Shown one piece after another: positions 1 through 64,000 of a stretch of DNA of 64,000 bases (position 1 is its first letter; the number at the start of each line of letters is the position of its first letter). Made by a program: the position numbers and the translations under genes. The DNA comes from Chloranthus sessilifolius (Eukaryota > Streptophyta > Magnoliopsida > Chloranthales > Chloranthaceae): assembly GCA_021018995.1 (NCBI GenBank), contig CM037587.1, forward strand, positions 87,293,251-87,357,250, read 5' to 3'. The notes beneath the pieces are model-generated. The model was given only the letters and a program-made list of their open reading frames with translations, ran no database searches and was not told the DNA's origin.

Positions 1-918
1 ATATCAGACATGCCTCCTCTACTATTGCAACATTTGGATTTTTAAGTGAGTCCATCAATCTATCAAACGTTGTGGTTAAATTGTCCATCTTTCTTTCCAA
101 CTCATTTACCTCATAAATCTTCCCTTTCGTGGGTTGCTGATTGTTCAACCTAGCAGGATTTTCAATATCTCTTGACAGAGATTCCTGTTGAGTTGAGTTT
201 TCACCAATTACTTCAAATAAGTCCCAAACCTCCTCAACTGTTTTTTGCAAGTAAATGCCTCCACAGGAGGCATCCACCATATTTTTACCTTTTTGATCAA
301 TTCCTTGATAGAAGCTTTGAACCAGCTGCCATCTGGGAATTTGATGATGAGGACATTGCCTTAAAAGTTCCTTAAATCGTTCCCATGCTTCATGGAAAGT
401 TTCAGTTGAGTTTTGTGAGAAAGAAATGATACTTTGTCTAAATTGGCTTGTTTTAGTCATGGGGAAATATTTGGCTAAAAATTGACACTGTAAATCATTC
501 TAAGAAGTGATACAATTTGGTGCTAACATAGATAACCATGCTCTAGCTTTATCCTTTAATGAAAAAGGAAAGAGCCTAAGCTTGGTTGCTTCTGGACCAA
601 GTCCAGCTATGTTGAATGTGGTGCAAAGAGCCAAGAATCCACATGTTTGTATGGATCTTCCTTACTCAACCCATGGAAGGAAGGAAGCATTTGGATAATC
701 GATGATTTGATCTCATAATTTCCTTCAACAGTAGGAAATTGAATGCAAAAGGGAGAATTATAAGCACCAGGTGCAAAGTAATCCCTCAAAAGTCGAGGTT
801 CTTCACCCATAGTAGCAGAATTCTGTGTTGTTTGTTTGGTTCGTAGTAGCCTTTCAACTTCTAAATTCAGTGGGACAATCTCAGGGCTGAGAGTCCTCCT
901 ACCAAACATACAACTCAA
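1..918 (-). pseudogene. gag remnant of the Athila-like element
   Basis: The minus-strand reading frame opens at 918 and stays open to 607. It contains the block RLLRDYFAPGAYNSPF followed by EIKSSIIQMLPSFHGL and EDPYKHVD, typical of the N-terminal region of plant Athila/Tat-type Gag proteins. Further left, in shifted frames, recognisable Gag pieces follow: a WERFKELLRQCPHH-like block near 340-410 and a VDASCGG-like block near 260-290. At least two frame changes and several stops separate these pieces, so the gene is broken. The C-terminal end and all of pol are beyond the window. Gag would form the virus-like particle in the cytoplasm. Confidence 0.75.
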
Positions 919-1094
919 AACAAAAAAATCTGATTATTCATAACAAACCTTCAGAATTTCTTTTTAAGTAGTTTCCCTTCTTCAAAAATTGGACATGAAT
1001 AACTGCACACGTATAACAATAGAATAGTTTAGTAATGATATAAAAAAAAAAAAAAAAAAAGTAAAAACTTAGGTCTACCTATTTTAGAATAAAT

Positions 1095-1112
1095 TCCCCA
1101 GCAACGGCGCCA
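1095..1112 (-). other. Primer binding site, tRNA-Asp type
   Basis: The plus strand reads tccccagcaacggcgcca. This equals the 3' end of plant tRNA-Asp(GTC), tccccggcaacggcgcca, except for one base (1100). On the element's minus strand it is the complementary primer site TGGCGCCGTTGC. It lies 6 bases from the LTR edge at 1119, the usual spacing. Confidence 0.85.
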
Positions 1113-1118
1113 AAAACT

Positions 1119-2978
1119 TGTTGTTGCTTCTTAGTGTGCTTGATTTATGTGTGTTTTGAAAACAGGTTTGCAACTGCTAAATTATACTGAATCTAGAATA
1201 TTAAAAAGAGTAAAGAAATATCAACACAGGTAGAAGTGAATTAGCCTGCAAGATCAGGGCCAATTGTAGCAAGTTTTAAATGTAAGTGAGTGAAAGATCG
1301 TCCACAGAGAATTTGTCTAAAATGCAAGATAAACCTCCAGATCTGAGCTACCAAATCTGGCCTCTTATCCTATCTAGAAAGCACATAAGATGGGAGGTTG
1401 AATTTGTCACATTAACTAAATGATAAAAGTAAAAGTTAAACTAAATGATCCAGATCCGAGTTGGGGGAACGTTTGAGGTAAACTTATAAAAAATGGAGAA
1501 GTAATATCTAACTTTGATTTGGTCCTTGTAATCTAATGAGAATGACTGCAGCTCAACTGAGAGATGATCCAATCTTCATCTGGCTACAAGCGCAGATGTA
1601 AGAGAAATAAATCTAATTTAAGGATTAGGTTTAAGCTTATGGCTATGGTCTGTCCACTTTAATGGCCACAAACCATCCAATAGTCTTTAATCCAAAGCCT
1701 TAGTTTATAACAAGAAGCATCACTACAAATGCCGTGAGAGATTAGGTTACCAACACTAATTCTCACAAGATTAATGAATCAAGGGAAATTGCATGAAAAA
1801 TAGTAAATCTAAAGGAGTCTAATGCAATAAGGAGATCAGAGGGAACCCTTAACATGAGTCCAATTGAGAATATACGGTTTACAGCAACCTTTTCAAATCC
1901 ACCATTATAATTACAGAGCACAGCTTAAACAACTCTCAGATTTGTAGTCTTGAATACAACTCTCTTTGAATTACGAAATATCTCACCCTCAATTGCAAGT
2001 CAAAGTGAAGCTATTACGGATTTCGCATAAACTATCCGGTTTGGAAATGGGGAATAGGAATGAAACTCAACTGGATGCCCAAATTGGGCAAATGGTTCGC
2101 CTATTTATAGTTTTCCCCCAAGTCATTTCGAGATGTGTATCAACCAATCAGAGGTGCTCAGATCTATATTGACCAATGGTGGTCGAGCACGAGGATCCAG
2201 ATCTGTTCTAGCCAATCAGAATTCCTCGATCTGGTTCAGCCAATTAGGTGAAAAAGGCATCAATTCTGTTATGCATTTTGCAAATCTGTTAGAGTTTCTA
2301 GAAGTTCCCGCCAAGTTATTTCATCTCTAGGTGCTCACGTGGGGTGGAATATGCCTTCGCTTCATGATTAGAATCCTCTAGAACGTCCCTAGGTTTTTAA
2401 ATACATTGGGACGCGTGAAACAGATTACTGAATTGCCCTTGCAAAAACTGAGAACCTCCAGAATACCTTTTCGCAAAGTTTAGGGGGCTTTTCGCAAGGT
2501 GTTGTAACCTGAAGCACTTTTCGCAAGGTTCTGGTTCTGTTCGAATTGAGTTTTCTCCTTTTCGAAAAGGTAAATCATCTCTTCGAAGAGTTCAGATGCT
2601 CTTCGAAAGCTTAAGCCTGGAGTTTTTGTTCTTTTCACAGAGTTTTAGGTTCTTTGCGAACAGTTCAGGTTCTTTGCGAAAAGTACTCTGTAGTGCATTT
2701 TCCTGTTCGAATTGCTCCCTACTTCTTCTCTGGGTTGAGACCAGGTCTTTGCCTCTTCGATTCAGACCTTCCAGCAGTTAGTGAGGTTGTTTCTTCTCTT
2801 TCTTTCTTTGGATTGACATGGGTTGTCATCTTTTTGGCACTTTTACGCTGCTTTTATGGTTAAGCCTGTCTTTATTGTTAGCTGCAACACAAGCACTTAA
2901 AACACTTATTTAGTTCTCTCAAAGGTCTATCAAGACTCAAGTTAAGGGGTAAAAATTGGTATTTTTCAGTTCTCAACA
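1119..2978 (-). repeat. 5' LTR of the Athila-like element
   Basis: The block is about 1860 bases and is bounded by TGTTG...CAACA on either strand (plus strand starts tgttgttgc, ends ctcaaca). The primer site is next to its left edge and interrupted Tekay integrase is next to its right edge. The right edge could be 2975 or 2978; 2978 is chosen because it gives TG/CA ends and leaves caacc as the target duplication. Positions 2465-2760 are rich in ttcgcaa and ttcgaa motifs, including the palindromes ccttttcgaaaagg and ctcttcgaagag. No gene is seen inside. Confidence 0.7.
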
Positions 2979-5404
2979 CAACCCATATAGTGTTGTGCCT
3001 CTTCGCTGTACGAGGCAACCCCACTATGAAATCCATGGAGATCGATTCCCATTTCCATTCCGATATGGGTAGAGGCTGCAATAACCCAGCAGGATGTCTA
3101 TGGTCTACCTTCACCTGCTGACATGTCAAATATTTTGACACGTACTCGGCTACATCCCGTTTCAGGCCTCTCCACCAATAGCTTTTTCTCATTTCTTGAT
3201 ATATCTTGGTGTTACTAGGATGTATCGCATATCTAGACTTATGTGCCTCATCTAAAATAGTCCTCCCTAGATCGGCATCGCTCGAGATACAAAGGCGTCC
3301 CCTGAACATCAAGGAACCATCCCCCCTTATAGAGAAATCCGGTCTAGTACCTTCGATCACTTCTCGTTGAGTCTTGACTAACTCGGAGTCTCTCATCTGC
3401 AACTCGTATATGTGTTTGAAAATTGTCGGCCTCACTGAAATATTGGCCAACAGAGCACCTGAAGCTTGTACTTCAATTTTTGCATCATACAATGACAGGT
3501 CTTCAAACAATTTCCACCTGTACATTCTCATCACCAGACTAGCTAACTGAGCTGAACCCTTCCGACTCAAAGCATCAGCAACAACATTAGCTTGCCTGGG
3601 TGATATTGAATGGAGCAGTCATAGTCTTTGAGAAACTCCATCCACCTTCATTGCCTCATGCTTAGCTCCTTCTGTGTGAACAGATATCTCAGGCTTTTAT
3701 GGTCAGTGAAGATCTCAAAAGCCTCCCCATATAAATAGTGTCTCCAAATCTTTAATGCGAATATGACCGCCTCCAGTTCAAGGTCATGTGTCGGGTAATT
3801 CTTTTCATGGTCTTTCAGTTGTCTCGACTGATAAGTAATTACTTTCTTGTATTGGTTGAGCACACAGCCTAAACCGCTATGAGAAGCGTCACTATAAACT
3901 GCAAAACCTCCACTGCCCATAGGAATTGCAAGTACGGGAGCTGAAGTGAGCCACTTCTTAAGTTCATGGAAGCTTTTCTCACACGCTTCGGTCCACTCAA
4001 ATCTCACATCCTTTCTTGTGAGCCTTGTTAGCGGTCCCGATACCCATGAAAATCCCTCCACAAATCGCCTGTAATACCCAGCTAGACCAAGGAAACTGTG
4101 TATATTCATCACCGTCTTTGGTTGCTCCCATTACACTACGACCTCGATCTTAGCTGGATCCACCGTGGCACCTTCCTTTGAGACGACATGGCCCAAAAAG
4201 CTGACTCTTTCTAACCAAAACTCGCACTTACTGAGCTTGGCGTACAGTGGGTGTTCACGCAAGGTTTGTAGAGCGATCCTTAAATGTTCTTCATGTTCTT
4301 TCTTCGACTTTGAGTATATTAGGATATCGTCGACGAAGACTACAATGCAAGATTCCAGGTGTGGTTTAAACACCCGATTCATCATATCCATAAACGATGT
4401 CGACGCATTTGTCAGTCCAAACGGCATCACTAAAAACTCGCAGTGTCCGTATCTCGTCCTAAAAGCAGCCTTTTGAATGTCCTTCGCCTTGACCCTGAGT
4501 TGATGATATCCAGATCGCAGATCGATCTTAGAAAAATATTTTGCCCCTTATAGCTGGTCAAACAAATCATAGATTCTTGGCAACGAATATTTGTTCTTTA
4601 TGGTGAGTTTGTTTAACTGTCGATAGTCGATGCATAGTCTCATCGACCCATCCTTCTTTTTAACGAACAAGATCGGCGCACCCCAAGGAGATACACTCGG
4701 TCTTACAAACCCCCTTGTCTAAAAGTTCTTGCAGTTGTTCTTTCAATTCTTTCAACTCGGCCGGAGCCATTCTATACGGTGCTTTAGAAATCAGCTCTGT
4801 TCCAGGTGCCAAGTCGATAGCAAATTCCACCTCTCTATCCGGAGGTAGTCCTGGCAATTCTACTGGAAAAACGTCTTCGAACTCGCATATCTCTGCGATC
4901 TTTGAAAGAACGTTCTTCTCTTCTGTGTAATCTTTTAAAAAGGCCAAGTACCCCTTGCATCCTTTTCTGATCAAACGCTCGGCTTTAATGGAGGACACAG
5001 CGGCAGAAACTTTGTCCTCACACCTATGAATCGGAATGATCTTCTCGTGTTCGGCCTAAAGATGACCACCTTGTTCTTATAATCGATCATTGCATAATGT
5101 TGTGACAACCAGTCCATGCCAAGGATTACATCGAAGCCTTGCATCTCCAATAGGACTAAATTTGCTGACAGTTCAAAGACATCTCCATCTTTGATGGCTA
5201 TTACCACCGACTTATAGATTAAATTCGTGTCAACCAATTTTTCTGTCGGAATAGACACTGTCAAAACAAAATCCAAAATCCCTGGTTTAATCTTCATCTT
5301 CTTTACAAATCGAGGAGTGACGAAGGAATGAGTAGACCCTGGGTCAATCAACACTCTGGCCACGTACACTGCATCGCTCCCCCTCCCATACACTTGTAAA
5401 GTAC
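2979..5404 (-). pseudogene. pol of Tekay copy A (protease, RT, RNase H, start of integrase)
   Basis: The order on the minus strand is as follows. Protease (about 5404-4970) has LIDPGSTHSFV and the family motif LGMDWLSQH. Reverse transcriptase (about 4900-4130) has [22 protein letters not shown], [14 protein letters not shown] and [12 protein letters not shown] motifs. RNase H (about 4110-3600) has [28 protein letters not shown] and [10 protein letters not shown]. Integrase starts with a HHCC zinc region (about 3250-3110, ending CQQVKVDHRH) and the first catalytic Asp in SMDFIVGLP. It is cut at 2978 by the Athila-like insertion, so the rest of integrase and the chromodomain are off-window. Lesions include a frame change near 4990, a Gln-to-stop near 4550 (QL*GAKYF) and a stop before WEQPKT near 4135. 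Pol would act in cytoplasmic particles and then integrate DNA in the nucleus. Confidence 0.88.
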
Positions 5405-5573
5405 CTATAACGCATACTCATCTCAGTATTCTACCCGTACCGTGTATTAAAGCATGACATCAATTAGATCAACTAGTCCTACAATTTTAATCTACATAGA
5501 TGAACCTTCTCTATTTTAAAAAAAAATTCAACTCATTTGACACCATGCATAATTAATCCAAACAAAGTCACAC
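5405..5573 (-). other. Candidate spliceosomal intron between gag and pol, copy A
   Basis: Gag runs into CAAG at 5577-5574 and the next bases are GTGTGA (5573 leftwards). The protease frame is restored after GTTATAG (ends 5405). The segment is 169 bases and A/T-rich. Removing it joins CAA-G|GT-ACT, giving Gln-Gly-Thr-Leu-Gln-Val-Tyr and continuous Gag-protease. Left in place, Gag ends after a short tail (TLFGLIMHGVK) at a stop inside the segment. Because 169 is not a multiple of 3, unspliced RNA also puts pol in another frame. That it is spliced is an inference. Confidence 0.65.
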
Positions 5574-6799
5574 CTTGTATGATATCATTGGAGTTCGGAG
5601 CGTCCTGAGCCGTAACTGCATAGGCCCTTCCTTGTACGATTGATTTCTTTGCTTGAATCAGTCTTGGTGCAGAAACCGAAGCTGTTCTTCCCTTAACCAT
5701 CTCTGGACAATCTCTGATAATGTGGCCTATTCTCCCACATTTGTAGCAACCCTGCATTGCTCGTCTACAATCAACTATTCTGTGAGACTTGTCACACTTG
5801 GCACAAGTCTCCCTAGGTGTAGAAGAAGCTGCACGTGAGAAGCCTTGAGTAGCTGACACTCCTGTGGTGACAGTAGGGCTCTTATACTGGATCAGTCTCG
5901 CCAATGTGGACATGGGTGGCCTAAAAAAATTTGTGTACGTAATTTGTCTAGGGAGTGGGACTGGTGTTGTAAATCTAAGCTTTTTATTCCCCAAGTCATA
6001 GTCACCCGCCCTCCCTTGGAAAGTTCTTCCTCCATCCTACTGATCCCTTCGTTTGTATATGTTGTATATATCTCTTTTGACCACTATAGCTTTCCCCATC
6101 ACATCCGCATAGCTCTCAAGTTTAAAAATTGACACTCGCTCACGGACGTTCGGCCTTAAACCTTCCCCAAATTTGGTTGCCGTCATATTTTCTGTGGATA
6201 CTAACTCTGGTGCGAATCATGACAAGCGTGTAAACTCCACTCCATATTCTGGCACAAACATACTTCCTTGTTGTAGATTTGCAAAGTCTCTTCTCGTTTG
6301 CACTCTTACCAATTTGGGGAAATACTCCCGGTTGAACTCTCTAACAAAATCCCTCGAGCTGGAAAGAAGCCCAGCCTACCTTCTCGCTCTCTATACTCTG
6401 TAACCTATCCAGAAGCTTTTCCATCTGGTTCAACCATTTTTCAGCTTCTAACGGATTTGTCTGGCCGTAGAAGCTAGGAGGTCTCAATCTCCTAAAATCG
6501 ACGAATGATGAGGGCAACAGCGCTGGAGGAGGTGGTGGTGGTGGCTGATGACTACTGACATTGTTAGCCGCCAATAGCGCCGTTTGCTCAGCCAATATCA
6601 CAGTCTGCAGCATCTGTTGTGCCATAGCAGCGGCCATCGCCTCCATGACTAACGCGATACGGTCAGTCGTCTCACCCCTCCGATCATCCCCATCATGAGG
6701 ATTTCCCTGGTCTCTACTAGTCCCTGCTTGAAACTCATCATCACCTCTAGGATTCCCGCTCTGGCTATATCTAGGTCGACCTCTTCTCCCAGAAGACAT
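5574..6799 (-). pseudogene. gag of Tekay copy A
   Basis: The start at 6799 (MSSGRRGRPRYSQ) is 90 bases downstream of the primer site on the minus strand. The N-terminal part holds a proline run and RRLRPPSFYGQTNPLEAEKWLNQ-type capsid sequence (about 6520-6410). The C-terminal part holds two zinc knuckles, CAKCDKSHRIVDC and CYKCGRIGHIIRDC (about 5810-5690), then IVQGRAYAVTAQ. Compared with B and C, roughly 80-90 bases coding for the DADPWWKSVLRRREV to FNREYFP region are deleted near 6352, which shifts the frame. The product would coat the RNA and assemble particles; this copy cannot make it. Confidence 0.85.
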
Positions 6800-6888
6800 T
6801 ACGCTCTACACATGAAACCAAAGTTTCATTAGTAGAAGATCCCTTCACTCGAACAAGATCCTAGACTTGTCAGAAACTCTAAAGAAAT

Positions 6889-6901
6889 GGCTTTGATACC
6901 A
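6889..6901 (-). other. Primer binding site of copy A (tRNA-iMet type)
   Basis: The plus strand reads ggctttgatacca, close to the 3' end of initiator tRNA-Met (gctctgatacca). It is two bases from the LTR1 edge at 6904. Confidence 0.8.
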
Positions 6902-6903
6902 AC

Positions 6904-9397
6904 TGTGACAGCCCAGATTTCGGCACCCCGAAACCTGTGCCATCAGAACAACCCTCAAGGTCGTGCCCCATATAATATGCGAAAACTTGATACATCCCCA
7001 TATAAGTACATGAAATGTAGAGAAAAGCTGCTATAGAACTAACTATCCAATTCTACAACATATCACCAAAATATTTAATCCAAAAGATCATTCTAATCCC
7101 ACATAAGCATATTGGCAAAAGAACCATCAGTGCCGTAACTACAGTCACTCTAGAGAATTCGACAAAAGAATATTATATGTACCATTATCCATACAAAAAT
7201 CCAATGGTTGGACATACCAAGCCAAAAATATCTCTCCAAAAGAAACAAGTCAAAGCGCACAGAGGGTCTTCTAAAAGAACATCTCAGGAGAGCGCTCAGA
7301 CTCCTCCCCTGGAATATAATCTGGATCCTCAAGGTCAACCTCGCCAGAAGCAGCTCCTGGCTCCGCACCTGTGACATATAGTCAAAGGGTGAGCTACATC
7401 CTAGCTCAATAAGGACAATATCTGAGCAAATACATGTTGCTTACTCACATACATTTCATGACATAAATAAAGCATGTGACAAATAAAGCATGAACTCATC
7501 AATGTAGTTTAATTAGAATGCAGTTTGAGATACAATAAAATAAACAGCATGCTGTTGTTACTCTACTCATTACATCTGATATTCACTATTTCTCATAATT
7601 GAAACAAGGCTGGACTCTTGACTTCAATCATTTAACTTAAATAATCCCCGAGCAATATGGCATCGAGCCCCGATGGAATACCCTCCATCGTTGTCTAATT
7701 AGACTATTTTTCATGTAATCCGACCCATGTCCCTTTCTCATAGGTGACGGGCGTAAAGCGACTATACATCCCTGGGATGTCTACTGGTGTACGGATTGGC
7801 CACAGTACCGGTCACGAATATCCTGCCGAGTTAGTCACGGGTATACCACCGCATCGGTTGGGTATTCTACAAACCTTAAAACAATTGTGCAATACTTATA
7901 GTTGTTCACCATGTGAATGTGCTAAATACATCATAACTCTCAGCCTGTTCAATCTCATTCATAATCCTCTATTTCGTGGATCTTTTCATCCACCGTACAT
8001 CCCTGGGATGTCACACACTCTGATGCATCTTTTAGATGCCCATAGCACACATGCATCCCTGGGATGGTCGAACTCTTTACTCAATTGTTTCCTCACACGC
8101 TATTTCATACTACCACTACTTTAACACTTTTCATCATAATATCATTAAAAAAAACACATGTTTTGATTTCAATTTAGCGTTAAAGAGACATGCATGCATA
8201 TACTATCATAACATACATGTTCTGGTACTTAAGGGTACAAGTTCAAATATCCCCCTACCTCATACGCAAGCAAAATCTGAGGATCTTTCAATCCTAGCTA
8301 GAGCTTAACCATCTTTTGACTCGACATGAACTAGGCCTGGCCAAACACATACGACACATCATTACATGTGCATAAACACTAGGCTAGAAGCCTAATCCCA
8401 TAAATTTGGCAGTTTGAAAGAAAACCCCACAAAAGTCTTAAATTTCCCAAATCGATCGAATAATTAAGAATCGTTCGAACGATTTTCTAAATTGATCAAA
8501 CGATTCTTAAATTATTCAAACGAATCCCCCAGAACTCTAGCTCCTCCAAGCAAAATCGATCGAACGATTCCAAACTCGTCCGAACAGTTTTTAAAATCGA
8601 TCGAACAATTCTAAATTTGTTCAAACGGTTTTCAAAATTGATCAAACAAATTATATTTCGTTCGAACGATTTTCAAAATCGATCGAATGAATTTTATTTC
8701 ATTCGAACGATTTTCTCATAAAACCCCTTCTTACTCTATCTCCTTTGGCCGAATTCGTTCGAACGAACACTAATTCCATTCGAACGATTTTGTCCTTTCT
8801 CAGCATTGGATCGAGTTCATTACCCTTTAAACTCATCTTATCCACCTCATGTCCTTTGTCATTCATTTCTCATATCTAATGCTATTAGATTTTACACTTA
8901 ACAACCAAAATAAATATAAAGGATCAAGCTTACCTTCAATCGGTTGGATCCTTTGATCCCAAGCTCCTTGTCTCAACAAGGGTTCACCACCCCATATCTT
9001 CAAACCCTTCCCGATACGAAGGATTCAAATCCGTAAACTCTTCGATCTCCACTCAATCATGCGCATTCAATACGCAAACCCTTAACTCTCTCAAACTAAT
9101 AACTCTCCTCTCACCCACTCTTCCTAACTTTCCTCAACAACCTAAGACAAGGAGAAATAACTTCCCCTTTCTCTTTAAAGCCCCTCTTTACTTAAGTGTG
9201 AAACACATATATCTAACTAGTTATATGTGATTCATAAATTAATCCTTATTACCCTACTCCCTTCCTCAAACATAATCTATGCAATCTATCTAATTAACCT
9301 AAGTCAGTCGGGTCAATATTGGCCAGATCAACAAACGACCCTTTAGGTCCGCCTCCCGAGGTGCATTATTTGAGAGTGAAATTTCCGGGACGTTACA
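6904..9397 (-). repeat. LTR1, shared by copies A and B
   Basis: The 2494-base LTR has TG/CA ends: the plus strand begins tgtgacagccc and ends gggacgttaca. The primer site of copy A is on its left and the polypurine tract of copy B on its right. Inside are palindromes acatccctgggatgt at 7766-7780 and 7997-8011, a third copy at 8053-8067, and the TTCGAA palindrome belt at 8451-8791. A possible TATA region (tatatatc/tatatgtg) lies near 9205-9230, about 180 bases from the LTR 5' end. Small open frames here (such as 7744-8124) are not kept as protein between LTR families and are left out. Confidence 0.9.
8451..8791. repeat. TTCGAA palindrome belt in LTR1
   Basis: About ten imperfect copies of motifs such as atcgttcgaacgat and ttcgttcgaacgaa occur, each its own reverse complement, 25-40 bases apart. 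Variants are mostly CG changed to TG or CA. The belt is 0.6-0.95 kb from the LTR 5' end. Confidence 0.85.
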
Positions 9398-9410
9398 TTC
9401 TCCCCACCTT
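9398..9410 (-). other. Polypurine tract of copy B
   Basis: The plus strand ttctccccacctt is all-purine but one on the element strand (aaggtggggagaa). It touches the LTR1 edge, so LTR1 is the 3' LTR of copy B. Confidence 0.85.
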
Positions 9411-9960
9411 GGGAATTTTCGTTCCCAAAAATTTTACCCAATCTTCATGCGACCTATTGAATCATCTATAACCAGCCATACTTGTCCAATGGCAAGCAAT
9501 AAGTTAGTAGGGCACAAAACAACATAGGGGATACCCAATGTTGGGACCTGCACAATACATGACACACATTTACAACCTGTAAAAGTTTCAACCACACAAC
9601 CAGCCAACAGTTTAAGGCATGGTGCACGGCCCACAAAACAGCATGGCATAACCACCACGCATAAAATCACGTAGAATTCAACAAAATTAATCCTAATACC
9701 TGCACAACACCTATTACTCACAGAATCATATAGTTAAACTATCATAACGAAAGTGCATAGCTAACTAGATGGAAGCAAGAAACACCACAAATTTAATTAC
9801 AAAACATGTGGCAGCCATGCCACAATTGTCCATAAGGGCACCAATCCTTAGTATCTGTTTTAAGGGTTTACAATTTCTCAAAAGTAGCATGAAGCATTCA
9901 AAAATTTACGTTGCACGTATCCCTTAACATGCATAGCCATCATGACGCAGCATCGCTGGG
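9411..9960 (-). other. 3' untranslated spacer of copy B
   Basis: No convincing gene is present. A 95-codon open frame at 9434-9721 has a near-identical partner in copy C, but the whole DNA stretch is near-identical (about 3 differences in the first 410 bases by eye), so this need not mean coding. It is Cys-rich with no recognised domain. Copy C has the same spacer at 19732-20259. Confidence 0.6.
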
Positions 9961-11277
9961 CTAATCATCTCCATCACCGGGCTGTTCACTGTCATCACCA
10001 CGACTACCCGCACCCGAGCTCGACGAGCCTGGAAACCAAGCCTGTGTTGCCGCCATGCGCTGAAGATAGTCGTCGGGATACATGAAACGCATCTCTTCAG
10101 CGTGCAATGCATCGTAGTAATCAAGTCGACGGTTGAGCAGGTGGTTGTTCTCTACCATTTGACACGTATTCACTTCCAATAGGGCATAAAGATCTGCGAC
10201 AGTAGGTGTAGGAATGTCCTCATGTGGTGGTGGTACGTGAGTCTGAGCATGGCGTCCAATCGATTGCTGCGATGGAATCATAGCGACAAGATCATCACGT
10301 GGTTCTAGCTGGTCTGGAGCATGTGGTTCTAGCTGTGGTGGTTCATTGACTTGTGGCTTTTTGGTCAGCTTCATATAGCTTCTATTCCAATCAACCATGG
10401 TGTATTGTCGGACATTACCCGTCAGTTTAAATTCATTTTTGTAGAGGGTGTACGTGTCGTCACCCGCGTAGTCCTCGACCATTAAGGAAATGAGTCAGGC
10501 ATACGGCATGTCCTCAACAGATTTCTTAACATCTTCCAACATCTTTTAACGAGCATATTTTATCCCTTCTAGGACCATTTGGGGTGCGTTAAACCATCGG
10601 CCATTAAAGGCCACAAAAAGTGCCATTTGGACCTCACCCACCCTTTCAGTTCGATGGCGTAAAGGGTATAGATTGCAGTGGATTATGGAATCGAGCATCC
10701 AAATCTCGCGAAGTAAATCAACACGTTTAATCAAGCGACCTGAACCTGTTCGACCATGTGTCATTTTAGCAGCAACGTATTTGTGATCCAACCTGGCCGG
10801 GAAAGGTTCATCGAGGGCAATGTCCTCGTGTTTATAAGTATGGAAACATTCTAACGCATTGGCCACGTCATCGAAAGTGAACGTATACGGCCAATAATCA
10901 ATCTTGATCTTTAGGATGGTCGGGTCCTTAATCAGTTCCATGTTCTGATAGAACAGTCAGACTATCCGAGGGTAAAAGTTGTCCTTGCATGGGCGATGGA
11001 TTCCAGTCAAACCCGTGGTCGAAATGTAGTCAAAAGCCCACCTCGTCTCATCGCGTTTGGCGAAAGTTTTCAGATCGATGATCAACTCGGGTTCAAAGTC
11101 TTTGTCATACCACCATTCATTTGGTCGTTCCCGTGGTAGTGTTGGAGGTGGTGATTATGGAGGTGGTGCGGACGAAGAACCCGTAGGTGGTTTCTCCGGT
11201 GGTTGGTGTGAAGAGGAACCCGAAGTGGGTTTCTTCGGTGCCGCACTCGCCGTGGCTTAGCGAGTCTTGGGTGGCAT
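9961..11277 (-). pseudogene. Accessory ORF of copy B, plant transposon-protein-like
   Basis: The ORF lies between integrase and the 3' LTR on the same strand as pol. The likely start is the ATG at 11277 (MPPKTR). A low-complexity N-terminus rich in Ser/Pro is followed by a globular part with FEPELIIDLKTFAK, TRWAFDYIS and GLTGIHRPCKDNF. Then comes the open stretch 10941-10546 with DDVANALECFHTY, WMLDSIIHCNLYPLR and GRWFNAPQMVLEGI. The last part (10482-9961) has a basic linker, LLEVNTCQMVENNHLLNRRL and an acidic tail ending GDGDD. The pattern resembles the plant Transposase_32-type 'putative plant transposon protein' family; I infer this from memory of its architecture. Stops at codon 7, after the Pro run, before LFYQNMEL and at two later places break it. 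No function is known to me. Confidence 0.6.
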
Positions 11278-12297
11278 TGTAACTAAATAGGAGATTAGGG
11301 TTTATGGCCAAGGGTTTAGCCCTAACTTTGCAAAAGGCTAGGGTACGAAAGAAATTGAAAGTTCAACGAATCAAGAGAGGTTAGTGATTACCTCTTTGTG
11401 TTATGAAGAGGTGCTTTCTTCCAGATCCGATCTTGAAGATGGCCAGAATCGACAAAAACTGACAACCCTTATAAACCCTAGAACTCTCCCAAGAAGAAAG
11501 AAAACAAAAGAGGAAAATGAGGTTTGGCAATTGAAAGAAAAAAATCGATTTTCAATATATAGTATGCGAAATCGATCGAACGATTTCCACACATTAAATG
11601 CCAACCTCATAAATTCGTTCGAACGGTTTCGAATTTCGTTCGAACGATTTCCTGAGCTTCGATTTTCAAAACCCTTTTCACTCCACTGGCCATGCATTTT
11701 GTTCGAACTATTCGGAAAATTGTTCAAACAATTTCCTGGCTACGCTTTGACGCCTCACTGGCAAATAGTAAACCGTTCGAACGATTTGAGGAATCGATTG
11801 CACGATTTCTGGCAACAACTAATACTGCCACTGGTCAATGCCTTTCGTTCGATCAAGTTGAAAACTGATTGAACGATTTCTTGGCAACCTCATAAGCCTT
11901 TAACCTTCTAAAATTTGTTCAAACGAATTTCAATTTCGTTCGAGCGAATTTCTCAAAATGGACTTAAGGTATTTTCTACATGGTCTTTAGTTCCCTTTAA
12001 TGAACTAGCCTCCAATTACAAAAAGACATGATCTTTTACCGCGTGATCGCACACGCAACTTATAGATAAGTGGCACTTTTACCAATCCTCCACCTATGTG
12101 GTAGTGACTCATCTCTTTTAGTCCACGCCTAATCGGACACACAAAAGCAACTCTTGAAATTCAACACAAAATGCAAACCAGCTTATAACTACAACCACTT
12201 CTAAACATAGTGTTACACATTTTCATTCAAATTTTCAAATTTTCCAATTAGCATCACAAAATAAGTTCGGACTGGTAGTCATGTACTATTGCTTAAA
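11278..12297 (-). other. Spacer between accessory ORF and pol, copy B, with second palindrome belt
   Basis: No gene is seen. Positions 11569-11960 repeat the same self-complementary motifs as the LTR (gttcgaacga, atcgatcgaacgatt). The motif therefore occurs twice per element, once in the LTR and once upstream of the accessory ORF. Open frames through it (for example 11384-11872) only translate the repeats. Confidence 0.6.
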
Positions 12298-15200
12298 CTA
12301 ATGGGGATACAGTTCCTTGATTTCAGCTTCCCGCTCCCAAATGGCTTCCTCGACCGGATGATTACCCCACTTGACGAGCACTAATGGAATGGTCTTAGTG
12401 CGTAGGGTCTATTCCTTTCGATCCAGAATTTGAGTTGCTTCCTCAATCATGGTCATGTCCTCATGTCGCTCAATCGGTTGACCGCCTAAAACGTGTGTGG
12501 GATCCTTTACGTACTTCCGAAGCGTTGAAACTTGAAAAATGTTGTGTACTCTATTAAACAATGGAGGCAACTAGATGCGATAGGCTACGTCACCGACTCG
12601 ACCCAAAACTTCAAACGGTCCTATATAATGGGGACTTAGCTTCCCCCTCCTTCCAAACCTCATCACACCCCTCATGGGTGATATTTTCACAAATACGTGA
12701 TCGCCAACGGCAAAATCTAGGCTTGAACTTTTGACATCGGCATAGATCTTTTGCCTGCTCTGAGCCGCTTTGAGCCTCTCTCTTATCATGCGTATGAACA
12801 TGGCGCTATATTCAAGAATTTTCGAACCCAAGATAAATTTCTCTCCAGTTTCTACCCAGTTGATAGGCGATCTGCATCGCCTTCCATAAAGAGCTTCATA
12901 AGGCGCCATCCCTATGCTCACTTGAAAACTGTTATTGTATGCAAATTCGATCAACGGTAAATGTTGATCCCACGACCCCTGTAACTCAAGCATACACGCC
13001 CTCAGCATATCTTCAATCACTTGATTTACCCGTTCTGTTTGCCCATCAGTTTGTGGATGAAATGCCGAACTAAAATCTAATCAAGTGCCCATACCTTCCT
13101 GAAACTTTTGCCAAAATTTGGATGTATACAAGGGGTCATGATCATATACAATGCTGCTTAGAATGCAGTGCAACCGCACTATCTCCTTCATATTGAGTTT
13201 CACGAGTCTGGCGGCCGTATACATTGTGTTGTAGGGCAAGAAGTGAGTTGACTTCGTCAGTATATCTACGACAACCCATATAGCATTGTGCCTCTTCGCT
13301 GTACGAGGAAACCCCACTATAAAATCCATGGAGATCGATTCCCATTTCCATTCTGGTATGGGTAGGGTCTGTAATAACCCAGCATGATGTCTGTGGTCTA
13401 CATTCACCTGCTGACATGTCAAACATCTTGACATGAACTCGGCTACAACCCGTTTCAGGCCTCTCCACTAATAGCTTTTTCTCATATCTTGATACATCTT
13501 GGTGCTACTAGGATGTATCGCCTATCTAGACTTGTGTGCCTCATCTAAAATAGTCCTCCCTAGATCGGCATCGCTCAGGATATAAAGATTTCCCCTGAAC
13601 ATCAAGGAACCATCCTCCCTGATAGAGAAATCCGGTCTAGTACCTTCCATCACTTCTCATCGAGTCTTAACTAACTCGAAGTCTCTCATCTGCAACACGT
13701 ATATGTGTTTGAAAATTGTCGCCCTTACTGAAATATTGGCCAACAGAGCACCTGAAGCTTGTACTTCAATTTTTTTGTCATACAATGGCAGGTCTTCAAA
13801 CAATTTCCACCTGTACATTCCCATCACCAGACTAGCTGACTGAGCTGAACCCTTCTGACTCAAAGCATCCGCTACAACATTAGCCTTGCCCGGGTGATAT
13901 TGAATGGAGCAGTCATAGTCTTTGAGAGACTCCATCCACCTTCTCTGCCTCATGTTTAGCTCCTTCTGTGGGAACCGATATCTCAGGCTTTTATGGTCAG
14001 TGAAGATCTCAAAAGCCTCCCCATATAAATAGTGTCTCCAGATCTTTAACATGAATATGATCGCCGCCAGTTAAAGGTCATGTGTCGGGTAATTCTTTTC
14101 GGGGTCTTTCTGCTGTCTCGACCCATAAGCAATTACTTTCTTGTATTGGTTGAATACACAGCCTAAACTATTATGAGAAGTGTCACTATCAACTGCAAAA
14201 CCTCTACTGCCTGTAGGAATTGCAAGTACGAGAGCTGAAGTGAGCCGCTTCCTAAGTTCTTGGAAGCTTTTCTCACACGCTTCGGTCCACTCAAATCTCA
14301 CATCCTTTCTTGTGAGCCTTGTTAGCGGTCTTGATATCCTTGAAAATTCCTCCACAAATCACCTGTAATACCCGGCTAGACCAAGAATACTGCGTATATC
14401 TGTCACTGTCTTTGGTTGCTCCCATTGCACTACGGCCTCGATCTTAGCTGGATCGACTGTGACACCTTCCTTTGAGACGACATGGCCTAAAAAGTTGACT
14501 CTTTCTAATCAAAACTCGCACTTACTAAGTTTGGCGTACAGTTGGTGTTCGCGCAAGGTTTATAGAGCGATCCTTAAATGTTCTTCATGTTCTTTCTTCG
14601 ACTTTGAGTATATTAGGATATCGTCGACGAAGACTATAATGCAAGAGTCCAGGTGTGGTTTAAACACCCGATTCATCATATCCATAAACGATGCCGGCAC
14701 ATTCGTCAGTTCAAACGGCATCACTAAAAACTCGTAGTGTCCGTATCTCGTCCTAAAAGCAGTTTTTTGAATGTCCTCCGCCTAGACCTAGAGTTGATGA
14801 TATCTAGATTGCAGAACGATCTTAGAAAAATATTTTGCCCCTTGTAGCTGGTCAAATAAATCATCAATTCTTGGCAATGGATATTTGTTCTTTATGGTGA
14901 GTTTGTTTAACTGTTGATAGTTGATGCATAGTCTCATCGACCCATCCTTCTTTTTAACGAACAAGACTGGTGCACCCCAAGGAGATACACTCGTTCTTAC
15001 AAACCCCTTGTCTATAAGTTCTTGCAGCTATTCTTTCAATTCTTTCAACTCGGCCGGAGCCATTCTATACGATGCTTTAGAAATCGGCTCCATTCCAGGT
15101 GCCAAGTCAATAGTAAATTCCACCTCTCTATCCGGAGGTAGTCCTTGTAATTCTTCTGGAAAAATGTCTTCGAACTCGCATATCACTGCGATCTCAGAAA

Positions 15201-15698
15201 GAACGTTCTTCCCTTCTGCGTCATCTTTTAAAAAGGCCAACAACCCCTTGCATCCTTTTCTGATCAGACGCTCGGCTTTAATGGAGGACACAAGCGGCAG
15301 AAACTTTGTCCTCACACCAATGAATCAGAATGATCTTCTCGTGTTCGACCTAAAGATGACCACCTTGTTCTTACAATCGACCATTGCACAATGCTATGAC
15401 AACGCGTCCATACCAAGGATTACATCGAAGCCTTGCATGTCCAATAGGACTAAATTTGCTGACAGTTCAAAGACATCTCAATCTCCGATGGCTACTACCA
15501 CCGACTTACAGATTAAATCCGTGTCAACTAATTTTGCCGTCGGAATAGACACTGTCAAAACAAAATCCAAAATCCTTGGTTTAATATTCATCTTCTTTAC
15601 AAATCGATGAGTGGCGAAGGAATGAATAGACCCTAGGTCAATCAACACTCTGGCCACGTACGCTGCATCGCTCCCCCTCCCATACACTTGTAAAGTAC
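12298..15698 (-). pseudogene. pol of Tekay copy B, full length but broken
   Basis: All domains are present on the minus strand. Protease 15698-15330 has LIDLGSIHSF, where Asp is kept but the next residues are changed. RT 15310-14400 has the FVDD region at about 14640-14600. RNase H 14355-13660 has [20 protein letters not shown] and DALSQKGS. Integrase 13600-12600 has CLTCQQVNVDHRHH, SMDFIVGFP and IEDMLRAC. The C-terminal chromodomain 12560-12298 has HEDMTMIEEATQILDRKE, PLVLVKWGNHPVEE and EREAEIKELYPH and ends at a TAG (12298-12300). Unlike A and C it keeps Gln before WEQPKT. Many stops and frame changes split it into pieces, so it is inactive. Confidence 0.88.
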
Positions 15699-15867
15699 CT
15701 ATAACGCATACTCATCTCAGTATTCTACCCGTACCGTGTATTAAAGCATGAAATCAATTAGATCAACTAGTCCTACAATTATAATTTACATAGATGCACC
15801 TTCTCTATTTTAAAAAAAAATTCAACTCATTTGACACCATGCATAATTAATCCAAACAAAGTCGCAC
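15699..15867 (-). other. Candidate intron between gag and pol, copy B
   Basis: The segment is 169 bases with GT at 15867 and AG at 15699, at the same codon as in A and C. Removing it joins gag to GTLQVYGRGSD in frame. The 5' site is CAAG|GTGCGA and the 3' site is GTTATAG|GT. Confidence 0.65.
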
Positions 15868-17170
15868 CTTGTATGATATCATTGGAGTTCTGAGCGTCCT
15901 GAGCCATAACTGCATAGGCCCTTCCTTATACAACCAGCTTCTTTGCTTGAATCGGTCTTAGTGCATAAATCAAAGTTGTTCTTCCCTTAGCCATCTCGGG
16001 ACAATCTTTGATAATGTGGCCTATTCTCCCACATTTGTAGCAACCCTGCATTCCTCGTCTACAATCAACTGTTCTGTGAGACTTGCCACACTTGGCACAG
16101 GTCTCCCTAGGTGTAGAAGAGGTTGCACGTGAGAAGCCTTGAGTAGCTGACACTCCTGTGGTGGCAGTAGGGCTCTCATACCGGATCGGTCTCGCCAATG
16201 TGGACATGGGTGGCCTAGAAAAAGTTGTCTACGTAATTTGTCTAGGGAGTGGGGCTGGCGCTGTAAATCTCAGCTTTTTATTCCCAGAGTCATAGTCACC
16301 CGCCCTCCCTTGGAAAGTTCTTCCTCCATCCTGTTGATCCCTTCGTTTGTATATGTCGTATATATCTCTTTCGGCCAATATAGCTTTCCCCATCACATTT
16401 GCATAGCACTCAAGTTAAAAAATTCACACTCGCTCACGGACGTTCGGCCTGAAACCTTCCTCAATTTTGGCTGCCTTCATGTTTTCTGTGGATACTAACT
16501 CTGGTGCGAATCGTGACAAACGTGTAAACTCCACACCATATTCTCCCATAGACATACTTCCTTTCTATAGATTTTCAAAGTCTCTTCCCATTTGCACTCT
16601 TACCTATTCAGGGAAATACTCCCGGTTGAACTCTCTAACAAAATTCGCCCAAGTCCATAGGCGATGAGGGTGCTCAACTTCTCTTCTCCTCAATACTGAC
16701 TTCCCCCAGGGATCGGCATCTCCCTCGAGCTGGAAGGTAGCCCAACCTACCTTCTCGTTCTCTGTACTCTGTAACCTATCAAGAAGCTTTTCCATTTGGT
16801 TTAACCATTTTTCAGCTTCTAACGGATCTATCTGCCTGTAGAAGCTAGGAGGTCTCAATCTCCTAAAAACAATGAATGATGAGTGCAACAGCGTTGGAGG
16901 AGGTGGTGGTGGTGGCAGATGACTACTGACATTGTTAGCCGCCAATAGCACCGTTTGCTCGGCCAATATCGCAGTCTACTGCGTCTGTTGTGCTATAGCA
17001 GCGGCCATCGTCTCCATGGCTAATGCGATACGGTCAGTAGTCTCACCCCTCCGATCATCCCCATCATCAGGATTTCCCTAGTCTCTACTGGACCCTGCTT
17101 GAAACTCATCATCACCTCTAGGAGTCCTGCTCTGGCTACGTCTAGGTCGATCTCTTCTCCCATAAGACAT
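15868..17170 (-). pseudogene. gag of Tekay copy B
   Basis: The start is the ATG at 17170 (MSYGRRDRPRRSQ). The capsid region is open from 16966 to 16604, with RRLRPPSFYRQIDPLEAEKW, EKVGWATFQLEGDADPW and NFVREFNREYFPE. The two zinc knuckles CAKCGKSHRTVDC and CYKCGRIGHIIKDC lie at about 16110-15990. The Trp pair before KSV reads WG instead of WW. Stops occur near 17080 (RD*GNP) and 16978 (TQ*TAI), both consistent with Gln codons changed by C-to-T. It keeps the capsid block deleted in copy A. It would be the structural protein of the particle. Confidence 0.85.
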
Positions 17171-17259
17171 TACGCTCTGCACATGAAACCAAAGTTTCAT
17201 TTGCAGAAGATCCCTTTACTCAAACAAAATCCTAGACTTGTCAGAAACTCTAAAGAAAT

Positions 17260-17272
17260 GGCTTTGATACCA
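17260..17272 (-). other. Primer binding site of copy B
   Basis: The sequence ggctttgatacca on the plus strand is identical to copy A. It is two bases from LTR2 and is of the tRNA-iMet type with one changed base. Confidence 0.8.
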
Positions 17273-17274
17273 AC

Positions 17275-19718
17275 TGTGACAGCCCAGATTTCAGTACCCC
17301 AAAACTCGTGCCATTAGCACGACCCTCAAGGCCGTGCCCCATATAGTATGCGAAAACTTGATACATCCCCATGTAAGTACATGAAACGTAGATAAAAGCT
17401 GCTGCAGAACTAACTTTCTAGTTCTACAACATATCATCAAAATAGTTAATTCAAAAGATCGTTCTAATCCCATATAAGTATATGGACAAAAGAACCTACC
17501 TGAACCATCAGTGGGGTAAGTACGATCACTCTAGAGGGTTCGACAAAAGAATATTACATGTACCATTATCCATACAAAAATCCAATGGTTGGACGTTCCA
17601 AGCCAAAAATATCTCTCCAAAAGAAACAAGTCAAAGCGCACAGAGGGACTTCTAAAAGAACCTCTCAGGAGGGGGCTCAGACTCCTCCCCTAGAATATAA
17701 TCTGAATGCTCAACGTCAACCTCATCAGAAGCAACTCCTGGCTCCGCACCTGTGACATATAGTCAAAGGGTGAGCTACATCCTAGCTCAATAGAGACAAT
17801 ATCTGAACAAGTACATCTTGCTTACTCACATATATTTCATGACATAATAAAGTATGTGACATAAATAAAGCATGAACTCATCAATGTAGTTTAATTAGAA
17901 TGCAGTTTGAGATACAATAAAATAAACAGCATGCTTTTGTTACTCTACTCATTACATCTGATATTCACTATTTCTCATAATTGAAACAAGGCTGGACTCT
18001 TGACTTAAATCATTTAACTTAAATAATCCTCGAGCAATATAGCATCGAGCCCTGATGGAATGCCCTCCATCGTCGTCTAATTAGATCATTTTTCATGTAA
18101 TCCGACCCACGTCCCTTTCTCATAGGCGACGGGCGTAAAGCTACTATACATCCCGGGGATGTCTACTGGTGTACGAATTGGCCACCGTACCGGTCACAAA
18201 TATCCTGCCGAGTTAGTCACGGGTATACCGCCGCATCGGTTGGGTATTCTACAAACCTTAAAACAATTGTACAATACTTATAGTTGTTCACCATGTGAAT
18301 GTGCTAAATACATATTAACTCTCAGCCTGTTCAATCTCATTCATAATCCTCTATTTCGTGAACCTTTTCATCCACCGTACATCCCTAGGATGTCACACAC
18401 TCTGATGCATCTTTTAGATGCCCATAGCACACTGGGATGGTTGAACTCTTTACTCAATTGTTTCCACACGATATTTCATACTACCACTACTTTAAAACTT
18501 TTCATTACAATATCCTTAAAAGAAACACGTTTTGATTTCAATTCAGCGTTAAAGAGACATGCATTCATATACTATCATAACATACATACTCACGTAATTA
18601 AGGGTACAAGTTCAGATATCCCCTACCTCATACGCAAGCAAAATCCAAGGATCTTTCAATCCTAGCTAGTGCTTAACCATCTTCACTCGACATGAATTAG
18701 GCCTGGCCAAACACATACGACACATCATTACATGTGCATAAACACTGGGCTAGAAGCCTAATCCCAGAAATTTGGCAGTTTGAAAGAAAACCCCACAAAA
18801 GTCTGAAATTTCCCAAATCGAACGATTAAGAATCGTTCGAACGATTTTCTAAATCGATCGAACGATTCTTAAATCATTCGAACGAATCCCCCAGAACTCC
18901 AGCTCCTCCAAGCAAAATCGATCAAACGATTCTAAATTCATTCGAACGGTTTTCAAAATTGATCGAACAATTCTAAATTTGTTCGAACGGTTTTCAAAAT
19001 CGATCAAACGAATTTTATTTCATTCGAACGATTTTCACAGAAAACCCTTTCTTACTCCATCTCCTTTGGCCAAATTTGTTCGAACGAACACTAATTCTAT
19101 TCGAACGATTTTACCCTTTCTCAGTATTGGATCGAGTTCATTACCCTTTGAACTCATCTTACCCACCCCATGTCCTTTTTCATCCATTTCTCATATCTAA
19201 TGCTATTAGATTTTACATTTAACAACCAAAATAAATATAAAGGATCAAGCTTACATTCAATCGGTTGGATCATTTGATCCCAAGCTCCTTGTCTCAACAA
19301 GGGTTCACCACCCCAAATATACAAACCCTTCCTGATACAAAGGATTCAAATCCATAAACTCTTCGATCTCCACTCAATCTTGCGCATTCAATACGCAAAC
19401 CCTTAACTCTCTCAAACTAATAACTCGCCTCTCACCCACACTTCCGAACTTTCCTCAACAACCTAATACAATGAGAAATAACTTCCCCTTTCTCTTTAAA
19501 GCCCCTCTTTACTTAAGTGTGAAACACATATATCTAACTAGTTATATGTGATTCATAAATTAATCCTTATTACCCTACTCCCTTCGTCAAACATAATCTA
19601 TGCAATCTATCTAGTTAACCTAAGTCAGTCGGGTCAATATTGGCCAGATCAACAAACGACCCTTTAGGTCCGCCTCCCGAGATGCATTATTTGAGAGTGA
19701 AATTTCCGGGACGTTACA
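17275..19718 (-). repeat. LTR2, shared by copies B and C
   Basis: The 2444-base LTR has the same ends as LTR1 (tgtgacagccc...gggacgttaca). Palindromes acatcccggggatgt at 18148-18162 and acatccctaggatgt at 18379-18393 are again 231 bases apart. The third copy seen in LTR1 is lost through a short deletion near 18430. The TTCGAA belt is at 18816-19112. The last 220 bases differ from LTR1 at about three positions by eye, while the palindrome belt differs more. Confidence 0.9.
18816..19112. repeat. TTCGAA palindrome belt in LTR2
   Basis: The motifs and position match LTR1, for example aatcgttcgaacgatt near 18830. It is 0.6-0.9 kb from the LTR 5' end. Confidence 0.85.
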
Positions 19719-19731
19719 TTCTCCCCACCTT
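19719..19731 (-). other. Polypurine tract of copy C
   Basis: The sequence ttctccccacctt on the plus strand is identical to copy B and touches the LTR2 edge. LTR2 is therefore the 3' LTR of copy C. Confidence 0.85.
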
Positions 19732-20259
19732 GGGAATTTTCGTTCCCAAAAATTTTACCCAATCTTCATGTGACCTATTGAATCATCTATAACCAGCCAT
19801 ACTTGTCCAATGGCAAGCAATAAGTTAGTAGGGCACAAAACAACATAGGGGATACCCAATGTTGGGACCTGCACAATACATGACACACATTTACAACCTG
19901 TAAAAGTTTCAACCACACAACCAGCCAACAGTTTATGGCATGGTGCACGGCCCACAAAACAGCATGGCATAACCACCACGCATAAAATCACGTAGAATTC
20001 AACAAAATTAATCCTAATACCTGCACAACACCTATTACTCACAGAATCATATAGTTAAACTATCATAACGAAGGTGCATAGCTAACTAGATGGAAGCAAG
20101 AAACACCACAAATTTAATTACAAAACATGTGGCAGCCATGCCACAATTGTCCGTAAGGACACCAGTCCTTAGTACCTGTTTTAAGGTTTACAATTTCTCA
20201 AAAGTAGCATGAAGCATTCAAAAATTTACGCCGCACATATCCCTTAACATGCATAGCCA
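19732..20259 (-). other. 3' untranslated spacer of copy C
   Basis: This is near-identical to 9411-9960 in copy B. No gene is recognised. The 95-codon open frame at 19755-20042 is shared with copy B with two residue changes. Confidence 0.6.
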
Positions 20260-21440
20260 TCATGACGCAGCGTCGCCTGGCTGATCACCGTCATCACCAC
20301 GACTACCAGCACTCGAGCTCGACGAGCCTGGAAACCAAGCCTGTGCTGCCACGATGCGCTGAAGATTGTCGTCAGGATACATGAAACGCATATCTTCAGC
20401 GTGCAATGCATCATAGTAATCTGAGCATGGCGTCCAATAGGCTGCTACTATGGAATCGTAGCAGCAGGCTCATCACGTGGTTCTGGCTGGTCTGGAGCAT
20501 GTGGTTCTGGCTGTGGTGGTTAATTGACTTGTGGCTTTTTGGTCAGCTTCACGTAGCTTCTATTCCAATCAACCATTGTATATTGTTGGACATTACTAGT
20601 CAGTTTAAATTCATTTTTGGAGAGGGTGTACGTGTCGTCACCCACGTAGTCCTCGACCATTAAGGAAATGAGTCGGGCATACAACATGTCCTCAACGGAT
20701 TTCTTAACATCTTCCAACATCTTTTTACGGGCATATTTCATCCCTTCTAGGACCATTTGGGGGGCGTTAAACCATCGGCCATTAAAGGCCGCAAAAAGTA
20801 CCATTTGGACCTCACCCACCCTTTCAGTTCAATGGCGTAAAGGGTATAGATTGCAATGGATTATGGAATCAAGCATCCAATGCTCGCAAGGTAAATCAGC
20901 ATGTTTAATCAAGTGACCTGAACCTGTTCAACCAAGTGTCATTTTAGCCGCAACGTATTTGTGATCTAACCTGGCCGAGAAAGGTTCAGCGAGGGCAATG
21001 TCCTCATGGTTATAAGTATGGAAACATTCTAACACATCGGCCACGTCATCGAAAGGGAATGTATACGGTCGATTATCAATATTGGTTTTTAGGATGGTCA
21101 GGTCCTTAATCAGTTCCATGTTCTGATTGAACAGTCAGACTATCTGAGGGAAAAAGTTGTCCTTGCATGGGCGAAGGATTCTAGTCAAACCTGCAGTGGA
21201 AATGTAGTCAAAAGCCCACCTCGTCTGATCGCATTTGGCAAAAGTTTTCAGATCGATGATCAACTCAGGTTCAAAGTCTTTGTCAGACCACCATTCATTT
21301 GGTCGTTCTCATGGTAGTGGTGGAGGTGGTGCGGACGAAGAACCCGTAGGTGGTTGCTCTGGTGGTTGGTGTGAAGAGGAACCCGGAGTGGGTTTCTTCG
21401 GTGCTACACTCATCGTGGCTTGGTGAGTCTTGGTTGGCAT
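20260..21440 (-). pseudogene. Accessory ORF of copy C, plant transposon-protein-like
   Basis: This is the same ORF as in copy B, starting at the ATG at 21440 (MPTKTHQAT) and ending at a TGA at 20260-20262. The N-terminal low-complexity part is open longer than in B because codon 7 is CAA here. The conserved blocks are TRWAFDYISTAGLTRI, DDVADVLECFHTY, WMLDSIIHCNLYPLR and GRWFNAPQMVLEGMKYARKK. The stretch 20819-20520 is open from VQMVLFAAF through KNEFKL to KKPQVN. About 118 bases are missing near 20421, removing the block equivalent to LLEVNTCQMVENNHLLN. The stop before LFNQNMEL is shared with B, so it predates the array or was copied by conversion. Confidence 0.6.
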
Positions 21441-22465
21441 TGTAACTAAATAGGAGATTAGGGTTTATGGCCAAGGGTTTAGCCCTAACTTTGCAAAAGG
21501 CTAGGGTAAGAAAGAAATTGAAAGTTCAACGAATCAAGAGAGGTTAGTGATTACCTCTTTACGTTATGAAGAGGTGCTTTCTTGCAGATCTGAGCTTGAA
21601 GATGGCCGGAATCGACGAAAATTGGCAACCCTTATAAACCCTAGAACTCTCCCAAGAAGAAAGAAAACGAAAGAGGAAAATGTGGTTTTGCAATTGAAAG
21701 AAAAAAATCAATTTTCAATATATAGTATGCGAAATTGATCGAACGATTTCCACACATTAAATGCCAACCACATAAATTCGTTCGAACGGTTTCGAATTTA
21801 ATTTGAACAATTTCTTGAGCTTCGATTTTCAAAACCCTTTTCACTCCACTAGCCATGCATTTCCTTCGAACGATTTCCTAGCTACACTTTGAAGCCGCAC
21901 TAGCAAATCGTAAACCATTCGAACGATTTGAGGAATCGATTGCACAATTTCTAGCAACAGCTAATACTGCCACTGGTCAATGCCTTTCGTTTGATAGAGT
22001 TGAAAATCGAGTGAGCAGTTTCCTGGGAACCTCATAAGCCTTTAGCCTTCTAAAATTTGTTTGAATGAATTTCAATTTCGTTCGAGCGAATTTCTCAAAA
22101 TGGACTTGAGGTTGTTTCTACATGGTCTTTAGTTCCCTTTAATGAACTAGCCTCCAGTTACGAAAAGACAGGATCTTTTACCGCGTGATCGCTCATGCAA
22201 CTTATAGATAAGTGGCACTTTTGCGAATCCTCCACCTATGTGGTAGCTGCTCCACAATTATGTAGTGACTCATCTCTTTTAGTCCACGCCTAATCGGACA
22301 CACAAAAGCAACTCTTGAAATTCAACACAAAATGCAAAATAGCTTATAACTACAACCACTTTTAAACATAGTGTTACACATTTTCATTCAAAATTCACAT
22401 TTTCATTCAAAATTTTGAAATTTCCAATTAGCATCACAAAATAAGTTCGGCCTGGTAGTCATGTA
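21441..22465 (-). other. Spacer between accessory ORF and pol, copy C
   Basis: No gene is seen. A palindrome belt at 21732-22100 matches 11569-11960 of copy B. Relative to B there is a short extra segment near 22246 and a small tandem duplication of cacattttcattcaaaat near 22378. Confidence 0.6.
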
Positions 22466-25400
22466 CTATTGCCCAAACAAATGGGGATACAGTTCCTTAA
22501 TTTCAGCTTCTCGCTCCCAAGTGCCTTCCTCGACCGGATGCTTACCCCACTTGACGAGCACTAATGGAATGATCTTAGTGTGTAGGGTCTGTTCCTTTCG
22601 ATCCAGAATTTGAGTTGCTTCCTCAATCATGGTCATGTCTTCATGTAGCTCAATCGGTTGACTGCCTAAAATGTGCGTGGGATCCTTTACGTACTTCCGG
22701 AGCATTGAAACGTGAAAACGTTGTGTACTCTATTAAACAATGGAGGCAACTCGATGCGATTGGCTACTTCACCGACTCGACCCAAAACATCAAATGGTCC
22801 TATGTAACGGGGACTTAGCTTCCCCCTCCTTCCGAACCTCATCACACCCCGCATGGGCGATAATGTCACAAATACGTGATCGCCAACGGCAAAATCTAGG
22901 CTTGTTCTTTTAACATCGGCATAGCTCTTTTGCCTGCTCTGAGCCGCTTTGAGCCTCTCTCTTATCATGCGTACGAACACGGCGTTATCTTCAAGAATTT
23001 TTGAACCCATGATAAATTTCACTCCGATTTCTTCCCAGTTGATAGGCGATCTGCATTGCCTTCCATAAAGAGCTTCATACGGCACCATCCCTATGCTCGC
23101 TTGAAAAGGGTTATTGTATGTAGATTCGATCAACGGTAAATGTTGATCCCACGATCCCTGTAACTCAAGCATACACGCCCTCAGCATATCTTCAATCACT
23201 TGATTTACCCGTTCTGTTTGCCCATCAGTTTCTGGATGAAACGTCAAACTAAAATCTAATCGAGTGCCCATACCTTCCTGAAACTTTTGCCAAAATTTGG
23301 AGGTATACGAGGGGTCACGATCAGATACAATGCTGCTTGGAATGTCGTGCAACCACACTATCTCCTTCATATAGAGTTCCACGAGTCCGGCGGCTGTATA
23401 CATCTTGTTGTAGGGCAAGAAGGGAGCTGACTTCGTCAGTCTATCTATGACAACCCATATAGCGTTGTGCCTCTTTGCTGTACGAGGCAACCCCACTATA
23501 AAATCCATGGAGATCGATTCCCATTTCCATTCCGGTATGGGTAGAGGCTGCAATAACCCATCAGGATGTCTATGGTTTACCTTCACCTGCTGACATGTCA
23601 AACATCTTGACACGTACTCGGCTACATCCCATTTCAGGCCTCTCCACCAATAGCTTTTTCTCATATCTTGATAAATCTTGGTGCTACCAGGATGTATCGC
23701 ATATCTAGACTTGTGTTTCTCATCTAAAATAGTCCTCCGTAGATCGGCATCGCTCGGGATACAAAGGCGTCCCCTGAACAGCAAGGAACCATCCTCCCTT
23801 ATAGAGAAATATGGTCTAGTACCTTCCGTCACTTCTCGTCGAGTCTTGACTAACTCGGAGTCTCTCATCGGCAACTCGTATATGTGTTTGAAAATTGTCG
23901 GCCTTACTAAAATATTGGCCACCAGAGCACCTGAAGCATGTACTTCAATTTTTGCATCATACAATGACAGGTCTTCAAACAATTTCCACCTGTACATTCC
24001 CATCACCAGACTAGCTAACCGAGCCGAACCCTTCCGACTCAAAGCATCTGCAACAACATTATCCTTGCCTGGGTGATATTGAATGGTGCAGTCATAGTCT
24101 TTAAGAAACTCCATCCACCTTCGCTGCCTCATGTTTAGCTCCTTCTGTGTGAACAGATATCTTAGGCTTTTGTGGTCAGTGAAGATCTCAAAAGTCTCCC
24201 CATATAAATAGTGTCTCCAGATCTTTAACGCGAATATGACCACCGCCAGTTCAAGGTCATGTGTCAGGTAATTCTTTTCGTGGTCTTTCAGCTGTCTCGA
24301 CCCATAAGCAATTACTTTCTTGTATTGGTTGAGCACATAGCCTAAACCGTTATGAGAAGCGTCACTATAAACTGTAAAACCTCCACTGCCTGTAGGAATT
24401 GCAAGTACGGGAGCTGAAGTGAGCCGCTTCTTAAGTTCTTGGAAGCTTTTCTCACACTCTTCGGTCCACTCAAATCTCACATCCATTCTTGTGAGCCTTG
24501 TTAGCAGCCCTGATACCCTTGAAAATCCCTCCACAAATCGCCTGTAATACCCAGCTAAACCAAGGAAACTGCATATATCTGTCACCGTCTTTGGTTGCTC
24601 CCATTACACTACGGCCTCGACCTTAGCTGGATCCACCGTGACACCTTCCTTTGAGATGACATGGCCCAAAAAGTTGACACTTTCTAACCAAAACTCACAC
24701 TTACTGAGCTTGGCGTATAATCGGTGTTCACACAAGGTTTGTAGAGCGATCCTTAAATGTTCTTCATGTTCTTTCTTCAACTTTGAGTATATTAGGATAT
24801 CGTCGACGAAGACTACAATGCAAGAGTCCAGGTGTGGTATAAACACCCAATTCATCAGATCCATAAACGATGGCGGCACATTTGTCAATCCAAACAGCAT
24901 CACTAAAAACTCGTAGTGTCCGTATCTCGTCCTAAAAGCAGTCTTTTGAATGTCCTCCACCTTTACCCTGAGTTGATGATATCCAGATCGCAGGTCGATC
25001 TTAGAAAAATATTATGCCCCTTGTAGCTGGTCAAACAAATCGTCGATTCTTAGCAACAGATATTTGTTCTTTATGGTGAGTTTGTTTAACTGTCGATAGT
25101 CGATGCATAGTCTCATCGACCCATCCTTCTTTTTAATGAACAAGATCGGCGCACCCCAAGGAGATACACTCGGTCTTACAAACTCCTTGTCTAAAAGTTC
25201 TTGTAGTTGTTCTTTCAATTCTTTCAACTCGGCCAATTCCATTCTATACGGTGTTTTAGAAATCGGCTTCATTCCAGGTGCCAAGGCGATAGCAAATTCC
25301 ACCTCTCTATCCGGAGGTAGTCCTAGCAATTATTTTGGAAAAACGCCTTCAAACTCACATATCATTGTGATCTCAAAAAGAACGTTCTTCCCTTCTTTGT

Positions 25401-25877
25401 CATCTTTTAAAAAGGCCAAGTACCCCTTGCATCCTTTTCTGATCAGACGCTCGGCTTTAATGGAGGAAACAAGCGGCAGAAACTTTGTCCTCACACCTAG
25501 GAATCGGAATGATCTTCTTGTGTTCACCCTAAAGATGACCGCTTTGTTCTTAGAATCGACCGTTGCACAATGCTGTGACAACCAGTCCATGCCAAGGATT
25601 ACATCAAAGCCTTGCATGTTCAATAGGACTAAATTTGCTAGCAGTTCAAAGACATCTCCATCTCTGATGGCTACTACCACCGACCTACAGATTAAATCCG
25701 TGTCAACCAATTTTTTAGTCGGAATAGACACTGTCAAAAGAAAATCTAAAATCCCTAGTTTAATCTTCATCTTCTTTACAAATTGAGGAGTAACGAAGGA
25801 ATGAGTAGACCCTGGGTCAATCAACACTCTGGCCACGTACGCTACATCGCTCCCCCTCCCATACACTTGTAATGTAC
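22466..25877 (-). pseudogene. pol of Tekay copy C, best preserved copy
   Basis: Protease 25877-25500 has LIDPGSTHSFV and LGMDWLSQH. RT 25329-24604 has [38 protein letters not shown] and [12 protein letters not shown]. RNase H and integrase form one open frame of 632 codons (24585-22687), with [23 protein letters not shown], the zinc region [13 protein letters not shown], catalytic Asp in SMDFIVGLP, Asp in [13 protein letters not shown] and Glu in VIEDMLRAC. The chromodomain tail 22705-22466 has EEATQILDRKEQTL, PLVLVKWGKH and EREAEIKELYPHLFGQ. Only a few lesions separate these: a one-base loss in a T run near 22717, a stop before WEQPKT near 24603, a stop near 25010 (GA*YFSK) and one near 25330. 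Integrase would insert the DNA and the chromodomain would guide it to heterochromatin. Confidence 0.9.
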
Positions 25878-26046
25878 CTATAACGCATACTCATCTCAGT
25901 ATTCTACCCGTACCGTGTATTAAAGCATGACATCAATTAGATCAACTAGTCTTATAATTTTAATCTACATAAATGCCCCTTCTCTATTTTGAAAAAAATT
26001 TCAACTCATTTGACACCATCCATAATTAATCCAAACAAAGTCGCAC
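25878..26046 (-). other. Candidate intron between gag and pol, copy C
   Basis: The segment is 169 bases, GT at 26046 and AG at 25878. It lies at the same phase-1 glycine codon as in A and B, and removing it gives QGTLQVYGRG in frame. The unspliced reading ends with TLFGLIMDGVK and a stop. Confidence 0.65.
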
Positions 26047-27348
26047 CTTGTATGATTTCATTGGAGTTCTGAGCGACCTGAGCCGTAACTACATAGGCCC
26101 TTCCTTGTACGATCGGCTGCTTTGCTTGAATCGGTCTTGGTGCAGAAACCAAAGTTGTTCTTCCCTTAGCCATCTCAGGATAATCTCTGATAATGTGGCC
26201 TATTCTCTCACAATTGTAGTAACCCTGCATTCCTCGTCCATGATCAACTGTTCTGTGAGACTTGCCACACTTGGCACAAGTCTCCCTAGGTGTAGAAGAG
26301 GTTGCACGTGAGAAGCCTTGAGTAGCTGACACTCCTGTGGTGGCAGTAGGGCTCTCATATTAGATCGGTCTCGCCAATGTGGACATGGGTGGCCTAGAAA
26401 ACGTTGTCTACGTAATTTGTCTAGGGAGTGGGGCTGGCACTGTAAATCTCAGCTTTTTATTTCCCGAGTCATAGTCACCCGCCCTCCCTTGGAAAGTTCT
26501 TCCTCCATCCTGCTGATCCCTTCGTTTTTATATGCCGTATATATCTCTTTCGGCCACTGTAGCTTTCCCCATCACATCCGCATAGCTCTCAAGTTCAAAA
26601 ATTGACACTCGCTTACGGACATTCGGCCTTAAACCTTCCTCAAATTTGGCTGCTTTCATGTTTTCTATGGATACTAACTCTGGTGCGAATCGTAACAAGC
26701 GTATAAACTCCACACCATATTCTCGCACAGACATACTTCCTTGTTGTAGATTTGCAAAGTCTCTTCTCATTTGCACTCTTACCTATTTGGGGAAATACTC
26801 CCGGTTGAACTATCTAAGAAAATCCGCCCAAGTTCATAAGCGATGAGGGTGCTCAACTTCTCTTCTCCTCAATACCGATTTCCACCAGGGATCGGCATCT
26901 CCCTCGAGCTGAAAGGAAGCCCAGCCTACCTTCTCGCTCTCTTTACTCTGTAACCTATCCAAAAGCTTTTCCATTTGGTTCAACCATTTTTTAGCTTCTA
27001 ACTGATCTGTCTGCCTGTAGAAGCTAGGAGGTCTCAATCTCCTAAAATCGACGAATGATGAGGGCAACAGTGCTGGAGGAGGTGGTGGTGGTGGCTGATG
27101 ACTACTGACATTATTAGCCGCCAATAGCACCGTTTGCTCAGCCAATATAGCAGTCTGTTTTGTCTGTTGTGCCATAGCAGTGGCCATCGTCTCCATGGAT
27201 AACGTGATATGGTCAGTCGTCTCACCCCTCCAATCATCTCCATCATGAGGATTTCCCTGGTCTCTACTGGACCCTCTTGAAACTCATCATCACCTCTAGG
27301 ATTCCTGCTCTGACTACGTCTAGGTCAACCACTTCTCCCATATGACAT
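26047..27348 (-). pseudogene. gag of Tekay copy C
   Basis: The start is the ATG at 27348 (MSYGRSG). A stop follows at codon 8 and a one-base loss lies near 27273. From 27196 to 26528 the capsid is mostly open, with METMATAMAQQTKQTAI, a seven-proline run, RRLRPPSFYRQTDQLEAKKW, EGDADPWWKSVLRRREVEHP and then QQGSMSVREYGVEFIRLLRFAP. The zinc knuckle region (26332-26006) reads CAKCGKSHRTVDHGRG and YYNCERIGHIIRDYP. Three of the zinc-binding cysteines are thus changed (C-to-H, C-to-Y, C-to-Y), so RNA packaging would fail even if it were expressed. Confidence 0.85.
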
Positions 27349-27437
27349 TACGCTCTGCACATGAAACCAAAGGTTCATTAGCATAAGATCCCTTCACTCT
27401 AACAAAATCCTAGACTTGTCTGAAACTCTAAAGAAAT

Positions 27438-27450
27438 GGCTTTGATACCA
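27438..27450 (-). other. Primer binding site of copy C
   Basis: The sequence ggctttgatacca on the plus strand is two bases from LTR3. It is of the tRNA-iMet type. Confidence 0.8.
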
Positions 27451-27452
27451 AC

Positions 27453-29900
27453 TGTGATAGCCCAGATTTTGGCTCCCCAAAACCCATTCCCATTAGCACG
27501 GCCCTCAAGGCCGTGCCCCATATAGTATGCAGAAACTTGCTTCATCCCCATATAAGTACATGAAATAGAGATAAAAGTTGCTACAGAACTAACTTTCCAG
27601 TTCTATAACATATCACCAAAATAGTTTATCCAAAAGATCGTTCTAATACCATATAAGTATATGGGTAAAAGAACCAACCCGAACCATCAGTGCCGTAACT
27701 ACGATCACTCTAGAGGGTTCGATAAAAGAATATTACATGTACCATTATCCATACAAAAATCCAATGGTTGGACATACCAAGCCAAAAATATCTCTGCAAA
27801 AGAAAAAAGTCAAAGCGCACAGAGGGTCTTCTAAAAGAACCTCTCTGGAGGGGGCTCTGACTCCTCCCCTGGAATATAATTTGAATCCTCAAGGTCAACC
27901 TCACCAGAAGCAGCTCCTGGCTCCGCACCTGTGACGTATAGTCAAAGGGTGAGCTACATCCTTGCTCAATAGGGACAATATCTGAACAAGTACATCTTGC
28001 TTACTCACATATATTTCATGACATAAATAAAGCATGAACTCATCAATGTAGTTTAATTAGAATGCAGTTTGAGATACAATAAAATAAACAGCATGCTTTT
28101 GTTACTCTACTCATTACATCTGATATTCACTATTTCTCATAATTGAAACAAGGCTGGACACTTGACCTAAATCATTTAACTTAAATAATCCCCGAGTAAT
28201 ATAGCATCGAGACTCGATGGAATACCCTCCATCGTCGTCTAATTAGACTATTTTTCATGTAATCCAGCCCATGTCCCTTTCTCATAGGCGACGGGCGTAA
28301 AGCTACTATACATCCCTAGGATGTCTACTGGTGTACGGATTGGCCGTCATACCGATCACGGATATCCTTCCGAGTTAGTCACGGGTATACCACAGCGTCG
28401 ATTGGGTATTCTACAAACCTTAAAACAATTGTGCAATACTTATAGTTGTTCACCATGTGAATGTGCTAAATACATATTAACTCTTAGCCTGTTCAATCTC
28501 ATTCATAATCCTCTATTTCATGGATCTTTTCATCCACCGTACATCCCTGAGATGTCACACACTCTGATGTATCTTTTAGATTCCCATAGCACACATGCAT
28601 CCCTGGGATGGTTGAACTCTTTACTCAATTGTTTCCTCACACGCTATTTCATACTACCACTACTTCAACACTTTTCATTACAATATCCTTAAATGAAACA
28701 CATGTTTTGATTTCAATTAAGCATTAAAGAGACATGCATTCATATACTATCATAACATACATGTTCTCGTAATTAAGGGTACAAGTTCATATATCCCCCT
28801 ACCTCATGCGCAAGCAAAATCTGAGGATCTTTCAATCCTAGCTAGCGCTTAACCATCTTTTGACTCGACATGAACTAGTCCTGGCCAAACACATACGACA
28901 CATCCTTACATGTGCATAAACACTGGACTAGAAGCCTAATCCCAGTAATTTGGCAGTTTGAAAGAAATCCCCACAAAAGTCGGAAATTTCTCAAATCGAT
29001 CGAACGATTAAGAATCGTTCGAACAATTTTCTAAATCGATCGAACGATTCTTAAACCATTAGAACGAATCCCCTAGAACTCCAGCTCCTCTAAGAAAAAT
29101 CGATCGAACGATTCTAAATTCGTTCGAACGGTTTTTAAAATCGATCGAGCAATTCTAAATTCGTGCAAACGGTCTTCAAAATCGATCGAACGAATTTTAT
29201 TTCTTTCGAACGATTTTCTCAGAAAACCACTTCTTACTCCATCTCCTTTGGCCAAATTCGTTTGAACGAACACTAATTCCATTCAGATGATTTTGCCCTT
29301 TCTTAACATTGGATCGAGTTCATTACCCTTTGAACTCATCTTATCCACCCCATGTCCTTTGTCATTCATTTCTCATATCTAATGCTATTGGATTTTACAC
29401 TTAACAACCAAAATAAATATAAAGGATCAAGCTTACCTTCAATCGGTTGGATCCTTTGATCCCAAGCTCCTTGTCTCAACAAGGGTTCACCACCCCAAAT
29501 CTCCAAACCCTTCCCGATACGAAGGATTCAAATCCGTAAACCCTTCGATCTCCACTCAATCATGCGCATTCAATACGCAAACCCTTAACTCTCTCAAAGT
29601 AATAACTCTCCTCTCACCCACTCTTCCTAACTTTCCTCAACAACCTAAGACAAGGAGAAATAACTTCCCCTTTCTCCTTAAAGCCCCTCTTTACTTAAGT
29701 GTGAAACACATATATCTAACTAGTTATATGTGATTCATAAATTAATCCTTATTACCCTACTCCCTTCCTCAAACATAATCTATGCAATCTATCTACTTAA
29801 CCTAAGTCAGTCGGGTCAATATTGACCAGTTCAACAAACGACCATTCAGGTCCGCTTCCCGAGGTGCATTATTTGAGGGCAAAATTTCTGAGACGTTACA
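27453..29900 (-). repeat. LTR3, outer 5' LTR of the array
   Basis: The 2448-base LTR begins tgtgatagccc and ends gagacgttaca. No polypurine tract follows on the right (next bases tatttcattc), so this is the outer end. Palindromes lie at 28310-28324 (acatccctaggatgt), 28541-28555 (acatccctgagatgt) and 28597-28611, the first two 231 bases apart. The TTCGAA belt is at 28994-29294. Confidence 0.9.
28994..29294. repeat. TTCGAA palindrome belt in LTR3
   Basis: The motifs atcgatcgaacgatt and attcgttcgaacggtt repeat about ten times, at the same position as in LTR1 and LTR2. Confidence 0.85.
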
Positions 29901-31230
29901 TATTTCATTCATAATTTTAAAAGAAGGGTACATCATTGTTACAAATAATTGATCATTGTGAACACTATTACAATTCAAAAGTCCCTTACAACCCAACACA
30001 AAACCTCACAACTCCTCGGCTGACTCTTATTCAAAAGATCTCCCAACGTCTCTGCTTGAGGAGATGCCTGAAGCTTAACTTGATACGTCACTGAAATATT
30101 AACACTGGGGGTGAGATAAACCCAACAAGTGGCCTCCCTAATAATATCTAGTAATCTACACCTTAATAATCAATAAGAGAGATAAAATTCATTTATGAGC
30201 ATTCCTTTGATTTCAGTAGATATTGTATATATATGTAAATTCGCTATTTAGTTCTCAAGGCCTTGCTTCTGCAGTTATCATCAAGTAGGAAATGAGATCT
30301 ATGCATAAAAGAACATGGAGTTTTTCTTTTAAAGGAAAACGAAAGAAAATAACTTAATTTCAGCGGCTACACATTTATAGATGTACGTTCTACTACTTTA
30401 ATATCGGATCTGTAGTACAACCACATGTGACCCTTTTGAACTTCACCTCTTATTCAAGTAGTCCTTACCGCATCACATTGTATATTTGAATTTCCCACTT
30501 TACCATGACAGAGCGGTAGGCAATATGTACTTCATATATGAAAGTACTAGCACTGACATTCATCTCAAACCCATGTTATCCAATGGGGGATCCCGACTTG
30601 AAATATCATATAATTATATAGATGCACAACGTATGCAACAGAAAATCATTTGTTCAATAGTTGATGCTTTTCATAATCAAGATGGTATTTCATGATGTTT
30701 TTCGAAAAAATATATATACTACGATCAATCAATTTTCATAATCAATGTTTCTACTAGTTTATGATAAGAACCATACTATAATTTGCTTGCTCATATGATC
30801 AATTCTATGCTCATGTCAGGTATGTCATCAAGAATCAAACTATTATTAACTTTATACGGGAATTCCAATTATCAATCATGATTGTGTAGAGATAAAAGAA
30901 CAAGTTCTTATATAGGCATACTCACATACTTATAATATCAACATAAAATAATGTCTCGTAGATGTATCACACTATCTAAGGGTTTCAATCATGGGATAAA
31001 ATTTCGTCTGATACCGATACGTATAGGACGATACGTATCGGTATTGGACCAAGATGATACGATACATTCAATGTTCTGTATCGTCCATTTTATATACAAA
31101 TGCCCGGACGATACATTCAATGTATCTTCCGATAAGTTACTATTCTGATACGTATCGATTTGGAGCTCGGACGATACGTATCGGATCCCTGAGATTTTGA
31201 CCCTTGGTTTTAATTCATAATTATAGGGTT
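29901..31230 (-). other. Probable left part of an older gypsy LTR (element H)
   Basis: No gene is seen. The stretch near 30080-30140 (acactgggggtgagataaac...aagtggc) resembles, in order and spacing, the block after cctgtgacgtatagtc in LTRs E and F, read on the minus strand. With 34334-35713 it could make one LTR of about 2.7 kb interrupted by solo LTR J, into which the Tekay array also inserted. This is an inference from context. The ends on the left are outside the window or lost. Confidence 0.4.
30978..31209. repeat. MITE-like segment rich in CGATACGTATCG palindromes
   Basis: Inverted-repeat-like ends are aagggtttcaatcatgggat on the left and, on the other strand from the right, aagggtcaaaatctcaggga. 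Inside, gatacgtatcg-type palindromes occur near 31010-31045 and 31147-31190. I see no clear target duplication, so the class is uncertain. Confidence 0.4.
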
Positions 31231-31904
31231 GTATATGTAATAGCCTGAAAATTTTGACTTTGAATAGTGTACCTCGGGTTGCATGCCTGTCTGGTCACTT
31301 GTTTGACCAAGTGAGAATGACTTGGTGGTTTGTGTTAGGTTATACTAGATGAGAAAGAGTATGAATGTGTGGTGTAAGAACAGTTCACTTGGGTCATATA
31401 CATTCACTAGTGTGTGTATTTCACACACTTTGGCGTGTTAGTGTTTCACACATAAGATATATGTTTTGGGGTTACACCCATTTGAGTGTATGTGGTTTGC
31501 TTATTGAGCCTTAAGTGAATAAGCAAGCTTCTTGTAGGAGCTATACCCAGTTTGCAGAAGGGATTTTGGGTTTTTGAGGAGAGAAGGAAGAGAGAAAGAG
31601 GAAGAAGAAGAGAGAGTGAAGCTATAGAGAAGGAAGAAAATGCTCAAGGATTTATGCGTAGAGACCATACACGAGCTTTAAATCCCAACAAAATAGCGCA
31701 TGTGATTTGGGGATTTGGAAGTTAGGAACCCTAGCTCTTGATTATAGCCGTGGAATCGATCATACGATTCAAATTGAGGTAAGGATTTGTAAATCTATAA
31801 TGTATATGATAATTTAGTTTAGATCTTATGCATAAATGATGGATAAAAGAAGAAAATTTGACGAAAAATGGGTTTCAAGGTTCAAACCCGAGAAGTGCTC
31901 AGAA

Positions 31905-32210
31905 ACTGCCAAAATCGAATGATCAATTTTGAAAATCGATTGATCGATTTTTAACATAAAGCAAATATGGGAGCTACAGTACGAAACCGATTAATCGAAT
32001 TAAATTTTGATTAATCGATTTTTGGTTTCGATTAATCGATTTGGAATCGATCAATCGAATGAGCACTGCCAGTGGCTGAAAAAGCTTATTTTTTTGGAAA
32101 ACCAATTAATCAATTTTAGGGTCGATTAATCGATTTTAGAATTTCAATTAATCAATTTTGGGGTCGATTAATCGATTTTGGAATTTCGATTAATCAATTT
32201 TGATTGTGCT
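31905..32210. repeat. ATCGATTAATCGAT palindrome belt in LTR J
   Basis: About ten copies of cgattaatcgatttt-like motifs occur, each centred on the self-complementary core TCGATTAATCGA. The belt is 0.67-0.97 kb from the LTR 5' end. Confidence 0.85.
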
Positions 32211-33074
32211 TGCCAACACTACTTCAGTATTTCAGCTGTAACGTTTTACTCCGAACTCCAAGTGATGTAATTCTTACGGTATTGGAAAGAGGACAACGAA
32301 CTCTACAACTTTTGTGTTTTGACCAACTCATGAATTTAAAGTTTTAAAGGTCCAAATTTAGGGGGAAGGTTGCATCAAATTCTATATTGGCATAAAATTG
32401 CCCCTTTCAACCTCGATTTTGAGAAAATACTTAAATGTACCTAAGTAATTAGTGATTGGAGTTGATCCTTGATACATCATTGTGTGCTTGTGATGTAGAT
32501 TGAGGGCGGGAATCTATCGATAAGACTTAGTTTTGCTTCGTACAACTTCAAGGGTTAAGGTAGGGGAAATTTAATATCCTATTGTATTTTTTAAATTAAT
32601 TCATAGATGTCTTGATTTAATCAAATGAAAATAATAAGTGTGATTTGAAGTGTTATTATTTAAAATCGATGCTTGAATCTAATTGGACGTGTAGGGGAAC
32701 TTCAACACAAACTTGTATGTTTAACTTTGATTCATAGTTTCTTTGAGGTATTTATATGAAAAATGATAAGTTTCTTTGATGTATTTAGATGAAAAATGAT
32801 AAGTTTTCTTGATGCATTTTGATGTAAATTTGATAGTGATTTGAACTATAACTTGAACTCCTTACAAAATAGAAATTTAAAATCCTTGAGTCGAAAATGG
32901 TGAATTCTGAACTGTGAACTTAACCTAGAATTTGTACTATGGTATTCGATTTTAAACTTGATTTTTAAATGATGAGTTTTAAAACCTTTGAACCAGAAAT
33001 GTGAGCTTTGGACCGTGAATTAGAAATCTGAACTAGAATGTGAACTCGGAATCATTGAGTCTTGTAGATTTGTG

Positions 33075-33440
33075 AGAAGGTACACCCTTGGACCGCTATG
33101 GCGGGATTTATGTACACCCTTAGACCGCTTTTACAAGATTTTACGTACTCCTTTGGACACTGTTGTGAGTCATGTACGCCCTTCAACCGCTTTCACGGGA
33201 TTTTACATACTCCTTTGGACTTTGTTATACTTATGTACGCCCTTGGACCATTTTTACGAGATTTATGTACACTTTTGGACTTTGTTGTGCTTATATACGC
33301 CCTTGAATCACTTTCACGGGATTTTACGTACTCCTTTAGACCTTGTTGTGACTCAGTACACCCTTAGACCGTTGTGGCGGGATTCATGTACGCCCTTGGA
33401 CCGCTTTCGCGGGATTTTACGTACTCCTCGGATTATACTT
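33075..33440 (+). repeat. Minisatellite in LTR J, gtacgcccttggaccgc type
   Basis: The tandem units have a gtac-c-ccctt-gaccgctttcacgg frame, in alternating short and long forms that include the phrase ttttacgtactcctttgga. An open frame of 130 codons (33072-33464) only translates the repeat and is not called a gene. Confidence 0.8.
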
Positions 33441-33464
33441 TGTGAATCAAATCATAAGTCGTGA

Positions 33465-33610
33465 GATTAAAGTGGACCGATATGGGCAGATATTGTGTAT
33501 GTGGACCGCTATGGGCAGATTATGTGTATGTGGACCGTTGTCGACGGATTATGCTTGTCGTGGACCGCTATGGGCGGAGTACAAGTACCATGTGGGCCAC
33601 CGGGGCGGAT
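33465..33610 (+). repeat. Minisatellite in LTR J, gtggaccgctatgggc type
   Basis: Five units of gtggaccgctatgggcagat with variable tails occur. The same unit is found inverted in LTR F at about 43965-44110. Confidence 0.75.
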
Positions 33611-33845
33611 TTAAAATCAGTTTTATGTGATAAATAAATATTTTGAAATCACTTTTCTGTGTAAAAAGGAAATCAATTTTGAAATCAGTTTTGTATGATA
33701 AGGAAATCAGCTTTTAAATCAGTTTTGTGTGATATGAAAATCAGTTTTGAAATCAGTTTGTGTGATAAGAAAACAATATTTGAAATCAGTCATTGTTTGA
33801 TAAGAAAAGTACCGTTGAAATGAGTTTCAACTTTAAATAAGAAAA
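33610..33845 (+). repeat. Tandem repeat in LTR J, gaaatcagttttgtgtgat type
   Basis: Six or seven imperfect units of about 33 bases occur. The inverted counterpart is in LTR F at about 43190-43445. Confidence 0.75.
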
Positions 33846-34333
33846 GGTTTGATTATGACATTGAATCTATCTTTCGTTATGATAAGATATAAAATTATGC
33901 TGAGTTTCCTCTGCTGAGCTAGGATGTAGTTCACCCTTCGACTATACGTCACAGGTATAGCTTCAATTTAGACATCGAACTTGCAGATTGGGGGATTGGT
34001 TAGTGCTATGATGTTCAGGGTCATAGATTGAGTACTTTGTGGAGTTTGGTGAGTTCAAACTTGGTACCCTTTGTACTCGTATATAATTTTGTACACCATT
34101 GTTTGGTGATGGTTGGCCATCATCGGTGGTTTGTTTGAGCTATGTAATACTGGATATTAGAATTGGAGATTTATTTATATATGTTTTTATACCAAGTAAT
34201 TCTGTATTCGGACCGTGCTCTACGACCCGATGGTCCGAGTTTTCTCATTTGGTTTTGGTGTAAAGTTAATGAAGAAAAAAAAAACATATCTCGAAAAAAT
34301 TCAAGTTGGGAAAATCCGGGCTGTCACAGTATA

Positions 34334-35713
34334 TATACTTGTATATACATTATATTTAAACAATACTAATTAATTAAATAAAATTTGGTGATAAGGGTAG
34401 GTCACTTGCCTTGATATGTGCTTCCTTATTGATTGCGATGGGGTTGGTTGAAGCTCAAGTTGCCCAAAGTGTTGCATGTATGAGAACGAGGGTGTGTTAG
34501 TGCTAAGAAATGTCTCACCAAAAGAGTTGGATGAATACGTGAGAGGTATTGAGCTATATGTTAAGCCGATTCATGGGAAGGTTAGCCAATAGGGTCTCAA
34601 CTCGGGTGGTTCAAGTTTTAGGAATAAATGGTATCATTACATACTGATAGAGTACGACGATAGGGTCGTGTCACAATACCGAAAATATTACGATAAGGTA
34701 AATACATTAAAAATCATTTTGATAACCCATGATAGGAATATATATTTTAATAAATATTTGAAACCAGATAAAATAAAAATTACTAATAAAATATATTTTA
34801 TAATAATCTAATTGATATTAAACCTAATAAATAGATATATTTATAAAATATGTAATAATTAATTAATGGCCCAAAATATTCCTAACAGCATATGGGTTAT
34901 AAGCCCATATATTTTTAATAGCAAAAATAAAATAAATAAACAAAAGGATACATTTTTAAACTAATAAATATAATATATACAAAAATAAATATGTATACAT
35001 AGGTTTTATACCTTATATTATATATATAACAGAGAATAAAAAATATAAATAAAAAATATTTTAAGGTCACTAGTCTGTGGCAAACTGAGATGAAATGGGT
35101 CGTATGTGGATTTTGGCACGGGAGGAAGAAAAGAGATATCGGTAGAGAGGGGAGGGGAAAATAGATTTCGTCATTGGGTTCGGCATTGTCGTCGACTGAG
35201 TTGACGCCAATCGCAACCGCGAAGGCGAAAGATGGCCGCAAGGGCGTACCTGGTAACGACAGTCGTACGAGTATCGAAATGGGCGGCAACGGCTATCGTT
35301 GGAGAGTGAATTGGCTGAAACAAACAAAAAAGAAGGTAAGGAAGAAGAAGAAGAAGAAGCTGAGGCAGAATGCCTTACCAAAGATTTCTTTGAAGTGTGG
35401 AGTAAAAAGGAGATGGTTGCCTCCTATTTTATAGCCTGAGGGGGATGGTGCTGTCGTGTGTGAGGATGGTGGCATGAAGATGGCGAGCTTGTCGTCGGGA
35501 CGGCAACGAACTGCAGCACCATCTCTAGCTCCATCCCTTTGTAGCGGAGTTTCGTGTTCAAGCCTCTATTTGCAACGGATGAGACTAGGGAAAAGGATTT
35601 GGTGTTAAGCAGGGACAACATGAGGAAGGTTATAAGGGATTTAGGTTGGGTATGGCATGGGCCTGGTTTGGGCCCAAAAAATGGGTCGTGTCTGGCTGGT
35701 TTGGGTCCTCACA
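34334..35713 (-). repeat. Right part of the 3' LTR of element H
   Basis: The segment ends ggtcctcaca at 35713, directly followed by a polypurine tract and a chromodomain coding tail on the minus strand, so it is the 5' end of an LTR in minus orientation. Its left side meets solo LTR J. A TATA box lies at 35425-35434. The part 34405-34720 has moderate G+C and broken open frames but no recognised domain. The part 34720-35070 is A/T-rich with nothing recognised. Confidence 0.65.
35425..35434 (-). promoter_or_regulatory. TATA box of LTR H
   Basis: The minus strand reads ctataaaata, a strong TATA box, 280 bases from the LTR 5' end. It would drive transcription leftwards. Confidence 0.55.
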
Positions 35714-35726
35714 TTCTCCCCTCCTT
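35714..35726 (-). other. Polypurine tract of element H
   Basis: The plus strand ttctcccctcctt becomes aaggaggggagaa on the element strand. It touches the LTR edge at 35713. Confidence 0.8.
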
Positions 35727-35746
35727 AAAAATTTCGTCCTTGAAAT

Positions 35747-35997
35747 TTACCTAGTGTCATTAAACAAGTGTGGGTGCTCTTGATGCATCTCATCCTCGCG
35801 TTCCCATGTCGTGTCGTCACCCATGTGATGTTTCCAAAGAACTTTTACCCACGGTACTCTCTTCGATCTAGCCCGGTCACTCTGCCAATCAAGAATTTGC
35901 ACAGCTGATTCTACGTATGATAGGTTTTCTTGGGTGTTCAGCTGCTCGAGGTCTTACACGTGAGTAGGGTCTAGTACATGTGAGGGGTCAAACTTAT
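35747..35997 (-). pseudogene. Chromodomain tail of pol, element H
   Basis: On the minus strand the frame reads VESAVQILDWQSDRA, then VPWVKVLWKHHMGDD and TWEREDEMHQEHPHLF. It ends at TAA (35747-35749), just before the polypurine tract. This is the C-terminal chromodomain region typical of Tekay integrases. One stop interrupts the upstream linker (DPTHV*DLEQL). The frame is cut at 35997 by insertion of element D; the rest of element H is not found in the window. The domain would bind modified histones or other chromatin partners and steer integration. Only about 80 codons are left, so it is non-functional. Confidence 0.8.
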
Positions 35998-38520
35998 TGT
36001 AATATCCCAAAAAATTGAGCGTTAAACATTAACCTCAGGATCCGTGCCCGACTGGTCGTAGGTTTGACCAAGTGATGGTTAAACAATGAACTCATGGAGT
36101 GATGAACTGACATGGTGCATATGTGACCTAAGTATAGTGAATGGTATTAGTTTTGAGCTACATACACCTATCTCTGGTGTATGCGCTTAACACCGAAACG
36201 GAAGAGAGGATATAAGGGTTTAATAACCCTAGAATCCTTTGTTTTGGTTGGTGAAGGATTTAAGAAGAGAGAGAGAGGGAGAAAATAAGAGGAGTTATTG
36301 AGGTAGGAGTGAATGCAAATCAAGGGCTGATTAGAGTATTTAATGTCGGATTTCAACGCATGAGGAGTCGTTGAAGCAAAAAGCTGGAGCCCTAGCCATT
36401 CCAACCTAGATATTGATCAATTTGAGATTGATTGAAGGTGAGTTTCTAATTGAAGTAAATGTATAGATTATAGGTGATTAAAATCAGTCAAATGTAGCTA
36501 AAGGATATATTACAGGCTTAGAAAAAAGGAAGGAAAAAGAAAAGGAAAAGATTTGGAAGAACAGCCGAAAGGGGGTTGAATCTGGCTAAATCGATTAATC
36601 AAAATCGAGGGTCAATTAATCGATTTTGGTCTAGAAGTTGAAAAGTTAGGGATGCCCGATTTCGATTAATCGATTTGGAAATCGATTAATCAATGTTGAA
36701 GGTTGATTAATCGATTTAGAAATCGACTAATCGACTGGGTACCACCAGTGGCTGGAGAAACAAGACCTGGAGAAGTCGACTAATCGAGTTGGGAAATCGA
36801 TTAATCGATTTTAGATTTCGATTAATCGATTTGGGATCGACTAATCAATTTCGGACTTTCGACCACTCGATTTGAGAATCGACTTTACTATGTTAAGGAT
36901 TTCGATTAATCGATTTGGGATCGATTAATCGATTTTGGATCTCGATTAATCGATTTTGGGAATCAATTAATCGATTTTGGCAGTTTCAATTGACTTTCTA
37001 GTTTGACCTTGAGATTCATGGAGGGTCTAGGACCTTCTTTATTGCATCTTTAGTGATGTATTGCATATATTGCGATGTACCATAGGTGGTACGTGTGAAA
37101 GCAAGCACAAGGAGTCGCGTGGGACCTTGAGGCTTGTACCTTCGGAGACCTGAGGTAGGGAATACCTTGAACATGTATTTTAATTGTAAGAGCATGTATG
37201 TAGTGATATAGAACTCAAACTGAAAATGTTTTAATTGTATAAATCTTTGAGAAAAGGGTGCATGTGTGACACCAAGAATGTGATAAAGGCATCTGTGTAA
37301 TGCGAGTAACTGAGACCAAGAAATCAAATGAGAATGAGACATCCCCAGGAGATGAGAAAGTAATAAAGGCATTAGTGTGATGCGAGTAAATTAGACATCC
37401 CAAGGATGTAAATATGATTGAATAACTACTGTTGAGGCCTAACTGATATAAGATAGTACTTTACACGGTGAACAACTATATGTAAAGCACATGTTATTTT
37501 TGTTATTTGAGGTTTGATTAGAATACCCCACCGACGTGGCGGGATACCCACGACTGACTCGGCAGGATATCGGTGACCGGTACGGCGGCCAATCCATATA
37601 CCAGTGCAGAGGTCTATCCGTACACAGTAAGCACATCCCAGGGATGTTGAGATGAGATTTAACCCCGTCGCTTATTGAAAAAGGGGCTTGGGTAGTATTC
37701 TCAGGGAATACATATAACAACTGTCTATTTAGGCGACGATGGTGGGTATTCCATCGGGACTCGATGCTATATTGCTCGTGGATTACTTAAGTTGAAGATT
37801 TAAGTTTTTGCTTTAGGCCTGTTCAGTGTCATTCATGATAAATCAACAGTAAAGTAAGACATGCAAATTACCAGTAAACTTGAATGTAAATTACCATCTT
37901 TTAAACTATTTTCTAGCAAATGCATAGACATATCATGCTTTGAATATCATGGAATATATGTGAGATTTTGACATATATGTTCATTGTGTTGTTCCCTATT
38001 GAGCTAGGATGTAGCTCACCCTTTAGACTATACGTCGCAGGTCCATTGTTAGCAGTGGCCGAGGCTTCGAGAGACGTAGATCCGGGTGATTTGGATTACG
38101 TGCCTGGGGACGAGTTGGAGCCTCCTCCCGAGGACTTCTTCTAGGAGACTCTACTGAGTACTTTGAGAGAGTTTTTGTGAGCATATAGGTACGGCTTGGT
38201 ATGTCAAGCCTTTATTTTGGATAATCAATGTAATTCTACTTCGAATATTTTTTTTGGCGAACCATTTGGGGTGACCTGGTTTTATCACCGATGGTTCGGG
38301 CATGTTCTTGTGTCCATACATTGGTATGGAATGAGAACTGCTTTTAAGCTCTTTCATTTAGAGGGTAATATATTATTAATGCATGTTTTTCTTTCAGTTT
38401 ATATACCTTACTTGTTTGGTTTTGGCTTGTTATACCAATGTTTCATATACAGTTTTAGGGCACAATCTGGAGGATCGTGCTGATGGCACAAGTTTCGGGG
38501 TGCTGAAATCTGGGCTGTCA
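35998..38520 (+). repeat. 5' LTR of Tekay element D
   Basis: The 2523-base LTR begins tgtaatatccc and ends gggctgtca, four bases before the primer site. The five bases before it (cttat, 35993-35997) are one copy of the target duplication; the other was lost with the 3' half. Palindromes acatcccaaggatgt (37395-37409) and acatcccagggatgt (37633-37647) are 238 bases apart. The TCGATTAATCGA belt is at 36590-36985. A possible TATA (gatataaggg) is near 36209. Solo LTRs G and I belong to the same family. Confidence 0.9.
36590..36985. repeat. TCGATTAATCGA palindrome belt in LTR D
   Basis: At least twelve copies of aatcgattaatcgatt-like motifs occur, including the tight cluster at 36900-36980. The belt is 0.59-0.99 kb from the LTR 5' end. 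Confidence 0.88.
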
Positions 38521-38524
38521 CTGT

Positions 38525-38536
38525 TGGTATCAGAGC
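38525..38536 (+). other. Primer binding site of element D
   Basis: The sequence tggtatcagagc is an exact match to the complement of the tRNA-iMet 3' end, four bases after the LTR. Confidence 0.9.
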
Positions 38537-38624
38537 ATTTTCTTTTAGAAATTTTGACAATCATTCTTTGTCAGAGCATAGGGACTTCTACTAAAGAAAA
38601 CTTTGTTTTCACGTACAGACCGTT

Positions 38625-40001
38625 ATGTTTCCTAGAGGAAGGGGCCGACCCAGGGACAGTCATCATAGAAATTTATGTAGTCGAGATGATCTCATCTTGG
38701 ATACCAATAGAGTACCTTTGGGACATGGAGGTGCTTCAAGTAGTGGCAGTCAAGAGGGCCACGGACAGGGAGAGAACCAAGATCGAGATCGTCAAGATCA
38801 AGATCAGAGAGACCAGGAGAGAGTCAGAGAAAGAAACAAGGATAAAGAGGAGCGTCAGAGGATGATGCACACCAGCTATGGCCCAAGGCGAAAGATCCTT
38901 GGCGACTCATCGCCAGAGCAAGATCACCACCGACACCTCCAGTGGCTCCGACACCGCCAGTGTCTTCTGCTTTTATTGAGTTTAGGAGGATGAGACCTCC
39001 TAGCTTTTCAGGTCAGGCAAAACCCATGGCAACCAAGAACAGGCTGAGTGAGATGGAGAAGGTGTTTAGTGTGCTCACTTGTCCGAAAGATGAGAGCGTC
39101 CGTTGGGCAGCTTATATGTTGGATGGAGAGGCTGGGCCTTGGTGGAAGTCCGTTTCACGGACTAGGGATCAGGAGACTCCAGATATGCCATGGACTTAGA
39201 ATGAGTTCGTGGAGGAATTCAACAAACAGTACTTTCCAGAAGTGGTAGGAAACCAAATGGAGATTCAATTTCTACAGCTTGTTCAAGGGAAGATGACTAT
39301 TAGGGAGTATGGAGTGGAGTTCATGCGACTCGCTTGCTTCACGCCTGACTACGTCATCACGGAGATGATGAGAGCAAAGAGGTTTCAGCAAGGGTTGAGA
39401 CCGGACGTGAGGGGAGGAGTAGTACCATTCCAACTGAGGACCTATGGAGAGGTCATGAGAAAGGCCTTGGTGGTAGAGGAAGAAAATAATAACAAATACC
39501 GCCAGAGGGAGCAGCAAGGAAGGTGGATTGTGGACCAAAGTAGGACAGAAAACTATGAATCGTTGAACAAAAAGCCGAGATTCGTAGCAAACAATCAGAA
39601 ACCACCGTTCCAAGGAGGTTATGGGAGACTGGCCCAACAGACCAACCAGCAGAAATTTCCATTGCTTGCGTCAGGAAGGCCGATGAGATATGAGAGCCCT
39701 GCTATCACTACCGGAGCTACAGTTACACAAGGTTTCTCGCGAGCAGCTTCTTCCACACCACGGGAGACTTGTGCCAAGTGTGGCAAGTCTCATAGGACAG
39801 CGGACTGTAGACAAGGAACTCGGGATTGTTTTCGATGTGGCAAGGTGGGCCACCTGATTAAAGATTACCCCGAGGTGAACAAAGGGAAGACGGCTTCAGC
39901 CCCTATGCCCCGACCGATACAAGCAAGGAAGCCGATCGTCCAAGGGAGAGCCTACGCAGTCACAGCTCAAGAGGCTCAGAATACAAATGACGTGATTCAA
40001 G
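38625..40001 (+). pseudogene. gag of element D
   Basis: The start is the ATG at 38625 (MFPRGRGRPRDS), about 90 bases after the primer site. A charged Arg/Asp/Gln-rich N-terminus is followed by a frame change near 38930. The capsid region then reads FIEFRRMRPPSFSGQ, EAGPWWKSVSRTRDQ, a stop at 39197-39199 (TGG to TAG) and EFVEEFNKQYFPEVV. The 270-codon open stretch 39209-40021 contains MTIREYGVEFMRLA and two zinc knuckles. The first, CAKCGKSHRTADC, is complete; the second, CFRCGKVGHLIKDY, has its last Cys changed to Tyr. The reading ends at a TAA inside the candidate intron (QGEFSFK). It is the structural particle protein, broken here. Confidence 0.88.
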
Positions 40002-40148
40002 GTGAGTTTTCTTTTAAATAAAGAATTTCAATTCTTGAAAATTTTTAGATAGAGAAGGTGCATCCATATAAAAAATATAAGAGAACTTGCATGTAATAAA
40101 TTCTAGTATGATGATAGACATTATATATATATGTGTATGTATGATTAG
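40002..40148 (+). other. Candidate intron between gag and pol, element D
   Basis: The segment is 147 bases with ends CAAG|GTGAGT and GATTAG|GG, a near-consensus plant donor and an acceptor in an A/T-rich context. Removing it joins CAA-G|GG-ACA, giving Gln-Gly-Thr-Leu-Gln-Ile-Tyr and continuous Gag-protease in frame, at the same codon as in the minus-strand copies. If kept, an in-frame TAA ends Gag after eight further codons. A block around atagagaaggtgcatc is shared with the 169-base version, so the segments are homologous. Confidence 0.75.
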
Positions 40149-42163
40149 GGACATTACAAATTTATAAGAAGGGAAGCGACGTGACATACGAAGCTCGAGT
40201 GTTGATAGGCCTGGGGTCTATCCACTCATTTGTTACCCCTCGCTTCACAAAAAGGATGAAAGTCAACCCAGAGGAGTTAGACTTCGTTTTAACTGTGACT
40301 GTTCCTACTGGGAAATCGGTTGATGCCGAAAAGGGTTACAACTTCGTGATCGTGAGAGTCATGGATGGAGATGTCTTTGAACTATCGGCGAACCTAATCC
40401 TGTTAGACATGCAAGGATTCGACGTGATCCTTGGCATGGATTGGTTGTCGACTCACTGTGCGACGGTAGATTGCAAGAATAAGGTCGTCATCTTCAGACC
40501 CAATATAAGGAGATCGTTCTGATTTCGAAGAGAAAGGTCGATGCACATGCCACTTATCTCGGCAGTCAGGCCCAAGCGATTGATCAGAAAAGAGTGTAGT
40601 GGATACTTAGCATTTTTTGAAGGAGCATAAAGAGGAGAAGAATGTTATCTCTAAGATAGCAGTTGTGCAAGACTTCACCGATGTATTTCTAGAGGAGTTA
40701 CCCGGATTACCTCCAGAGAGAAGTAGAATTCGTTATCGACTTAGCACCAGGAACAGAGCCTGTGTCTAAAGTACCATATAGAATGGCTCCTACTGAGTTG
40801 AAGGAATTGAAGGAGTAGTTACAAGAGCTAATGGACAAGGGGTTTGTTAGACCGAGCGTGTCTCCATGGGGAGCACCTGTCTTGTTTGTAAAGAAGAAAG
40901 ATGGGTCAATGCATCTGTGGATTGACTATCGGCAATTGAACAAACTTACAATTAAGAATCGATACCCTTTGCCTAAGATAGATAACCTGTTTGATCAGCT
41001 GCAAGGCACAAGATATTTCTCCAAGATCGATCTGAGGTTTAGATACCATCAGTTGAGAGTCAAGGCAGAGGATATTTAGAAGACTGCATTCAGGACTCGA
41101 TACGGACACTATGAATTCCTAGTGATGCCGTTTGGGTTGACAAATGCCCTGGCGTCATTCATGGATCTGATGAATAGGGTGTTTAAACCACACCTAGACT
41201 CATGTGTCATAGTGTTTGTTGACGACATCCTGATCTATTCCAAATCAGAAGAAGAGCATGAGAAGCACTTGAGAATCACCCTACAGACTCTACGTGAACA
41301 CCAACTGTATGCCAAGCTCAGCAAGTGCGAGTTTTGGTTAGAAGAGGTTAGCTTTTAGGACATGTTGTCTCAAAGCTTGGTGTCACTGTAGATCCAACAA
41401 AAATTGAAGTAGTGGTGAATTGGGAGCAACCAAAGACCATGACCAACATCCGTAGTTTCCTTGGATTAGCGGGTTACTATCGACGTTTTGTTGAGGGGTT
41501 TTCAAAGATATCAGAACCTCTCACGAGACTTACACGGAAAGATGCAAGGTTCGAATAGAGTGAGGTATGCGAGAAGAGTTTTCAAGAACTCAAGAAGAGA
41601 CTCACTGCAGCTCTAGTACTTGCGATTCCTTCAGGTAGTGGAGGATTCACAGTATACAGCAATGCTTCGTATAGTGGTTTGGGCTGCGTGCTTAATCAAC
41701 ACAGAAAGGTGATAGCGTATGGATCGAGATAGTTGAAAGAGCATGAGAAGAATTATCCGACACATGACCTGAAATTAGCAGTGGTCATTTTTGCGCTAAA
41801 GATTTGGAGACATTACCTGTACGGTGAGACCTTTGAGATCTTCACCGATCATAAAAGTCTCAGATATTTGTTTACATAGAAGAAACTAAACATGAGGCAG
41901 CGCAGATGGATGGAGTTCCTCACGGACTATGACTGTTCTATACAGTACCATCCAGGCAAGGCTAATGTAGTGGCCGATGCCTTGAGTCGGAAGGGTTCAG
42001 CTCAATTGGCTAGTTTAATTTTGGGTATGCACCGATGAAAGTTGTTTGAAGATCTAGCTCTATATGATGCGAACATCGAGTCGCGAGCTACAGGAGCCTT
42101 CTTGGCTAATATATCAATGAGACCGGTGATATTTGAACATATCTACGAGCTACAGATGAAAGA
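40149..42163 (+). pseudogene. pol of element D, truncated in early integrase
   Basis: Protease 40149-40560 reads ARVLIGLGSIHSFV, so the catalytic Asp of DPGS is Gly, and LGMDWLSTH. RT 40690-41430 has [35 protein letters not shown] and [13 protein letters not shown]. RNase H 41500-42000 has VYSNASYSGLG (Asp to Asn), [26 protein letters not shown] and DALSRKGSA. Then only the start of integrase remains (IFEHIYELQMKD, ends 42163). Stops at 40818, 41078, 41557, 41730, 41878 and 42037 are all explained by CAG-to-TAG, TGG-to-TAG or TGG-to-TGA, and a one-base loss lies near 41357. The 3' half and 3' LTR are missing. Confidence 0.88.
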
Positions 42164-42685
42164 CGATTTTTTTTTTCAGGTTCGATTTTTTTTTTTTTTT
42201 TCTGAAACCAACATTAAAACCGAACCCGAAACCGATTCGGTTTGGTGTGGGCATTTTACCTACTTTAATTAATTTTTTAATGTATTTTTTCAGTTTTTTC
42301 ATTTTTTTTTTTTTTTACACATCCTACTCCCACGATTTTCAGTTTTTTCCACCCTAAACCGAATCCGAACTGAATTGCACTTCGTTTCGATTTCAGTCAG
42401 TTTTCAGTGCGATTCAGTCCGATTCATGACCCTTGGTTTTCGGTTCGGTTTCGGTGTTCGGTTCAAAGCATGCATCCCTAAATAGATAGAATTAGAGGGG
42501 CACTATAATCCAAATGTACTTAATTACACAGCAAGTATTTAGTTAAAGGTTAATAGCAACTACAAAACAAGTATTTAGCCAACGGTTATTAGTAATCGCA
42601 AAACATAAAACTAGTTGCAAATTATAGATCCATCATGCATCCATAGATTTTCGTACGGGCTAACTGACTTGTTCCAGAAGAACGT
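42164..42685. other. T-rich, CGGTTCGGTT-rich insertion or breakpoint sequence
   Basis: No gene is present. Positions 42164-42320 hold long T runs. Positions 42195-42480 hold aaccgaacccgaaacc and its inverse cggttcggtttcggt, an arrangement seen in many plant hAT-type miniature elements. The right edge ends gcatgcatccctaaat. No matching left end or target duplication is seen. Positions 42484-42685 hold nothing recognised. Element D breaks off at the start of this block. Confidence 0.4.
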
Positions 42686-43189
42686 TGTGACAGCTCGGAT
42701 TTTCCCAACCTAAAATTTTGAAACATATTTTTTTTTTCCTCAACTTATACCAAATGGGAAAACTCGGACTGCCAGATCGTAGATCACAATCTGATACAGA
42801 ATACTTGGCACATCCATATGCATACGGAGATCAAAACAAAGTTATATATGTCAAGAATAAAAATCTCCAGTTCTAATACCTAATATGTACAGAACAAAAC
42901 AAACATTGGTGATGAGCAACCATCACCAACAGCAGTGTACCATGCATGTATAATAGCACGAACGTACCAAGCTTGAACTTACCAAAGTCCACCATGCATT
43001 AAATCTACGATCCCGAAACAGAGTACAAATCCTTATGCAGAAGCTCCTTTTATTCAAGTATGTAGTTTGGGCCATCCTCAAACCTACACCTGTGATGTAT
43101 AGTCAGGGTGAGCTAACATCTAAGTTCAGTGGAGAAAACTAATACCAATATACATCTCATCATATTCATAGATTCAAAAACAAGATCAA

Positions 43190-44110
43190 AACATTTTCTT
43201 ATCAAAACTAATACTGATTTCAAAGGCATTTCTTATCAAAACTACTACTGATTTCAAAGGTATCTCTTATCAAAATTGAAACTGAGTTCAAAGGCATTTT
43301 CTTATCAAAATTTAAAACTAATTTCAAAGGTCAACTAATTCAAGGACATTTCCTTATAAACATTAAAACTGATTTCAAAGACATTTTCTTATAAGAATCG
43401 AAACTAATCTCTTATCAAAACATATTTCTTATCTTTGATTTATTGAGTTCGAATCACATTCTCTCACACCTCATATATTTTTTACATAGCTTACGCATTT
43501 ACACATTCACTTACATGTCTTACACATTCTTACCTTGCTTACATACATGTCTTACACAATCCTTACTTGGCTTACCTTCAAGTCCTTCATATTCTTACTT
43601 AGCTTACACAATGTCCCATACATTCTTACTTACCTTACACAATTAGATTCACGAAGATTCCGCCGTGCCAGTTCGATTCACAGAGACTGTCGTGCCAGTT
43701 CGATTTACACACACTTACTTCTCTTACTTACACATTGTCCCATAATTTACACAGTTCGATTCACGGATATCCTGTTGTGCCGGTTTGATTCACGAGGACT
43801 GCCGTGTTAGTTCGATTCACAGAGACTGCCGTACCAGTTCAATTTACAGTTAGCTGTCGTGCCGGTTCGATTCACGGATATCCCGTCGTGCCGGTTCGAT
43901 TCACGAGTTTAATCGTCATGCTGGTTCGATTCACGGTCAGCCGCCGTGCCGGTTCGATTCCGCCCTAGCGGCCCACAAGGTACCATATAATCTGCCCAAA
44001 GCAGTCCACACATGCATATATAATCTACCCATAGCGGTCCACGATGTCATATAATCCGCCCGTAGCGATCTACAGCACACTTATAATCTACCCATAGAGG
44101 TCCACATTAT
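43190..44110 (-). repeat. Three tandem-repeat blocks in LTR F
   Basis: Positions 43190-43445 hold units of tttcttatcaaaactactactgatttcaaagg type. Positions 43640-43965 hold ccggttcgattcacgg units alternating with gactgccgtg or atatcccgtc. Positions 43965-44110 hold ataatctacccatagcggtccac units. The outer two match blocks of LTR J inverted, but the middle block is unlike the corresponding block of J (33075-33440). Confidence 0.8.
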
Positions 44111-44472
44111 GACAAGGTTTACACGTTCGATTTACTTACATAGCTTACATATTCAGTTTTTCTTACACGACTTTCAGGTTCATATGCATATTCAACTGTC
44201 CATCATATACATATTCAACTGTCCAATGCATTCAACAACTCTGACGAAAACAAATTCTTCATGATCAAAAGCATTTCGAAAATATAAATGTAAATAGATT
44301 CAACAAACATTAAATTTCCATTTCTAAAAGTATAGATTCGAAAGATTCGAAGTTCTTCATGACATTCGGAGTTCAAAAGTCAAAGCTCAAAAATCATATT
44401 CAAAACTGACAAAATTTAGAATTTAAAATTTAAATTATGATTCAAATTGTGACAGCCCGGATTTTCCCAACT

Positions 44473-44826
44473 AAAAATTTTGAGACATTTTTTTTTCTTT
44501 AATTTTACACTAAAACCAAATGGGAAAACCCGGACCGCCAGATTGTAGATCACAATCTGATACAGAATATACTTGGTACATCCACATACATGCAGAAATC
44601 AAAGCAGATAATACATATGGCATAAATAAAATCTCCAGTTCTAATATCCAAAAATTTTGAGACATATTTTTTTTCTTTAATTTTACACTAAATCCAAATG
44701 GGGAAACCCTGACCGCCAGATCGTAGATCACAATCTGATACAGAATATACTTGATACATCCACATACATGCAGAAATCAAAGCAAATAATACATATGACA
44801 TGAATAAAATCTCCAGTTCTAATATC
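44473..44826 (-). repeat. 177-base tandem duplication in the E 3' LTR
   Basis: Two near-identical copies start with aaaaattttgagaca at 44473 and 44650 and end at ctaatatcca. The 5' LTR has one copy, so this arose after insertion. Confidence 0.85.
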
Positions 44827-46065
44827 CAACATAAGCAGTAAACTAAAACAAACCACCAGTGATGACTAACCATCACCTAATAGTGGCGTACAACAGTACC
44901 AATGTGCCAAACCTTAACTCACCAAATCCACAAGGTACTAATTCTACGATCCTAAAACATAGGACAATACCTTATGCGGAAGCTCCTTTCTTCAAGTGCG
45001 TAGTCTGGGCCCTCCTCAAACCTACACCTGTGACGTATAGTCGGGGTGAGCTAACATCTAAGTTCAGTAGAGAAAACTCAATGGCAGTTACATCTTATCA
45101 GATAAATTCATAGATTTAATGGCAATCTTCAAAGCATTTTCATATCAAAACGGTATTTAAAAATTTCTTTCAATAATAAATTTACAAACCAAATTTCAAC
45201 CAACAATCTGTGTTCACATATTTTCGTATCAAACGGAAAGCGAAACAAATTTCTTATTTCTTATTTTCTAGGATTCGGACAAATTTACGAATCAAAGTTA
45301 AAGTTCATATCAAAGTTCACATTCAAATTTGCAAACAATGTCGAATTTACAACAAATAACCAATCTGATACCAAAGCATCCCATGTCGCAGGAACAGAGC
45401 ATCCTACGTGGAAGGAACAAGGTTCAAACCTGGGGACTCTACCCCTATCTGGAGCATCTACTCCTCTTTGCCTCAAGTTCAAGGTTCAAGTTCAAGTTCA
45501 GATTCAAGTAACAAGTTCAAGTATCAAGTTCGGATTCAAGAACGGATCAAGGTTTCAGATTCAAAGACGGATTCAGATTCAAGCTCGGAGTTCGAAATCA
45601 ACGAATTCACGGTTCAGACTTAGAGGTCGAATTCAAGTTCCAAATTGATGTTCAAGTTCATATTTCAAGTTCATTTTGTGGAGTTTCAAATACATAAATT
45701 CAAGTATTAGTCAATAATGTAAAACTATTCTATTTTCAAATACAATCAAATATCAACTTCTCAAATTCATAAAATTTCAATTCTAGTTTCAAAGAATTCA
45801 AACACTAGTTCAAATAAGGTCAAACTTATAATTTTTCATTTTCATTCAATCGTATCAAGAATCTATGAACCAAATTTACAAAATATAAATATACTCTGAG
45901 TTTCCCCTACCTTAACCTCGATGCTGCGCGAAGTTCTATCTATGGCTTTTCGCCCTCAATCTATATCACAAATGTAAAATATATTGAAGACCAACTCTAG
46001 TTACTAGAAACTTAGACATCTATTAATGTTTCTCAACACGAGGCAAAAACGGATAAGTTCATGCT

Positions 46066-48607
46066 TGTAATATCCCAAAAATTTGAGTGTTAAACAGTGA
46101 CCTCAGGATCCGTGCCCGACTGGTCGTGGGTTTGACCAAGTGATGGTCAAACAATGAACTCATGAAGTGATAAACTTATGTGATGTAAATGTGACCTGAG
46201 TGTAGTGAAGGGTATTAGTTTAGAGCCACATACACCCATCTCTGGTGTATGCGCTTAACACCGAAATCGGAGAGAGGATATAAGGGTTTAATAACCCTAG
46301 AATCCTTTTATTTTGGTTGGTGAAGGAATTAAGAAGAGACAGAGAGGGAGTAAATAAGAGGAGATATTGAGGTAGGAGTGAAAGCAAATCAAAGGAGTGA
46401 TTAGAGCATTTAATGTCGGATTTCAACGCATGAGGAGCCGCTGAAGCAAAAGTCAGAGCCCTAGCCATTCCAACCTAGATATTGATCAATTTGAGATTGA
46501 TTGAAAGTGAGTTTCTAATTGAAGTAAATGCATAGATTGTAGATGATTTAAATTAGTCAAATGTAGCTAAAGGATAGATTAAAGACATAGAAAAAGGAAG
46601 GAAAAAAGAAAATGAATGGGTTTTAGAAGAACAGCCCGAAAGGGGGGCTGAATCTGGCCAAATCGATTAATCGAAATTGAGATTCAATTAATCGATTTTG
46701 GTCTAGAAGTTGAAAAGTCAGGAATGCCCGATTTTGATTAATCGATTTGAAAATCGATTAATCGATGTTGAAGGTTGACTAATCGATTTAGAAATCGACT
46801 AATCGACTGGGTACCTCCAATAGCTGGAGAAACAAGACTTGGGAAAATCAACTAATCGAGTTGGGAAATCGATTAATCGATTTTGGATTTCGATTAATCG
46901 ATTTGGGATCGACTAATCGATTTCGGACTTTCGACTACTCGATTCTAGAATCGATTTAACCATTCTACAAAATTCGATTAATCGATTTGGGATCGATTAA
47001 TTGATTTTGGATTTCAATTAATCAATTTGGGGTTCGATTAATCAATTTTGGGAATCGATTAATCGACTTTGGAAATTTCACTTAACTTTCTAATTTGACC
47101 TTAAGGTTCATGGAGGGTCTAGGATCTTCTCTATTGCATCTTTAGTAATGTATTGCATGTGTGGTGATGTACCATAGGTGGTACGTGTGAAAGCAAGCAC
47201 AAGGAGCCGCGTGGGACCTTGAGGCTTGGACCTTCAGAGACCTGAGGTAGGGAACACCTTGAACATGTACTTTAATTGCAAGAGCATATATGTAGTGATA
47301 TAAAGATTAAATTGAAAATGTTTTAACTGTGTAAATCTTTGTAAAAATGGGTGTGTGTGTGACACCAAGAAAGTGATAAAGGCATCAGTGTGATGCAAAT
47401 AACTAAGACCAAGTGAGATAATGAAAATGAGGCATCCCCAGGGGATGAGAAAGTGATAAAGGCATCAGTTTGATGCAAGTAATTTAGGCATCCCAGGGAT
47501 GTAAGTAAGATTGAATAACTATTGTTAATGCCTAACTGATATAAAATAATATAATTATACGGTGAACAACTATATGTAAAGCACATGTTATTTTTGTTAT
47601 TTGAGGTTTGATTAGGATACCTCACCGATGTGGCTGGATACCCACAACTGACTCGGCAGGATATCCGTAATCGGTACGGCGGCCAATCCGTATACCAGTG
47701 CGAAGGTCTTTCCGTACACAGTAAGCATATCCCAGGGATGTTGAGATGAGATTTAATCCCGCCGCCTATTGAGAAAGGGGCTTGAGTGGTATTCTCAGGG
47801 AATACTTTATAACAACTATCTATTTAGACGACGATAGAGGGTATCCCATCGGGGCTCGATGCTATATTGCTCGGGGATTACTTAAGTTGAAGATTTAAGT
47901 TTTACTTTAGGCCTGTTCAGTATCATTCATGATAAATCAACAGTAAAGTAAAACATGCAAACTACCAGTAAACTTGAATGCAAATTGCCATCTTTTAAAA
48001 CTGTTTTCTAGCAAATGCATAGACATATCATGCTTTAAATATTATGGAATATATATGAGATTTTGACTTAAATGTTCATTGTGTTGTTCCCTATTGAGCT
48101 AGGATGTAGCTCACCCTTTAGACTATACATCGCAGGTCCATTATTAACAGCGGCCGAGGCTTCGGGAGACATAGATCTAGGTGATTCGGATTACGTGCCT
48201 GAAGACGAGTTGGAGCCTCCTCCCGAGGACTTCTTCTAGGAGACTCTACTGTGTACTTTGATAGAAAGTCAATTTTGAGAGAAGATTGTACGGCTTGGTA
48301 TGTCAAGCCTTTATTTTTTGTCAAACAATGTAATTAGATAGATATAATTCTTTTGGGCGAACCATCTGGGGTGATCTGTTTATCATCGATGGTTCCGATT
48401 GGTTCTCTGTTCATGCAGTGGCATGAAAGTAGAACCGTCTTTTGCATATGCCAAATGGGCATATTGATTCTCCGCCTTATGCAGTTATTTACTTTATCTT
48501 ATTATTATTGCTTATTATACCAATATTCCATGCATAATTTTGGGGCACGGCCTGGAGGATTGTGCTGATGGCACGGGTTATGGGGTGTCAAAATCCGGGC
48601 TGTCACA
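46066..48607 (+). mobile_element. Solo LTR G, same family as LTR D
   Basis: The 2542-base segment begins tgtaatatccc and ends gggctgtcaca, with perfect duplications ATGCT (46061-46065 and 48608-48612). The uninterrupted site catgctactgtgaaaattg exists in the E 5' LTR at about 54046, confirming the insertion. Palindromes gcatcccagggatgt (47488-47502) and atatcccagggatgt (47727-47741) are 239 bases apart. The TCGATTAATCGA belt is at 46660-47072. No gene is present. Confidence 0.95.
46660..47072. repeat. TCGATTAATCGA palindrome belt in LTR G
   Basis: The motifs and position are the same as in LTR D, with more than twelve imperfect copies. It is 0.59-1.0 kb from the LTR 5' end. Confidence 0.88.
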
Positions 48608-49684
48608 ATGCTACTCTGAAAATTGATGTAACTTCCCACAAACTTTTAACCTTTAAAAATTTGGATTCATGAGTTACTCAAAACATAAAACTTGTATATC
48701 TCAATGTCTTCTTTCCAACTCAAGAAGAATCATATCAATCGGAGTTCGGCACCAAAAGTTACAGCCAAAATACCATGACTATAAGGGTACCTCAGTCAAA
48801 ACGTTCCAACCTAGAACTTGATGTAACTTCCCTCTAAATTTTTGCCTTTAAAACATTTGATTTATCAACATTTATATTTATGAAAGTTGTATGTCTCATT
48901 TTTCTTTTTCCAACGCCTTAAGAATCATATGATTCCGAGTTCGAGATAAAAAGTTATGACTAAAACACTAAAGCACTATCGACAGGCACAGTCAAATTCG
49001 ATCGATCGAATTTCATTTCATTTCGATTGATCGAATTTCAATTCGATTGACCAAAATTTCAGAAAAATCATATTTCATCATCTCTTGTCAATTTTGATCG
49101 ATCGAATTCAATTTTGATCGATCAAAAATTGACAGATTTCACCATTCTTTATGGTTTATATTTCAAAACCTTTTTTTTTCAAATCTTAACTCATTTCTTC
49201 CCATTCTTCACCCATAAATATAAATCAAACTAACTCAACTATAAATCATAATTTAGTATAGTTTTCATACCTTAAATTGATCGATTTCTCGATCCACGAG
49301 CTCACGTCCACACTAGGGTTTCGAAGTAAATTTTGTCGATCTCTCTGGCGTTTGAATCGAAACGAAGCCTACGATGGTGCTCCGCTCCAACACGCACTAC
49401 ACTTACGCTTCCTATCGTGTATATTGCGATCACAACGGTTGGCTCTCTCTCTCTCTCTATTTTCAACCCATACACTCAAATCTCTAAAAATCTCATCGAC
49501 ATCGGAATCCAATGGCTTCTCGTGGCACACACACTAACACGAGGTTAATACCTTAAAGTCCAACGGATCGATCCGCGCTTCGGACGCCCATGATCGATCT
49601 CTTCAAGCTCCTTCTCTCCTCTCTCTAGAAACCCAAGAAAACCCAAATTTGCAAACGGTTGTAGCTTCCGAAGGAAGCTTTTAA

Positions 49685-49695
49685 CTTTATATAAA
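49685..49695 (-). promoter_or_regulatory. TATA box in the E 3' LTR
   Basis: The sequence ctttatataaa reads tttatataaag on the element strand. The same box is in LTR F at 56336. The 5' LTR of E has lost this part. Confidence 0.5.
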
Positions 49696-50380
49696 AAGGG
49701 AGTTGTTTCCCCTATTAAACACAAACACCCTTGTGAGTGTTAGCTCCCATCCAATTAACCTAGTCTCCGTGCGAAATGGATACACCTAAGTAAGGTGTTA
49801 TCTATTTTATAAACAACCCTCTGGTTTGGTGTGGGGCATGCACACCCAGACCACCTATCAATCTAACCCGGTGTTAAGCCAATACACACCACCACAGTGT
49901 ATGAACTTGGTTTTAAAAATCTCACACGAGCTCAAACAGACCTAAAACAACCCCGTTTGAAAAATCCAAACGGTGACATGTTTCTTAATAGACATGCACC
50001 CAATCAAGACTTATAGTCGGCTCGATCAGTTGGCCCAACTAGTCAGCCAAATATAATTTTCCTAATTAGTCAAATAAGTTGTTTAATCATTAATAAACTT
50101 TCATTCCATCTCTAGAACCCAAAAATTATAAGAGATATAAATTCTCTTAGGCTTCATACACTTTTGTTAAGTCTCTGGTTTCAACGTTAAGCACATACAC
50201 TACAACAAGGTGTATCCAAACTCATTCAAAGCTTCATGCATAACTTTAATCCTTCTGATTTTTACTTAACACATAACCTAATATGACTTATCAATTATTT
50301 TTATAGGGTCGGGTATGTGACCAGTCAGGCACGCACACCGAGGCACACTGTTCAAAGGTTATAATTTTTAGGATATTATA

Positions 50381-50393
50381 TCCTTCCCACCTT
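50381..50393 (-). other. Polypurine tract of element E
   Basis: The plus strand tccttcccacctt becomes aaggtgggaagga on the element strand and touches the LTR edge at 50380. A second, similar tract (ttctccccttctt) is at about 50531-50543. Confidence 0.7.
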
Positions 50394-51201
50394 AAAGAAT
50401 TTTCGTCCTCGAAAATTGACGTGCCCACTTCAAAAAGGTATGGATATCTCACAGGTCCGAACGGACATAGTGATATTCTCTTCAACAGTCAGTGAGTCAA
50501 CGTCAACGAAAAATAATTAGGGTCATTACATTCTCCCCTTCTTAAAGAAGTTTTCATCCTCGAAAACTGACGATGGAAGTTTCGGATTCAACTAGATCCA
50601 AAAATCACCAAAAGCCACACGACTCACCATACTAGATCCACACAGTCCCTATGCTAAACCCATACTCATTGCTAAGTAATGAAACAATTCACATTCCTGA
50701 TGTCCATTAAAATCAGTAATCCTACACAACATCATCCACGATAGACCGCAACAAGTTAACTTATGTTAATTATGACTTCAAAGATGTTTACCTGCAACAA
50801 ATTTACCAATACATACACTAATAATATATTATTCACAACTACTTTATCGAGACATAGTCCACAACTAAATCATCAATCAGCGACAATGATTAAGCAATTC
50901 CATCCACCCTACAAAAGGTAGAGCACTTCCAAAGCAGGTAGCAATTCCACTTTCTGTAACCATTACTAAGTATAAATTTATCGCTAACTTAAAAGAAGCC
51001 ACAATTTGATGAATATGGACACCTGGAAGCAATATACCTACAATCACTTGAGCGAAATCAGATATCCACAAACTACTAAACACATCTGCAAGACCTGAGT
51101 CAGTCATCATTACAAAGTGTATACAAACTACAAATCCTGACTATTTTCTAAAAAGGCAATGCCCACCAAAAATGCTAAAACCATTAACTAACAAAGTGAA
51201 C
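50394..51201 (-). other. Non-coding internal region of element E
   Basis: No gene or pol motif is seen on either strand. The phrase ttaaagaa-tttt-tcctcgaaaa-tgacg occurs twice (about 50393 and 50544), 150 bases apart. The second follows tcattaca, which looks like another LTR end. Confidence 0.6.
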
Positions 51202-52413
51202 CTAGGGCCGCTGAATAGTTGCCGAAGTCATTCTTTCATTTCCTCTTTCGGGGCAATCTTTGAGCCGATGTCCTTTCTGACCACAACCAAAACATGCACC
51301 AGATGTTCGCCTACACTCCTCATCCTTATGATATCTTCTGCATCTAACACATAATATAATCGGTATGGACGAAGAGGTGTGGGTAGTTAGTTGAACCCTT
51401 GATGCTCTGGTCGTAGGAGAATTTGAAAGGTGGAAGGGTCCCATATGAGTAGATGCAGATGGCCTTGAATACATAGTTTGAGCAGGTTGAGAGGGCACTG
51501 GCATCAAGAATCTCTGCCTCTCGTTTGTCGGCTCATAATTTCTTGACCTTCCTTGCCCCGCTATGTTATTTCTATTATGCTGCTCTCATCTCTTGTATAT
51601 GTTTTCTATGTCTCTCTCAGCAACAATCCATTTTCCAATCACTTCGGCATAGGTCTCTAGTTCGAACACGGAGACCCTATCGCGTATATCTGGCCTCAGG
51701 CCTTCTTCAAATTTACTGGCTTTCATTTCCTTTGTGGCCACTAGTTCTGGTGCGAACCTCGATAATCTTGTAAATTCAATGCCATACTCTCGTACTGTCA
51801 TACTTTCTTGCTCCAAAGTTGTAAAATCTTTCTTCAATTGATTTCTTACTTGCTTGGGAAAAAATTCTTTGTTGAATACGCAAACAAACTCCGCTCAAGT
51901 CCATGGACCGTAAGGACCCTCAACCTCTCTCTTCCTCAGTACCGACTTCCACCACGGATCGGCATCACCCTCAAGCTGGAAGGAAGCCCAACAAACTTTC
52001 TCATCTTTAGTACTATGAAGTCTCTCTAGAAGCTTTTCCATCTGATTTAACCATTTCTCAGCCTCTAATGGATCTGTCTGCCCATAGAAACTAGGAGGTC
52101 TCAACCTCCTAAAGTCCACGAAGGATGATGGCAATAGTGTAGGAGGAGGTGGTGGTGGTGGTTGTTGCTGCTAACTGACATTATTGGTGGCTAACAATGT
52201 CATCTGCTCAGTCAAAAGAGCAGTTTGTTGGGTCTGCTGAGCCATAGCAGCGGCTATGGCCTCCATAGCCCTAGCCGTCCTATCAGTCGACTCATCACAA
52301 TGACCCCTCTCCGACTCAGGAGGTGGTCTCTGATCTCTCCATGATCCAGAAGGAATCTCCTCCCCACTCCTATTCCTTTCACGACCGCCTCTAGGTCGAC
52401 TTCTTGGAGGCAT
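51202..52413 (-). pseudogene. gag of element E
   Basis: The start is the ATG at 52413 (MPPRSRPRGGRERNR). Then come TARAMEAIAAAMAQQTQQTAL, a proline run, FVDFRRLRPPSFYGQTDPLE, EGDADPWWKSVLRKREVEGP, MTVREYGIEFTRLSRFAPEL and EEGLRPDIRDRVSVFELE. The two zinc knuckles are CVRCRRYHKDEEC and CFGCGQKGHRLKDC, both with all ligands. Stops near 52172 (NVS*QQQ), 51898 (WT*AEF, Trp to TGA) and 51585 (KR*EQH) break it. The frame ends at 51202, about 25 codons after the second knuckle. It lacks the QG splice junction and protease seen in the Tekay copies. It is a structural protein that would need Pol from elsewhere. Confidence 0.85.
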
Positions 52414-52593
52414 CGCATACTGTCACGATGAAAATTAATTTCAATCAAAGTAATCACGAAAGTCTAAAGCAAGTCTCATCACACTCAGATGAAATCTAGA
52501 GTCACCCAAAGAAATCAAATTAGGGATGGTGAATCCCCCCTATGGCCTGACAGAATCTAACTCCACTCATTCCCTAGAAGACCTAACTCCTAA

Positions 52594-52605
52594 GCTCTGA
52601 TATCA
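52594..52605 (-). other. Primer binding site of element E
   Basis: The plus strand gctctgatatca differs from the tRNA-iMet 3' end at one base. It is two bases from the 5' LTR. Confidence 0.8.
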
Positions 52606-52607
52606 AC

Positions 52608-55294
52608 TGTGACAGCCCGGATTTTTCCAACCAAAAATTTTGAGACATATTTTTTTTTCTTTAATTTTACACTAAAACTAAATAGGAAAACCCGGACCGC
52701 CGGATCGTAGATCACAATCTGATACAGAATATACTTGGTACATCCACATACATGAAGAAATCAAAGCAGATAATACATATGACATAAATAAAATCTCCAG
52801 TTCTAATATCTAACATAAGCAGTAAACTAAAACAAACCACCAGTGATGACTAACCATCACCTAACAGTGGCGTACAATAGTACCAATGTGCCAAACCTTA
52901 ACTCACCAAATCCACAAGGTACTAATTCTACGATCTCATAATAGAGTACAATACCATATGCGGAAGCTCCTTTCTTCAAGTGTGTAGTCTGGGCCCTCCT
53001 CAAACCTACACCTGTAACGTATAGTCGGGGAGAGCTAACATCTAAGTTCAGTAGAGAAAACTCAGTAGCAGTTACATCTTATCAGATAAATTCATAGATT
53101 CAATGACAATCTTCAAAGCATTTTCATATCAAAACGGTATTTGAAAAATCCTTTCAGTAATAAATTTCAAAACCAAATTTCAACCAACAATCTATGTTCA
53201 CATATTTTCATGTCAAACAGAAAGCAAAACAAATTTCTTACTTCTTATTTTCTAGGATTCGGACAAATTTGTGAATCAAGGTTAAAGTTCACATCAAGGT
53301 TCACATTCGGATTTGCAAACAATGTCGAATTTACAACAAATAACCAATATGAGACCAAAGCATCCCATGTCGCGGGAACAGAGCATCCTACGTGGAAAGA
53401 ACAAGGTTAAAACCCCAGGGACTCTACCTCTCTCTGGAGCCTCTACTCCTCTCTGCCTCAAGTTCAAAGTCCAAGTTCAAGATCAGATTCAAGTAACAAG
53501 TTCAAGTATTAAGTTCGGATTCAAGAAAGGATCGAGGTTTCAAATTCAAAGACGGATTCAGATTCAAGCTCGGAGTTCGAAATCAACGGATTTACTATTT
53601 GGACTTAGAGGTCGAATTCAAGTTCCAAATTGATGTTCAAGTTCATATTTCAAGTTCATTTTGTGGAGTTTCAAATACATAAATTCAAGTATTAGTCAAT
53701 AATGTAAAACTATTCCATTTTCAAATACAATCAAATATCAACTTCTCAAATTCATAAAATTCCAGTTCTAGTTTCAAAGAATTCAAACACTAGTTCAAAT
53801 AAGGTCAAACTTATAATTTTTCATTTTCATTCAATCGTATCAAGAAGCTATGAACCAAATTCACAAAATATAAATATACTCTGAGTTTCCCCTACCTTAA
53901 CATCGATGTTGTACGAAGCTTTATCTATGGCTTTTCACCCTCAATCTACATCACAAATATACAATATATTAAAGACCAACTCTAGTTACTAGAAACTTAG
54001 ACATCTATTAATGTTTCTCAACACGAGGCGAAAACGGACAAGTTCATGCTACTGTGAAAATTGATATAACTTCCCATAAACTTTTAACCTTTAAACATTT
54101 GAATTCATGAGTTACTCAAAACATAAAAGTTGTAGATCTCAATGTCTTCTTTCCAACGTAATAAGAATCATATCAATCGGAGTTTAGCACAAACAGTTAC
54201 GACCAAAATACCAAGACTATATTGGCACCTCAGTCAAAACGTTCCAACCTAGAACTTGATGTAACTTCCCTCTAAAATTTGGCCTTTAAAACATTTGATT
54301 TATCAATATTTATATTCATAAACATTGTAGGTCTCGTTGTCCTTTTTCCAATGCCTTAAGAATCATAAGATTTTGAGTTCGGGATAAAATGTTATGACTA
54401 AAACACTAAAGCACTATCAACAAGCACAGTCAAATTCGATCGATCGAATTTTCAATTCGATTGATCGAATTTCATTTCGATTGATCGAATTTCATTTTGA
54501 TTGATCGAATTTCAATTCGATTGATCAAAATTTCATAAAAATCGTATTTCATCATCTCTTGTCAATTTCGATCAATCGAAAATTGACAGATTTCACCATT
54601 CTTGATGGTTTATGTTTCAAAACCCATTTTTTTTCAAATCTTAACTCATTTCTTCCCATTCTTCACCCATAAATATAAATCAAACTAACTCAACTATAAA
54701 TCATAATTTAGTACAATTTCCATACCTTAAATTGATCGATTCCTCGATCCACGAGCTCACGTACACACTAGGGTTTCGGAGTGAATTTTGTTGATGTCTC
54801 CGGCGTTTGAATCTAAATGAAGCCTACGATTGTGCTCCGCTCCAACATGCACTACACTTTACTCTTCCTATCACGTATATTGTGATCACAATGGTTGGCT
54901 CTCTCTCTCTCTCTCTATTTTTAACCCATACACTCAAATCTCTAAAAATCTCATTGACATCGGAATCCAATGGCTTCTCTAGAACCCAAAAATAATTTGT
55001 TTAATCATTAATAAACTTTCATTCCCTCTCTAGAACCCAAAAATTATAAGAGATATAAAGTCTCTTAGGCTTAATACACTTTTGTTAAGTCTGGTTTCGG
55101 CGTTAAGCACATACGCCGCAACTAGGTGTATCGAAACTCATTCAAAGTTTCATGCATAACTTTAATCCTTCTGATTTGTACTTAACACAACCTAATATGA
55201 CTTATCAATTATTTTCATAGGGTCGAGTATGTGACCAATCGGGCACGCACACCGAGGCACACTATTCAAAGGTCAAAATTTTCAAGATATTACA
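52608..55294 (-). repeat. 5' LTR of element E, promoter region deleted
   Basis: The 2687-base LTR begins tgtgacagcccgg and ends agatattaca. Relative to the 3' LTR about 545 bases are missing at about 54979 (equivalent to about 49519-50063), which removes the TATA box. GTTCAA-type repeats lie at 53455-53660, a CT run at 54900-54922 and the palindrome belt (ttcgattgatcgaa type) at 54430-54585. Confidence 0.85.
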
Positions 55295-55732
55295 CAAATC
55301 ACATTTCATTCGATCATATCAAGTATCTATGAAATCAAATAAAAATGCAATCGTTTATTGGAATTTCCCCACCTTAACCTTGAAGTCGCGCTAAGCCAAG
55401 CTAAGCCCTATCGATAGATTCCCACCCTCAATCTACATCACAAACATATAATAATGTATCAAGGATCAACTCTAATCACTAATAACTTATACATATATAA
55501 GTGTTTTCTTAAAATGAAGCGAAAACGGATAAGTTTGTGCTAACCTAGAGTTTGACGTAACTTTCCTTCCACATTTTAACCTTTAAACCTTTAGATTCAT
55601 GAGTTGATAAAAACACAAGTTGTAGATCTCAATGTCCTCTTTCCAACGCTGTAAGAATTACATCAATCGGAGTTTGAAATAAAAAGTTATAGCAAAAATA
55701 CCAAGATAGTATCGGCAAGCATAGTCAAAATC

Positions 55733-55930
55733 AATTGAACGATTTCAAACCGATCGAACGATTACTAATTTCGTTCGAACGATTTTCAAAATCGATCGAA
55801 CAGTTTCTAATTTCATTCGAACGGTTTTTAAAACCGATCGAAAGGTTTTCAAACCGACCAGAAACCTTCAGATTTTACACTTGACGAAATCGTTCGATCG
55901 GTTACTAATTTCGATCAAACGGTTTCGTCA
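55733..55930. repeat. TTCGAA palindrome belt in LTR F
   Basis: The motifs atttcgttcgaacgatt, aaaatcgatcgaacagtt and accgatcgaaaggtt occur, followed by the inverse orientation aaatcgttcgatcggtt. The belt is 0.79-0.98 kb from the LTR 5' end. Confidence 0.8.
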
Positions 55931-56335
55931 GATTTCACCCAAACTCGGGTTTTAACTTCCCCAAACTCATTTTTTCTTCAAATCAAACCCATATTCTTCT
56001 AATTTTTCACCCACATGCTAGCCAAAAACTAATCTACCTACAAATCACAACTTAACATAAAATTTTCTCACCTTAAAATGATCGATTCTTCAATAGTGCT
56101 CATGCCCAAGCTAGGGTTCCTGAGTCAAAAGGGGGCTTTCTCAAGCCATTTGATTGCAGCAGCACCCAATCGGCATTCCCTTGCGGTGATTGATCGAAGA
56201 AGAAGAAAACAAGGGAAAATCCACCGAAACCCAAGGGCTTGCTCCTTCCTCTTCTCTTTCTCTCTCTAAGCTCTCTAAAAAAACCTAAAACTCCAAATTT
56301 TGCAACCTGTTGTAGCTTCCAAAGGAAGCTTTTGA

Positions 56336-56345
56336 CTTTATATAA
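56336..56345 (-). promoter_or_regulatory. TATA box of LTR F
   Basis: The sequence tttatataaa is self-complementary apart from its edges and lies 372 bases from the LTR 5' end, followed on the element strand by gtcaaaagcttcc. Confidence 0.5.
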
Positions 56346-56717
56346 AAAGGGGGATGGTTCCTATGTAAAGCACACACATTTATCCTTGGGTATTAGTTCT
56401 TATTCAAAGAGCTAAATTCTTAGTGAAATGGATATACTTATTTAGGGTGTTATCTACAATAAAATAATCTTTTAATTCGGTGTAGGGCCTGTCCACCCCA
56501 AACCACTTATTAATCGGGTTCGGTGTAGAGCTAAGACACCGAAGCTTGGTGTACACGAAACCTTCTAATGACCCACACACCATCTAAATTAGCCTTTTTC
56601 AATTAAGACCTAGCCCAAAATAATTTATTTAATTAATTCACAATGTCGGATATGTGACCAGTCAGGCACGCATACCGAGGCATACTGTTCAAAGGTCAAA
56701 ATTTTTTAGATGTTACA

Positions 56718-56986
56718 AAGGTGATTTGGAATGACTCACTGAATTAGGACACATGACAAGTACATAGTTTCATCAATACTACAGTCTGATTTGAATGACC
56801 TGTTACAAAGATATGGTGGATCGAAGTACCATTTGGGATGGGCCAACGAGTTGGGACAGGTTGCACATAATTACATATTTCGTGTGTAAGTTGTGATTCT
56901 TCAAAGGACCTAACAAAGATATGGTTGGTCGAAGATTATATTAAAAAAAAAACTTAAGAAGTTTCATATTTAAAAAAAAAAAACTA
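56718..56986. other. Unassigned sequence between LTR F and the MULE-like element
   Basis: No gene is seen. Two diverged copies of a phrase like acaaagatatggtggatcgaag occur (about 56805 and 56923). It may continue the sequence left of 42686. Confidence 0.4.
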
Positions 56987-56995
56987 TTAAAAATG

Positions 56996-57910
56996 GAGAA
57001 AAGTACCAGGAGACGCCCCAATATCACCATTTTCGGTGATTTTTTTTTTTATTACCATAAAGTGCCCCATATGGGCGAAAACGGGCCGTTCTCACCCATG
57101 TATTCTCACATTAGCATCTTGGTTCAATTTTTTTTACAATTTTGCCCCTAGTAACTACTCTAACAGAAAGCCCTTCTTCTTCTTCTTCCTCTCCATAACC
57201 CTATCTTCGCCGGCAGCCATCTCACAAAGGGCCAATCACAATGTGGTTCCACGAGCCAAAAAGAGATGAATCCACAAGAGCAAGAAAAGCCCTTCTTCTT
57301 CTCCAGAACTTTCAAATCTCAACCGTAATAGGGAATGGGGCTTTTTTTGCAGAGGTCAGAGAAAACCCTAATAGGGAATGGGGGCTTGCAAACAAAACAA
57401 GAATCAAATAATCAAAAAATTCATACGGAGAATCGAAAAAATTCACAATTTTTTGCGAAGAAATGGAGAAAAGGATAATAAATTACTGCAAGTTGTGTTT
57501 TCTGAGAGTGGGTCAGTGTTGTTCATAGCCATTTTTGCTATTTCAGAGCTACGTTGTTCATGCAAATAGAATGAGGGATATTTCCATTGATCTTGCATTG
57601 ATAAAGAGCTTCAAATAAAATGAGCTCTTTTGTTTTTTCAAAAAATAAAGTAAAAGGAGTTTGAAACTTTGAATCTGTAAGAGTGATCACAAAGAAGAAA
57701 GTTTCCTTTGAAAGTGTGCGGTTGATTACTGTAAACGACCGAAGAAACCCCTGCAACTCCAAACCATCGCCGGAGAAGAAGAAGAAGAATGATTCTTTCA
57801 AGGCATAAATGTAATTTCCCGTTTAAGAGGGTGTTGGATGGTTATAAAGAAAGACACCTGATTATTTGGTAATAAAAAAAGGCACACGGCGCCATTTGGT
57901 ACAAAGCCCT
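56996..57910. mobile_element. Non-autonomous MULE-like element, possible gene-fragment carrier
   Basis: The 915-base segment is flanked by perfect 9-base repeats TTAAAAATG (56987-56995 and 57911-57919), the length used by Mutator-like transposons. Its ends pair as gagaaaagtaccaggagacg and, from the other strand, gggctttgtaccaaatggcg, matching at 14 of the first 22 positions with an exact gtacca core. No transposase is present. Inside are cttcttcttc runs, a phrase aatagggaatggggc repeated at about 57331 and 57370, and short open frames (57378-57569) without recognised domains. It could be a Pack-MULE with host-gene pieces. The class is inferred from TSD length and ends. Confidence 0.6.
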
Positions 57911-57965
57911 TAAAAATGACTACAAAGTTTTCTAAGACTTGTTTTCCCTTATTAGTAGTTCCCAA

Positions 57966-58828
57966 GGTAGTGAGGAAGAGGTGATGTGAGGAAGAAGGTG
58001 ACTAATGATTCGATTTGTGGAGTATGCGGCCATCATATATCTTGAAACGGTCATTCATGCATCGTCTTTGGGACTGCAAAGTGAGATGCACCTGACTAAC
58101 AATTTCCATGAACGGTACAACACTATCCTAATGGAGAAGGAGGAGGATGTTGATCTCTTCTTAATGGTGGGCTTGGGCTATTTGGAATTATTGAAACAAG
58201 ATAGTCAATGGTGATAAAGGGGGAGATCCGATACAACAGATTTCCTACGCTGAGGGACTGCTTTATGAGTTTATTAAAGCCAATTCCAAGGATGAGAACC
58301 AACCCCAAGTCGATCCATCAAAGTGGTGCAAACCTCCTCTTGACACTTATAAAGTTAATGTAGATGGATCTTGGCAACAGAATAACCAAAGGGCTGGGAT
58401 CATGAAGGCTCAGTTATAGCATCTATGTGTAAGGAGTATGATAATACTATTGGCGCTCTTCATCTTGAATTGCTTGCCCTTTTGGATGGAATCAGGCTGG
58501 CAAAGGACATTGATTTCCTCAACATTATTGTTGAATCTGATGTTGTAAATGCAGTCAACATGGTGCACCTGGGAGATGAGGGCTTATCAGTTTTCTTAAT
58601 GATAGTTAAAGACATTATTTCTCTTAAGCCTTTCTTCTCTATGTTCAGATGTTGTTATGTGCACAGAGCTTCCAATTCTGTGGCTCATGCCCTTGCTAAT
58701 TTGGCTAGAATATCTTCCCAGTTCCAAGTCTGGATGGAATCTGTTCCTCTATCTCTTTCTCTAGCTGTAATTTCTTATTTGAATTAATGAACTTTGTTTT
58801 GTTATAGAAACAAAAAAAATAATAAAAA
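57966..58828 (+). mobile_element. 5'-truncated LINE with 11-base target duplication
   Basis: The insertion is flanked by perfect 11-base repeats AGTAGTTCCCA (57955-57965 and 58829-58839). It ends in an A-rich tail (gaaacaaaaaaaataataaa) right before the second repeat. It contains the C-terminal end of a plant LINE ORF2, with a zinc-finger-like region and RNase H. The 5' part with endonuclease and RT is absent, as is usual for LINEs that stop reverse transcription early. Confidence 0.88.
58210..58787 (+). pseudogene. RNase H domain of the LINE ORF2 remnant
   Basis: The first frame has YAEGLLYEFIKANS, then WCKPPLDTYKVNVDGSW, which carries the first Asp of RNase H. A frame change near 58405 leads into the 120-codon open frame 58425-58787. 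That frame has HLELLALLDGIRLAKD (the catalytic Glu), IIVESDVVNAVNMVH (the second Asp) and YVHRASNSVAHALANLA (the basic/His region and last acidic region), ending ISYLN just before the tail. This is the plant RNase H-like fold (RVT_3 type) that closes ORF2 in many L1-type LINEs. Upstream, 58020-58210 has zinc-finger RVT-like pieces in broken frames. Non-functional. Confidence 0.8.
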
Positions 58829-58839
58829 AGTAGTTCCCA

Positions 58840-59557
58840 CGGTATTAAAGTACCTTGAACTAATCGGATGCACTCAATACATGTAGAGAGACAAAGAAAC
58901 ATGGTAGAGAGAAATCGCCTAGCTCATGGATCTTCTTTGCATCCTCTTCGCGGTGCTTATTTAGTGAATTCTTACTATGATGACGACGAGAAATAACATC
59001 TTCATAGAAATTCAAATGAAAAATCCCAAAGCATCTCATGAGTTTTAGGGTTTCGAGCTCTTAAATTTTTATTTTTATTTTAACTGATTAATAGAGATTT
59101 TTAGGGTTCATGAATGCTATTTCAGGTTCTTTTTTAGTATAGGTTAGGATTCTTAATTTTATCTTTTTCTTTGTAATTGATTTGTTAGAGATTTTAGGAT
59201 TTATGATTGGTATTTCAAGTTTTTTGTTTTAGGATTTTCTTAATTTTTCATCATTTTTTTTTTAATTTATGGTTCTTTTTTTAGATCCTTTGAAGAATCT
59301 CTTAAAATCTTATTTATCTTGATGGTTATTTGCAGAAATAAGATAGCAACAGAGAGGTCTCTACCTGGCTTTGCAATAGCAAATATCTTCGATTATTGAA
59401 CCAAAGGTAACTGCTATGACCCATTGAAGGAGAAGAGAAAATGGATTGGAGCGTTGTCTCGATTGGCTTCTAAGCTCGGAAACGCTTGAAAACCACAAAA
59501 TGAGAAAAATAAAAAATTACAACATGCAATGTATTCTAATCACAAACAATAAATTTA
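58840..59557 (+). other. Unassigned sequence, possible relic of a host gene
   Basis: No intact gene is present. Two diverged copies of agagattttagg(g)ttatga-tggtatttca lie near 59093 and 59187. A T-rich stretch ends in tatttgcag at about 59328-59336, like an intron end. A 26-codon open piece (59411-59488, NCYDPLKEKRKW...LASKLGNA then TGA) follows. I do not recognise the protein. Confidence 0.3.
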
Positions 59558-59756
59558 GGGTATGTTTGGCAATTTTTCGAAAAACATAGGAAAAGAATTT
59601 GTAAATCCAATGGATTCCATCTCTTTGGGAATTCATAGGAATTCATTGTTTTTTGGTGTTTGGATTGAGTTATTGCACATAAAAAATAGAAAATGAACGC
59701 CATCGATAGTATACATCTCACACACCAATAAATCAAACTTTCTATTATGAGGGAGA

Positions 59757-59930
59757 TTCTGTAAGAGAGAGAAAAAGAGAGAGATCAGGGGAGAGAGAGA
59801 GAGAGAAAAAAAAATTAAGACAGAAATTAAAAGAGAAACGTAGTGAGAGATTATGAGAGAGAAAGAGAAAAAAAATTATGAGAGATTTAGATAGAGAGAT
59901 TAGGAAAGAGAAAGAGGAGCAACATCTTTG
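59757..59930. repeat. GA-rich low-complexity run
   Basis: Irregular gagagaaaaagaga repeats occur, with nothing else seen. A shorter run is at 63703-63735. Confidence 0.8.
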
Positions 59931-60056
59931 GTGTGCACAATACACACCAAATAAACACATTTTATTTTATCACGTTACAATTTAGCACTATAGTAATCAC
60001 TATATATTACCAAGTTACATAAGGCATAGTTTGAAAAGTCAAACTCACATAAAAAG

Positions 60057-62549
60057 TGTGACAGCCGGAATTTCGACACCCCGAAACTCGTGCCATCAGC
60101 ACGATCTTCCAGGCCGTGCCCCAAGGTTATGTACGAAATATTGGTATAACAAGTAATACTAAAAAGGTAAAGCAATTAACTGCATAAAGCAAAACAATCA
60201 ATATGCCCATCTAGCACATACAAAAGATAGTTCTACTTTCATGCTACTGTATGAATAGAGAACCGATCTAAACCATCGGTGATAAACAGATCACCCCAGA
60301 TGGTTCGCCCAAAAGAATTATATCTATCTAATTACATGGTTTATCAAAATAAAGGCTTGACATACCAAGCCGTACAATATGCTCTCAAAACTGACTCTCT
60401 ATCAAAGTACACAGCAGAGTCTCCTAGAAGAAGTCCTCGGGAGGAGGCTCCAACTCGTCCCCATGCACATAATCTGAATCACCCAGATCTACGTCTCCCA
60501 AAGCCCCGGCCGTTGCTAATAATAGACCTGCGACATATAGTCTAAAAGGTGAGCTACATCTTACCTCAATAGGAAACAATACAATAAATATATAAGTCAA
60601 AATCTCACATATATTCCATGATATTCTAAGCATGATGTATCTATGCACTTGCTGGAAAAATGGTTTAAAAGATGGTAGTTTGCATTCAAATTTACTGGCA
60701 GTTCTCTTGTTTTACTTTACTATTAATTTATCATGAATGACACTGAACAGGCCTAAAGCAAAACTTAAATCTTCAACTTAAATAATCCTTGAGCAATATA
60801 GCATCGAGCCCCGATGGGATACCCTCCATCGTCGTCTAAATAGACAGTAGTTATATGTATTCCATGGGAATACGACACAAGCCCCTTTCTCAATAGGCGG
60901 CGGGGTTAAATCTCATATCAACATTCCTGAGATGTGCTTGCTATGTACGGATAGACCTCCGCACTGGTATACGGATTGGTCGCCTTACCGGTTACGGATA
61001 TCTTGTCGAGTCAGTCGTGGGTATCCCGCCACGTCGGTGGGGTATCCTAACAAATCTCAAATAACAAAAATAACATGTGCTTTACATATAGTTATTCACC
61101 GTGTAAATGTGTTATCTTATATCAGTTAAACCTTAACAGTAGTCATTCAATCATACTTACATCCCTGGGATGTCTAAATTACTCGCATCACACTGATGCC
61201 TTTTGTTACTTTCTCATCTCCTGGGGATATCTCATTCTCATTTGATTACTTGGTCTCAGTTACTCGCATCACACAGATGCCTTTATCACTTTCTTGGTAT
61301 CACACACGCACCATTTTTACAAATATTTACATAGTTAAAATATTTTCAGTTTGAGTTCTATATCACTACATGCATGCTCTTGCAATTAAAGTACATATTT
61401 AAGGTGTTCCCTACCTCAAGTTTATGAAGATCCAAGCATCAAGGTCCCACGTGGCTCCTTATGCTTGCTTTCATACGTACCACCTATGGTACATCATAAC
61501 ACATGCAACAAATCACTAAAGATGCAATAGAGAAGGTTCTAGACCCTCCATGAACCTCAAGGTCAAATTAGAAAGTTAAATGAAGCTGCCAAAATCGATT
61601 AATCGATTCCCAAAATCGATTAATCGAAATCCAAAATCGATTAATCGAAATCCCTAAAATGGTAAAGTCGATTTTCAAATCGAGTAGTCGAAAATCCGAA
61701 ATCGATTAGTCGATCCCAAATCGATTAATCAAAATCCAAAATCAATTAATCGATTTCCCAAGTCGATTAGTCGATTTCCCCAAGTCCTTTCTCTCCAGCC
61801 ACTAGAGGTACCCAGTCGATTAGTCGATTTCTAAATTGATTAATCGACCTTCAAAATCGATTAATCGATTTCCAAATCGATTAATTGAAATCGGGCATTC
61901 TTGACTTTTCAACTTCTAGACCAAAATCGATTAATCGATTCTCAAAATCGATTAATCGATTTTGCCAGATTCAGCCCCTTTTCAAACTATTCTACCAAAT
62001 CTTTTCTTATCAATTTTTCTTTCTTTTATAGGTCTTTAATCTATCATTCTAACTATGCGTGACTAAATTAAACTCATCAAATCTTTATGTATTGAAATCT
62101 AATAAAACTTACTTCAATAAAACCCTTAAAAGATTGATTTATTGGGTTTGATGGCTAGGGTTCCAGCTTTTCGCTTCAACGATCCCAATCGCGTTGAATC
62201 CGGCAATAAATGCTCAATCTTCCTTCCAATCCAACCACAATAACTCCTTGGTATTAATTTCCTTCTCTCTCTCTCCCTTCTTAACTCTTTCTTCAACAAC
62301 CAAACAAAAGAATTCTAGGGTTATTAAACCCTTATATCCTCTCTCCTGTTTCGGTGTTAAGCGCATACACCAGAGATAGGTATATGTGGCTCTAAACTAA
62401 CACCATACTCTACACTTATGTCACACTAATTTTACATTAGTACATAACTTCATGAGTCTGTTGTTTGACCATCACTTGGTCAAACCTACGACCAGTCGGG
62501 CACGAATCCCGAGGTCACTGTTTGACGCTCAAATTTTCGGGATATTATA
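60057..62549 (-). mobile_element. Solo LTR I, same family as LTRs D and G
   Basis: The 2493-base segment begins tgtgacagccgg and ends cgggatattata (terminal CA changed to TA). Perfect 5-base duplications AAAAG lie at 60052-60056 and 62550-62554. It is in the opposite orientation to D and G. Palindromes acattcctgagatgt (60921-60935) and acatccctgggatgt (61159-61173) are 238 bases apart. The TCGATTAATCGA belt is at 61590-61965. No gene is present. Confidence 0.93.
61590..61965. repeat. TCGATTAATCGA palindrome belt in LTR I
   Basis: Many copies of aaaatcgattaatcgat-like motifs occur, spaced about 20-30 bases. The belt is 0.58-0.96 kb from the LTR 5' end. Confidence 0.88.
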
Positions 62550-62554
62550 AAAAG

Positions 62555-63690
62555 TCAAACTTTGATCAAACTTAAAATTTTAATCAATAAAAAAATATAA
62601 AGCTAAATAATAAAATTGTAAATGCTAGTATACGTTAAAATTAAATTTAATTTTTACAAAAGTCAAACTTTGACCAAACTTTTAACTTTGACTAAGAGAA
62701 AATTTTGCAATGTGCCAAGTTACAAAAGTCCAAGTGTAAATTAACATAACAGTATTCATATACATCCTTAGGTTATACCAGTCAAAATTTAATCAAATAT
62801 CCACTTTTAATAAAACTCAAACTTTGACCAAATGTAAAATTTTGATTAATAAAAAAATTTAAAACTAAAGTACAAAGTTACATAGTAAATGCTAATATTT
62901 ACTATAAGGTTATATGTTGAAAGAAAATTCAATTTTTAAACTTGAAAGAAAATACAAATTTTAAAAAAAGTCAAACTTTGATCATTTTTTATAACTTTGA
63001 CCAATTGAAAATTCGACAATGTACCACCAAGCTACAAATTAACATAACATTATTCATATCTATTGTTAGGTTACACTAGTAAAAAGTTTGACCAAATATC
63101 AACTTTTAAAAAGTCAAACTTTGACCAAATGTCAAAAAAAGTAAAATAAAATTTGGTAATATACTATCAAGTAAAATTTAAAAAATAATAATTTTATTGA
63201 AGCAACAAAAGTTTAAAATTTAAAATTGTATTAGAAAGTCAAAGTTTGACCAAATATCAAACTTTGACTGATAAAAATTTACATTACCAAAATATAAATA
63301 ACAATAGTAATAATTACTATCTACTATCTAGATACACTTATCAAATTTTGACTAACAATAAATTCGAATAAAAGTCAAACTTTGACCAATAAAAATGAGG
63401 TAATGTATATTTCAAGTTACAAATTAAAATAATGATAGATATTTTTAATTATAATATTTCACTAATAAAAATTTATAACATTTTATAAAAAATCGAACTT
63501 TGACAAAAAGTCAAACTTTGATCAAGAAAAAATTGCACTGATATGGTATAAATTTATGTTGTAGTAGACTATATCTATAAGCAAGTTTCGAGTTTGACTA
63601 AAAATAAATTTGGTGTAAAAGTCAAAGTTTGACCAACAATCAAAGTTTGACTAAAGGTCAAACTATTTTTATTTTTAATTTAATTTAATT
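62555..63690. repeat. Array of aaagtcaaactttgacc motifs (W-box-like)
   Basis: About a dozen irregularly spaced copies occur, for example at 62665, 62810, 62965, 63112, 63235, 63374, 63505 and 63617. They are separated by A/T-rich spacers. Each contains gtcaaa and tttgac facing each other, so the TTGAC core of WRKY binding sites appears on both strands. No gene is seen. Confidence 0.75.
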
Positions 63691-64000
63691 TTTTTTATTT
63701 CAAGAGGAGAGAGAAGAGAGAGAGAGAGAGAGTACTTACCCAACAAAAAGAGGAGCGGGAGCATAATGGCAAAAGATTTATGATAAATCCTTCTATTTTA
63801 GAAGAATTTGTTGGTTTCTAATGGAAAAAAAAATTTTAAATTTTCCTATTATTTTCAACAACACAACTTTGTTGCCAAACATAGGAAATTAACATATTTC
63901 CTTTCATTTCTCATAATTTCTTTTCTTTTGCCCCTATCCGAACAGACCCTTATTTGATTTAATAATATTTTATTTATCTTGAATACCTATCCAGAGGCGA

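What the first reader, a model, noticed from the sequence alone, without database searches (positions are those of the whole stretch)
40002..40148. Intron-like segment splitting gag from pol in element D
Seen directly: CAAG|GTGAGT at 40001/40002 and GATTAG|GG at 40148/40149. Gag stops inside the segment (TAA). Removing 147 bases gives a continuous Gln-Gly-Thr-Leu-Gln-Ile-Tyr junction into protease. Established: chromoviruses usually have one uninterrupted gag-pol frame; Ogre elements are known to use a spliced intron within the polyprotein region. Inference: unspliced RNA makes Gag and spliced RNA makes Gag-Pol, so splicing sets their ratio. I do not know of such an intron being described in Tekay elements.
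Basis: partly seen in the sequence, partly recalled or inferred. Interest (0 to 1): 0.85.

Follow-up and report, generated by a model that had tools for sequence, protein, structure and literature searches.

The report
Intron between retrotransposon gag and pol
A very common plant jumping gene carries a small removable segment between its shell gene and its enzyme genes, and rare genomic copies that lack exactly this segment indicate that it is cut out of some of the RNA, a simple way to make much shell protein and little enzyme.

Summary
It is not private to copy D. Three further copies in the window have a homologous 169-nt segment, and the window's own genome (unnamed, 2.17 Gb) has 5,770 exact matches to the last Gag codons plus donor (control 5). 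Both flanks evolve as coding DNA; the segment has stops in every frame. Copies lacking exactly this segment occur in five families whose close relatives have it; one is identical to an intron-bearing sibling over 37 + 40 flanking bases. The simplest reading is reverse transcription of spliced RNA: very probably a real intron, kept in genomic RNA and removed from some mRNA to make Gag-Pol. No RNA was available, and deletion between the 3-6 bases shared by the ends is not fully excluded. Ogre has an intron elsewhere in its polyprotein; ten searches of open papers listed none here in Tekay. A conserved, donor-like intronic motif may keep splicing partial. Correction: the LTR at 46066-48607 is a solo LTR; D is truncated.

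The parts
40002..40148 (+). intron of copy D (147 nt), phase 1, splitting a Gly codon between Gag and protease
40049..40064 (+). conserved intronic block ATAGAGAAGGTGCATC with a donor-like site AAG|GTGCAT (GT at 40058-40059)
39200..40021 (+). gag frame (capsid part, CCHC zinc knuckle), running 6 codons (G-E-F-S-F-K) past the last Gln codon to TAA
   Evidence: Pfam Retrotrans_gag 7.7e-12; zf-CCHC 0.008, under its cut-off
40151..40522 (+). protease frame (start of pol) after the acceptor
   Evidence: Pfam RVP_2 1.8e-22
40819..41358 (+). reverse transcriptase pieces of D (broken frame)
   Evidence: Pfam RVT_1 2.6e-6 (under cut-off) and 7.6e-20
35998..38524 (+). 5' LTR of D (start TGTAATATCCC; end placed to within a few bases)
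38525..38536 (+). primer binding site TGGTATCAGAGC (initiator-tRNA-Met type, recalled)
5405..5573 (-). homologous intron of copy A (169 nt, GTGTGA...TTATAG)
15699..15867 (-). homologous intron of copy B (169 nt, GTGCGA...TTATAG)
25878..26046 (-). homologous intron of copy C (169 nt, GTGCGA...TTATAG)
22469..22729 (-). probable chromodomain of copy C
   Evidence: Pfam Chromo E 2e-5, 24.9 bits against a cut-off of 25.1
46066..48607 (+). solo LTR of the same group, a separate insertion and not the 3' end of D
   Evidence: ATGCT on both sides, empty-site paralogue at about 54048

Best explanation
The segment is a true spliceosomal intron at the gag-protease boundary of a very abundant chromovirus-like (Ty3/gypsy, probably Tekay) group. 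Shown by sequence: position, frames, conserved splice sites, coding evolution of the flanks but not of a frame inside, presence in many families, and precise absence from some sister copies. Inferred: full-length RNA keeps the intron, so its translation ends a few codons into it and gives Gag, and the same RNA is what is packaged and copied. A part of the RNA is spliced, which joins Gag to protease-RT-integrase in one frame and gives Gag-Pol. The splicing rate then sets the Gag:Pol ratio. Now and then a spliced RNA is packaged and reverse transcribed, leaving the precisely intron-less copies. The conserved intronic block, itself donor-like, is the best candidate for what keeps splicing partial.
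For: (1) Homologous segment at the same codon in D, A, B and C and in all copies aligned from queries that included it: D family GT 25 of 28, AG 28 of 28; ABC/grp3 GT 30 of 30, AG 29 of 30. (2) Divergence of D from 11 ABC-group copies by codon position: 0.206/0.207/0.545 before, 0.213/0.190/0.555 after, 0.455 in the segment. (3) Stops in all three frames of the segment in D and A; length 143-151 in D and 158-183 in ABC/grp3, all classes mod 3, so no single frameshift or readthrough serves them all. (4) D's Gag tail matches RVP_2 positions 2-23 up to its last codon before the donor, and the protease resumes at position 31, so the Pfam model runs through this point (weak, E 0.1; the tails of A and C gave no RVP_2 match). 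(5) 5,770 exact matches to last exon codons plus GTGNG, control 5. (6) Precisely intron-less copies in five families whose closest relatives have the intron.
Against: No RNA was available. The donor is weak in A-C (7 of 9 consensus positions) and in one sibling intron (GTACAA). Copy D and other copies read are decayed. The two ends share 3-6 bases, so a deletion between short repeats would give the same product as splicing. No intron-less D-family copy was found with the one D-specific pattern tried. Codon periodicity is weak or absent in comparisons within the ABC group, as expected if those differences arose after insertion. Which protein comes from which RNA was not measured.
Confidence: 0.88

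Rival explanations
1. The segment is an old non-coding spacer with chance GT...AG ends, and Pol is made by recoding (stop readthrough, frameshifting or bypass).
For: In D itself 147 = 3x49, so Gag and Pol share a frame; recoding between gag and pol is known in other LTR elements (recalled; PMC6317226 cites it).
Against: The segment has several stops in every frame (3, 5, 8 in D; 7, 6, 5 in A); its length varies through all classes mod 3 (8, 14 and 6 of 28 D copies for remainders 0, 1, 2); and sister copies lack exactly the GT...AG segment.
Confidence: 0.04
2. The intron-less copies arose by DNA deletion or template slippage between the short repeats at the two ends, so they do not prove splicing.
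For: The two ends share 6, 5, 4, 3 and 5 bases in the five siblings read, 3 in D and 4 in A; short-repeat deletions are common in plant LTR elements (recalled).
Against: No deletion of 90-260 nt or 90-300 nt was seen among 38 intron-bearing loci of about 3.4 kb, though the method flags L092, L093 and L095. Thirty of these loci hold on average 2,642 four-base repeat pairs 90-260 nt apart. With 0 events my upper bound is about 0.2 expected at one pair among 5,770 copies, against at least five families. The bound is rough and treats all repeat pairs alike.
Confidence: 0.1
3. The intron-less copies got an intron-less junction by recombination or gene conversion from intron-less families; the intron need not be spliced.
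For: Contiguous relatives at 72-80% identity exist; the gag-side and pol-side trees place some rows differently. In one search L089 is closer to the intron-less L098 and L101 next to the junction (24-25 and 25-28 of 30) than to the distant intron-bearing L113 (23 and 24 of 30), and L095 is about as close to the intron-less L088 as to L110.
Against: Against closer intron-bearing siblings there is no dip at the junction: identities over the last 34-38 and first 39-40 aligned exon bases are 37/37 + 40/40 (L087), 34/37 + 38/40 (L089), 36/37 + 38/40 (L092), 37/38 + 38/39 (L093) and 30/34 + 38/40 (L095).
Confidence: 0.06
4. It is an intron, but the balance is the other way: splicing is the default and unspliced RNA is the rare form, or the spliced RNA has another role.
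For: D's donor is a 9/9 match; in BARE the spliced RNA makes only Gag (PMC3735527, passages).
Against: Here the frames join Gag to protease only after removal, and intron-bearing junctions vastly outnumber intron-less ones in the pattern counts (5,770 against 18, patterns of different length), so the RNA that is copied is mostly unspliced.
Confidence: 0.1

Closest known systems
Ogre (Tat lineage, non-chromovirus) intron
   Different: Ogre's lies between gag-prot and RT (region of 274 bp on average) in a different Ty3/gypsy lineage; here it lies between gag and protease in a chromovirus-like element.
BARE1, EVADE and Tyran/Varan splicing (Ty1/copia)
   Same: Splicing changes Gag against Pol output (PMC3735527, PMC12786077, PMC7730604; passages only).
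   Different: There splicing removes or breaks pol to make Gag or shortened Gag mRNAs; here splicing is needed to make Gag-Pol.
Bianca (Ty1/copia)
   Same: Two ORFs separated by 172 bp on average (PMC6317226, section 13).
   Different: Other superfamily; the section read gives no splicing evidence for it.
CRR (chromovirus of the CRM clade; clade recalled)
   Same: A Ty3/gypsy element with spliced transcripts (one sentence in PMC3735527).
   Different: There splicing removes RT and creates two ORFs.
Chromoviruses of sugar beet
   Same: Same domain order and chromodomain.
   Different: gag and pol in one continuous ORF (PMC3605345, passages).
Negative regulator of splicing of Rous sarcoma virus (recalled, no call)
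   Same: A decoy donor keeps viral RNA partly unspliced, as proposed here for the intronic block.
   Different: No homology claimed; the function here is only inferred.

Membership tests
Spliceosomal (GT-AG) intron | GT...AG ends conserved over diverged copies | tested here: met
   GT 25/28 and 30/30; AG 28/28 and 29/30; in 12 chosen diverse copies (GT given by the pattern) an AG|G acceptor before the protease peptide in 12/12, 10 by script and 2 by eye; five siblings
Spliceosomal (GT-AG) intron | T- and AT-rich against the flanks, as in plants | tested here: met
   T 37.4% against 17.3 and 19.2% in the 52 nt on each side; GC 23.1 against 45.2%
Spliceosomal (GT-AG) intron | coding frame continues across the removed segment; no open frame inside | tested here: met
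   substitutions inside the segment were not split by codon position
Spliceosomal (GT-AG) intron | sister copies lacking exactly the GT-AG segment | tested here: met
   five families; that the loss went through spliced RNA is inferred
Spliceosomal (GT-AG) intron | spliced RNA observed | not testable with these tools
   no RNA data held
Chromovirus | chromodomain behind integrase | tested here: inconclusive
   copy C, Pfam Chromo E 2e-5, but 24.9 bits against a 25.1 cut-off, behind the integrase SH3 domain and in another frame; D is cut off before integrase
Chromovirus | gag-PR-RT-RH-IN order | tested here: met
   over copies C and D together
Tekay clade | place in an RT/RH/INT tree with named references | not tested
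Ogre | intron between gag-prot and RT | tested here: not met
   here it lies between gag and PR
Ogre | no chromodomain (non-chromovirus) | tested here: inconclusive
   probable chromodomain in copy C just under the cut-off

The most novel reading that the evidence does not exclude
A lineage-wide retroviral-style splicing switch in a plant chromovirus. The gag/pol intron position is as old as the deepest families sampled. The intron contains a conserved decoy (TTTTAG|ATAGAGAAG|GTGCAT in many families) that holds splicing down, and its presence marks the RNA that is packaged, so that only rarely does a spliced RNA return to the genome. The element would thus have replaced recoding by regulated intron retention, and intron-less copies are a natural record of how often spliced RNA is reverse transcribed.
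Probability: 0.35. Interest if true: 0.88.

Novelty: new variant of a known kind. Interest (0 to 1): 0.74.

Why it matters
How plant LTR elements with one long frame make more Gag than Pol is an open question. Here an intron answers it for a chromovirus-like group with thousands of matching places in one genome, and the genome supplies a natural assay: intron-less copies count how often spliced RNA was copied back. The prediction is directly testable with long-read RNA. If general, automatic annotation that reports such elements as having a broken gag-pol frame, and hence as dead, would be wrong.

Tried and rejected
Searches that led nowhere: the protein database with D's gag (436 candidates, none at E <= 1e-3) and viral contigs with gag and with copy C's pol.

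Reading dropped: the PR-RT and gag trees (22 and 21 of the 38 intron-bearing loci then at hand, with 17 intron-less rows) first suggested one gain of the intron inside the group with later losses, because in the PR-RT tree all 14 outer rows were intron-less. Those rows had been picked with an intron-less pattern. Genome queries then showed that L089, L095 and the outermost row examined, L087, belong to families whose closest copies have a segment at the same place. So no gain inside the sampled group is shown and the intron position is old. That the segments of the L087 and L089 families are homologous in sequence to D's is not shown (they match D's intronic block at only 11 and 10 of 16). Rows dropped: L084 (long branch), L075 in the gag tree (donor not found by the script) and L096 (pattern hit, not a retroelement).

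Argument dropped: 'D is 147 (mod 3 = 0) but A-C are 169 (mod 3 = 1)' as proof against recoding, because 145 (mod 3 = 1) is commonest among D's relatives; the spread within families replaced it.

Weak points kept: a D-specific 19-base junction with up to 2 mismatches gave 27 hits (control 10), none exact or with 1 mismatch and none in the D family; only L042 (same place as L089) was a retroelement. Most D copies differ from that pattern by one base already, so it allowed one further change. The intronic block is missing or poor in 3 of 12 diverse, 2 of 19 grp3 and 1 of 11 ABC copies and in siblings L116, L118 and L120 (10-11 of 16). TTTTAG before the block is absent in ABC (0 of 10). The shuffles used as control for the block keep single-base content only, and copies within a family are not independent. 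Genome searches scored only 40 copies each, chosen by similarity to the query, so frequencies are not unbiased; the two pattern counts (5,770 and 18) rest on patterns of different length. Of the 17 intron-less copies only five were followed up: L092, L093 and L095 because they lay nearest the intron-bearing families, L089 as the first found, L087 as the outermost row.

Full report
WHAT IS THERE. At 40001/40002 the Gag frame meets CAAG|GTGAGT. The frame goes on for a few codons into the segment (G-E-F-S-F-K) and stops at TAA (40019-40021). At 40148/40149 GATTAG|GG opens the protease frame. The codon split by the segment is glycine, and the peptide read from either side is ...N-D-V-I-Q then G-T-L-Q-I-Y. 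Upstream is a capsid Gag with a zinc knuckle (Pfam Retrotrans_gag 7.7e-12; zf-CCHC 0.008, under its cut-off), downstream RVP_2 protease (1.8e-22) and RT. The Pfam protease model itself runs through this point: D's Gag tail matches its positions 2-23 (weak, E 0.1), ending at the last codon before the donor, and the protease picks up at position 31. The Gag tails of A and C gave no such match.

THE ELEMENT. Copy D has a 5' LTR from 35998 and a primer site TGGTATCAGAGC at 38525. Its homology to the other copies stops at about 42164. The LTR at 46066-48607 is not its 3' end: it is flanked by ATGCT on both sides, and the paralogous repeat at about 54048 shows the uninterrupted site. On the minus strand, copies A, B and C form a tandem array of about 10.2 kb units. 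Copy C carries RNase H, integrase and a probable chromodomain (the last 0.2 bits under Pfam's cut-off), so the group is chromovirus-like. The name Tekay was not tested against named references.

CONSERVATION IN THE WINDOW. A, B and C have a homologous 169-nt segment at the same codon with GTGTGA or GTGCGA...TTATAG. The segment is the most AT-rich stretch of 39000-42164 in D and starts with the only donor-like site there of at least 8 of 9. T makes up 37.4% of it against 17.3 and 19.2% in the 52 bases on either side.

CONSERVATION IN THE GENOME. The window's own genome is held (2.17 Gb, 32 contigs, unnamed). A 388-base query around D's junction gave 3,232 first-look places; 40 were scored, at 93-100% identity. 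I aligned 28 of these 40, D included: GT kept in 25 of 28, AG in 28 of 28, length 143-151 in all three classes mod 3 (8, 14 and 6 copies). The ABC query gave 2,267 places and 40 scored; of 30 aligned, GT 30 of 30, AG 29 of 30, length 158-183. Both queries included the segment and so favour copies that have it. Between D and 11 ABC-group copies the divergence by codon position is 0.206/0.207/0.545 before and 0.213/0.190/0.555 after the segment, and 0.455 inside. The pattern is weaker between ABC and grp3 (0.125/0.116/0.214 and 0.14/0.142/0.216; 0.23 inside) and weak or absent within ABC, as expected for changes after insertion. So both flanks were under coding selection in the phase that splicing would join. 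The pattern 'last codons + GTGNG' has 5,770 exact matches (control 5). Twelve of them from the chromosome 1 list, chosen for diversity, continue into an AT-rich stretch with an AG|G acceptor 144-184 nt on, followed by the protease peptide (10 found by script, 2 by eye).

INTRON-LESS COPIES. The pattern for the same codons read straight through has 18 exact matches (control 0); 17 of 18 are gag-protease of this group. I asked for the closest relatives of five of the 17 (40 copies scored each, query included). Contiguous across the junction were: L092, 1 of 40, with no other match crossing it; L093, 1 of 40; L095, 6 of 40, the other five only 72-73% identical, while the nearest relatives (5' block up to 87%, 3' block up to 91%) are split; L089, 9 of 40, the other eight at 75-80%, while the nearest (5' block up to 89%, 3' block up to 94%) are split; L087, 2 of 40, the second at 86% and confirmed by reading its junction. 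I read one sibling of each: they have segments of 147 (L087 family), 183 (L089), 177 (L092), 154 (L093) and 145 nt (L095), each GT...AG, and the copies without them are joined exactly at CAAG|G or CAGG|G. Aligned with gaps, exon identity up to the junction is 37/37 + 40/40, 34/37 + 38/40, 36/37 + 38/40, 37/38 + 38/39 and 30/34 + 38/40 in the same order. Five families with different segments losing precisely GT...AG is what reverse transcription of spliced RNA would leave.

RIVALS. The ends share 3-6 bases, so deletion between short repeats gives the same product. In 38 intron-bearing loci of about 3.4 kb I found no deletion of 90-260 nt or 90-300 nt; with about 2,640 four-base repeat pairs 90-260 nt apart per locus the rough upper bound is 0.2 expected events at one pair in 5,770 copies. 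Gene conversion from intron-less families predicts a dip in identity to the sibling at the junction; one search shows none, though against the more distant intron-bearing copies, L089 was closer to intron-less L098 and L101. Recoding instead of splicing would have to cross several stops in a changing frame.

HOW IT MOST LIKELY WORKS. Full-length RNA retains the segment, is translated to Gag and is the RNA that is copied: intron-bearing junctions outnumber intron-less ones 5,770 to 18 in the two pattern counts (of unequal length). A part is spliced, giving Gag-Pol. Inside the intron, 43-73 bases from the donor, lies the block ATAGAGAAGGTGCATC: at least 15 of 16 bases in 27 of 28 D copies, 9 of 11 ABC, 12 of 19 grp3 and 6 of 12 diverse copies; 2,800 base-shuffled introns reach at most 13. 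It contains a donor-like AAG|GTGCAT: 54 of the 57 further donor-like sites (at least 7 of 9) in these 70 introns lie 50-79 bases from the donor, where the block is, and TTTTAG precedes it in 25 of 28 D, 9 of 17 grp3 and 7 of 9 diverse copies but 0 of 10 ABC. I propose that it acts as a decoy that keeps splicing partial. This last step is inference.

AGAINST WHAT IS KNOWN. The survey of plant LTR elements (PMC6317226; sections 9 and 13 read in full, other passages by term) says that most groups have one frame, names Ogre and Bianca as having separated frames, and reports splicing for Ogre between GAG-PROT and RT. A 2025 review (PMC12786077, passages) names Ogre and EVADE as notable exceptions to the general lack of introns. 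Beta chromoviruses have one continuous frame (PMC3605345, passages). BARE, EVADE and CRR splice in other ways (PMC3735527, PMC12786077, passages). Passages on introns or splicing in PMC7730604, PMC2864245, PMC2832683 and PMC12389642 named no gag/pol intron in a chromovirus. My ten full-text searches (the last from 2018 on) showed no title or abstract start reporting one in Tekay; they cover open-licence papers only, the listings were capped, and subscription papers and supplements were not searched. The Ogre splicing paper itself is not held.

CHECK. 

Noticed in passing
window 2978-29901 (-): Copies A, B and C form a tandem array with a period of about 10.2 kb at about 91-93% identity, as from unequal recombination or segmental duplication.
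   Followed up: partly
window 46066-48607: Solo LTR with ATGCT on both sides, inserted in a repeat whose uninterrupted paralogue lies at about 52631-54979.
   Followed up: yes
window 51205-51891 (-) and LTR about 60057-62555 (-): A fifth, more distant element (about 40% Gag identity to D) whose Gag breaks off shortly after the zinc knuckle, before the junction.
   Followed up: partly
window 40049-40064 and homologous places: Intronic block ATAGAGAAGGTGCATC conserved over diverged families; its core GGTGCAT is also visible in the introns of L116 and L118.
   Followed up: partly
G000 C11:67718036, C4:15307288, C1:79748002, C28:370240, C7:119540840 and eight places: Contiguous, intron-less relatives at 72-80% identity, perhaps lineages that lost the intron and still multiplied.
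   Followed up: no
L001-L008, L056-L085, L086-L103: gag-side and pol-side trees disagree on whether the D family groups with ABC, suggesting past gag/pol recombination.
   Followed up: no
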